Below, piece by piece: positions 1-50,402 of a DNA stretch of 50,402 nt. Position 1 is the stretch's first letter; each line of letters opens with the position of its first letter. A program made the position numbers and the translations under genes. A model generated the notes under the pieces. It was given only the letters and a program-made list of their open reading frames with translations. It was not told where the DNA came from and ran no database searches. The stretch is from Sulfurovum sp. (GTDB lineage Bacteria; Campylobacterota; Campylobacteria; Campylobacterales; Sulfurovaceae), in contig JAAXPZ010000075.1 of assembly GCA_012329065.1 (NCBI GenBank), positions 1 through 50,402 of the forward strand, written 5' to 3'.

Positions 1-963
1 AAATTGAGTACTCGTTCATGGTCAAAAAGTAAACCTATTCAGCTTATTAAGTATTTTGAATTTGTATATAAAGTAGTTAAAGAGTATAAAACTAGCGATA
101 TTCTCCACTGTAACGATCTAAACGCACTTCCCATAGGCTATATAATAAAAAAGTTTTACAATAAAAATGTAAAGATAGTTTATGATGCACATGAATACGA
201 GATAAATGATATACCAAACGAGAGTAAATATAGTATAAAGATAAAATACTTTATAGAAAGGTTTCTCATAAAACATGCAGACACGGTTATATGTGTAAGT
301 GACTCAATCGCCAACGAGTATGTAAGGCTTTATAACATAGTCAAGCCTTCACTGGTGCTAAACACACCAGCATACAAGACAATAGAAAAAAAAGATATAT
401 TTCGAGAAACGCTCAATATATCAAAAGAGAAGACCATATTTCTCTATCAGGGAGGATTGAGTAGAGGTAGGGGCATAGAGATACTTCTTGAAGCCTTTAA
501 AACCATAGAAGATGACAAGAACGTGATAGTCTTTATGGGGAATGGTACACTGGAACAGACTATAATCAATGATGTAAATAAATACAACAATATCTATTTT
601 CATAAAGCCGTAACTCCTGACATCCTGCTAGACTTTACTTGTAGTGCAGACTTTGGGATACTGTTTTATGAAAATAGTTGCCTAAACCATGAATATTGCT
701 CGCCAAATAAAATGTTTGAGTACCTTATGGCAGAACTCCCTGTAATAGTTTCAAACCTTTATGAGATGAAGAGACTGGTGGAAACTAACAATATAGGGAT
801 AGTAGCAAAAGAAAATACACCTGCTGGCTTAAAAGAGGCAATCAAAGTAGCGGTAAAACTAGACAATGAAGAGCTACAGAAAAATATCCAAAAAGTGAAA
901 GAGATTTATAATTGGGAAGAGCAGGAGAAGGTTTTATTGAAAGTTTATGAGGAGTTGTATTAG
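1..963 (+). CDS. GT4-family glycosyltransferase, 5' end cut off by the window
   Basis: Partial gene: the frame is open to base 1 and no convincing start is seen, so the N-terminus lies upstream. The visible 320 residues match the paralogous GT4 enzyme at 2808-3956 from about its residue 80 onward. Shared landmarks are an IVYDAHE-like segment, a YQGGLSRGRGIE nucleotide-sugar loop, and a final EYCSPNKMFEYLMAELPVI segment, the GT4 acidic/donor-binding region. It should move a sugar from a nucleotide donor onto a lipid-linked glycan at the cytoplasmic membrane face; donor and acceptor cannot be read from sequence. Its stop codon overlaps the GTG start of the asparagine-synthase-like gene by one base, so the two are translationally linked. 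Confidence 0.88.
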   Translation, partial: KLSTRSWSKSKPIQLIKYFEFVYKVVKEYKTSDILHCNDLNALPIGYIIKKFYNKNVKIVYDAHEYEINDIPNESKYSIKIKYFIERFLIKHADTVICVSDSIANEYVRLYNIVKPSLVLNTPAYKTIEKKDIFRETLNISKEKTIFLYQGGLSRGRGIEILLEAFKTIEDDKNVIVFMGNGTLEQTIINDVNKYNNIYFHKAVTPDILLDFTCSADFGILFYENSCLNHEYCSPNKMFEYLMAELPVIVSNLYEMKRLVETNNIGIVAKENTPAGLKEAIKVAVKLDNEELQKNIQKVKEIYNWEEQEKVLLKVYEELY

Positions 964-2771
964 TGTGTGGGATTAGTGGAATAATCAATAAAAATCAAAA
1001 ACAGGTTAATGAAGATGAGATAAAAAGCATAAATGACTTAATAACTCACAGAGGTCCAGATGATGAGGGGTTTTATCATGAGAGAAACTTTGCATTTGGG
1101 CACAGGCGACTCTCTATCTTGGACTTGAGTAGTGATGGGCATCAGCCAATGCACTATCTGGATGAGAGATATACGATAACTTATAATGGTGAAGTTTATA
1201 ACTATCTTGAGATTAGGGATGAGCTCAAAAAAGATGGATATACCTTTCACTCCGATACAGACACGGAGGTAGTACTCGCAAGCTATGATAAATGGGGTGA
1301 AGAGTGTGTAAATAGATTTAATGGGATGTGGGCATTTGCAATATACGATAAAGAAAAAGATACTATCTTTTGTAGTCGTGATAGGTTTGGAATAAAGCCT
1401 TTTTACTATACAGAGATTGATGGTAGGTTTATATTTGGATCAGAGATTAAACAGCTTTTAGAGTTTTATAGTCAAAAGTTTGTAAATAAAAATGTTTTAA
1501 TGGATTATTTGATTATAGGCTATGAGGATCATACAAATGAAACTTTTTTTGAGAATATATTTAAATTGGAGCAATCGCATAATTTAACATATTGTTTAAG
1601 AAGTAATACATTTAAAATTAATAAATACTATAGTATTAAAAAAAGAAATTTAAATAAAAACGAAAAAGACTCTATTGACAAGTATCGGAAATCTCTTTTT
1701 AGTGCAATTGAATTGAGACTAAGAAGTGATGTAAAGGTCGGTACATGCCTTAGCGGAGGGCTTGATAGTTCATCTATAGCCTCCGTTGCGTCAAAAGAAT
1801 ATCAAAATAAATCTGCCAGTCAATTTACGGCTATTCATGCAAAGTCATTTCAGCAGAACAATGATGAAAGCAAGTATGCACAAGAAGTAAGTGATTATTG
1901 TGATTTAGATTTAAGTATTATTGAGCCAATAACTGATGAGTTTCTAGAAAACATAGATGAAGTGGTATACACACAAGAGGAGCCATTTGGCGACTCTTCG
2001 GTATTTATGCAATACTTCGTTATGAAAAAAGCTAGAGAAATTGGCTGTATTGTGATGCTTGATGGGCAAGGTGGGGATGAAACCCTCTTGGGGTACGAGA
2101 GATATTATCCAGCATATTTAAAAAGTTTAAGTTTTTTAGAAAGAATAAGTGGAATTTTTAGCTCTACAAAAAATTCAAAATTAAGTTTAGTACAGCTTTT
2201 GCAGTATTATGTGTATTTTACAAATGCAAAGATACGCCTATCTAGGCTTTTAAAGCAAAATAGCTTTGTAAAAACTGAATATATGAGTATGATAAATCAA
2301 AAACTTTTAGATCAAAGTGCTAGAAGCTTCATGGATACTTTTGAGTTGCAAAAACTTGAAATATTTAAAACACAGATGCCACATCTTTTGAGATATGAAG
2401 ACAAAAACTCTATGAGAAATTCGGTAGAAACTAGACTACCATTTATAGATTATAATGTTTTAGAAACTGCAATTAACACTCATGAAAACTTGAAAATAAA
2501 AGATGGTTGGACTAAATATATTTTAAGAAAATCAGTTGATAATATATTGCCAAGTAGTATTGTATGGAGAAGAAATAAACTTGGCTTTGAAGCCCCTACT
2601 AAGAGTTGGATGTATAGTATTGAAGGTCAAATAGAGAAAATGATAGATAATTCCAAGATTATTAACACAGTTACTGATAATATAGATTTTAATAAATTAA
2701 ATGAAATTCAAAAATGGAAGCTTTTTAATATTGCGAAGTGGGAACAAATTTATGGCGTAGAGATTAGATAA
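963..2771 (+). CDS. asnB: Asparagine synthase (glutamine-hydrolysing) family amidotransferase
   Basis: A GTG start places Cys2 (MCGISGI) as the N-terminal nucleophile of a class II glutaminase domain (about residues 1-200). This is followed by an ATP-pyrophosphatase synthetase domain with SGGLDSS near residues 264-270, and the length of 602 residues is normal for AsnB. Ammonia freed from glutamine is transferred to an adenylated carboxylate. In a polysaccharide locus such proteins may amidate a sugar acid rather than aspartate; that is inference from context. GC content falls abruptly along the gene: about 44-50% in sampled 60-base blocks at 1081-1260, but about 17-18% at 1621-1680 and 2641-2700. 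The shift lies near the domain boundary and hints at a mosaic origin. Confidence 0.88.
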   Translation: MCGISGIINKNQKQVNEDEIKSINDLITHRGPDDEGFYHERNFAFGHRRLSILDLSSDGHQPMHYLDERYTITYNGEVYNYLEIRDELKKDGYTFHSDTDTEVVLASYDKWGEECVNRFNGMWAFAIYDKEKDTIFCSRDRFGIKPFYYTEIDGRFIFGSEIKQLLEFYSQKFVNKNVLMDYLIIGYEDHTNETFFENIFKLEQSHNLTYCLRSNTFKINKYYSIKKRNLNKNEKDSIDKYRKSLFSAIELRLRSDVKVGTCLSGGLDSSSIASVASKEYQNKSASQFTAIHAKSFQQNNDESKYAQEVSDYCDLDLSIIEPITDEFLENIDEVVYTQEEPFGDSSVFMQYFVMKKAREIGCIVMLDGQGGDETLLGYERYYPAYLKSLSFLERISGIFSSTKNSKLSLVQLLQYYVYFTNAKIRLSRLLKQNSFVKTEYMSMINQKLLDQSARSFMDTFELQKLEIFKTQMPHLLRYEDKNSMRNSVETRLPFIDYNVLETAINTHENLKIKDGWTKYILRKSVDNILPSSIVWRRNKLGFEAPTKSWMYSIEGQIEKMIDNSKIINTVTDNIDFNKLNEIQKWKLFNIAKWEQIYGVEIR

Positions 2772-2807
2772 TTGTTTAATCAAAAGAATAAAAAGGTTTA
2801 AGAAATC

Positions 2808-3956
2808 ATGAATATTTTACATTTAACGCAGACAGATATTAAGTCTGATTCTAGAATATTAAAAGAAATGAATAGTATTGCGACATTAAACAGTACTTAT
2901 GAGGTCAGTGGGATAGGCGTGATTTTAAATAGAGGTGAAAAGCATACAAACAATAAGGACAATCTAGATATCTACTCTATTATTCTCAAGTCAAGAGAAT
3001 GGAGGTTTCTTCCAAGGGTTATTAGACATACATGTTCACTTGTAGAGCTCACTTTTAAAATGTTTTATAAAGCCAAAAAACTGCAACCAAAAGTTATTCA
3101 TTGTCATGACACCCTTGTGTTGCCATTGGGTGTCATGGTGAAAGCTTTTACAGGAGCAAAGCTCATATACGATGCCCATGAGTTGGAGTCTGATAGAAAT
3201 GGATTGACAAAGATACTAGGGAAGTTGACACTATTTGCAGAGAAAGCATTGTGGAGATATGTGGATGCTTTAATCGTCGTAAGTCCATCTATAGAGAAAT
3301 GGTATATGGAAAATATTGGTGATAAGTACTCGGAGATAGTTTTGAATTCTCCTGTACTAGAAAAAGAAGAGTCTTCTAAAGAAAGTAGCTATCTTAGAGA
3401 GTATTTTTCGATACCAAAAGAATCAAAAATATTTTTATATGTAGGCGGGTTAGTGCATGGTAGAGGTATAGAATTGTTAACAGACGCATTTAGAGTCTCT
3501 GACATAAAGTCTAGTTTAGTTTTTTTGGGCTATGGCACATTAAGTGATGAGCTAAAAGAGATAGCTAGTAGTTCTTCAAATATATATGTGCATGATGCAG
3601 TACCGCATGAAGAAGTAGTCCCTGTAGCGAAAAGCGCAGATATAGGATTGTGTTTGATACAAAATGTATCATTGAGTGATTACTATTGTTTGCCAAATAA
3701 ATTGTTTGAATACTGTTTTGCGGAGATTCCAGTTTTAGCATCGGACTTTCCCGATATTTCAGCTACAGTTAAAAAGTATAATCTTGGAAAATGTACAGAG
3801 TTAAATAGTGCAAGTATTTATGAGGCTATAAAGGAGTTTGAAAATATGGAAGTATTAGAAAATATTGATATCAACAAATTGTATGAACTTAGTTGGGAAG
3901 CTCAAGAAGATAAACTTATTAAATTGTATGAACAAATAATTAAAGTGCAAGGATAA
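2808..3956 (+). CDS. GT4-family glycosyltransferase
   Basis: 382 residues with the GT-B fold pattern of family GT4. An N-terminal Rossmann half begins MNILHLTQTDI with SDSRILKE. A central YDAHELESDRNG segment follows, then FLYVGGLVHGRGIELL, the start of the C-terminal donor-binding domain, and YYCLPNKLFEYCFAEIPVL near the end. It is a clear paralog of the truncated first gene of the window, sharing the YDAHE, GGL-x-x-GRGIE and PNK-x-FEY blocks in the same order. It follows the AsnB-like gene after 36 bases and precedes a second Cys-initiated amidotransferase by 3 bases. Likely role: cytoplasmic assembly of a lipid-linked glycan. Specificity is unknown. Confidence 0.87.
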   Translation: MNILHLTQTDIKSDSRILKEMNSIATLNSTYEVSGIGVILNRGEKHTNNKDNLDIYSIILKSREWRFLPRVIRHTCSLVELTFKMFYKAKKLQPKVIHCHDTLVLPLGVMVKAFTGAKLIYDAHELESDRNGLTKILGKLTLFAEKALWRYVDALIVVSPSIEKWYMENIGDKYSEIVLNSPVLEKEESSKESSYLREYFSIPKESKIFLYVGGLVHGRGIELLTDAFRVSDIKSSLVFLGYGTLSDELKEIASSSSNIYVHDAVPHEEVVPVAKSADIGLCLIQNVSLSDYYCLPNKLFEYCFAEIPVLASDFPDISATVKKYNLGKCTELNSASIYEAIKEFENMEVLENIDINKLYELSWEAQEDKLIKLYEQIIKVQG

Positions 3957-3959
3957 GCT

Positions 3960-5789
3960 ATGTGTGGTATTTTTGGCCAAGTTTCCAAATCAAAAGTAGA
4001 TAAAAACAAGCTAAATAAGCTAGTAAAACATTCTGAACAAAGAGGTGTTGATTCTTCTGGTTTGATATATTATGAAGATGGAAGATATAGCATCCAAAGG
4101 GCAGATTATAATATAGAAAAACTTTTAAAACAAGTGAAACCTTACGCCTCTAAAATAGTTTTAGGTCATAGTCGTCTTATTACAAATGGATTAGGCGATA
4201 ATCAGCCAGTGGTTTATGATGGTCTTTGTGCTATTCATAATGGGGTTATTGTGAATGAAAAAGAAGTTTGGGAAAGTATTGGGCTAGAGAGAAAACTACA
4301 AATTGACTCAGAAGCTATTGTAGCAATAGCTTCTGAACATTTACAAAATGGTGGTGAAATCTCTGAAATATCAAATAAAGTACTTAGTTTATGTAGGGGT
4401 GTTATCGCTTGTTCTTTACTTGTTCCTTCAGAGGGACAAATTATACTTTTCTCCAACAATGGCAGTTTGTATGTAGGTGAAAGTGATGATAGCATATATT
4501 TTGCATCTGAGAATTATGCTTTGAGCCAAGTTGGCTGTAGTAATATTAGACAAATAAAAGAAGAGGCTTTTTTTATTGATATTCCAGCTTCTCAAAAAGA
4601 ATTAAGCATTAAAGATGTTAGCACAAGAAAAGAAAATTTAATTCCTGAGTTCTCTTATGGCAAAATACAAGAAAACTTACTCGAATATAAAGAGTTGAAA
4701 AACTTAAAAAGATGCACAAGATGTATTTTGCCTGAGACAATGCCCTATATAAAGTTTGATGAGCAAGGTGTTTGTAATTATTGTCATAACTATACACCTC
4801 GCAATAAACCAAAACCAAAAGAAGAATTATTTAAAATTGTAGAGTCTTATCGTTGTGAGCATGGAGAGGATTGTATTGTGCCTTTTTCAGGAGGTCGCGA
4901 TAGTTGCTATGGTTTACATCTCATCATAAAAGAACTTGAAATGAAACCAATTACTTATACCTATGATTGGGGAATGGTAACAGACTTGGGTCGTCGAAAT
5001 ATCTCTCAAATGTGTGGCGACCTAGGGATAGAAAATATTATTGTAGCTGCTGACATTTCTAAAAAAAGGAAAAATATAAAGATGAATCTTAAGGCATGGC
5101 TAAAGTCTCCAAATCTAGGAATGATGGCTATGTTAACGGCTGGAGATAAGCATTTTTTTAGACATGTAGAGAGTATTAAGAAACAAACTGGTATTAATTT
5201 AAATCTTTGGGGGGTCAATCCTTTAGAGGTAACGCATTTTAAAACAGGGTTTTTAGGAATAGAGCCAGACTTTGAAGAAAAGAGAGTTTATAGTCATGGT
5301 GCTATGAAGCAGCTTAGATACCATTCAAAGCGATTTAAGGCAATGACAAAAAGTCTGGGCTATTTTAATAGTTCTTTATGGGATACGCTCTCAGGAGAAT
5401 ATTATAGAAGCTTTACTGAGAAAAAAGATTATTATCATATCTTTGATTATTGGAGATGGGATGAAGATGAGGTAAACAATACTCTGATAGACGACCATGG
5501 TTGGGAAATCGCTATAGACACAAGTACAACATGGCGTATTGGAGATGGGACAGCAGGGTTTTACAATTATGTATATTATACGGTTGCTGGTTTTACGGAG
5601 CATGATACATTTAGATCTAATCAAATTCGTGAAGGTCAAATGACAAGAGAAAAAGCTTTGGAGTTAGTTATGGATGAAAATAGACCAAGGTATCAAAATA
5701 TTCGTTGGTATTTGGATACTTTAGGTATGGACTTTGAAGAGGTAATTAAAATTGTTAATGATATACCAAAAATATATAAAGAGGCATAG
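3960..5789 (+). CDS. Fused class II glutaminase and WbpG-like N-acetyl-sugar amidotransferase
   Basis: Two enzymes appear joined in 609 residues. Residues 1 to about 220 begin MCGIFGQ, and Cys2 is the expected nucleophile of an Ntn-type glutaminase; GHSRLITNG and CAIHNGVI are typical of that domain. From about residue 245 the protein looks like the WbpG/PseA family: a four-cysteine zinc-type motif (C252, C255, C272, C275), a PP-loop SGGRDS at 310-315 and a long C-terminal alpha/beta region. Known WbpG proteins draw ammonia from separate HisH- and HisF-like partners, and no such genes are present here. The inference is that the fused domain supplies ammonia internally to turn a sugar carboxylate into an amide or an acetamido group into an acetamidino group. 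The downstream epimerase starts at the next base. Confidence 0.85.
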   Translation: MCGIFGQVSKSKVDKNKLNKLVKHSEQRGVDSSGLIYYEDGRYSIQRADYNIEKLLKQVKPYASKIVLGHSRLITNGLGDNQPVVYDGLCAIHNGVIVNEKEVWESIGLERKLQIDSEAIVAIASEHLQNGGEISEISNKVLSLCRGVIACSLLVPSEGQIILFSNNGSLYVGESDDSIYFASENYALSQVGCSNIRQIKEEAFFIDIPASQKELSIKDVSTRKENLIPEFSYGKIQENLLEYKELKNLKRCTRCILPETMPYIKFDEQGVCNYCHNYTPRNKPKPKEELFKIVESYRCEHGEDCIVPFSGGRDSCYGLHLIIKELEMKPITYTYDWGMVTDLGRRNISQMCGDLGIENIIVAADISKKRKNIKMNLKAWLKSPNLGMMAMLTAGDKHFFRHVESIKKQTGINLNLWGVNPLEVTHFKTGFLGIEPDFEEKRVYSHGAMKQLRYHSKRFKAMTKSLGYFNSSLWDTLSGEYYRSFTEKKDYYHIFDYWRWDEDEVNNTLIDDHGWEIAIDTSTTWRIGDGTAGFYNYVYYTVAGFTEHDTFRSNQIREGQMTREKALELVMDENRPRYQNIRWYLDTLGMDFEEVIKIVNDIPKIYKEA

Positions 5790-6845
5790 ATGAAAATAGT
5801 AAGCATTTTAGGTGCAAGACCACAGTTTATAAAAGCAGGTACTGTAAGTAGAGAGATAGCTAAGTACAAAGATATAGAAGAAGTGATTATCCACACAGGG
5901 CAGCACTATGATGCCAATATGTCAGATGTCTTTTTTGATGAAATTCAGATACCAAAACCACACTATAACCTAGATATAAATGGACTAGGGCATGGTGCAA
6001 TGACTGGGCAAATGCTAGAGAAGGTAGAAGGAGTATTGTTAAAAGAAAAACCTGACTGGGTGATGGTCTATGGTGATACAAACTCTACATTGGCTGGGGC
6101 ATTAGCAGCTTCTAAACTGCACATAAAAGTAGCTCATGTGGAAGCAGGGTTACGCTCTTTTAATATGAAGATGCCAGAAGAAGTCAACAGGATACTTACA
6201 GATAGGATGAGTACCATACTTTTTTGCCCCACACAAAGTGCCAGAGATAATTTAGCCAATGAAGGGTATGGCAATCTTGATATAGCAGTGATACACAATG
6301 GTGATGTGATGCAAGATGGAGCTATATTTTATAAGGATTTAGCAGTAAAACCAAAAGTAAAACTAGAAGATGAATATATATTGTCTACCGTCCATAGGGC
6401 TGAAAATACAGATGATTTGGAATGCCTAAGTGCCATAGTATCAGCACTGAACGAGATAGCCAAAGAGATACAAATAGTGGTACCTCTTCATCCTCGAACC
6501 AAAGCTATACTAGGGAAGAACAATATGACAACAGATTTTACAATTATTGAACCCATAGGGTACCTAGAGATGGTGTACTTGATCAAAAATTCAAAACTCA
6601 TTATGACCGATAGTGGTGGGCTTCAAAAAGAGGCATTTTTCTTTGAAAAACCGTGCATAACACTTAGAGATGAGACGGAGTGGGTTGAGTTGGTGGAGCA
6701 TGGGTTTAATGTCTTGGTGGGTGCTGATAAAGAAAAGATATTGGCAGCTTATCATAATCAGCTGTTTAATGATAGTTTTGATATGGATTTGTATGGTATG
6801 GGCAAAGCGAGTGAAATGATAGTCGAAGCATTATTGGAATTTTAA
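5790..6845 (+). CDS. wecB: Non-hydrolysing UDP-N-acetylglucosamine 2-epimerase (WecB/WbpI family)
   Basis: 351 residues with the family's motifs in order: GARPQFIKA at the N-terminus, HTGQHYD, YGDTNST, HVEAGLRS, PEEVNRILTD, STVHRAEN and TDSGGLQKEA. The acidic residues in the VEAGLRS and PEEVNR blocks and the histidine in VHRAEN are those used by WecB to epimerise C2 of UDP-GlcNAc to UDP-ManNAc. Beside a WbpG-like amidotransferase it could instead be a WbpI-type enzyme acting on a diacetamido-uronic acid; sequence alone does not decide. The ATG follows the preceding stop directly, and its own stop overlaps the next start (TAATG). Confidence 0.9.
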   Translation: MKIVSILGARPQFIKAGTVSREIAKYKDIEEVIIHTGQHYDANMSDVFFDEIQIPKPHYNLDINGLGHGAMTGQMLEKVEGVLLKEKPDWVMVYGDTNSTLAGALAASKLHIKVAHVEAGLRSFNMKMPEEVNRILTDRMSTILFCPTQSARDNLANEGYGNLDIAVIHNGDVMQDGAIFYKDLAVKPKVKLEDEYILSTVHRAENTDDLECLSAIVSALNEIAKEIQIVVPLHPRTKAILGKNNMTTDFTIIEPIGYLEMVYLIKNSKLIMTDSGGLQKEAFFFEKPCITLRDETEWVELVEHGFNVLVGADKEKILAAYHNQLFNDSFDMDLYGMGKASEMIVEALLEF

Positions 6846-8056
6846 TGAATATTTGGATTTTTAACCATCATGCACTCACGCCCGACATGAGTGGAGGGAC
6901 AAGACATTATGATTTCGCAAAAGAGCTCACCAAAAGAGGGCATAGTGTAACCATCGTAGCTTCTAGCTTTCATTACTCCAAATACGAAGAGATGAAAGAG
7001 TATGATGATAAAGAATTTTTACAAGAACAAATAGATGGCGTCGATTTTGTCTGGATAAAAACACCTGCATACTTTGGGAATGGAGTGGCTAGGGTTAGAA
7101 ATATGTTGAGCTACACATATAAAGTTTTAAAAATCATACCCAAACTAAAACTAAAAAAGCCAGATATTATTATAGGCTCATCTGTACATCTTTTTGCTGT
7201 GTATGGTGCGTATAAGCTGTCTAAAAAATATGCTACTCCTTTTGTGATGGAGGTAAGAGATATATGGCCTCAAACATTGATAGACATGGGTATATCAAAA
7301 TGGCATCCATTTATAATAATGCTCGGGTGGCTTGAAAAATATCTCTATAAAAAAGCAGATAAAATCATCTCAAATCTTCCTTATGCGTATGAACATATAG
7401 AAAAGTTTGTTTCTAAAAATAAATTTGTTTGGATTTCAAATGGTGTTGACCTTGACAATATCCCGTATGTAGAAAAAGAAAAGACAGATATATTTGTAAT
7501 TAGCTATACGGGGGCTATTGGTGTGGCAAACAATTTAGCATTATTGGTAGGTGCAGCAATAAATTTAAAAGACAAAAAAGATATCTTATTTAGAATAGTT
7601 GGAGATGGTGCAGAAAAAGCAAAACTAAAGAAAATAGTAAAGTCAAAACAATTAAAAAATATATCTATTGAAGATTCTGTGTCCAAAGGTGAAGTATCGG
7701 GCATACTAAAGTCAAGTGATGCATTGTATTTTAACCTTAAAGATAGCCCTGTGTTTAATTATGGCATAAGCTCTAACAAGCTTTTTGATTACATGGCATC
7801 AGGGAGAGTTATAATATTTTCAAGTAAAGCAAGAAATAATCCAATTAGAGATGCAAATGCTGGATATACAATAGACACTGGTGATATAGAGCAACTGGAA
7901 AAAGCAATTTTGGGCATATATGCACTAAAACAAGATGAAAGAAATAAAATAGGCAGAAAGATTAGGAGATATACTGAAGAGAATTATGACATAGATATAC
8001 TTGTTGACAAACTGGAAAGTATTTTGAAGCATGAAGTGCTACTGTGGAAAGATTAA
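6845..8056 (+). CDS. WbuB-like GT4 glycosyltransferase
   Basis: 403 residues. The start MNIWIFNHHALTPDMSGGTRH, with an SGGTRHYD loop and HSVTIVAS, is typical of the WbuB branch of GT4 enzymes. Members described in O-antigen loci add N-acetylfucosamine or a similar 6-deoxy amino sugar. A central EVRDIWPQTL segment and a late FNYGISSNKLFDYMASG block, the donor-binding region, support the assignment. It overlaps the epimerase stop by one base and ends about 90 bases before pglB, where a promoter-like TATAAT suggests a new transcription unit may begin. The donor sugar is not determined. Confidence 0.85.
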   Translation: MNIWIFNHHALTPDMSGGTRHYDFAKELTKRGHSVTIVASSFHYSKYEEMKEYDDKEFLQEQIDGVDFVWIKTPAYFGNGVARVRNMLSYTYKVLKIIPKLKLKKPDIIIGSSVHLFAVYGAYKLSKKYATPFVMEVRDIWPQTLIDMGISKWHPFIIMLGWLEKYLYKKADKIISNLPYAYEHIEKFVSKNKFVWISNGVDLDNIPYVEKEKTDIFVISYTGAIGVANNLALLVGAAINLKDKKDILFRIVGDGAEKAKLKKIVKSKQLKNISIEDSVSKGEVSGILKSSDALYFNLKDSPVFNYGISSNKLFDYMASGRVIIFSSKARNNPIRDANAGYTIDTGDIEQLEKAILGIYALKQDERNKIGRKIRRYTEENYDIDILVDKLESILKHEVLLWKD

Positions 8057-8095
8057 ATTGATAGTTAGAAATATATAACATTAGGGCAAAATGGC

Positions 8096-8101
8096 TATAA
8101 T
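8096..8101 (+). promoter_or_regulatory. Candidate -10 element upstream of pglB
   Basis: A perfect TATAAT stands in the 87-base gap before pglB, about 43 bases ahead of its GTG start. There is no clear -35 box, which is usual for vegetative promoters in Campylobacterota. The same ten bases, TGGCTATAAT, precede rpsL. It would let the pglB-pglF part be transcribed independently of the upstream glycosyltransferases. Confidence 0.42.
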
Positions 8102-8143
8102 GATGACTATGAATTAAAAATTAAGTAATATTGAGGGGCAACA

Positions 8144-10243
8144 GTGTTTAGGGAAAAAGAATTAGGCTGGAAAGAGATTGGCATATTGATGCTCATCGCA
8201 TATATATTTAGTTTTGCCATAAGGATGATTTGGGTCTATCAATTTCAAGACAATCCAAACTTTATGTGGAATGGGCAACTGATGATAAATACCAATGACG
8301 GCTATTTTTTTGCTTCAGGAGTAGAATATTTACTAAGTGGAGCTCATGCTGATAATCCTCGTGTACCAATAGCTATCAATTCGTACCCAGGTCTTGTATA
8401 TGTAAGTTATCTTTTTGCCAAATATACACCAATGTCACTAGAGACTACTATCCTGTATCTTCCTGCAATCATATCTGGTCTAATGGTTATACCTATGATT
8501 ATGGTGGGCAAGCTCATTAAATTGCCATGGATTGGGTTTTTTGCTGCTCTACTTGGCTCGATTGCATGGAGTTACTACAATAGAACAATGATAGGCTACT
8601 ATGATACAGATATGTTTTCTGTCCTGCTCCAGTTTACAATTCTGTATTTTTTTCTGCTTACGATTTATAATAAAGATAATAAAAATGTACTATGGTTATC
8701 TTCTTCATTACTCCTGTATCCATACTTTTACCCTCAGGGATTGACAATTATATATGCCATGTTTATATTATGGTCACTTTACCAGTTTGTTTTTCAAAAA
8801 GACGAAAAAAATAGTTTGATTTTTATTATTGTGGCATCAGTTTCTCTTTGGGCAATACCTATTTGGATTAAAATAGTTTTGATTCTTTTTCTTTTTCTTT
8901 TTTTAGAAAAAATAAAAGATAAGCTAGATAGTAGAAAATTATTTTATCTTTCATTGGGAGCTATTATCGTATTTCTATTTTTCGGAAATGTGTTTGGATT
9001 ACTTATGGAGAAGTTAAGTGTCTATCTGTCTCGTGGCATGGAGCAGGAGGGACTTAGTTTTTATCAGGTTATACAAACAGTGAGAGAAGCAGGTTCTATA
9101 CCTTTTTCTACGATGGCAAATAGAATTTCGGGCTCACAAGTGGGAGTTCTGTTGAGTCTCGCTGGCTATGTTGTTTTGGTTTTTAGGCATAAGCCGTTTA
9201 TTATCGCGTTGCCACTGATAGGTGTAGGCGTCTTGTCTCTATGGGCAGGCTTGAGGTTTACAGTATTTGCTGTACCAGTTGCGGCATTGGGTGCAGTATA
9301 TCTTTTTTATGTACTAGGAGAGTTATTTAGGGATAAAAAACTTCAATATGTATTTGTTGTACTGGCGACCGTAGCAATGCTATATCCAAACATTAAGCAC
9401 ACAATAGCATACAAGGTGCCAACTGTACTTAACAAGGCGGAAGTGGGAGACTTGACAAAATTAAACAAAATTTCGAATCCCAAAGATTATACAATATCTT
9501 GGTGGGATTATGGATATCCTATCTGGTTCTACTCTGAGACCTCTACACTTATAGATGGAGGTAAGCATCATAATGATAATTTTATTATCTCTAAAATTCT
9601 ACAAACTACATCACCTGAACTTGCTGCAAATTTAAGTAAACTGGCAGTGGAGACATATGTTGACTCTAACTATTCTGTAGTATCTAATACTATATTTAGA
9701 AACAAACAAAAGAATCAGCTTGATCCAAATATACTTTTGACTGAATTGGAAGACAGTAGCTATAAGCTTCCTAAGAAGACAAGAGAGGTATATCTGTACT
9801 TACCATATAGAATGATGAATATATTTCCCACTGTAATGGTGTTTGGTAATCTGGATTTGAATACAGGCAAGAAGCTTAGAAATCCAATATTCTATCCAAT
9901 AAATATGATATCTAATAAAAACAATATGATAGCCTTTTCTAATGGTATGGTTTTTGATATGAAAAAGGGAGAAATTGATATAAGGGGTGCGAAGAGGAGT
10001 GTCAAGAGTTTTATTGTAACGCAAAATAGCAATGATGGCAAAATCACACTTAAGCCCCAGTCATATCACATGGATGGAGAATTAATTGTTGTCTACATGA
10101 AGAGCTATGGTAGATTTGTTGTCATGGATACAGAGACCTTTGGATCGATGTTTGTGCAGATGTTTATACTTGGAAAGTATGATAACAATCTTTTTGAACC
10201 TGTAGTGGCTTCACCATATAGTAGAATTTATAGGGTAAAATAG
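8144..10243 (+). CDS. pglB: Oligosaccharyltransferase PglB (STT3 family)
   Basis: 699 residues, close to the 713 of Campylobacter jejuni PglB. A multi-spanning membrane domain covers about residues 10-430, followed by a periplasmic C-terminal domain. The catalytic markers sit where expected: D52 in the NTNDGYFF first-loop acidic motif, T312-V-R-E315 matching the TIxE loop, and WWDYG at 453-457, the sequon-reading motif (457-461 in C. jejuni). The enzyme transfers a lipid-linked oligosaccharide to asparagine in extended Asn-x-Ser/Thr sequons on the periplasmic side. The GTG start is chosen because GAGGGG lies just upstream and no in-frame ATG is nearby. The stop overlaps the GTG start of pglC by one base. 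Confidence 0.95.
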
Positions 10244-10851
10244 TGCTTTATAGGTCAATAGTTAAGCTGATACTTGATAGGAGCTTGGCACTGTTGTTGA
10301 TATTGTTTCTCTCACCTCTAATATTGTTTGTGGCAATATTGGTCTATATAAAAATTGGACGACCTATGTTATTTAGGCAAGTCCGTCCAGGACTACATGA
10401 GAAACTCTTTACTATTTATAAGTTCAGAACAATGACAAACGATAGAGATGAAGATGGGGATTTATTGCCTGATGGGCAAAGGCTAGAAGCATTTGGCACT
10501 CTTGTAAGAAGTACTAGCTTGGATGAGCTTCCCCAGCTTTTCAATGTACTTAGGGGGGATATGAGTTTCGCGGGCCCTCGTCCTTTGCTTGTGGAGTATC
10601 TACCTCTCTATAGTGAGCGTCAAAAAAGAAGACATGAGGTTAGACCAGGTATTACTGGTTGGGCTCAAATAAACGGCAGAAACACTATAACTTGGGAGCA
10701 GAAGTTTGAATATGATGTTTGGTATGTTGAGAACTTATCTTTTGGTTTAGACATGAAAATAGCTTGGATGACACTTCTTAGGGTTATCAAGAGAAGCGAT
10801 ATAAACTCTGAAAAATCCATTACAATGGGAAAGTTTAAGGGAGGGAGATAG
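10243..10851 (+). CDS. pglC: Phosphoglycosyltransferase PglC (monotopic)
   Basis: 202 residues of the bacterial sugar transferase family. An N-terminal re-entrant membrane helix carries the helix-breaking Ser24-Pro25, and the catalytic Asp94-Glu95 pair lies in [10 protein letters not shown], matching D93-E94 of C. jejuni Pgl[16 protein letters not shown] and [14 protein letters not shown] are the usual family blocks. It attaches a phospho-sugar, N,N'-diacetylbacillosamine in Campylobacter, to undecaprenyl phosphate, the first membrane step of N-glycan assembly. The start is GTG, overlapping the pglB stop. The neighbouring pglE and pglF support bacillosamine-type chemistry. Confidence 0.92.
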
Positions 10852-10853
10852 CA

Positions 10854-12350
<1,497 letters not shown>

Positions 12351-12351
<1 letters not shown>

Positions 12352-14132
12352 TGCAAAGCCTCTTGCGACCTACAGCTTTTAAAAGAACTATGTTTTTTGC
12401 TGCATCCGATATACTTCTATCACTGCTAACGCTGTATCTTGCCTATGCACTTCGCTTTAACTTCGCTATTCCTTCTATGTTTTTAGAGTCATTTTGGTTT
12501 GTATTTGTTGTTATTGCGGGATTAAAATTATTGCTGTTTTATGTATATAAGTTGTACTTTTCTGTATGGAGATTTTTTAGCTTTTATGAGGCAAAGTCAC
12601 TAGTCAAGGTGCATGTTATATCCTATGTATTATTCATTGTGATATTTTTTGCCTTAAATGGATTATTTGACCCCTTTCCAAGATCTGTAATCATAATTGA
12701 TTTTTTCTTGTCATTGATATTTTTAGGAGGACTTAGGGCATCTAAAAGGATTTTCTCAGAAAACCAAGGTAATCAAAGTGTCAAGCCTGCACTTATTATA
12801 GGTACAGGAAGCAAGGCAGCTACAATAATACAGAGTGCACTCAAGGGAGAAATCGATTATTATCCTCATGCCATAATATCTCTAGCAGATAATGAGATGA
12901 CGAAAAATGCTTACATCAACAATATCAAAATCTATGAAGAGAAGATGATGGAAGAGATTGTAAAGAACAATGAAATAAATACTGCAATCATCACAAATCA
13001 GCTCACAGCAAAAAAGCTACATACATTGGTCAAGCGTCTCAACTCCATAGGCATCGACGAGATCAAACAGGTAAAAATGTTGGGATCAGAGCATGATAAA
13101 CTTGAGGATTTATCCATTGAAGACTTGCTAGCCCGCCATCCTAAAGACTTGGATACTAAAATAATCTCAGAATTTATTAAAGGAAGTTCCGTGTTAATTA
13201 CAGGAGCAGGAGGAAGCATAGGGTCTGAGATAGCAAGGCAATGTCATAGCTTTGGAGCATCTTCACTAACACTTGTTGACAATAGTGAATATAACCTATA
13301 TCAGATAGGAGAGCAGATCGGCAATGCAAACCTAAGGCTGGTAAACATAACAGAAAAAGAGGCTTTGGAAAAGGTGATAGAAAGTGCAAAGCCAGATATA
13401 GTAATCCATGCTGCTGCGTATAAGCATGTTCCACTTTGTGAAGAGAATCAGCAGTCTGCAGTACATAACAACATTCAGGGAAGTAAAAATATCATAGATT
13501 TAAGTATTGAACACGGAGTAGAAAAAGTGGTCATTGTATCTACAGACAAAGCAGTTCGTCCAACTAATGTTATGGGAGCTACCAAAAGAGTTGTTGAGCT
13601 TTATGCTACCAATATAGAATCTGGGCAGACTGATATCGTATCTGTCCGCTTTGGAAATGTGCTTGGGTCAAGCGGCTCCGTAATACCAAAGTTTAAAAAT
13701 CAGATAGAAGAGGGTGGCCCCGTTACAGTGACGCATCCAGATATCAATAGATACTTCATGCTCATCTCGGAGGCTTGTCAGCTAGTGCTTCAAGCGGCAG
13801 CTATTGCCAAAGGAAAGGAGTTGTTTGTATTGGATATGGGAGAGCCTATCAAAATCATGGATTTGGCAAAGCAAATGATACACCTCTATGGCAAAAAGGG
13901 AGAAGTGGAGATAAACATCATAGGGCTTAGAGCAGGGGAGAAACTATACGAAGAGTTGTTGTTGGATGAAGGCGATAAGCAGACTATATATAGCTCTATC
14001 TTTATTGCCACTCCAAGCCAATACGAGATTGAACAGCTAAAGCATGATATCGTATTATTATTGGAGTCAGAAAATAAAGTAGAGGCATTACAAAAGATTG
14101 TGCCAGAGTTTACACATGAAGTTATGGTATAA
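12351..14132 (+). CDS. pglF: UDP-GlcNAc 4,6-dehydratase PglF (membrane-bound)
   Basis: 593 residues from the ATG at 12351, which overlaps the pglE stop and has AAGGAAA upstream; C. jejuni PglF has 590. About four membrane helices lie in the first 140 residues. A degenerate Rossmann segment (ALIIGTGS) is followed by a full extended-SDR domain starting VLITGAGGSIGSE. The catalytic T398-D399-K400 is present, and the usual SDR tyrosine is replaced by M408 with K412 four residues later, as in the PglF/FlaA1 large-membrane group. It makes UDP-4-keto-6-deoxy-GlcNAc, the first committed step toward bacillosamine. Confidence 0.94.
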
Positions 14133-14133
14133 T
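14128..14133 (+). promoter_or_regulatory. Candidate extended -10 promoter for the ComEA-like gene
   Basis: TGGTATAAT, an extended -10 element, spans the last codons of pglF. A transcript starting near 14140 would carry the ComEA-like gene without the glycosylation genes. Found by eye, with no clear -35 box. Confidence 0.4.
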
Positions 14134-14191
14134 TTTTGTAGCTATTGTGGGGGGAACCATGATAGCAATCAAACAAAACAGGAGAATAGGT

Positions 14192-14713
14192 ATGTTTAAA
14201 ACATTGATTGTCAGAGTGATAGTGGGCATGTTTCTTATAGGAACAATGGCATTTGGTATGAGTTTAGCAAAGCTCAATAGTGCTAGTAAGTCAGAGCTTA
14301 TGGAGATAAACGGTGTAGGTGAAGTAAAGGCTGCTGATATCCTAAAACAGAGGAAAAAAGGGAAGTTTAAGTCTTTCAGTGATCTCACAGAGCGTGTAGA
14401 TGGCATAGGTGAGCAGACTGCTGCCAACATCAAAGGTGGTGTCAAAAACGCAGAAGATGTAAAAAAAGTTGTCAAAAAGAAAACACCTAAATCAAAAGCA
14501 AAACCTAAAAAAGATCTAAAAAAGAAGGTGACTAAAAAGCGAAAAACTACAAAAGAAAAAGTCGATGTCAAGAAAAACAAAGTCAAAGATAAAGTGAAAA
14601 AGAAGCCTAGAAAATTAAAGAAAGCAACTGAAAAAGAGAAAGAGCTTAAAAAGAAGTCCAAAAAAAAGAAGTCCAAAAAGAAGAAAATTAAAAAGACCAA
14701 GAAAACAAATTAA
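14192..14713 (+). CDS. ComEA-like secreted helix-hairpin-helix protein with lysine-rich tail
   Basis: Three parts are visible. First is a signal-peptide-like N-terminus (MFKTLIVRVIVGMFLIGTMAFG). Next is a ComEA-type double helix-hairpin-helix DNA-binding domain (LNSASKSELMEINGVG ... LTERVDGIGEQTAANI). Last is a C-terminal tail of 89 residues, of which I count 47 lysines. ComEA proteins bind incoming double-stranded DNA in the periplasm during natural transformation; most end soon after the HhH domain. The ATG at 14192 is preferred because AGGAGA stands six bases upstream and it gives a clean signal sequence. An in-frame ATG at 14159 after GGGGGGAACC is an alternative that would add 11 residues. 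The tail resembles histone-H1-like polybasic segments, and its function is unknown. Confidence 0.78.
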   Translation: MFKTLIVRVIVGMFLIGTMAFGMSLAKLNSASKSELMEINGVGEVKAADILKQRKKGKFKSFSDLTERVDGIGEQTAANIKGGVKNAEDVKKVVKKKTPKSKAKPKKDLKKKVTKKRKTTKEKVDVKKNKVKDKVKKKPRKLKKATEKEKELKKKSKKKKSKKKKIKKTKKTN

Positions 14714-14735
14714 AATATCAGTCTAAGGCTATTTT

Positions 14736-16133
14736 ATGACCACTACTCGTTTTGCACCGTCACCTACGGGCTACCTACATGTAGGTGGGCTTAGAACCGC
14801 ACTTTTTTCATGGTTGACTTCTAGGCACAACAAGGGTGAGTTTCTACTTCGCATAGAAGATACAGACATGGCTAGAAACTCCAAAGAGGCGAAAGATGCT
14901 ATCTTAAAAGCTTTTGATTGGGTTGGTATGGGTTGTGATGGTGAAGTTGTGTATCAGTCTAAACGATTTGACCTTTATGAAAAGTATATAGAGCAACTCC
15001 TTGTTGAGGACAAGGCATACAAGTGCTATATGTCCAAAGATGAGCTTGAGATATTGCGTGAAGACCAAATGGCTAAAAAAGAGCGTACTCGCTATGACGG
15101 ACGCTATCGAGACTTTATAGGCACTCCGCCAGAGGGCGTAGATCCAGTAATACGCATAAAAGCACCACGACAGGGGACTATCTCCTTTGTAGATGGTGTT
15201 AAGGGTGAGATAAATATTGCAGCTACCGAGGTAGATGATTTTGTCATCGCTCGTGCAGATGGTGCTCCTACTTATAACTTCGTAGTAGCTATAGATGATG
15301 CACTTATGGGGTGTACTGAAGTCATACGCGGAGATGACCATCTCTATAATACGCCTAAACAGATAGTAGTTTATAAGGCGTTAGGATTTGATTTGCCCAA
15401 TTTTTACCATGTGGCTATGATACATAATGAGCAAGGTAAAAAACTCTCCAAGCGTGACGGTGCTACAGATGTGATGGAATATAAAACTATGGGCTACTTG
15501 CCAGAGGCACTGCTTAATTTCCTTGTGCGTTTGGGATGGAGTCATGGTGACCAAGAGATATTTAGCCTAGAAGAGATGATAGCTCTTTTTGACCCAAATG
15601 ATATCAACAAATCGTCGTCAAATTATAACCTTGATAAGCTACTATGGCTCAATGCCCACTATATTAAAAATAAGCCCGACAGTGAGCTTGTCGAATTGCT
15701 GAAAGAGTTTGGTGTTGATCTGGAGGGGAATGATAAAGCTTCTTTGCTTCTGTCTGCCACCAAGGAGAGAGGTAAAACGCTCGTAGAGCTAGCAGAACAA
15801 ATCAAGCTTATCACCGATGCACCAACACAATATGATGAAAAGTCAGCCAAAAAAGCCTTCAAGGGTGAAGCCAAAGAGATACTCTCTGCCTTCGCAGACA
15901 TGCTAGCCTTAGCTAAGCCTACTAGCAAAGAAGCATTTCATTCAGTCATGGAAAAGATAGTAGAAGACAAAGAGATAGGCTTTGGGAAAATAGGTATGCC
16001 ATTACGCGTAAGCCTCATGGGTAGCATGACAGGTTCTGGGCTTGATGAGATTATGGCTATTTTGGGTGTGAGTGAGACGATTAAGAGGATTGAGAAGGCG
16101 ATAGCTACTATCAAAGCAAATTTTGTAATGTGA
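14736..16133 (+). CDS. gltX: Glutamyl-tRNA synthetase
   Basis: 465 residues of the class I GlxRS family: PSPTGYLHVGG, the HIGH-type signature with H15-V-G-G18, at the N-terminus, KLSKR at 236-240 as the KMSKS loop, and a helical anticodon-binding C-terminal half. It charges glutamate to tRNA in the cytoplasm. Campylobacterota commonly carry two GltX proteins, one able to charge tRNA-Gln for later amidation; I cannot tell which copy this is. The start has AAGG seven bases upstream. Transcription converges with mqnA; the 118-base gap holds only a weak hairpin (AATAAT-GGGT-ATTATT) and no strong terminator. Confidence 0.95.
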   Translation: MTTTRFAPSPTGYLHVGGLRTALFSWLTSRHNKGEFLLRIEDTDMARNSKEAKDAILKAFDWVGMGCDGEVVYQSKRFDLYEKYIEQLLVEDKAYKCYMSKDELEILREDQMAKKERTRYDGRYRDFIGTPPEGVDPVIRIKAPRQGTISFVDGVKGEINIAATEVDDFVIARADGAPTYNFVVAIDDALMGCTEVIRGDDHLYNTPKQIVVYKALGFDLPNFYHVAMIHNEQGKKLSKRDGATDVMEYKTMGYLPEALLNFLVRLGWSHGDQEIFSLEEMIALFDPNDINKSSSNYNLDKLLWLNAHYIKNKPDSELVELLKEFGVDLEGNDKASLLLSATKERGKTLVELAEQIKLITDAPTQYDEKSAKKAFKGEAKEILSAFADMLALAKPTSKEAFHSVMEKIVEDKEIGFGKIGMPLRVSLMGSMTGSGLDEIMAILGVSETIKRIEKAIATIKANFVM

Positions 16134-16251
16134 AATTTTCTCATAATATGACAATTGTTTAATTGAAGGATATTCTGCAAATAATGGGTATTATTGGGTT
16201 TGTAAACAATGTATGATAGATTTTAAAAAAATATAATTTATTGAGTATAAA

Positions 16252-16893
16252 CTAAATATTTTTCTTCAAAAACAACTTCAACGACCTCTTCGCCTTCCAA
16301 TCCAACTCATAATGAATATGCTCCAAATACCAAGTAAGTTGCTTAGGGGTAATACCTCTTTTTTTCGCTTCACATTTTAAAATGTATTGGGGTATCTTCG
16401 TTTTTGTGATTGCAAAGGTACGGGCTAGTTTTTGTATAGACTCTCCATGTTTGTTGTAGCAGAGTCTGGCAAAGACAAAAGGTAGTCCTGTTTTGTCATG
16501 CCATGCTTCTGCAAGGTCTATGCCTTCTCCTCCGTCTAGGTAGTGTTTGAGTGCTGCGTCTCCTATGAGGACTTTACCTTGTAGGTCTAGTACTTTTGCA
16601 AGGCGGTTTGAGGTGGCAGATGCTGGGTCTGTTTGGTTTTTGCCTTTTAGTAGCAGTACAGAGTAGACTTTTTTATGTGCGATGATGCCAAGTCCTGTAC
16701 ACTTACACTTGCGAGACTCTACAGAAGAGATAAAAGCCGCATGAATGGATCTATTTTTAAATGCCTTGTTGATAGTGGACGGCACTGCACGGTTGTAGTT
16801 GAAGCTCATTTTGGAAGCATTGTGGGAGATGTGTTTTTTTAAGAAAACTTGAAAGAGCAAGAGGTTAAGATAGCCAATAGAACCAAATAGCAT
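16252..16893 (-). CDS. mqnA: Chorismate dehydratase MqnA (futalosine menaquinone pathway)
   Basis: 213 residues of the MqnA/MqnD periplasmic-binding-protein-like family. Supporting segments are MLFGSIGYLNLLLFQVFLK at the start, AAFISSVES, GLGIIAHKKVYSVLLL, GKVLIGDAALKHY and DKTGLPFVFARLCY. MqnA dehydrates chorismate to 3-[(1-carboxyvinyl)oxy]benzoate, the entry step of the alternative menaquinone route used throughout Campylobacterota. The start is supported by AAAGGG seven bases upstream on the minus strand. It is divergent from moaD, with a TATAAT on each strand in the 72-base gap. Confidence 0.88.
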   Translation of the reverse strand: MLFGSIGYLNLLLFQVFLKKHISHNASKMSFNYNRAVPSTINKAFKNRSIHAAFISSVESRKCKCTGLGIIAHKKVYSVLLLKGKNQTDPASATSNRLAKVLDLQGKVLIGDAALKHYLDGGEGIDLAEAWHDKTGLPFVFARLCYNKHGESIQKLARTFAITKTKIPQYILKCEAKKRGITPKQLTWYLEHIHYELDWKAKRSLKLFLKKNI

Positions 16894-16913
16894 AGTAACC
16901 CTTTTTAAGCATG

Positions 16914-16919
16914 ATTATA
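16914..16919 (-). promoter_or_regulatory. Candidate -10 element for mqnA
   Basis: On the minus strand the gap between mqnA and moaD reads TATAAT about 21 bases before the mqnA start, leaving room for a short leader that includes the ribosome binding site. Confidence 0.42.
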
Positions 16920-16931
16920 CCAAACAAGAAT

Positions 16932-16937
16932 TATAAT
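16932..16937 (+). promoter_or_regulatory. Candidate -10 element for moaD-moaE-moeA
   Basis: TATAAT on the plus strand 29 bases before the moaD ATG, followed by a CG-rich stretch (CGCG). It is back to back with the mqnA -10, making this a compact divergent promoter region. Confidence 0.42.
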
Positions 16938-16965
16938 CGCGATAACAATACGAGAGGAATTTCTC

Positions 16966-17187
16966 ATGATACAAGTAGAATTTTTAGGCCCTATTGCTAA
17001 GGCACCAATAGAGATGGAAGCAGCTACACTCGCAGATGTGTCGCAAAAGCTAAAAGAAGACAGCACACTCACACAGTGGCTAGACAAATGTGCAGTAGCA
17101 CTTAATGACACTATGGTCAATGACCTAAGCACGGCACTCAAAGATGGAGATAGGGTTTCCATACTCCCTCCTGTGTGTGGGGGATGA
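16966..17187 (+). CDS. moaD: Molybdopterin synthase small subunit MoaD
   Basis: 73 residues with a ubiquitin-like beta-grasp pattern ending in the diagnostic Gly-Gly (ILPPVCGG). The terminal glycine is adenylated and then thiocarboxylated to carry sulfur for molybdopterin synthesis. A GAGAGGAA ribosome binding site precedes the ATG. It is first of three genes, with moaE and moeA, for molybdenum cofactor assembly. The 76-base gap to moaE contains a small perfect stem (GCTTTT-TTC-AAAAGC, 17225-17239). Confidence 0.92.
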   Translation: MIQVEFLGPIAKAPIEMEAATLADVSQKLKEDSTLTQWLDKCAVALNDTMVNDLSTALKDGDRVSILPPVCGG

Positions 17188-17263
17188 TGTTAAATTAGAA
17201 GTTAAAAATTAGAAATGAATGAATGCTTTTTTCAAAAGCGATTGTTTTCAAAGGAGCTTTTAG

Positions 17264-17698
17264 ATGGAGTTGTATAATAGCCCGCTCGACACCAAAGAGA
17301 TATTTGGTAGATGGTTAGATGAGCATGCAGAGTCAAACTATGGTGCATATATCCCTTTTGTGGGGACGATTCGTGCAGAGGATGGTATAGAGGCTTTAAG
17401 TTTTGATATCTATGAACCTGTACTTCAAAAGTGGTTTGACGATTGGCAGAAAAGAGCTAAGGCAATAGGAGCTGTAGTAAAAATGGCTCACTCGATAGGT
17501 GATGTGCCAGTGCATACTTCTTCATATGTTTCTGCAGTATTTTCTCCCAAGCGTAGAGTAGCATTAGAGCTAATAGATGAGTTTGTAGAGGATTTCAAAG
17601 CCAATGCCCCTATATGGAAGTATGATGTAAAAGATGGTGAGCGTATTTATGCAGCGGACAGAAGTACCCCTATGGATGGAGCAGGAGTTTTATCGTGA
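17264..17698 (+). CDS. moaE: Molybdopterin synthase catalytic subunit MoaE
   Basis: 144 residues, usual length for MoaE. The FVGTIRAED segment near residue 32, the central AHSIGDVPVHTSSYVSAVFS block and the C-terminal KANAPIWKYD with its catalytic lysines are characteristic. With thiocarboxylated MoaD it inserts two sulfurs into precursor Z (cPMP). An AAAGGAG ribosome binding site lies upstream of the ATG. The stop overlaps the moeA start (GTGA), implying coupled translation. Confidence 0.93.
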   Translation: MELYNSPLDTKEIFGRWLDEHAESNYGAYIPFVGTIRAEDGIEALSFDIYEPVLQKWFDDWQKRAKAIGAVVKMAHSIGDVPVHTSSYVSAVFSPKRRVALELIDEFVEDFKANAPIWKYDVKDGERIYAADRSTPMDGAGVLS

Positions 17699-18891
17699 TA
17701 CATTTTGATGAGTCAATGGAGCTATTGGATAATTTACAGATCACAGAGTATAGACACATAAAGCTACCTCTCATGGAATCTATCGGATTTTTTCTGGCTG
17801 AAGATATTGTGGCGGATCATAACTCTCCAGAGTTTCCTACATCAGGTATGGATGGGTATGCGATAAAACATAAAGACTTGACTCTAGGCAAACTAAAAAT
17901 AGCAAGTATAAACCCAGCAGGTTCTGATGATAAAAATGCACTTGTAGGCGGTACATGTATCAAGACTTTTACGGGCTCCTTGATGCCAGAAGGATCAGAT
18001 ACTTTGATACCTATAGAGTATGTCAGGGTTGAAAATGGTCACATCATCATAAATGAAGAAGTGCCTTGTGGTTTTGCTGTAAGAGAGGTGGGTGAGAATT
18101 ATACTAAAAACGAGAAGCTAATTCCAAAAGGCAATAAAATAGACTTTTCGCAGATAGGCATACTGGCTAGCTTAAATATCTTAGAAGTAGAAGTATATGC
18201 TAAGCCTAGAGTAGTAGCCATCTCTACAGGCAGCGAGTTGCTAGATCTAGGGGAGCCACAGACCAATGATTCACAAATACGAAGTTCCAACAATTATACC
18301 ATAGAGGCAATCATCAGTAAATATGGTGGAGAAGCAGTACACCATAGAAACATCAAAGATGACAGAGACACTATATATAATGCACTATCTTCTGCCCTAG
18401 AAACAAATGATATAGTTGTAACCACTGGCGGTGTTTCTGTAGGAGACTTTGATTTTGTCAAGGATGTAGTATATGAGCTTGGTTGTGAAATTGTCTTTAG
18501 AGGTGTGAGAGTTAAACCAGGTCAGCATATAATTGTGGCAAGAAAAAATAATAAATTTATTGTGGCACTTCCAGGATTTGCTTATTCTGCCACTATTATG
18601 GCTCTCATATATCTAGTTCCTCTAATGCAGAAACTACAGCAAGGCTCCTTTGTGTTTCCAAAAGTAAAAGCACTACTAAAAGAGCCTTTTGTCAAGAGAG
18701 CAAAAAAAGCAGAGTTCACAGCCTGCAATTTGACTATCGAAAATGGACAATACTTTGTTGATTTTTATGGCAAAAAGACTGGCACAAGTGCTATCATGAC
18801 CAATATGCTTGGTGATTTGGCACTTGTCTATACTGAGGAAAATGACTGCAGCAAGGATACTGGAGAAGAAATAGATGTTGTTCTGCTCTAG
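17695..18891 (+). CDS. moeA: Molybdopterin molybdenumtransferase MoeA
   Basis: 398 residues. It shows the MoeA landmarks SGMDGYAI, TGSELLDLGEP, IRSSNNYTIEAII, TTGGVSVGDFDFVKD and VKPGQHIIVA. It releases AMP from adenylated molybdopterin and inserts molybdate to give the active cofactor. The start is GTG, overlapping the moaE TGA. The cofactor would serve molybdoenzymes such as nitrate reductase or formate dehydrogenase, none of which is in this window. Confidence 0.94.
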   Translation: MIHFDESMELLDNLQITEYRHIKLPLMESIGFFLAEDIVADHNSPEFPTSGMDGYAIKHKDLTLGKLKIASINPAGSDDKNALVGGTCIKTFTGSLMPEGSDTLIPIEYVRVENGHIIINEEVPCGFAVREVGENYTKNEKLIPKGNKIDFSQIGILASLNILEVEVYAKPRVVAISTGSELLDLGEPQTNDSQIRSSNNYTIEAIISKYGGEAVHHRNIKDDRDTIYNALSSALETNDIVVTTGGVSVGDFDFVKDVVYELGCEIVFRGVRVKPGQHIIVARKNNKFIVALPGFAYSATIMALIYLVPLMQKLQQGSFVFPKVKALLKEPFVKRAKKAEFTACNLTIENGQYFVDFYGKKTGTSAIMTNMLGDLALVYTEENDCSKDTGEEIDVVLL

Positions 18892-18898
18892 AGATGCC

Positions 18899-19024
18899 TT
18901 AAAAGCTTCTGTATCCGTTCTGAAGTATAGCTCTGACTCTTAAAAAATGAGCGAGCTGTGCTACTGTTTGACATCCGCTATTGATCGCCTCTTTTAAAAG
19001 CTCTTTGTTTGTTTTGATATTCAT
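18899..19024 (-). CDS. Small hypothetical protein, 41 residues, divergent from the S24 regulator
   Basis: An ATG with AAAAGGG seven bases upstream opens a 41-codon frame: MNIKTNKELLKEAINSGC, then QTVAQLAHFLRV and a short basic end. The middle part (TVAQLAHFLRV) could form a helix-turn-helix-like pair, but the protein is too short to be sure. It is transcribed away from the CI-like regulator and shares its 118-base upstream region (start 19024, regulator ORF from 19143), an arrangement like phage cI/cro. I do not recognise a family. Its 3' end comes within eight bases of the moeA stop. Confidence 0.45.
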   Translation of the reverse strand: MNIKTNKELLKEAINSGCQTVAQLAHFLRVRAILQNGYRSF

Positions 19025-19091
19025 TTTATGCCCTTTTGGATATTTTTATGACAGATTATATACTTTATATAGTAAAAATAGTAAAAATATT

Positions 19092-19129
19092 TCAAATTGT
19101 CATACTTTTTAATTTTATTATGATATACT
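19092..19129 (+). promoter_or_regulatory. Promoter and probable operator of the S24 regulator
   Basis: TTGTCA (19097-19102) and TATGAT (19119-19124) are spaced 16 bases, followed by an alternative extended -10 TGATATACT (19121-19129). The 13-base sequence TCAAATTGTCATA (19092-19104) overlapping the -35 box also occurs upstream of the paralogous stand-alone HTH gene (39489-39501). This suggests a shared operator. Confidence 0.45.
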
Positions 19130-19160
19130 TGGGTAATATTAGATGGCAAAGGAGCTTGAT

Positions 19161-19814
19161 ATGGTAGAATTTCATACTGTGATAGATAAGTTGAAAGACA
19201 TTATTTCAGAGAGGGATTTGAGTAAAAAGATTTTCGACAAGGATGTGGCAAGTGAGCTAGGTATCCCTCAGACTACATTTGCGACTATGAAAAAAAGAAA
19301 TTCTATCCCGTACGAGGAGATATTGAATTTTTGTGCATTGAAAAAGATATCGGTAAATTGGCTTTTCTTTGATCAGGCTGTCGATATGCTAATAGAGGAG
19401 ACGAATAAATTTTTCCAGATTAGATACTTTGCTGATATTCGTGCATCTGCTGGTGGGGGTGCTGAGGTGTTTGATAAAAATTATGAAACAATTACGCTTG
19501 ATGAGAAAATTATGCACAGCATGGTGGGCATGGGGAGTACAGAACTTGAAGCGATCCATGTTGATGGTGAATCTATGGAGCCTACGCTACAAGATGGAAG
19601 TATTGTTTTTATAGACCGTACCCAAGCAAATATAAACAAAGATGGTGTCTTTGTAGCATCGACTACAGCGGGACTCTTCATAAAGCGCATCCGACAAAGA
19701 GCAGATGGGATGGTAGAACTGATATCTGATAACAAAAACTATTCTCCAGAAGTACTTGCTCCCGATGAAGTGACAATTGTTGGCAAAGTAGTCGGAAATA
19801 TCGAGAGTCTGTAG
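19161..19814 (+). CDS. Phage-CI-like transcriptional regulator with S24 (LexA/CI) peptidase domain
   Basis: 217 residues from the ATG at 19161, which has a perfect AAAGGAG six bases upstream; the earlier in-frame ATG at 19143 has no such site. Residues 1-72 form a CI-repressor-type HTH domain (DKDVASELGIPQTTF ... KKRNSIPYEEI ... KISVNWLFF). The C-terminal half is an S24 peptidase with S138 in GESMEPTL and K175 in GLFIKR, the same 37-residue Ser-Lys spacing as E. coli LexA. An Ala97-Gly98 pair in the linker could be a self-cleavage site. It is probably a DNA-binding repressor inactivated by stress-induced self-cleavage; target genes are unknown. The HTH half aligns without gaps with the protein at 39192-39428. 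Confidence 0.85.
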   Translation: MVEFHTVIDKLKDIISERDLSKKIFDKDVASELGIPQTTFATMKKRNSIPYEEILNFCALKKISVNWLFFDQAVDMLIEETNKFFQIRYFADIRASAGGGAEVFDKNYETITLDEKIMHSMVGMGSTELEAIHVDGESMEPTLQDGSIVFIDRTQANINKDGVFVASTTAGLFIKRIRQRADGMVELISDNKNYSPEVLAPDEVTIVGKVVGNIESL

Positions 19815-19818
19815 CTTC

Positions 19819-20208
19819 ATGGCACATCATGATACAAAAATCTCATGGGAAACCGTCATTAAGGAAAACTATGACTTAAGGGGCTCAATTAAACTATATA
19901 TAGTTTTGCTCCAAAAAGGAGAATATTTTGAGGCACATGAGGTTCTGGAAGAAGCCTGGCATCCTTTGCGAAAAGCAAATCATCCTCTTAAAAATCTAGT
20001 CAAGGGGCTTATTAACGCTGCAGTTGCATTTGAGCATCTAAAGAGATGTGAAGAAAACGGACCTAGGCGAGCCCGTATAGTAATGGCTTCGTTTGATAGA
20101 TATAGTTATTTTGCCGTTGATGGTATAGAGAATGCTAGTCTTTTCAAGGAAGCATGCCAACTAGTTAAGGACCTAAAGAGTAAGAGTAGTGATGTTTTTG
20201 ATGCATAG
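19819..20208 (+). CDS. DUF309 domain protein
   Basis: 129 residues containing the DUF309 signature: a GEYFEAHEVLEEAWHPLR helix, then a KGLINAAVAFEHL helix. These conserved Glu/His residues line an alpha-helical bundle in members whose structures are known; the biochemical role is not established. It begins four bases after the S24 regulator stop, so the two are almost certainly co-transcribed. That is the only clue to function: it may belong to whatever the regulator controls. Confidence 0.8.
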   Translation: MAHHDTKISWETVIKENYDLRGSIKLYIVLLQKGEYFEAHEVLEEAWHPLRKANHPLKNLVKGLINAAVAFEHLKRCEENGPRRARIVMASFDRYSYFAVDGIENASLFKEACQLVKDLKSKSSDVFDA

Positions 20209-20226
20209 ACCGCAGAAGACATGACT

Positions 20227-20325
20227 TCATCCATAATTCGTATCGAAAAGTATGCCAAACACTACTGAACCAAAAAGTAAAAAAAGTAAGATTTTGTAAA
20301 GTATTTCATCACTGGGTAATTTCAT
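20227..20325 (-). CDS. Putative 32-residue single-pass membrane peptide
   Basis: An ATG with GGAG seven bases upstream opens MKLPSDEILYKILL and continues through a hydrophobic segment of about 20 residues (FLLFGSVVFGILF) to DTNYG and a TGA. The frame starts inside the last 17 bases of yaaA, so it would be translated from the yaaA mRNA. The strong ribosome binding site and one clean transmembrane segment favour a real gene. I do not recognise a family, and the short length leaves doubt. Confidence 0.5.
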   Translation of the reverse strand: MKLPSDEILYKILLFLLFGSVVFGILFDTNYG

Positions 20326-21049
20326 AGATAATCTCCGTTTTGTTTTTTTTGCTTTGGATTTCTTTGATGGCAAGATTTGGAATAGCTAGCCTCATGAACT
20401 CATCAATACTTTCTATGCCTGCTTTTGCTATCTCTCTGAGGACAATACCTCTATATGCTTTTGCCCAGTGACTCACTACTTTGTCATTTTTTATAAACTT
20501 GAGAGTAGTATAGGGTAGCGTGGGCTTATAATACTTGTCATAGAATGCTGCTCTGATATCTAATATATCCTCTCCATCTAGGTAATTATCAAGTAAAGGC
20601 TGTAGAAGGGGTTTGTAAAATCGTTCAGGTTTAATATCTCCAACAGACTTCCCTTGTTGTAAACGGTATTCTGGAACATAGTCACAAGCTTTAAGGACAG
20701 CAAAAAGATTGGAAAAAATTAATAGATTTTTATCTATATATAGTCTTGCATCGCTATCAAGGTCGGCATAGTTTAGATATTCAAATGCTATGCCTGTATA
20801 TCTCTGTATGGCTTTCATTGTAGGCTCATTGATGATATCTTTGTTGGCATGATACCCGATATCTTCAGATTTTTTCAATCCAAACATTTTGGATAGTTCT
20901 TCTTGGTTACCTTTTTGCAGTATATTTGTATAGCCATGGAGGATCTTGTTTCGATACGGTAGTAATTCATCAAAAACTAAGGAGTTTGGTTCGAATGGAT
21001 TTATTCCTCCAGAGACTTTCGTTTCACTAGGTGCTAATAATATTTTCAT
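20309..21049 (-). CDS. yaaA: YaaA family (UPF0246/DUF328) protein, peroxide stress
   Basis: 246 residues. It shows the N-terminal MKILLAPSETK, a central RYTGIAFEYL, and the C-terminal VSHWAKAYRGIVLREIAKAGI blocks of the YaaA family. In E. coli YaaA lowers free intracellular iron during hydrogen peroxide stress and binds DNA. The start is supported by AAGGA upstream on the minus strand. The last 17 bases overlap the small membrane-peptide frame. Confidence 0.85.
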   Translation of the reverse strand: MKILLAPSETKVSGGINPFEPNSLVFDELLPYRNKILHGYTNILQKGNQEELSKMFGLKKSEDIGYHANKDIINEPTMKAIQRYTGIAFEYLNYADLDSDARLYIDKNLLIFSNLFAVLKACDYVPEYRLQQGKSVGDIKPERFYKPLLQPLLDNYLDGEDILDIRAAFYDKYYKPTLPYTTLKFIKNDKVVSHWAKAYRGIVLREIAKAGIESIDEFMRLAIPNLAIKEIQSKKNKTEIIYEITQ

Positions 21050-21073
21050 TCACGCTTCCTTGATGTAAATAAT

Positions 21074-21079
21074 ATTATA
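21074..21079 (-). promoter_or_regulatory. Candidate -10 element for yaaA
   Basis: TATAAT on the minus strand 25 bases before the yaaA start, within an AT-rich gap. No -35 box is evident. Confidence 0.4.
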
Positions 21080-21135
21080 ATTTTAGCAAAAAATAGACTT
21101 TTTTATATTTTTTATCTAGAGTATCCCGCAAACAC

Positions 21136-21164
21136 TTGACATTTAATTTTCATTTAACTATAAT
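21136..21164 (+). promoter_or_regulatory. Consensus sigma-70 promoter of the tRNA-tuf operon
   Basis: A perfect TTGACA (21136-21141), a 17-base spacer and a perfect TATAAT (21159-21164) are followed by GCGACTCC. The CG-containing discriminator just after the -10 box is the pattern seen at stringently controlled stable-RNA promoters. It lies about 32 bases before the first tRNA. Confidence 0.8.
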
Positions 21165-21196
21165 GCGACTCCATTTTAGGATGGAATATTTACGGT

Positions 21197-21273
21197 GCTG
21201 GTGTAGCTCAGTTGGCTAGAGCAGCTGATTTGTAATCAGCAGGTCGGGGGTTCAAGTCCCTTCACCAGCTCCA
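21197..21273 (+). tRNA. tRNA-Thr (anticodon TGT)
   Basis: A complete cloverleaf: acceptor GCTGGTG pairs with CACCAGC, anticodon stem GCTGA/TCAGC encloses TTTGTAA (anticodon TGT), the T arm contains GTTCAAG, and CCA is encoded. First tRNA after the consensus promoter. Confidence 0.95.
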
Positions 21274-21316
21274 GAAATATTTTTTATCAGTGTTTGACCA
21301 GTAAGCATAACACATA

Positions 21317-21401
<85 letters not shown>

Positions 21402-21409
21402 TAAAGTGT

Positions 21410-21415
21410 TATAAT
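21410..21415 (+). promoter_or_regulatory. Candidate internal -10 element before tRNA-Gly
   Basis: TATAAT in the 26-base spacer between tRNA-Tyr and tRNA-Gly. The spacing to the tRNA (12 bases) would allow initiation a few bases before the mature 5' end. It may equally be chance in an AT-rich spacer. Confidence 0.25.
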
Positions 21416-21427
21416 AGTATTTAAGAC

Positions 21428-21504
21428 GCGGGAATAGCTCAGTTGGCTAGAGCGTCAGCCTTCCAAGCTGAGGGTCGCGGGTTCGAGTCCCGTTTCCCGC
21501 TCCA
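21428..21504 (+). tRNA. tRNA-Gly (anticodon TCC)
   Basis: Acceptor GCGGGAA pairs with TTCCCGC; anticodon stem TCAGC/GCTGA encloses CTTCCAA (anticodon TCC); GTTCGAG T loop; encoded CCA. Confidence 0.95.
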
Positions 21505-21613
21505 AACTTAGATCAAGTAGTATCTGGGAGCTGTGTGAAATGATCTTATTATTAGTAACTTCACCAAAGCTTTCATAAAATAACAATATCGGCGGTCACA
21601 TTATACAGGAGTC

Positions 21614-21640
21614 ATTTGTATATGTAAAGTTGATACAAAT
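21614..21640 (+). other. Small stem-loop in the tRNA-Gly to tRNA-Thr spacer
   Basis: ATTTGTAT and ATACAAAT form an eight-base stem around an 11-base loop within the 171-base spacer 21505-21675, which contains no credible ORF. It may mark a processing site or transcript boundary inside the tRNA cluster. Nothing else is recognisable there. Confidence 0.3.
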
Positions 21641-21675
21641 ACAAATTACTGGGTATGGCATAAAAGGGTAGAGTT

Positions 21676-21750
<75 letters not shown>

Positions 21751-21759
21751 GAGAGCAAC

Positions 21760-21838
21760 TGTATGGACAGGAGTTTTATATTTTATATGGGCAAAAAAGT
21801 GTTACTTTTTTGCCCAATATAGCAGTCCTGTCCATATA
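21760..21838 (+). other. Long interrupted hairpin between tRNA-Thr and tuf
   Basis: Two nested perfect stems share one axis. The outer is TATGGACAGGA (21762-21772) with TCCTGTCCATA (21826-21836). The inner is GGGCAAAAAAGT (21789-21800) with ACTTTTTTGCCC (21804-21815) around a three-base loop. An AT-rich internal region between them can partly pair. No T-run follows, so it is not a standard intrinsic terminator; a processing or attenuation structure on the tuf leader is more likely. Confidence 0.6.
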
Positions 21839-21888
21839 AGGGCATGGGGTTGAGGACGCCAAGAGGTAGTCTTCTAAGTGTATTCTGA

Positions 21889-21894
21889 TATAAT
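21889..21894 (+). promoter_or_regulatory. Candidate extended -10 promoter for tuf
   Basis: TGATATAAT, an extended -10 element, 36 bases before the tuf ATG. It is inside a small palindrome, CTGATA-TAA-TATCAG. It would give tuf a promoter of its own in addition to read-through from the tRNA cluster. Confidence 0.45.
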
Positions 21895-21929
21895 ATCAGC
21901 CGCAAATAACAAAAGCTAGGAGAAATAAA

Positions 21930-23138
21930 ATGGCTAAAGAAAAATTCGAACGAACTAAACCGCATGTCAATGTGGGTACTATAGGTCATGTTGACCACGG
22001 TAAAACAACATTGACTGCTGCAATTACAGCTGTGCTCGCAACAAAAAACGATTCTGCATTTATGGATTATGATGCTATCGATAATGCTCCAGAAGAGAGA
22101 GAAAGAGGAATAACAATTGCCACTTCTCATGTAGAATATGAAACAGATAGCAGACACTATGCTCATGTTGACTGCCCAGGTCACGCAGACTATGTAAAAA
22201 ACATGATTACAGGTGCTGCTCAAATGGACGGTGCAATTCTTGTTATTGCAGCTACTGATGGGCCAATGGATCAGACTAGAGAGCATATTCTTCTTTCTCG
22301 CCAAGTTGGCGTTCCATATATCGTTGTATTCTTGAACAAAGAAGATCAGCTTGATGATGAAGATAAAGAAGAGATGCTAGAGCTAGTAGAGATGGAAGTA
22401 AGAGAGCTTTTGAGTGAATATGAATTCCCAGGTGATGATACACCAATCATAGCTGGATCTGCATTTAAAGCACTGGAAGAAGCCAAGGCTGGTAAGCTTG
22501 CTGAGTGGTCTGATAAAATTTTAGAGCTAATGGAGCAAGTCGATACATATATTCCTGAGCCAAAAAGAGAGATAGACAGAGAATTTTTGATGCCAATCGA
22601 AGATATTTTCTCTATCCAAGGTCGTGGTACAGTTGTAACTGGTAAGATAGATAGAGGTCAAGTGTGTGTAGGTGACAGCATCGAAATAGTAGGTATCAAA
22701 GATACTCAGACAACTACAGTGACTGGCGTAGAGATGTTCCGTAAAGAGATGGACTGCGGTCAAGCTGGTGACAACTGTGGTGTTCTTATCCGTGGCATTG
22801 AAAAAGAAGCTGTGCAAAGAGGTATGGTTCTTTGTAAGCCAGGCTCAATCACTCCACATATTAAGTTTGAGGGCGAAATCTATATCTTGACTAAAGAAGA
22901 AGGTGGTAGACATACTCCATTCTTCAACAATTATAGACCTCAGTTCTATGTAAGAACAACAGATGTTACAGGTTCTGTGACACTTCCAGAGGGCACAGAG
23001 ATGGTTATGCCTGGTGACAATGTCAAGGCCGTTGTTGAGCTTATCGCACCAGTTGCTCTTGAAGAAGGCACAAGATTTGCTATCCGCGAAGGTGGTAGAA
23101 CTGTTGGTGCTGGCGTTGTAACTAATGTTATTGAGTAG
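21930..23138 (+). CDS. tuf: Elongation factor Tu
   Basis: 402 residues. GTPase motifs are in place: GHVDHGKT at 19-26, RGITIAT, DCPGH and FLNKED (the NKxD base-recognition motif). Domains 2 and 3 follow ([29 protein letters not shown]), ending [14 protein letters not shown]-Tu delivers aminoacyl-tRNA to the ribosome. AGGAGA lies upstream of the ATG. The order four tRNAs-tuf-rpmG-tRNA-Trp-secE-nusG is the classic Campylobacterota arrangement. No second tuf copy is present in the window. Confidence 0.98.
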
Positions 23139-23242
23139 GATTCTATTCAATTGCTTTTAGGGTAACCACAAGGGAGTGCCACTACGGTCAATTTGCTGTA
23201 GGCAGGTATCTTTTGTAGGCACCCTATAATATAGGAGAAGAT

Positions 23243-23395
23243 ATGAGAGAAACAATTCACCTTGGATGTGAGAAGTGCACAAGAAGAAACTATCACACAA
23301 CCAAAAATAAAAAAACAAGCACAGGCAAGCTTACATTAAAAAAGTATTGCAAGTGGTGTAGAGCACATACTGAACATAAAGAGATGAAGCTCTAA
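23243..23395 (+). CDS. rpmG: 50S ribosomal protein L33
   Basis: A 50-residue protein beginning [17 protein letters not shown], with two CxxC pairs (C9/C12 and the later CKWC) that form the zinc-binding type of L33. The ATG follows GGAGAAG by a few bases. It lies between tuf and tRNA-Trp, its usual place. The 104-base gap after tuf contains partly complementary segments (AGGGAGTGCC with GGCACCCT) that may fold. Confidence 0.93.
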
Positions 23396-23414
23396 GCTTC
23401 TGCCTCTTTTATTT

Positions 23415-23490
23415 AGGCCAATAGCTCAGTTGGTAGAGCACTGGTCTCCAAAACCAGGTGCCGGGGGTTCGAGTCCCTCTTGGCCTGCCA
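23415..23490 (+). tRNA. tRNA-Trp (anticodon CCA)
   Basis: Acceptor AGGCCAA pairs with TTGGCCT; anticodon stem CTGGT/ACCAG encloses CTCCAAA (anticodon CCA); encoded CCA end. It sits between rpmG and secE, as in other Campylobacterota. Confidence 0.95.
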
Positions 23491-23506
23491 TAACAAAGGT
23501 AACAAT

Positions 23507-23686
23507 ATGGGAAAATTAACAAAACTGTTTAAAAACGCAAAAATTGAATTAGATAAAGTTATCTTTCCAACTAAAGTTCAAGTACGACAAGCATTTATAG
23601 CAGTATTACTGGTTGTAACAGTCATATCTATATTTTTAGCACTGGTTGATATGCTGATGTCAGCTATAGTGTCATCCACAATATAA
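23507..23686 (+). CDS. secE: Preprotein translocase subunit SecE
   Basis: 59 residues from the ATG at 23507. AAAGGT stands seven bases upstream, and an upstream in-frame start would run into tRNA-Trp. The sequence has the short SecE form: an amphipathic stretch (ELDKVIFPTKVQVRQAF) and one transmembrane helix near the C-terminus. It clamps the SecY channel in the inner membrane. Followed after 11 bases by nusG. Confidence 0.93.
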   Translation: MGKLTKLFKNAKIELDKVIFPTKVQVRQAFIAVLLVVTVISIFLALVDMLMSAIVSSTI

Positions 23687-23697
23687 GGACAACACAG

Positions 23698-24228
23698 ATG
23701 GCTTATCAATGGTACGCAATACAGACTTATTCAGGTAGTGAAAAATCTGTACAAGCAGGTATAGAGCAGTTGGCAAAAGACTATGGTCTTGAGGAGAAAG
23801 TGGAGCAAATAGTTGTTCCTACAGAAGAGGTTATTGAAGTCAAGAATGGCGAAAAGAAAATTACTGAGAGAACACTCTACTCAGGATATGTTTTTGCATG
23901 CATTGATTTGGATACTGATTTGTGGCATAAGATACAGAGCCTACCTAGAGTTTCTCGATTTATCGGCGAACAAAAAACACCAACTGCACTCACAGATGCT
24001 GATATTAAAGTGATCTTGGACAAGATGGAGAACCAAGGTGCTCCTCGTCCAAAGGTTGACTTTGAGACAGGCGAGATGGTGCGTATTGTTGATGGACCAT
24101 TTGCAAACTTTACAGGCATGGTCGAAGAGTATGATCTAGATCATGGTAAGTTGAGACTTAATGTTTCTATATTTGGTCGAAATACACCAGTAGAAATACT
24201 CTACACACAAGTAGAGAAGATAATCTAA
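23698..24228 (+). CDS. nusG: Transcription termination/antitermination protein NusG
   Basis: 176 residues. The N-terminal NGN domain starts AYQWYAIQTYSGSEKSV and includes the PGYV-like SGYVFACID segment. The C-terminal KOW domain contains GEMVRIVDGPFANFTGMVEEYD. It binds RNA polymerase, aids processivity and links it to Rho or the ribosome. Positioned before rplK as in most bacteria. Confidence 0.96.
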   Translation: MAYQWYAIQTYSGSEKSVQAGIEQLAKDYGLEEKVEQIVVPTEEVIEVKNGEKKITERTLYSGYVFACIDLDTDLWHKIQSLPRVSRFIGEQKTPTALTDADIKVILDKMENQGAPRPKVDFETGEMVRIVDGPFANFTGMVEEYDLDHGKLRLNVSIFGRNTPVEILYTQVEKII

Positions 24229-24243
24229 AAGAAGGAAGTAAAT

Positions 24244-24669
24244 ATGGCAAAAAAAATTGCTGAGAAGTTTAAAATGATGATCCCAGCTGGTCAAGCTAAC
24301 CCGTCACCACCAGTTGGTCCTGCATTGGGTCAAAGAGGTGTAAATATCATGGAATTCTGTAAGGCATTCAATGAGCAATCCAAAGATAAGATGGGCTTTA
24401 AGATCCCTGTAGTTGTAACGGTGTATACAGACAAGAGCTTTACAATGGAGCTCAAGCAGCCTCCTGCATCTGATCTTATTCTCAAAGAAGCAGGGATCAA
24501 AAAAGGTACGGATAACCCGCTGCTTAACAAAGTGGCGACACTAACTCAAGATCAACTATATAAGATAGTTGACCTTAAAATAGCAGATTTAAATACTGAT
24601 GACAGAGATGTGGCTGCAAAAATAATTGCAGGCTCATGCAGAAGTATGGGCATAGAAATAGCGGAATAA
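24244..24669 (+). CDS. rplK: 50S ribosomal protein L11
   Basis: 141 residues, full length. The proline-rich [26 protein letters not shown]-terminal domain and the rRNA-binding C-terminal domain ([11 protein letters not shown]) are intact. L11 forms the GTPase-associated centre with 23S rRNA. It starts 15 bases after nusG, behind GAAGGAAG. Confidence 0.97.
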
Positions 24670-24726
24670 ATCTTTTTACCACTTCAGATTTTAAAGAAAG
24701 TGGGAGCAAAAATAGCGGAGAAAAAT

Positions 24727-25431
24727 ATGGCAAAAAAAATATATAAAAGAACACGAACACTTCTAGAAAAGATTGATAAGACAAAATCATACGGTGCTGA
24801 CGAGGCAATAGATATAGTTAAATCTTTAAAGTCAGCAAAGTTTGATGAGACTTTTGAGGTAGCATTGCAACTCAATGTTGATCCTAGGCATGCTGACCAG
24901 ATGATTAGAGGATCGATAGTAATGCCTCATGGGACAGGCAAGAAGGTCACTGTTGCAGTATTTGCAAAAGGTGACAAAGTGGATGAGGCAAAAGCAGCTG
25001 GAGCAGACCTGGTAGATGCAGATGTATTGATTGAGCAGATTCAGGCAGGTGAAATTAATTTTGATACTGTTATAGCGACACCAGACATGATGGGGATACT
25101 TGGAAAAGTAGCAAGAGTTCTTGGACCAAAAGGATTGATGCCGAACCCTAAGACAGGCACGGTGACCATGGATGTAGCGACAGCAGTTAAAAATGCAAAA
25201 AGTGGACAAGTGAACTTCAGAGTTGATAAGAAAGGAAACATCCACGCTGGCATAGGGAAAGCAAGCTTTACTATAGATCAGATGAAAGAGAACTTCAGGG
25301 TTCTTATTGAGAAGATTAACAAGCTAAAGCCAGCAAGTGCCAAGGGAAGATATATTAAAAGTGCTTCAGTATCTTTGACCATGAGTCCATCTGTCAAGCT
25401 TGATACAACAGAGCTTATGGAGATGAAATAA
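24727..25431 (+). CDS. rplA: 50S ribosomal protein L1
   Basis: 234 residues from the ATG at 24727, chosen because GGAG precedes it by seven bases and the protein then begins [12 protein letters not shown], as expected. [15 protein letters not shown] and a [10 protein letters not shown]-type C-terminus are characteristic. L1 forms the mobile stalk of the 50S subunit near the E site and, in other bacteria, represses its own operon. Confidence 0.97.
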
Positions 25432-25642
25432 AGAAAAAAACTCTTTATTGCTATAAAATATTGAGAATAGGCATCTATTCTCAATAGAGTATTGTTTCTA
25501 TAATATTCTATTGAGAGTAACTTATCATTACTCTAAATCACAGACTGAAGACAATCGGGGCAAAAGCTTAATTAATGTATCTGAAAAGATATATGAGTAT
25601 GGTTTATCCATATACCCTGTTGGAAGGTTGAAAGGAGAAGAA
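25432..25642 (+). promoter_or_regulatory. rplJ leader with mutually exclusive stem-loops
   Basis: The 211-base gap between rplA and rplJ can form three hairpins. A is a perfect 12-base stem with a four-base loop (25459-25486). B is a 19-base stem with three wobble pairs (25476-25494 with 25501-25519). C is a seven-base stem (25514-25534). A excludes B, and B excludes C. A TATAAT (25499-25504) in the loop of B may be a promoter for rplJL. L10 leaders in other bacteria bind L10-L12 and switch expression, so control by feedback or attenuation is plausible. Confidence 0.5.
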
Positions 25643-26128
25643 ATGACAAGAACTGAAAAAGAACAACTAGTTGTAGAGTTGACTGCTGAATTTAAAGAGG
25701 CAGGTGCAATTATCGTTTGTGACTACAAAGGAATGACTGTTCCTGACCTAGAGAGCGTAAGGGCTCACGCGCGAGAAGACAACAATAAAATAAGAGTTGT
25801 CAAGAATAAACTTGCAGAAATTGCATTAAAAAATGCAGGATGTGATGAGCTTGAGCTTTCTGAGACAAACCTTATGATTTGGGGCGAAACGCAGGTTTTG
25901 CCTTGTAAGATAGCTGACAAGGCCGCAACAACTTTTGATGATAAGTTTTCTATCAAGAGTGGCTTGCTTCAGGGTAAAACAACAGATATCGAGACGATCA
26001 ATGCAATGGCGAAACTTCCTACAAGAAATGAACTCATTGCTATGCTGCTTAATGTCTGGAACGCACCAGTCCAAAACTTTACTATCGGACTAAAAGCACT
26101 AGCAGAGCAAAAAGAAGCAGAAGCTTAA
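25643..26128 (+). CDS. rplJ: 50S ribosomal protein L10
   Basis: 161 residues from the ATG at 25643, which follows AAAGGAGAAG; longer in-frame starts upstream would swallow the leader. Residues TRTEKEQLVVELTAEFKEAG and DYKGMTVPDLESVR match L10, and the C-terminal helix (VWNAPVQNFTIGLKALAEQKE) anchors L7/L12 dimers. It is the stalk base on the 50S subunit and the likely autoregulator of its own mRNA. Confidence 0.96.
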   Translation: MTRTEKEQLVVELTAEFKEAGAIIVCDYKGMTVPDLESVRAHAREDNNKIRVVKNKLAEIALKNAGCDELELSETNLMIWGETQVLPCKIADKAATTFDDKFSIKSGLLQGKTTDIETINAMAKLPTRNELIAMLLNVWNAPVQNFTIGLKALAEQKEAEA

Positions 26129-26191
26129 AATTTGGTGGGAGCAAAAGGCTCTCTTAAGTAGATTATAAAATATTCATATTAAGGAAACAAC

Positions 26192-26566
26192 ATGGCAACA
26201 ACCAAAGAAGATGTTCTAGAGTTTATCTCTAACTTATCAGTATTGGAGCTCTCAGAGCTAGTAAAAGAGTTTGAAGAGAAATTTGGTGTAACTGCACAAG
26301 CTACAGTAGTAGCTGCAGGCGGCGCTGCAGGCGGTGGAGAGGCTGAAGAAGAGCAGACTGAGTTTAATGTAGTTCTTACAGATGCAGGTGCTAAGAAAAT
26401 CAATGCAATTAAAGTTGTAAGAGCAATCACTGGTCTTGGGCTCAAAGAAGCTAAAACAGCCGTTGAAGGGACTCCCACTGTGCTTAAAGAGGGTGTAACT
26501 AAAGAGGAAGCTGAAGAGCTTAAAAAGCAGATCGAAGAGGCTGGAGCTTCTTGCGAACTTAAATAA
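26192..26566 (+). CDS. rplL: 50S ribosomal protein L7/L12
   Basis: 124 residues: an N-terminal dimerisation helix pair ([25 protein letters not shown], in part), an alanine/glycine-rich hinge near residues 35-50, and a globular C-terminal domain ([19 protein letters not shown]). It recruits translation factors to the ribosome. AAGGAAAC lies upstream of the ATG. A strong hairpin follows the stop. Confidence 0.97.
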
Positions 26567-26571
26567 TTTTC

Positions 26572-26609
26572 AATCAAGTAGTATGGCAAATTTGCTATAC
26601 TACTTGATT
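26572..26609 (+). terminator. Strong hairpin between rplL and rpoB (attenuator or processing site)
   Basis: The 19-base arms 26572-26590 and 26591-26609 are complementary at every position except one G-U wobble. There is no long T-run, so full termination is doubtful. E. coli has a partial terminator and an RNase III site in the same gap, and this hairpin is a good counterpart. The rest of the 213-base gap holds a TATAAA (26696-26701) and a small palindrome (TGGATC-ATA-GATCCA). Confidence 0.6.
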
Positions 26610-26728
26610 AGTATTGTAATTGGACATAGTAACAAACTATTCAGAGACATTTCATACCCTCTTGCTATAGCTTATTTGTATGCCCATTTCGTTATTATAA
26701 ATATAGTGGCACTTATTATGGATCATAG

Positions 26729-35468
<8,740 letters not shown>

Positions 35469-35490
35469 GAAATATTCCTAATTTTTGTCT

Positions 35491-35524
35491 ATTGTTGTGC
35501 TGGGTATTTGCTCAGTATGACAAT
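35491..35524 (+). terminator. Imperfect hairpin after rpoC
   Basis: ATTGTTGTGCTG (35491-35502) pairs with CAGTATGACAAT (35513-35524) using three wobble pairs around a 10-base loop, 22 bases after the rpoC stop. No T-run follows. It may be a weak terminator or a processing point at the end of the rpoBC unit. The 237-base gap to rpsL also holds the rpsL -10 element and nothing else I can identify. Confidence 0.35.
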
Positions 35525-35577
35525 GGATACGCAGAGCCCGTAGTTTTCTAAATAAGTACAGATAAAGCATCTTTGGC

Positions 35578-35583
35578 TATAAT
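35578..35583 (+). promoter_or_regulatory. Candidate -10 element of the rpsL-rpsG-fusA operon
   Basis: TGGCTATAAT, 123 bases before the rpsL start, would give a long leader of about 110 bases, room for a regulatory structure. The same ten bases precede pglB. No -35 box is evident. Confidence 0.45.
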
Positions 35584-35705
35584 ATCCATCCATTTTTCTA
35601 TACATATGTCATGCAAAGTTACTTCATAACGGGTGGTTTTATATGGTGTAAAAGCCAGATTCAATCTCTCTAGAAGAGAAACCATAAAAACAGAAAGGAA
35701 ATAAT

Positions 35706-36080
35706 TTGCCAACTATAAACCAGTTGATTCGTAAAGAGCGCAAAAAGGTGATTAAAAAGTCCAAATCGCCTGCATTGGAAAGCTGTCCTCAAAGAAGAGG
35801 CGTATGCACTAGAGTGTACACAACTACACCAAAAAAACCTAACTCTGCTTTGAGAAAAGTAGCAAAGGTTAGACTGACAAGCGGATATGAAGTTATTTCA
35901 TACATCGGTGGAGAGGGGCATAACCTCCAAGAGCACTCGATTGTCCTAGTAAGAGGAGGAAGAGTAAAAGATCTTCCAGGTGTAAAATACCATATCGTTC
36001 GTGGAGCCTTAGATGCTTCTGGTGTTCAAGGTAGAACAGTTGCCAGATCTAAGTACGGTACTAAAAAGCCAAAAAGTTAA
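35706..36080 (+). CDS. rpsL: 30S ribosomal protein S12
   Basis: 124 residues: [45 protein letters not shown], in part, and [25 protein letters not shown]. Lysines 43 and 44 and the loop around RVKDLPG are the streptomycin-sensitive wild type. The start codon is TTG, the only choice giving the conserved N-terminus, with GAAAGGAAA upstream. First gene of the str-type operon with rpsG and fusA. Confidence 0.96.
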
Positions 36081-36153
36081 AGTATAAAATAAGAGGTCAG
36101 GTGTTGTCATTAAACCTTCGTGGACAAGACTTGAGTAAATCATAAAAGATTGA

Positions 36154-36639
<486 letters not shown>

Positions 36640-36650
36640 GGGACTAAAAG

Positions 36651-38741
36651 ATGGGAAGAACACACAAGCTTGACGATGTAAGAAATATTGGTATAGCAGC
36701 ACACATAGATGCAGGCAAAACAACAACTACAGAGAGAATCCTTTTCTATACTGGCGTTGAGCATAAAATTGGCGAAGTTCATGACGGTGCCGCAACTATG
36801 GACTGGATGGAGCAAGAGCAAGAGAGAGGCATTACAATTACTTCTGCTGCTACTACTTGTGAGTGGTCAGAAAAGCAGATTAATATTATTGATACTCCAG
36901 GGCATGTTGACTTTACTATTGAAGTTGAGCGATCCATGAGAGTCCTTGATGGTGCTGTATCTGTATTTTGTGCAGTAGGTGGTGTACAGCCTCAGTCAGA
37001 GACTGTATGGAGACAAAGAAACCGTTACGGTGTACCATCAGTTGTATTTGTAAACAAATATGATAGAACAGGCTCTGACTTTTACGAAGTAGAGAGACAA
37101 ATTGTTGACAGACTAAAGGGCAATCCTGTTCCAATTCAGTTGCCAATCGGTGCAGAAGAAGATTTTCAAGGTGTTGTAGATCTTGTTAAAATGAAAGCAA
37201 TTGTTTGGGACAAAGATGCAGAAATGGGCTCTAACTACCATGTAGAAGAGATTCCAGATGACATGATCGAAATATGTGATAAATATCGTGAAAATCTAAT
37301 TGAGAAAATTTCTGAAACAGATGGCAATGATGCGCTTATGGAAAAATATATGGAAGGCGAAGAGCTTACTGAGGATGAGATAATAGAAGGTATCAAGTCT
37401 GCAACAATAGGCATGCATATAGTTCCTATGACAGTAGGATCAGCCTTCAAAAACAAGGGAGTACAGACATTACTTGATGCTGTAGTTGCATATCTTCCCT
37501 CACCAGTAGAAGCACCTGCAATCAAGGGTACTATGATGGATGATGAAGAGCAAGAAACCATCGTAGACTCTACTGATGATGGTGAATTTGCAGCATTGGC
37601 ATTTAAGATTATGACAGATCCATTTGTTGGACAGTTAACATTTATCCGTGTCTATAGGGGCTCTCTGGAGTCAGGCTCTTATGCCCTAAATAGTACAAAA
37701 GATAAAAAAGAACGAGTCGGTCGTATCATGAAAATGCACGCAATCAAAAGAGAAGAGATCAAAGAGATTTATGCAGGTGAGATTGGTGCTGTTGTCGGTT
37801 TGAAAAATACAACTACAGGAGATACACTTTGTTCCGATAAAGACAAAGTAGTTCTTGAGAGAATGGACTTCCCAGATCCTGTTATCTCTGTTGCTGTTGA
37901 GCCAAAAACAAAAGTAGATCAAGAAAAAATGGGCTTGGCACTTTCTAAGCTAGCAGCTGAAGATCCATCATTCCGTGTGGCCACAGATGAAGAGTCTGGG
38001 CAGACAATTATTTCAGGAATGGGGGAGCTTCACCTTGAGATTCTTGTAGATAGAATGAAGAGAGAGTTTAAGGTTGAGGCAGAAGTGGGTGCACCACAGG
38101 TTGCCTATCGTGAGACGATCAAAAAAACTGTTAACAAAGAGTATAAGTACGCAAAACAGTCTGGCGGTAGAGGTCAGTTTGGTCATGTATATCTCAAGAT
38201 TGAACCACAAGAGCCAGGTTTTGGCTATGAGTTTGTTGATGCCGTTAAGGGTGGAGTAGTGCCAAAAGAGTTTATCCAGCCAGTAAACAAAGGTGTACAA
38301 GAAGCGATGGGTAGAGGTATCCAAGCAGGCTATCCTGTTGAGGATATCAAAGTAACGCTTTATGATGGATCCTATCATGATGTTGACTCTTCTGAGATGG
38401 CGTTTAAGCTTGCAGCTTCTATGGGATTTAGAGAGGGTTGTAGAGAGGCCAATCCCATTATTTTGGAGCCTATGATGAAGGTTGAAGTAGAAGTGCCTGA
38501 AGACTTTATGGGAGATGTTATCGGTGACATATCTAAAAGAAGAGGACAAGTCAGTGGTATGGGCGACAGAGCAGGTAATAAGATTGTAGATGCATTTGTA
38601 CCACTTTCTGAAATGTTTGGCTATTCAACAGATCTTCGTTCAATGACTCAAGGTCGTGCAACATATGCGATGGAGTTTGACCACTATGAAGAAGTACCAC
38701 AGAATGTAGCAAAAGAGATTATAGAAAAGAGAAATGGTTAA
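36651..38741 (+). CDS. fusA: Elongation factor G
   Basis: 696 residues. GTPase motifs include AHIDAGKT at 17-24, [17 protein letters not shown] and VNKYDRTG. The later domains end with [19 protein letters not shown] and [19 protein letters not shown]. It drives ribosomal translocation. It starts 11 bases after rpsG; the ribosome binding site is weak (GGGACT), suggesting coupling to rpsG. A bidirectional hairpin follows. Confidence 0.98.
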
Positions 38742-38753
38742 TTTTTGATAGAT

Positions 38754-38780
38754 TTGCACTCATTTTAAAAATGAGTGCAA
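38754..38780. terminator. Hairpin between convergent fusA and DUF2853 gene
   Basis: TTGCACTCATTTT (38754-38766) and AAAATGAGTGCAA (38768-38780) form a perfect 13-base inverted repeat in the 58-base gap between two convergent genes. The A/T-rich centre and its position support a bidirectional terminator, though no long T-run follows on either strand. Confidence 0.6.
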
Positions 38781-38799
38781 TGACTCAGAAGCGGAAGCT

Positions 38800-39141
38800 T
38801 TACGCGTAAATTGACTCTTTACCAAACTCTTTGGTCAAGAGTGCGTAAAATAGAGCTCTGTATTTAGTTCTATTAGAGCTACCCATAGTATCACATACTT
38901 TTTTGATAGCAGCATCAAATTTAGCATCGTCAGCAGGTAATCCAAGTTTCTTTTGTAGAAAATTCTTTTTGACTGTATCTAGCTCTGATTGCTGTGTGCA
39001 AGATACTGTTTCGCTGTCTTTCTTGTAAATTGATGGCCCTAGACCAACTGTTACTTTAGCGATAAGATCATCAGATAGACCAAGTTTTAATTTTTTGGCA
39101 GCAGTGGTGTACTGCAGTATTTTTTCATCTCTTTTGCCCAT
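38800..39141 (-). CDS. DUF2853 family protein
   Basis: 113 residues. The pattern MGKRDEKILQY, LIAKVTVGLGPSIYKKDS, ELDTVKKNFLQKKLGL and SNRTKYRALFYALLTKEFGKE matches the small helical DUF2853 family of unknown function. AAAGGAAAA lies upstream of the ATG on the minus strand and a TATAAT about 30 bases before it. It follows the stand-alone HTH gene by 50 bases, in the same direction. Confidence 0.82.
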   Translation of the reverse strand: MGKRDEKILQYTTAAKKLKLGLSDDLIAKVTVGLGPSIYKKDSETVSCTQQSELDTVKKNFLQKKLGLPADDAKFDAAIKKVCDTMGSSNRTKYRALFYALLTKEFGKESIYA

Positions 39142-39172
39142 TATTTTTCCTTTGCATTAATTTTGCAACTTT

Positions 39173-39178
39173 ATTATA
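39173..39178 (-). promoter_or_regulatory. Candidate -10 element for the DUF2853 gene
   Basis: TATAAT on the minus strand, in the sequence GCTATAATAAAG, 32 bases before the DUF2853 start and just past the stop of the HTH gene. Confidence 0.42.
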
Positions 39179-39191
39179 GCTATAAACTTCT

Positions 39192-39428
39192 TTAGGTCAA
39201 ATATTCGGGTTCTTGGTTTAGCAGAATCCAATTCATACTGATTTTATATTCTTTACAATAAAATGCTATTGCTTCGTAGGGAATTTTGTTGCGTCTTTTG
39301 ATGACAGCATAATATTGAGGGTCTAATCCTAGTGCCTTAGCTACATCTTTATCTAGTATCTTCATTCTTTTTTCTTGTTCAGAAATAATCTTTTTAAGCC
39401 TAATAGAGATTCTATAAAAATCCATCAT
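39192..39428 (-). CDS. Stand-alone phage-CI-like DNA-binding protein
   Basis: 78 residues consisting only of a CI-repressor-type helix-turn-helix domain (ILDKDVAKALGLDPQYY, IKRRNKIPYEAI, KISMNWILL). It aligns without gaps to residues 1-72 of the S24 regulator at 19161-19814, with 33 of the first 72 positions identical by my count, including RRN-x-IPYE and KIS-x-NW. It has no S24 peptidase domain, so it cannot self-cleave and may compete for the same DNA sites or form mixed dimers. AAAGGATC precedes the ATGATG start. Its upstream region shares a 13-base sequence with the S24 gene. Confidence 0.75.
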   Translation of the reverse strand: MMDFYRISIRLKKIISEQEKRMKILDKDVAKALGLDPQYYAVIKRRNKIPYEAIAFYCKEYKISMNWILLNQEPEYLT

Positions 39429-39488
39429 TTAGATCCTTTTTTTGATCGTTAATGATAGTGTAATTTTTTGCAGTTGTTTGGATTTATG

Positions 39489-39501
39489 TCAAATTGTCAT
39501 A
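39489..39501. promoter_or_regulatory. Candidate operator shared with the S24 regulator
   Basis: TCAAATTGTCATA, 61 bases upstream of the stand-alone HTH gene, is identical to 19092-19104 upstream of its S24 paralog. On the minus strand an overlapping TTGACA appears (39485-39490), so the element may cover a -35 box. Confidence 0.4.
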
Positions 39502-39519
39502 TTTTGAAAAACCCTTTGT

Positions 39520-40953
39520 TTAGTTGTAAGTGTCTATGAGCTCTTTTTCTGATATTGGCTTGCCTATTCCAAAGCCTTGAATATAGTCTATGCCAAGCTT
39601 TTTAAGTTTCTCTTTTTGAGAATCCTTGTCTACCCATTTGGCTATGGTTGTTATCCCTAGATTTTTTGACATTCTTATAAGAGAATGTAGCATCTCATAA
39701 TTTACTTTATCGTCTAGTTTGGTGACATAATCTCTATCAAACTGAACCATATCAAATCTAAAATGCTTCATGTATTCCATAGAAGCATTGGAGGATCCAA
39801 AGTTGTCAATAGCGACCCGTAAGCCTTTTGTTCTAATGTAATTTAGTGTTTGGAAATAGTTGCTAAGGTCGTGGTGGGCTTTTCTCTCATATAGTTCTAT
39901 GATGAGTCGAGATGTGTCTATATCATTCTCATTCAAATATGAAAATAGTTTATTTTGGAACTCTCTGTTTCTTAATGAAAAAGGAGAGATATTAAAGGTA
40001 AGAGAGATACTGTCATCCAAAAGAGGCAATAGCATACCTAGATGCTCTATAATTGCAAAATCATAATCCCTTCCTAGTCCAAGCCTATTTATGACAGGCA
40101 GGTAGACTCTTGGGAGTATGTCACCCATGCTATCAGATTTGAGTACAACAGATACCTCATAAATATCGATTTGTTCAGTTTTGGTATTTTGAAGCGGCCT
40201 AAAAGAAAAAGACATGCCCTTTTCTTTGACGGCTTGCACGATAGCAGCCTCTGCTTGAGAGATACTTTTTGCATCTTTTATCTCACGTGTCTTGTTCTTT
40301 AGATCTCGAGAGATACGATTTTCTGAACTCATCAGTTCATCTTTGAGATGAATAATGGTTTTTTCAAGATCTTCATCTTTGTATGTGATTATAGAGGATT
40401 GGTATTCGATGTCTATATTGTTGATATTGTGGTTATGAGATATGAATTTCTCAAGTAAATTTTTTAAATCAGATCGTTTTTCATCTATAGCAATCAAAAA
40501 TTCTGCTCCAAAACGCCTCCCTATAATCGCTTGGTCTAAGCCTTGTTCTGTGAGAGACTGGTTGAGTCTCTGGATTGTGTAATGCAGCAGTTTGTTTGTT
40601 TCTTCTGCTCCATAGTTTTCATTTATTGAGTGGAGATTGTTGATCATCAATAGGGCAATGGTTTTGGATTCTGAGCCTTTAAGTTTTTTTTCAAAAGCAT
40701 TTTGATTGAATCCATGCGTTTCATGGTCTAATAGTGTCTCTTCAGCATCTCGCTCCAGCAAAAAATAGATGAAATAGATAGATATAAAAATAACAGCACC
40801 AAGCAGGATACTATTTTCTGGAGTAAGCACTATGTTGTCATCTTTGAGAAAAACAGCATAAGAGATGAGTCCGATAAGCATAAGTATCGGTACACCCGCT
40901 CTTAATGCCAGCTTGAATCGTCTTCCTCTCTCTTCTAATTCCGATAGTAGCAT
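39520..40953 (-). CDS. Membrane protein with degenerate GGDEF and EAL domains
   Basis: 477 residues. Two transmembrane helices lie near the N-terminus (about residues 17-36 and 46-66), followed by a GGDEF-like domain whose signature reads RRFGAEF and an EAL-like domain to the C-terminus. EAL catalytic markers are altered: EVSVV instead of ExLxR, DNFGSS instead of DDFGTG, and AKWVDK where a catalytic Glu would be. It is therefore unlikely to make or break cyclic-di-GMP and may act as a c-di-GMP sensor or scaffold. It begins at the base after the gyrB stop, implying co-transcription with gyrB. Confidence 0.82.
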   Translation of the reverse strand: MLLSELEERGRRFKLALRAGVPILMLIGLISYAVFLKDDNIVLTPENSILLGAVIFISIYFIYFLLERDAEETLLDHETHGFNQNAFEKKLKGSESKTIALLMINNLHSINENYGAEETNKLLHYTIQRLNQSLTEQGLDQAIIGRRFGAEFLIAIDEKRSDLKNLLEKFISHNHNINNIDIEYQSSIITYKDEDLEKTIIHLKDELMSSENRISRDLKNKTREIKDAKSISQAEAAIVQAVKEKGMSFSFRPLQNTKTEQIDIYEVSVVLKSDSMGDILPRVYLPVINRLGLGRDYDFAIIEHLGMLLPLLDDSISLTFNISPFSLRNREFQNKLFSYLNENDIDTSRLIIELYERKAHHDLSNYFQTLNYIRTKGLRVAIDNFGSSNASMEYMKHFRFDMVQFDRDYVTKLDDKVNYEMLHSLIRMSKNLGITTIAKWVDKDSQKEKLKKLGIDYIQGFGIGKPISEKELIDTYN

Positions 40954-43269
40954 TTATACATCCAAGTGTTTAACATCTTTTGCATGTGTCTCTATATAGT
41001 TTCTTCTAGGCTCCACTTCATCCCCCATAAAGAGTGTAAAGGTTTCGCTGGCAACATCAGCATCGTCTATAGTCACTCTAAGAAGTCTTCTGTTGTCTGG
41101 TGTCATTGTTGTTTCCCAGAGCTGTTCTGGGTTCATTTCCCCTAGACCTTTGTATCTTTGGATATAAGCACCCTTTTTTGCAACCGCCTCCACTTGCACA
41201 AACAGCTCAATCAAGTCTTTGTCTTTGAACTCATCTGTAATATGGTCTGAAATCTTTTGATTGATATATACTGCTTCATTGTAGTGAGGATTGGTAAAAA
41301 GAACATCATCTATAATAAGCTCCTCAAGACCATCTTTAGTTTGAACAAAGAGATGTATCTTCTCATCATCAATACTCTTGCTCAAGATATTGTATCCGAG
41401 ATCTTTGACATAGCTTTCTATAATTTTTGCCAATTGTTTTATTGTTCCACCTACTACATCAGGATTTTCTATCATATATCTCAGTACTTCAGGCAGTGCA
41501 AATCTCTTTTCTATCTCTTTAAGTGTCATTCTGTAGTAGCCAACTAGCTTAAAGAGATCCACAAGGTCATTGTGTCCCATTGTCTCACTCTCTATAGCTG
41601 ATATACCATTTTCTATCAGTAGGTCATTGAGTGCAGTGTCATCTTTAAGGTAGGTTTCATTTTTACCTTTTTTGTATCTATAGAGTGGTGGCTGTGCGAG
41701 GTAGAGATAGCCTTTTTCGATGATTGGTCTTAAAAATCGGAAGAAGAAAGTCATGAGTAGTGTTTGAATGTGCGATCCATCCACATCTGCATCTGTCATT
41801 ATGATGACTTTGTGGTAGCGTAGCTTTTCTTCATCAAACTCATCTCCGATGCCACAACCTAGAGCCGTGATCATATTTTTGATTTCGTCAGATTTGAGTA
41901 TTTTTTCTAGTCGTGCTTTCTCTACATTTAGAATCTTGCCTTTAAGAGGCAGGATTGCTTGAAATACCCTGTCTCTTCCTTGTTTGGCTGAACCACCTGC
42001 TGAATCTCCCTCCACTAGATATATTTCTGAGATTTCTGGGTCTTTGCTTTGGCAGTCTGCCAGCTTTCCTGGCAGTGTGCCTATGCCCATATTGTCTTTT
42101 CTCTTGACTAGATCTTTGGCTCTTTTAGCAGCATCTCTACCTTTGGCAGCTAGTATGACATGAGCCATAATAGCCTTAGCTTCTATTGGATTCTCTTCAA
42201 GATATTTTTTGAAATTTTCAGAGAAGAATCTTTGCACCAATGGTCTGACATAGCTAGAGCCTAACTTTCCTTTTGTTTGACCTTCAAACTGAGGCTCAGG
42301 CACACGCACAGAGACGATAGCTATAAGACCTTCTCGGCAGTCATCACCCGTGATTTTAGTATTTTTTTCTTTTGCATTGGCATTTTTAGATACATAGCTC
42401 GCCAATGATCTAGTAAGACCTGCTCTAAATCCAAGCTCATGAGTACCACCATCAGCTGTTTTGATATTATTTACAAAGGTTAGCACTTTGTCGCTATCTG
42501 CTTGGCAGTACATGAGAGCTATATCTATCTCTATATCGTCCGCAGCACCTTGAAAAAACTGTGGAGTTGATAAAGGCTCTCTTGTGTTCATATCCTCAAC
42601 AAACTGTCTGAGCCCACCTTCAAAATGAAAGGTTTCTTTTGTGCCATCTCTTTCATCTTTGAACTCTATTTTGATATTTGGGTTGAGGTATGCAAGCTCT
42701 TTGAATCTTTTGGTTAGTATCTCTTTTTGGAACTCAACTCCCTCAACAAAGATTGTTGGATCTGGCCAGAATTCAATCTTGGTTCCCTTTTTTCTACTTT
42801 TTCCAGTGAGTGTAAGAGGTTCTTGTGGGATACCTTCCTTAAAACTTTGTTCATGAGAACTTCCGTCACGGTTGATTGTAAGCTTCAGATCTTTAGAGAG
42901 AGCATTCACTACTGAAACGCCAACACCATGAAGTCCACCAGAGACTTTGTATGTGTCTTTGTCAAATTTTCCTCCAGCGTGGAGTACGGTCAATACTACT
43001 GTAGCGGCCGATATTTTTTCGGTAGGATGTTCTGCTACAGGGATACCTCGACCATTGTCTTCTACAATGGTAGAACCATTTTTTGTGAGTGTGACCTTTA
43101 TCGTATCACAGTAGCCAGCCATCGCTTCATCTATGGAGTTATCTACTACTTCATACACTAGATGATGAAGACCTCTTGTTGAGGTGTCACCGATATACAT
43201 TCCTGGTCTTTTTCTAACTGCCTCGAGACCTTTGAGGACTTTGATATTACTAGCACCATACTCTGCCAT
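40954..43269 (-). CDS. gyrB: DNA gyrase subunit B
   Basis: 771 residues. The ATPase (GHKL) region includes VVDNSIDEAMAG, EDNGRGIPV and GGLHGVGVSVVNALS. The TOPRIM domain has EGDSAGG near residue 420 and DADVDGSHI near 495. RYKGLGEMNPEQLWETTM closes the C-terminal tail. It supplies the ATP-driven strand passage for negative supercoiling. A 102-base gap separates it from tsaD upstream. It ends flush with the GGDEF/EAL gene. Confidence 0.97.
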   Translation of the reverse strand: MAEYGASNIKVLKGLEAVRKRPGMYIGDTSTRGLHHLVYEVVDNSIDEAMAGYCDTIKVTLTKNGSTIVEDNGRGIPVAEHPTEKISAATVVLTVLHAGGKFDKDTYKVSGGLHGVGVSVVNALSKDLKLTINRDGSSHEQSFKEGIPQEPLTLTGKSRKKGTKIEFWPDPTIFVEGVEFQKEILTKRFKELAYLNPNIKIEFKDERDGTKETFHFEGGLRQFVEDMNTREPLSTPQFFQGAADDIEIDIALMYCQADSDKVLTFVNNIKTADGGTHELGFRAGLTRSLASYVSKNANAKEKNTKITGDDCREGLIAIVSVRVPEPQFEGQTKGKLGSSYVRPLVQRFFSENFKKYLEENPIEAKAIMAHVILAAKGRDAAKRAKDLVKRKDNMGIGTLPGKLADCQSKDPEISEIYLVEGDSAGGSAKQGRDRVFQAILPLKGKILNVEKARLEKILKSDEIKNMITALGCGIGDEFDEEKLRYHKVIIMTDADVDGSHIQTLLMTFFFRFLRPIIEKGYLYLAQPPLYRYKKGKNETYLKDDTALNDLLIENGISAIESETMGHNDLVDLFKLVGYYRMTLKEIEKRFALPEVLRYMIENPDVVGGTIKQLAKIIESYVKDLGYNILSKSIDDEKIHLFVQTKDGLEELIIDDVLFTNPHYNEAVYINQKISDHITDEFKDKDLIELFVQVEAVAKKGAYIQRYKGLGEMNPEQLWETTMTPDNRRLLRVTIDDADVASETFTLFMGDEVEPRRNYIETHAKDVKHLDV

Positions 43270-43371
43270 AAAACACTCCCTATGATTGAAATAGTCAGCT
43301 CTACTGAGATGACATAATTAGATAGATTTTACCCAAAAAATGCTTATTTAATGATGGATGAGCTGAACTCT

Positions 43372-44385
43372 TTATAGTAAGGTATTATTTTGCTGTTTTT
43401 TTGTAACTTTTACTTTTACTTCATTAGGAGTATATAATGCTCCATAATAGTATGCATCGATAGCATATCTACCTATCATGGCGGCATTGTCAGAACAGTA
43501 TTCTAGAGGTGCAGTGTGCATCTTTTTATTAAATTCATTGCAGAGTTTTTCATAAGCATCTCTTAGGTATAGATTGGCAGAAGCACCGCCTACGAGGGCA
43601 AAATCTTTGATGGACTCTTTAGCAAATATCTTTTTACTTTTTTGCAACAGATGAAGCTTGACGGCTTTTTGAAAAGATGCGCAGAGGTCTGATTTGTCTT
43701 GCTTGCTCATTTGTGTGTGTCCCCTAAGCTTTTTTATCTCCAGCCTGACAGCATTTTTAAGTCCAGAGAGCGAAAAGGCTATTAGCGGAGAGTTTCTCAT
43801 AGGCACAGGAAGGTTAAATTTATCCTCGTCGCCAGCTTTTGCCAAAGCTTCGATAAGTGGTCCTCCTGGGTACCCTAAACCCATCATTTTAGCGACCTTG
43901 TCAAAGCTCTCTCCTACAGAGTCATCTATGCTACTGGCAAGTATCTCCATGTGCTCAAAGCTCTCTACTCGTATGACTTGAGTGTGCCCTCCTGAGATCA
44001 AAAGCACGAGCATTGGCATAATGACTTCTTTTTCTACAAAGAGAGAATAGATATGACCTTTGAGATGATGTACAGGTATAAGCGGTATATTTTGAAGAGT
44101 AGCGATAGTTTTTGCCATCATTAGACCTTCGTTGAGTGTGACAGCAAGCCCTGGCTGATTAGTGACAGCAACGGCTTTGAGTTTATTCAGATACACAAGT
44201 GCCCCCTTAAGCACCTCTGGTAGCCCTATCACATGTAGCCTAGAGGCAAGTTCTGGCACTACACCCCCATAGACAGAATGCTCAGCTTCTTGAGAGATTT
44301 TTTTGTGGTATAAGAGCTTCTTTGTGGCTATCTCTGTGATTGCTATGGAGCTATCGTCACAGCTGGATTCTATGCTTAATATCAT
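43372..44385 (-). CDS. tsaD: tRNA N6-adenosine threonylcarbamoyltransferase TsaD
   Basis: 337 residues of the Kae1/YgjD family: MILSIESSCDDSSIAI at the start, VHHLKGHIYSLF with metal-binding histidines, LISGGHTQVI, FDKVAKMMGLGYPGGP and VGGASANLYLR. It installs the t6A modification at position 37 of ANN-decoding tRNAs and is normally essential. Its ATG follows the stop codon of the VapC toxin with no gap and no strong ribosome binding site, so it should be translated from the toxin-antitoxin mRNA. Confidence 0.95.
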   Translation of the reverse strand: MILSIESSCDDSSIAITEIATKKLLYHKKISQEAEHSVYGGVVPELASRLHVIGLPEVLKGALVYLNKLKAVAVTNQPGLAVTLNEGLMMAKTIATLQNIPLIPVHHLKGHIYSLFVEKEVIMPMLVLLISGGHTQVIRVESFEHMEILASSIDDSVGESFDKVAKMMGLGYPGGPLIEALAKAGDEDKFNLPVPMRNSPLIAFSLSGLKNAVRLEIKKLRGHTQMSKQDKSDLCASFQKAVKLHLLQKSKKIFAKESIKDFALVGGASANLYLRDAYEKLCNEFNKKMHTAPLEYCSDNAAMIGRYAIDAYYYGALYTPNEVKVKVTKKQQNNTLL

Positions 44386-44787
44386 TTATTTTAACACTTC
44401 TAGTCCATGCTGAGTGTAGCTATCAAACTTCCCATCCAAAGAGATCAAAGTTTTCTCATGTGTGATGCAATGCCAAATGATTATTCTATCAAAGGGGTCT
44501 TTGTGCTTCTTGTTTGTTTCTAACTTATGAACACTAGCCATTTCTTGGGTAGCTATTTGCTCAATGACAAAGCCCATTTTTTCAGCTAGCTCTGGTAGTT
44601 TGTCAGGAGTAGTGCCATTTAATTCTAATTTACCAAGATTATACTTTAGAGATATTTCCCAAAAACTAATGGAAGTGATGGAGATATGGTTGGATGGGTT
44701 TTTTAGAATTTCCAATACACCTGAAGGTACTTTTTTGGGCTCAAAAAGGAGCCATAAAAATATATGTGTATCTATGATATAATTCAT
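44386..44787 (-). CDS. vapC: PIN-domain toxin, VapC type
   Basis: 133 residues with the PIN ribonuclease acidic set: D6 in NYIIDTHIF, E44 in ISFWEIS, D97 and D100 in KHKDPFDR, and D118 or D122 near the end. The FWEISLKYNLGKL and DPFDRIIIWH blocks are common in this VapC subfamily. Such toxins cut tRNA or rRNA when the antitoxin is degraded. The start overlaps the antitoxin stop by four bases. Confidence 0.88.
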   Translation of the reverse strand: MNYIIDTHIFLWLLFEPKKVPSGVLEILKNPSNHISITSISFWEISLKYNLGKLELNGTTPDKLPELAEKMGFVIEQIATQEMASVHKLETNKKHKDPFDRIIIWHCITHEKTLISLDGKFDSYTQHGLEVLK

Positions 44788-45029
44788 AAATCTAGTAGCT
44801 CTTCACTGCTCATAGCAAAATCATTTTTAATAGTAAAAGAACCTTTATTCTCCAAGAGACCAAATTTTCTTTCTTCACTTTTTTCTAAATGTTTATCATA
44901 AGGAATAATCATAGCAACTTTTTTATGTTTTTTACCATACTCTATAATATATTTTGTACCATTATCTTGAATGCTTTTAAGTATGGCAGAAAAATCAGTT
45001 TTTAGTTGTCCTACTTGTATAGATTTCAT
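44784..45029 (-). CDS. Phd/YefM-type antitoxin
   Basis: 81 residues. The N-terminal half (VGQLKTDFSAILKSIQDNGTKYIIEYGKKHKKVAMIIPY, in part) is the Phd/YefM DNA-binding dimer domain. The C-terminal part (SFTIKNDFAMSSEELLDL) should wrap the toxin. It precedes and overlaps vapC, as usual. AAAAAGGAG lies upstream of the ATG. A perfect palindrome over its -35 box is the likely autoregulatory operator. Confidence 0.85.
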   Translation of the reverse strand: MKSIQVGQLKTDFSAILKSIQDNGTKYIIEYGKKHKKVAMIIPYDKHLEKSEERKFGLLENKGSFTIKNDFAMSSEELLDL

Positions 45030-45053
45030 AATGGTGACTCCTTTTTTGCACGC

Positions 45054-45085
45054 ATAATATCATAAACTTGACAACTTGTCAAGTT
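45054..45085 (-). promoter_or_regulatory. Promoter and palindromic operator of the toxin-antitoxin pair
   Basis: Read on the minus strand, TTGACA (45077-45082) and TATTAT (45054-45059) are spaced exactly 17 bases. A palindrome of two 10-base arms, AACTTGACAA and TTGTCAAGTT, around a single C (45065-45085) covers the -35 box and most of the spacer. Binding of an antitoxin dimer there would block RNA polymerase. It also touches the last codon of the upstream hydrolase gene. Confidence 0.8.
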
Positions 45086-45629
45086 ACCTCTTGTTTAGAA
45101 TCAAATTTTCTATAAGTTCCCACTTGCCATACCCACTATCTGCATTGATATGCCCAGCATTTTCTAAAGTAGTAAAAGTAGCATCATAGTGAGAGGCTAA
45201 CTGTCGTGCTTCGCCTATTTTTACCCATGGGTCATCATCAGAGACTATCATGTGGACTTCTTTGGCATAAATATTTCTTGGCATAAGGCAGGGAAAAAAA
45301 GTTTTGATGGTTTTTTCTTTGGTTTTTAAACTTGGCACAGAGACCATAAAAAGTCTTTCCACTTCTATCATATCCTTTTCTTCACAAAGCCACATCCAAA
45401 GGTTATTTGCAAGGGAGTGGCACACAACGGTGTCTGGCTTGAAGTCTTTTAGTATCTGTTTTACTTGTTTGACCCATCTATTTTTAGAGGGAAAGTGACA
45501 GTTGTCTAGCAAGGGGAAAGACACAGTGCCGTAGTTTTTGGCTATCTCTGAAGCTAGTTCTGCTTGCCAATGTGGAGCATCTGAGCCTCCCCAACCATGA
45601 AGTATAAGAACTTTATCTTGTGCTTGCAT
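45084..45629 (-). CDS. RBBP9/YdeN-family alpha/beta serine hydrolase
   Basis: 181 residues. ILHGWGGSDAPHWQAEL near the start, a nucleophile elbow VCHSLANNL in which the usual GxSxG is HSLAN, an acidic residue in VSDDDPWV and a histidine in NAGHINADSG form the expected Ser-Asp-His triad. The family contains small serine hydrolases of unclear substrate. The start lies 17 bases inside the end of dxr, so the genes are coupled. Confidence 0.82.
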   Translation of the reverse strand: MQAQDKVLILHGWGGSDAPHWQAELASEIAKNYGTVSFPLLDNCHFPSKNRWVKQVKQILKDFKPDTVVCHSLANNLWMWLCEEKDMIEVERLFMVSVPSLKTKEKTIKTFFPCLMPRNIYAKEVHMIVSDDDPWVKIGEARQLASHYDATFTTLENAGHINADSGYGKWELIENLILNKR

Positions 45630-46692
45630 AGGTTCTTACCTTGGTGTCTATCTCGATAATCTCATCTATATTTTTTGCTCGAATATCTTTAAACTTCTCG
45701 AAGGTATCCAAGACCATCTCACTCATACCAAAAAAACTACACTGCTCTTTTTGAAATTTCTCTATAGCTACTTCATTGGCAGCATTGACTACCACACCTA
45801 AGTGGGGATTTTTTAGTAGTTGTTCTTTGATGTTCCAAATAGGGTAGCGTTCAGGCTCTATAGGTAGAAATTCTAATCCACCAATAGACAGCAAATCTAT
45901 AGGAGGGAGTACTTCGTCTGTGACTTCACCATTGAGAGCAAAAGCGATAGGGAGTTTCATGTCTACTCCTGCAAAATGCGCTGTGGTAGAACCATCTTTG
46001 AATTCGCATAAGGCATGAATGATAGATTTTTTCTCTATCACTGCATCGATATTTGAGGTATCAAAGAGCCATTTGGCTTCAAGAAGTTCAAAAAGCTTAT
46101 TGGTCATTGTGGCAGAGTCTATGGTGATCTTGTTGCCCATAGACCAGTTGGGGTGCTTGAGTGCATCTGAGAATTTAGCATCTTTTATCTTGTCTAGATC
46201 CCAATCACGAAAAGCTCCTCCGCTAGCTGTAACATAGAGCTTGGAAAAAGGGCGAGAATTCATCAGATACCATAATCCAAAGTGCTCAGAGTCTATGGGA
46301 GTTATTTTGCTAGTATCTATAAATTCACCCGCAACAACTAGTGACTCTTTGTTGGCTAGGGCTACTCTCTTGCCAAGTGCTATTGATTTTAGCGTAGGCT
46401 TCATACCTGTATATCCAACTAGAGCATTTACTATGGTGTGGCTTTTGCATCTTTCGAGTAGTTCTAATATCCCATTTTCACCACATAGTACAACAGAATG
46501 ATTGACTTTCCCTCTGTCTTTTTCATCCCCAACGGCTACAAATTTGGGATTGTGATCAGCTATTTGTTGATTTAGCAAATCGATACTTTTGCCTGCTACT
46601 AGGGCTTCGATGTGTATATCAAATTGTTTGGCAACGAGCAGAGTGTTGACTCCTATTGAGCCAGTTGACCCAAGAACTGCTATGCTGTCCAT
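45613..46692 (-). CDS. dxr: 1-deoxy-D-xylulose 5-phosphate reductoisomerase
   Basis: 359 residues: NADPH-binding AVLGSTGSIGVNTL at the start, GYTGMKPTLKSIALGKRVALANKES, the metal/substrate segment DSEHFGLWYLM, SGGAFRDW and PNWSMGNKITIDSATM. It makes 2-C-methyl-D-erythritol 4-phosphate, the committed step of the non-mevalonate isoprenoid route that also feeds undecaprenyl carriers. The ATG directly follows the cdsA stop. SEHFG differs slightly from the common SEHSA form but retains the Ser, Glu and His. Confidence 0.95.
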   Translation of the reverse strand: MDSIAVLGSTGSIGVNTLLVAKQFDIHIEALVAGKSIDLLNQQIADHNPKFVAVGDEKDRGKVNHSVVLCGENGILELLERCKSHTIVNALVGYTGMKPTLKSIALGKRVALANKESLVVAGEFIDTSKITPIDSEHFGLWYLMNSRPFSKLYVTASGGAFRDWDLDKIKDAKFSDALKHPNWSMGNKITIDSATMTNKLFELLEAKWLFDTSNIDAVIEKKSIIHALCEFKDGSTTAHFAGVDMKLPIAFALNGEVTDEVLPPIDLLSIGGLEFLPIEPERYPIWNIKEQLLKNPHLGVVVNAANEVAIEKFQKEQCSFFGMSEMVLDTFEKFKDIRAKNIDEIIEIDTKVRTYASTR

Positions 46693-47457
46693 TTATATGC
46701 CAAATGCTTGTAAAAGAATATAGATTGCAATAGAGGCAAAGAGGTATCCATCTACCCTGTCAAGCACTCCTCCGTGTCCAGGAAGTAGCTTGCCACTATC
46801 TTTGACTCCTGCTCTTCTCTTGAGGTAACTCTCAAAGAGATCACCATATATGGATACTTTGGAGCCTATGAATGATATTATTAATGCCGTTAAGAAGGAT
46901 ATATCTAGTAGCAAGACACCAGCGATAGCACCTATGATGGCTCCAGCAACGATACCTCCATAGACACCTTCGAGTGTTTTGTTGGGTGAGGTTTCACAAA
47001 ACTTTCTCTTGCCAATAGATTTGCCAACAAAAAATGCTCCCACATCAGTGAGTGCTACAATTATAAGCATCCAGATTAGAGAAGTCATTCCATATTCAAG
47101 GTTTAGCATCCAGACAAAAAGCATCCCTGCTGTTGGGTAGAGTAGAGGCAAAAAGCCTTTCACCTCTAGTTTGGGCCAGTATGCGATGGAGCCAGCAAAG
47201 ACTATCATGGCAAAAAACAGTATGTCTGAGGGGTGAGGATATAGTCCGATAATTATCCAGATCAGCATAGCGTAGAGGAATATTCGTGTATCTGTGACAT
47301 CAAAGAGCTTGGTAGCTTCATAAAATGCTATTAGGTAAACAAGCCCAAAAAAGAACCATGTGAGAAAATCATTGTTTATCAGCCCCACTGTAGCTACGAC
47401 AAGCAAGAGTATGCCAGCTGTTTTCCAGCGATCCATGTGGTCTGTGATGATTTTCAC
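46693..47457 (-). CDS. cdsA: Phosphatidate cytidylyltransferase
   Basis: 254 residues with six or more hydrophobic segments and the C-terminal CdsA signature: a GDLFESYLKRRAGVKD segment followed by LLPGHGGVLDRVDG. It makes CDP-diacylglycerol for phospholipid synthesis in the inner membrane. It is followed immediately by dxr, a pairing often seen in Campylobacterota and other bacteria. AAGGAAAG lies upstream of the start. Confidence 0.94.
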   Translation of the reverse strand: MKIITDHMDRWKTAGILLLVVATVGLINNDFLTWFFFGLVYLIAFYEATKLFDVTDTRIFLYAMLIWIIIGLYPHPSDILFFAMIVFAGSIAYWPKLEVKGFLPLLYPTAGMLFVWMLNLEYGMTSLIWMLIIVALTDVGAFFVGKSIGKRKFCETSPNKTLEGVYGGIVAGAIIGAIAGVLLLDISFLTALIISFIGSKVSIYGDLFESYLKRRAGVKDSGKLLPGHGGVLDRVDGYLFASIAIYILLQAFGI

Positions 47458-47549
47458 TGTTCTTTCCTTTTTTTGTTTTTGTAATTATATCAAATATAGT
47501 GTTAAGTGCTACGAGTATTATTTGACTTCAGCCCAACACTCCTAACTCC

Positions 47550-48917
47550 TCACTCTCTTATCTCCACCCCATCTTTTCTTACAGCGATAGTTTGATATTT
47601 ATCATATTCTACACTACTGCCTTCTTGGATTTTGACAAACTTCCTCTTGGTGTAGTCTACGAGATAATCTCCCGATGCTTTTGCTGAGAAATCTACACAT
47701 AGTTTGGCGGCAGCTTGCAGTACCGAGTCAGGGAGATTTTGTTTGTCTGTACGGATGATGACATGAGACCCTGGTATCTCTCTGGTATGCATCCAGATAT
47801 CGTTGCCTTTGGCGGCTTGGAGTAGTTTCTGGTTTTCGTTGGAGTTTCTGCCTACCATTACTTTATAGTCTTCTATCCAGAAGAGTTCGCCAAAGCGAAG
47901 CTTCTCTTTTTTGCGTTGCTGTTTAGCTTTTTTTGGCACTAAAAGCTCTAATTCGTAAAAAGTTTTGGCGTTTTCTATGGCATGTAGTATATTTTCATAA
48001 AAGAGCTTCTTGCTACTTAGGTTTTCTACTTCAATATGGATATTTTTTGCTCTATTTTTTGCTTTTTTTGAGAGGCTAAAATAGTAGTCACTCATACGGG
48101 TAGGCTTGATGTCTTCTGGAAGAGGTATCTCTACTGGATTGCCCAAAAAATCATCTGTTTTTAGATACTTGTCAAATGGCTTGATATGATAGATATTTGC
48201 CAGTATGATATTACCATATTCTTGGTATGTACTTGCTTCTTGGGCAAGCTTTTTTTGATCTGGAAGCTTAGTGGTGGTTTGCGATATTTTCTTGATTTTT
48301 TTTGTGATTGATGCAGATTTTACTTTTTTTGCCTGTTCTATTTTTTGCTCTTGAGTTTTGAGATATAGAGTCTCTAGATACATATCGATATCCTCTAAGG
48401 AAAGGGCAGATCCTGTATCTACTCTATCTATATTTTCCTTCTTGGGTCTTAAAGGGAGTGACAGTAGCTCCACACCCGGTCTTACCACACGAAAAGAGCT
48501 ATCAGCATCAATGTGCCTAAGAGCCTCGATGATGATGCCATTCTCATCTAGCAATATAGCATTGGTGTTTTTGCCTGTAAACTCTAGCTGTAGCCTTATT
48601 GTTTTATCTTTATAGCTACTCCTGGCCGCTATGTCAAATTGTAAAATACGATCGTTGTCGAGTATATCTACTCTTTGTAGTTTACTCCTGCTTAGTAGTG
48701 AGTGTAGCAAGGTATCAAATGGTGCATTGTAGCTCTGCATAGGTCTTTGGGGGTCTGCTTTGTAGATATGGCTGTGCCCTCTGGTCATATTGAAAAAATA
48801 GCTATGCTGTTTAGTAAATGTTATCTCTATAGTATTGTTTTCTACTCTCCTGACACGAGAGATGAAGTCAAAGTCATTGAGTCGTTTGGCGACGGCTTGG
48901 AGTTCGTGAAGTTTCAT
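47550..48917 (-). CDS. rqcH: NFACT/RqcH-like ribosome quality-control protein
   Basis: 455 residues. An NFACT-N domain includes an Asp-Arg pair in LDNDRILQFD, corresponding to the residues RqcH needs for tRNA engagement. Next come a coiled-coil-rich middle (about 180-330), and an NFACT-R domain with VMVGRNSNENQKLL, GNDIWMHTREIPGSHVII and a basic C-terminal end. RqcH proteins bind obstructed 50S subunits and add alanine tails to stalled chains. It is shorter than the roughly 570 residues of Bacillus RqcH, mainly in the middle. Older annotations call such genes fibronectin-binding protein. Confidence 0.82.
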   Translation of the reverse strand: MKLHELQAVAKRLNDFDFISRVRRVENNTIEITFTKQHSYFFNMTRGHSHIYKADPQRPMQSYNAPFDTLLHSLLSRSKLQRVDILDNDRILQFDIAARSSYKDKTIRLQLEFTGKNTNAILLDENGIIIEALRHIDADSSFRVVRPGVELLSLPLRPKKENIDRVDTGSALSLEDIDMYLETLYLKTQEQKIEQAKKVKSASITKKIKKISQTTTKLPDQKKLAQEASTYQEYGNIILANIYHIKPFDKYLKTDDFLGNPVEIPLPEDIKPTRMSDYYFSLSKKAKNRAKNIHIEVENLSSKKLFYENILHAIENAKTFYELELLVPKKAKQQRKKEKLRFGELFWIEDYKVMVGRNSNENQKLLQAAKGNDIWMHTREIPGSHVIIRTDKQNLPDSVLQAAAKLCVDFSAKASGDYLVDYTKRKFVKIQEGSSVEYDKYQTIAVRKDGVEIRE

Positions 48918-49007
48918 GCTTGTCTTTTTTCGTAGGGGGTCAACTCATGTGTTGGCTCTACCTCTACGGGTATTATTTAATGCAATTCTACCATAACTTT
49001 ATTTTGC

Positions 49008-49013
49008 TATAAT
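49008..49013 (+). promoter_or_regulatory. Candidate extended -10 promoter for leuC
   Basis: TGCTATAAT, an extended -10 element, 34 bases before the leuC ATG, followed by CGCG. It lies in the divergent gap between rqcH and leuC. Confidence 0.5.
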
Positions 49014-49046
49014 TCGCGTAATACAGAACTTACAAGGATACCCTCT

Positions 49047-50321
49047 ATGGGACAGACGATTACAGAGAAGATATTTTCAGAGCATGCAGGCAAGACGGTA
49101 TACGCAGGTGAGATTGTCAGAGTATCCATCGATATGACTATTGGCAATGACATCACTACACCGATATCTATCAAGGCATTTGAGCAGAGCAGAGCAAAAG
49201 AGCTTGCCAATCCAGATGCTTTTGCGATAGTCATGGATCATTATATTCCTGCCAAAGACATAGCTTCAGCCAACCAAGCCAAGATCAGTAGAGAGTTTGC
49301 CTACAAGCATGACCTCAAGTATTTTTTTGATGAAAAAGACATGGGTATAGAACATGCATTGCTTCCTGAGAAAGGGCTAGTCATCCCAGGAGATGTGATT
49401 ATCGGAGCAGATAGTCACACCTGTACACATGGAGCTTTGGGAGCATTTGCAACGGGTATGGGAAGTACAGATATCTCTTTTTCTATCATTACGGGCGGAA
49501 ACTGGTTTAAGGTACCAGAGTCTATAAGGGTCAGCCTTTTGGGTAAGCCAGGCAAACATATTTATGGCAAAGATGTTATCTTGGAGCTTATCCGCATCTT
49601 GGGTGTGGATGGGGCTTTGTATAAGGCTATAGAGTTCGTTGGTGATGGTGTAGAGTATTTGGATATGTCAGATAGATTTTCTATGTGTAACATGGCGATA
49701 GAAGCGGGAGCTAAGAGCGGGATATTTGCTGTAGATGCTACTTCTAAAGCCTACCTTGATGAACGAGCCCAGGCAAATGGAGGCTTGAGATCCAATCCCA
49801 AGTTGCATTATTCAGACAGTGATGCCAACTATTGCAGAGAGATCACTATCGATATGGCATCACTGTCACCAGTCATCGCTTATCCGTTTTTGCCAAGCAA
49901 CGGTAAAAGTGTGGAGCAGGCAGTGGCGGATGATATTAAGATCGATCAAGTAATGATAGGCTCATGCACCAACGGACGCATAGAGGATCTGAGAATCGCA
50001 GCAGAGTTTGTCAAGGGAAAAAGAGTGGCCAGACACACCCGTATGATAGTCACCCCAGCCACACAACAGATATTTCTCCAAGCTCAAAAAGAGGGTCTGA
50101 TGGAGATTCTCATAGGAGCAGGTGCAGTAGTGAGCAATCCAACCTGTGGAGCCTGTTTGGGTGGATATATGGGCATACTTGGCGATGGTGAACGATGTGT
50201 AGCTACTACCAATCGCAACTTTGTAGGACGCATGGGAGCCAGGACTTCTGAGATATATTTAGCCAACTCTGCTATAGCAGCAGCATCTGCAATAGCAGGT
50301 AAGATTGTAGATCCTCGGTAG
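49047..50321 (+). CDS. leuC: 3-isopropylmalate dehydratase large subunit
   Basis: 424 residues of the aconitase superfamily: MGQTITEKIFSEHAG, GADSHTCTHGALGAFATGMG, and the three [4Fe-4S] cysteines C307 (GSCTNGR), C367 and C370 (PTCGACLGG). It isomerises 2- and 3-isopropylmalate in leucine synthesis with LeuD. leuD is not within the window, and a terminator directly follows leuC, so the two are probably not adjacent. The length fits the bacterial/archaeal homoaconitase-like LeuC subgroup. Confidence 0.93.
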   Translation: MGQTITEKIFSEHAGKTVYAGEIVRVSIDMTIGNDITTPISIKAFEQSRAKELANPDAFAIVMDHYIPAKDIASANQAKISREFAYKHDLKYFFDEKDMGIEHALLPEKGLVIPGDVIIGADSHTCTHGALGAFATGMGSTDISFSIITGGNWFKVPESIRVSLLGKPGKHIYGKDVILELIRILGVDGALYKAIEFVGDGVEYLDMSDRFSMCNMAIEAGAKSGIFAVDATSKAYLDERAQANGGLRSNPKLHYSDSDANYCREITIDMASLSPVIAYPFLPSNGKSVEQAVADDIKIDQVMIGSCTNGRIEDLRIAAEFVKGKRVARHTRMIVTPATQQIFLQAQKEGLMEILIGAGAVVSNPTCGACLGGYMGILGDGERCVATTNRNFVGRMGARTSEIYLANSAIAAASAIAGKIVDPR

Positions 50322-50338
50322 TTTTTATGCCAGTTATT

Positions 50339-50370
50339 GGTGTTGTCAGAGGACAACACCCTACTTTTTT
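50339..50370 (+). terminator. Intrinsic terminator after leuC
   Basis: A perfect nine-base stem, GGTGTTGTC (50339-50347) and GACAACACC (50352-50360), with an AGAG loop, followed by CTAC and six T residues. Ends leuC transcription. Confidence 0.85.
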
Positions 50371-50402
50371 GTCAAGATAGAGATGCTTATGTGTATCTGT
50401 AT

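Follow-up and report, generated by a model that had tools for sequence, protein, structure and literature searches.

A gene in a glycan cluster of a Sulfurovum sp. (Campylobacterota) encodes, in one chain, an Ntn glutaminase followed by a domain of the WbpG/N-acetyl-sugar amidotransferase (NASAT) type. The gene lies in the window, by which we mean the whole stretch of 50,402 nucleotides that was analyzed (contig JAAXPZ010000075.1, assembly GCA_012329065.1). On balance, its product is probably a self-contained, glutamine- and ATP-dependent N-acetyl-sugar amidine synthase, for which a GlcNAc-type compound is the likeliest substrate. The original prediction for this gene did not include the wide occurrence of the fusion, its coexistence with the separate WbpG-HisH-HisF trio in about a quarter of loci, or its linkage to one type of GT4 glycosyltransferase.

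Domain architecture and active sites

The joining of an N-terminal-Cys glutaminase to a WbpG-like part, as originally predicted, was confirmed: both folds were found by hidden Markov model searches, by PDB searches, and by Foldseek comparison of an AlphaFold (AF2) model. The gene and its parts are as follows.

3960..5789, + strand: fused glutaminase/N-acetyl-sugar amidotransferase-like gene, 609 amino acids, product starting MCGIFG (open reading frame, domain searches, model)
3960..4664, + strand: Ntn (class II) glutaminase domain, residues 1-235 (to about 230) (Pfam, GlmS match, invariant residues)
4707..5750, + strand: WbuX/WbpG-like (NASAT) PP-loop domain, residues about 250-597 (TIGR03573, profile comparison, fold)
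4713..4784, + strand: tetracysteine C252-x2-C255-x16-C272-x2-C275 (alignment of 70 homologs)
4887..4904, + strand: PP-loop SGGRDS, residues 310-315 (alignment of 70 homologs)

On the N-terminal half, the Pfam families GATase_6 (41.2 bits; cutoff, 27) and GATase_7 (33.8 bits; gathering cutoff, 25) both scored above threshold, residues 2-204 matched the GlmS glutaminase domain in an NCBIfam-type profile search (E 3e-19), and a PDB sequence search returned GlmS structures 4amv and 1xff. On residues 250-597, TIGR03573 (WbuX) matched with an E value of 3e-42 at 145.3 bits, under its curated cutoff of 203.2, and the PDB sequence search returned 8wex, the Legionella N-acetyl-sugar amidotransferase LpNASAT. 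The family assignments first suggested for the two halves thus held for the GATase families and in part for TIGR03573, which was matched yet fell short of its curated score. The C-terminal half aligned end to end with the NASATs of the trio in hhalign (probability 99.8%, 22% identity), and local alignments of the fused protein with separate NASATs gave 22-34% identity. The AF2 model, built with 70 homologs, had a pLDDT of 87.8 and a pTM of 0.88. A Foldseek search with this model placed 8wex first (E 2e-15, TMt 0.56-0.59), followed by GlmS, AsnB, and PurF, and the match to glutaminase 1xff (TMt 0.71) agrees with the Ntn fold anticipated for the N terminus. Neither Pfam nor NCBIfam contains a model that covers the protein over its whole length.

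The fused protein shares features with three groups of known enzymes and differs from each of them. With WbpG, WbuX, and LpNASAT (TIGR03573, 8WEX) it has in common the SGGxDS PP-loop, the tetracysteine site, the overall fold, and a location in polysaccharide gene clusters, but it carries a fused glutaminase in place of separate HisH/HisF, with only 22-34% local identity. Because the curated score is not reached and separate HisH/HisF partners are absent, it is not a standard member of TIGR03573. Its glutaminase domain resembles that of GlmS and PurF in fold and in the N-terminal Cys, Arg, Asn-Gly, and Asp of the glutamine site, but the domain is joined to a NASAT domain and there is no SIS isomerase or phosphoribosyltransferase domain; full-length GlmS models match only residues 1-204 (69-72 bits against cutoffs of 381-418), leaving the SIS part unmatched. 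AsnB and WbpS (TIGR01536, TIGR03108) likewise combine a class II glutaminase and a downstream ATP-pyrophosphatase domain in a single polypeptide and occur in the same clusters, whereas the synthetase half here is NASAT-like with a tetracysteine and would be expected to act on an N-acetyl group rather than a carboxylate. An identity as WbpS/AsnB was rejected, as Pfam detects no Asn_synthase domain and TIGR01536 matches only the N-terminal part (40.7 of 267 bits).

Residue conservation was assessed in 70 aligned homologs with 61-82% identity. The glutamine-site residues located by alignment with GlmS (C2, R72, N94, G95, and D116) are invariant, as are C252, C255, C272, and C275 together with G270, which fit the pattern CxxC...[GN]xCxxC, and the PP-loop S310-G-G-R-D-S315 of the SGGxDS type. 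The cysteines and PP-loop thus stand intact where they were predicted. According to the LpNASAT structure paper, the tetracysteine is a zinc site in that enzyme (PMC10607449). Given this invariance, both the glutaminase and the PP-loop sites look functional.

Gene neighborhood and ammonia source

In the window, the cluster runs from a GT4 gene cut by the contig end through an AsnB/WbpS-type gene, a second GT4, the fused gene, an epimerase, a third GT4, PglB, PglC, an acetyltransferase, LegC/PglE, and PglF.

963..2771, + strand: AsnB/WbpS-type amidotransferase, a separate class II GATase plus Asn_synthase (TIGR01536, 483 bits)
2808..3956, + strand: GT4 glycosyltransferase directly upstream of the fused gene
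5790..6845, + strand: WecB/WbpI-type nonhydrolyzing UDP-sugar 2-epimerase, here between the fused gene and its GT4
6845..8056, + strand: GT4 glycosyltransferase of the WbuB/WcaI type, which usually accompanies the fused gene
8144..10243, + strand: PglB-type oligosaccharyltransferase with WWDYG motif
10243..10851, + strand: PglC-type initiating sugar-phosphate transferase
10854..11261, + strand: hexapeptide acetyltransferase in the PglD position
11254..12351, + strand: LegC/PglE-type aminotransferase
12324..14132, + strand: PglF/WbpM-type UDP-GlcNAc 4,6-dehydratase

The AsnB/WbpS-type enzyme at 963-2771 suggests that a uronamide may be present in the glycan as well. Another contig of the host genome, C15 (L094 1-4086), terminates in WbpA-WbpB-WbpD-Wzx, probably the upstream portion that this cluster lacks. 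Just past the glycan genes, positions 14147-14713 encode a small protein that joins a helix-hairpin-helix region of the ComEA kind to a very long tail rich in lysine, and an antisense frame is also open there.

To our knowledge, acetamidino systems with WbpG or WbuX come with HisH/HisF-like partners. No hisH- or hisF-like gene lies in the cluster, as had been noted at the outset. With the window opening right at the end of contig C62, the question of a pair just upstream, which would speak against an independent enzyme, was answered from the host genome, which is 100% complete. That genome has one HisH, on contig C29 and immediately followed by a HisA-like match, and a single HisF, on contig C6, which scores 227 bits against the 310-bit cutoff of the acetamidino HisF2 family; a search of the complete genome for HisH2/HisF2 of the acetamidino type found neither, and the fused gene is the sole NASAT match. 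Since the only HisH and HisF are canonical and there is a single NASAT, no such pair exists at the genome level. Taken with the intact catalytic residues and with an architecture conserved elsewhere, this supports the earlier proposal that the enzyme may be self-contained, with an ammonia source separate from that of the trio. The LpNASAT structure paper states that little is known about how NASATs work and mentions neither HisH, HisF, nor glutamine (PMC10607449).

Proposed reaction, partner glycosyltransferase, and likely substrate

We propose that, after removal of Met, Cys2 of the Ntn domain would hydrolyze glutamine and that the ammonia would travel inside the chain to the PP-loop domain; we consider such single-chain transfer very likely. 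There, conversion of ATP to AMP and PPi, a step proposed for LpNASAT in its structure paper (PMC10607449), would activate the carbonyl in the N-acetyl group of a sugar nucleotide, and displacement by ammonia would leave an acetamidino group. With glutamine hydrolysis, ammonia transfer, and amidination in the same protein, one chain would take over the role of WbpG, HisH, and HisF; the probable product class, an acetamidino sugar, is that of the WbpG-HisH2-HisF2 and WbuXYZ systems, which use three proteins where the fused system uses one. The original prediction left open whether an amide or an amidine is formed, and homology favors the amidine, a chemistry that we regard as likely. The likeliest substrate would be a GlcNAc-type UDP-sugar amidinated at N-2, giving GlcNAm, or GlcNAmA if C6 is oxidized. 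The neighboring GT4 would then transfer the product, usually next to diNAcBac or another PglC/WbpL-primed first sugar, and in this organism the glycan would be attached to protein by the PglB-type transferase. The presence of PglB in the cluster makes a protein N-glycan plausible, and we consider that destination an even call.

Neighbors were counted in the 52 loci where the fused gene is flanked by 9 kb or more in both directions, and adjacency of GT4 was assessed in the 75 loci with room for it. A WbuB/WcaI-type GT4 lies directly downstream of the fused gene in 52 of these 75. The well-flanked loci contain this GT4 in 46/52 cases, PglC in 44/52, PglD in 36/52, WbpB plus WbpD in 23/52, and the full WbpG-HisH-HisF trio in 13/52. 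Since trio and fused enzyme coexist in those 13 loci, the two are not simply copies that could replace each other. Sixteen loci have this GT4 together with a separate NASAT; in every one of them the GT4 begins 4-81 bp past the fused gene, and its distance to the separate NASAT is 2-10 kb. From this spacing, the fused enzyme and its GT4 appear to form a functional unit apart from the trio. We therefore rejected the idea that the fused gene is a redundant copy of the trio: a separate NASAT can coexist with it but stands 2-10 kb away from the GT4 of the fused gene. Conservation of this GT4 is poor when set against that of the fused enzyme (26-57% identity to the window's copy). Two loci from Bacteroidota (L020 7714-8886 and L018 2-1465) have separate NASAT-like proteins near the fused gene with no HisH/HisF in the flanks examined, and in the L020 protein the tetracysteine motif looks altered.

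The O-antigen locus of Taylorella asinigenitalis ATCC 700933 is a minimal setting for the fused gene: its order is PglC-PglD-PglE-GT4-Wzx-FUSED-Wzy, and PglF follows later. That genome encodes no NASAT besides the fused one, a WbpB query has no match there, and a TviB-type UDP-GlcNAc 6-dehydrogenase is encoded elsewhere; together these make UDP-GlcNAc, UDP-GlcNAcA, or diNAcBac the likely substrates in this strain. Its O-polysaccharide, from work by Vinogradov et al. in 2008, is reportedly built from two sugars, QuiNAc4NAc and an acetamidino-GlcN-type residue. An O-chain of P. reactans NCPPB1311 has 2-acetamidino-glucose beside QuiNAc4NAc, with acetamidine carbon shifts of 166.6 and 19.7 ppm (PMC2746572), and may be a parallel to the sugar combination predicted here. 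This minimal locus and the GT4 adjacency in 16/16 loci point to a GlcNAc-type substrate, with GlcNAm or GlcNAmA as the product, which we favor tentatively. Nucleotide-sugar dehydrogenases do not decide between GlcNAc and GlcNAcA, because they are common to genomes with the fused gene (24/24) and controls (13/14 over the cutoff); TviB-type matches, present in 17 of 28 genomes, do not decide either. L-FucNAm made through FnlA/B/C was rejected, as FnlA exceeded its cutoff in 0/24 fused-gene genomes, with one strong match only (463 bits).

The same one-chain amidine chemistry might instead use a nucleotide-linked diamino-uronic acid, for example UDP-ManNAc3NAcA, as in the formation of ManNAc3NAmA by WbpG. 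The WbpB and WbpD homologs in 23 of 52 well-flanked loci, the WbpA/B/D genes at the end of contig C15 in the host genome, and the WecB/WbpI-type epimerase adjoining the fused gene in the window would all fit, but T. asinigenitalis has the fused gene in its O-antigen locus with no WbpB-query match, and loci with both systems already have the WbpG trio, apart from the fused gene's GT4; we consider this substrate unlikely. Frequent PglC (44/52) and PglD (36/52) could point to diNAcBac as the substrate, either as such or linked to lipid, with amidination at N-2 or N-4. However, the fused gene pairs with GT4 rather than PglC, and a Campylobacterota relative (G031) has the fused gene and GT4 next to WbpM/PglF and a priming enzyme of the WecA/WbpL type, while none of PglC, PglD, and PglE was found in the surrounding 19 kb, which argues against diNAcBac as a necessary substrate and makes this reading improbable.

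Two further possibilities concern the chemistry itself. A uronamide synthase would amidate the C6 carboxylate (HexNAcA to HexNAcAN), as is thought for WbpS/AsnB-type enzymes; a class II GATase with a PP-loop is the layout of AsnB, which Foldseek also finds, and a 216-Da residue of the Helicobacter pullorum N-glycan was assigned as HexNAcAN (PMC6025236), which has the same formula as HexNAmA. That residue nevertheless depends on WbpS (PMC6025236), the window already has an AsnB/WbpS-type enzyme, and the synthetase half is nearest to NASAT, with 8wex first and no Asn_synthase domain in Pfam, all of which leave carboxylate amidation distinctly unlikely. PP-loop domains are versatile, and one distant homolog is automatically annotated as 7-cyano-7-deazaguanine synthase, so another adenylation chemistry on a sugar or lipid carrier (e.g., thiolation or nitrile formation) might be imagined; with profile and fold matches to NASAT that include the tetracysteine site, and an intact glutaminase attached, we regard it as very remote.

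Distribution and significance of the fusion

A scan of bacterial and archaeal genomes yielded 165 encoding stretches, and the loci described here are the best 80 of these 165. In all 80 the match spans both halves with 61-82% identity, and they come from Campylobacterota, Bacteroidota, Pseudomonadota, Planctomycetota, Actinomycetota, Verrucomicrobiota, and other phyla, as assigned by record title. The frame is broken in two of the 80 (L071 and L081, contigs of metagenome-assembled genomes [MAGs]), through decay or assembly error. The fusion is not an artifact. Sampling of the window's phylum found it in 3 of 298 genomes, and sampling of the genus of one Pseudomonas carrier (G017) in 4 of 299; no match was found in phages; sporadic presence together with high identity suggests horizontal transfer. 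In a MAG labeled Patescibacteria (L003), a contig carries a copy 82% identical to the Campylobacterota copy of the window and is probably misbinned. Loci from MAGs labeled Brevundimonas and Bryobacterales (L064 and L065) agree in the genes that surround the fused gene and are identical over a 100-base stretch where compared, so that at least one is probably misbinned.

Plasmid copies are annotated as hypothetical protein or glucosamine 6-phosphate synthetase, and a 41% identical homolog is annotated as 7-cyano-7-deazaguanine synthase. On Solidesulfovibrio plasmid pDCAR1 (L086 8001-9965), a full-length homolog with 41% identity is followed by two asnB-type genes and represents a divergent branch of the same architecture. 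Few open-access papers name N-acetyl sugar amidotransferase or WbpG, and a fusion of glutaminase and NASAT was not found described in the accessible portions of that literature; it may be described elsewhere.

Acetamidino sugars are present in surface glycans of several well-studied bacteria. Conversion of an N-acetyl group to an acetamidine shifts the mass in mass spectrometry by just −0.984 Da. In uronic acids, moreover, amidine and uronamide are isomers. The joined form occurs in the sugar-coat gene clusters of many unrelated bacteria and is unnamed in the databases searched (Pfam and NCBIfam). The fullest reading, though doubtful, is that it constitutes a horizontally spread family of HisH/HisF-independent one-chain amidine synthases that, with their own GT4, add GlcNAm or GlcNAmA in the second position of glycans primed with diNAcBac, among them PglB-dependent protein N-glycans in Campylobacterota. 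Because members are annotated as hypothetical proteins, GlmS-like, or QueC-like, acetamidino sugars have probably been overlooked in many gene clusters. If the proposed function is true, amidine formation on the N-acetyl group of a sugar would be easier to assay with one chain that brings its own glutaminase.
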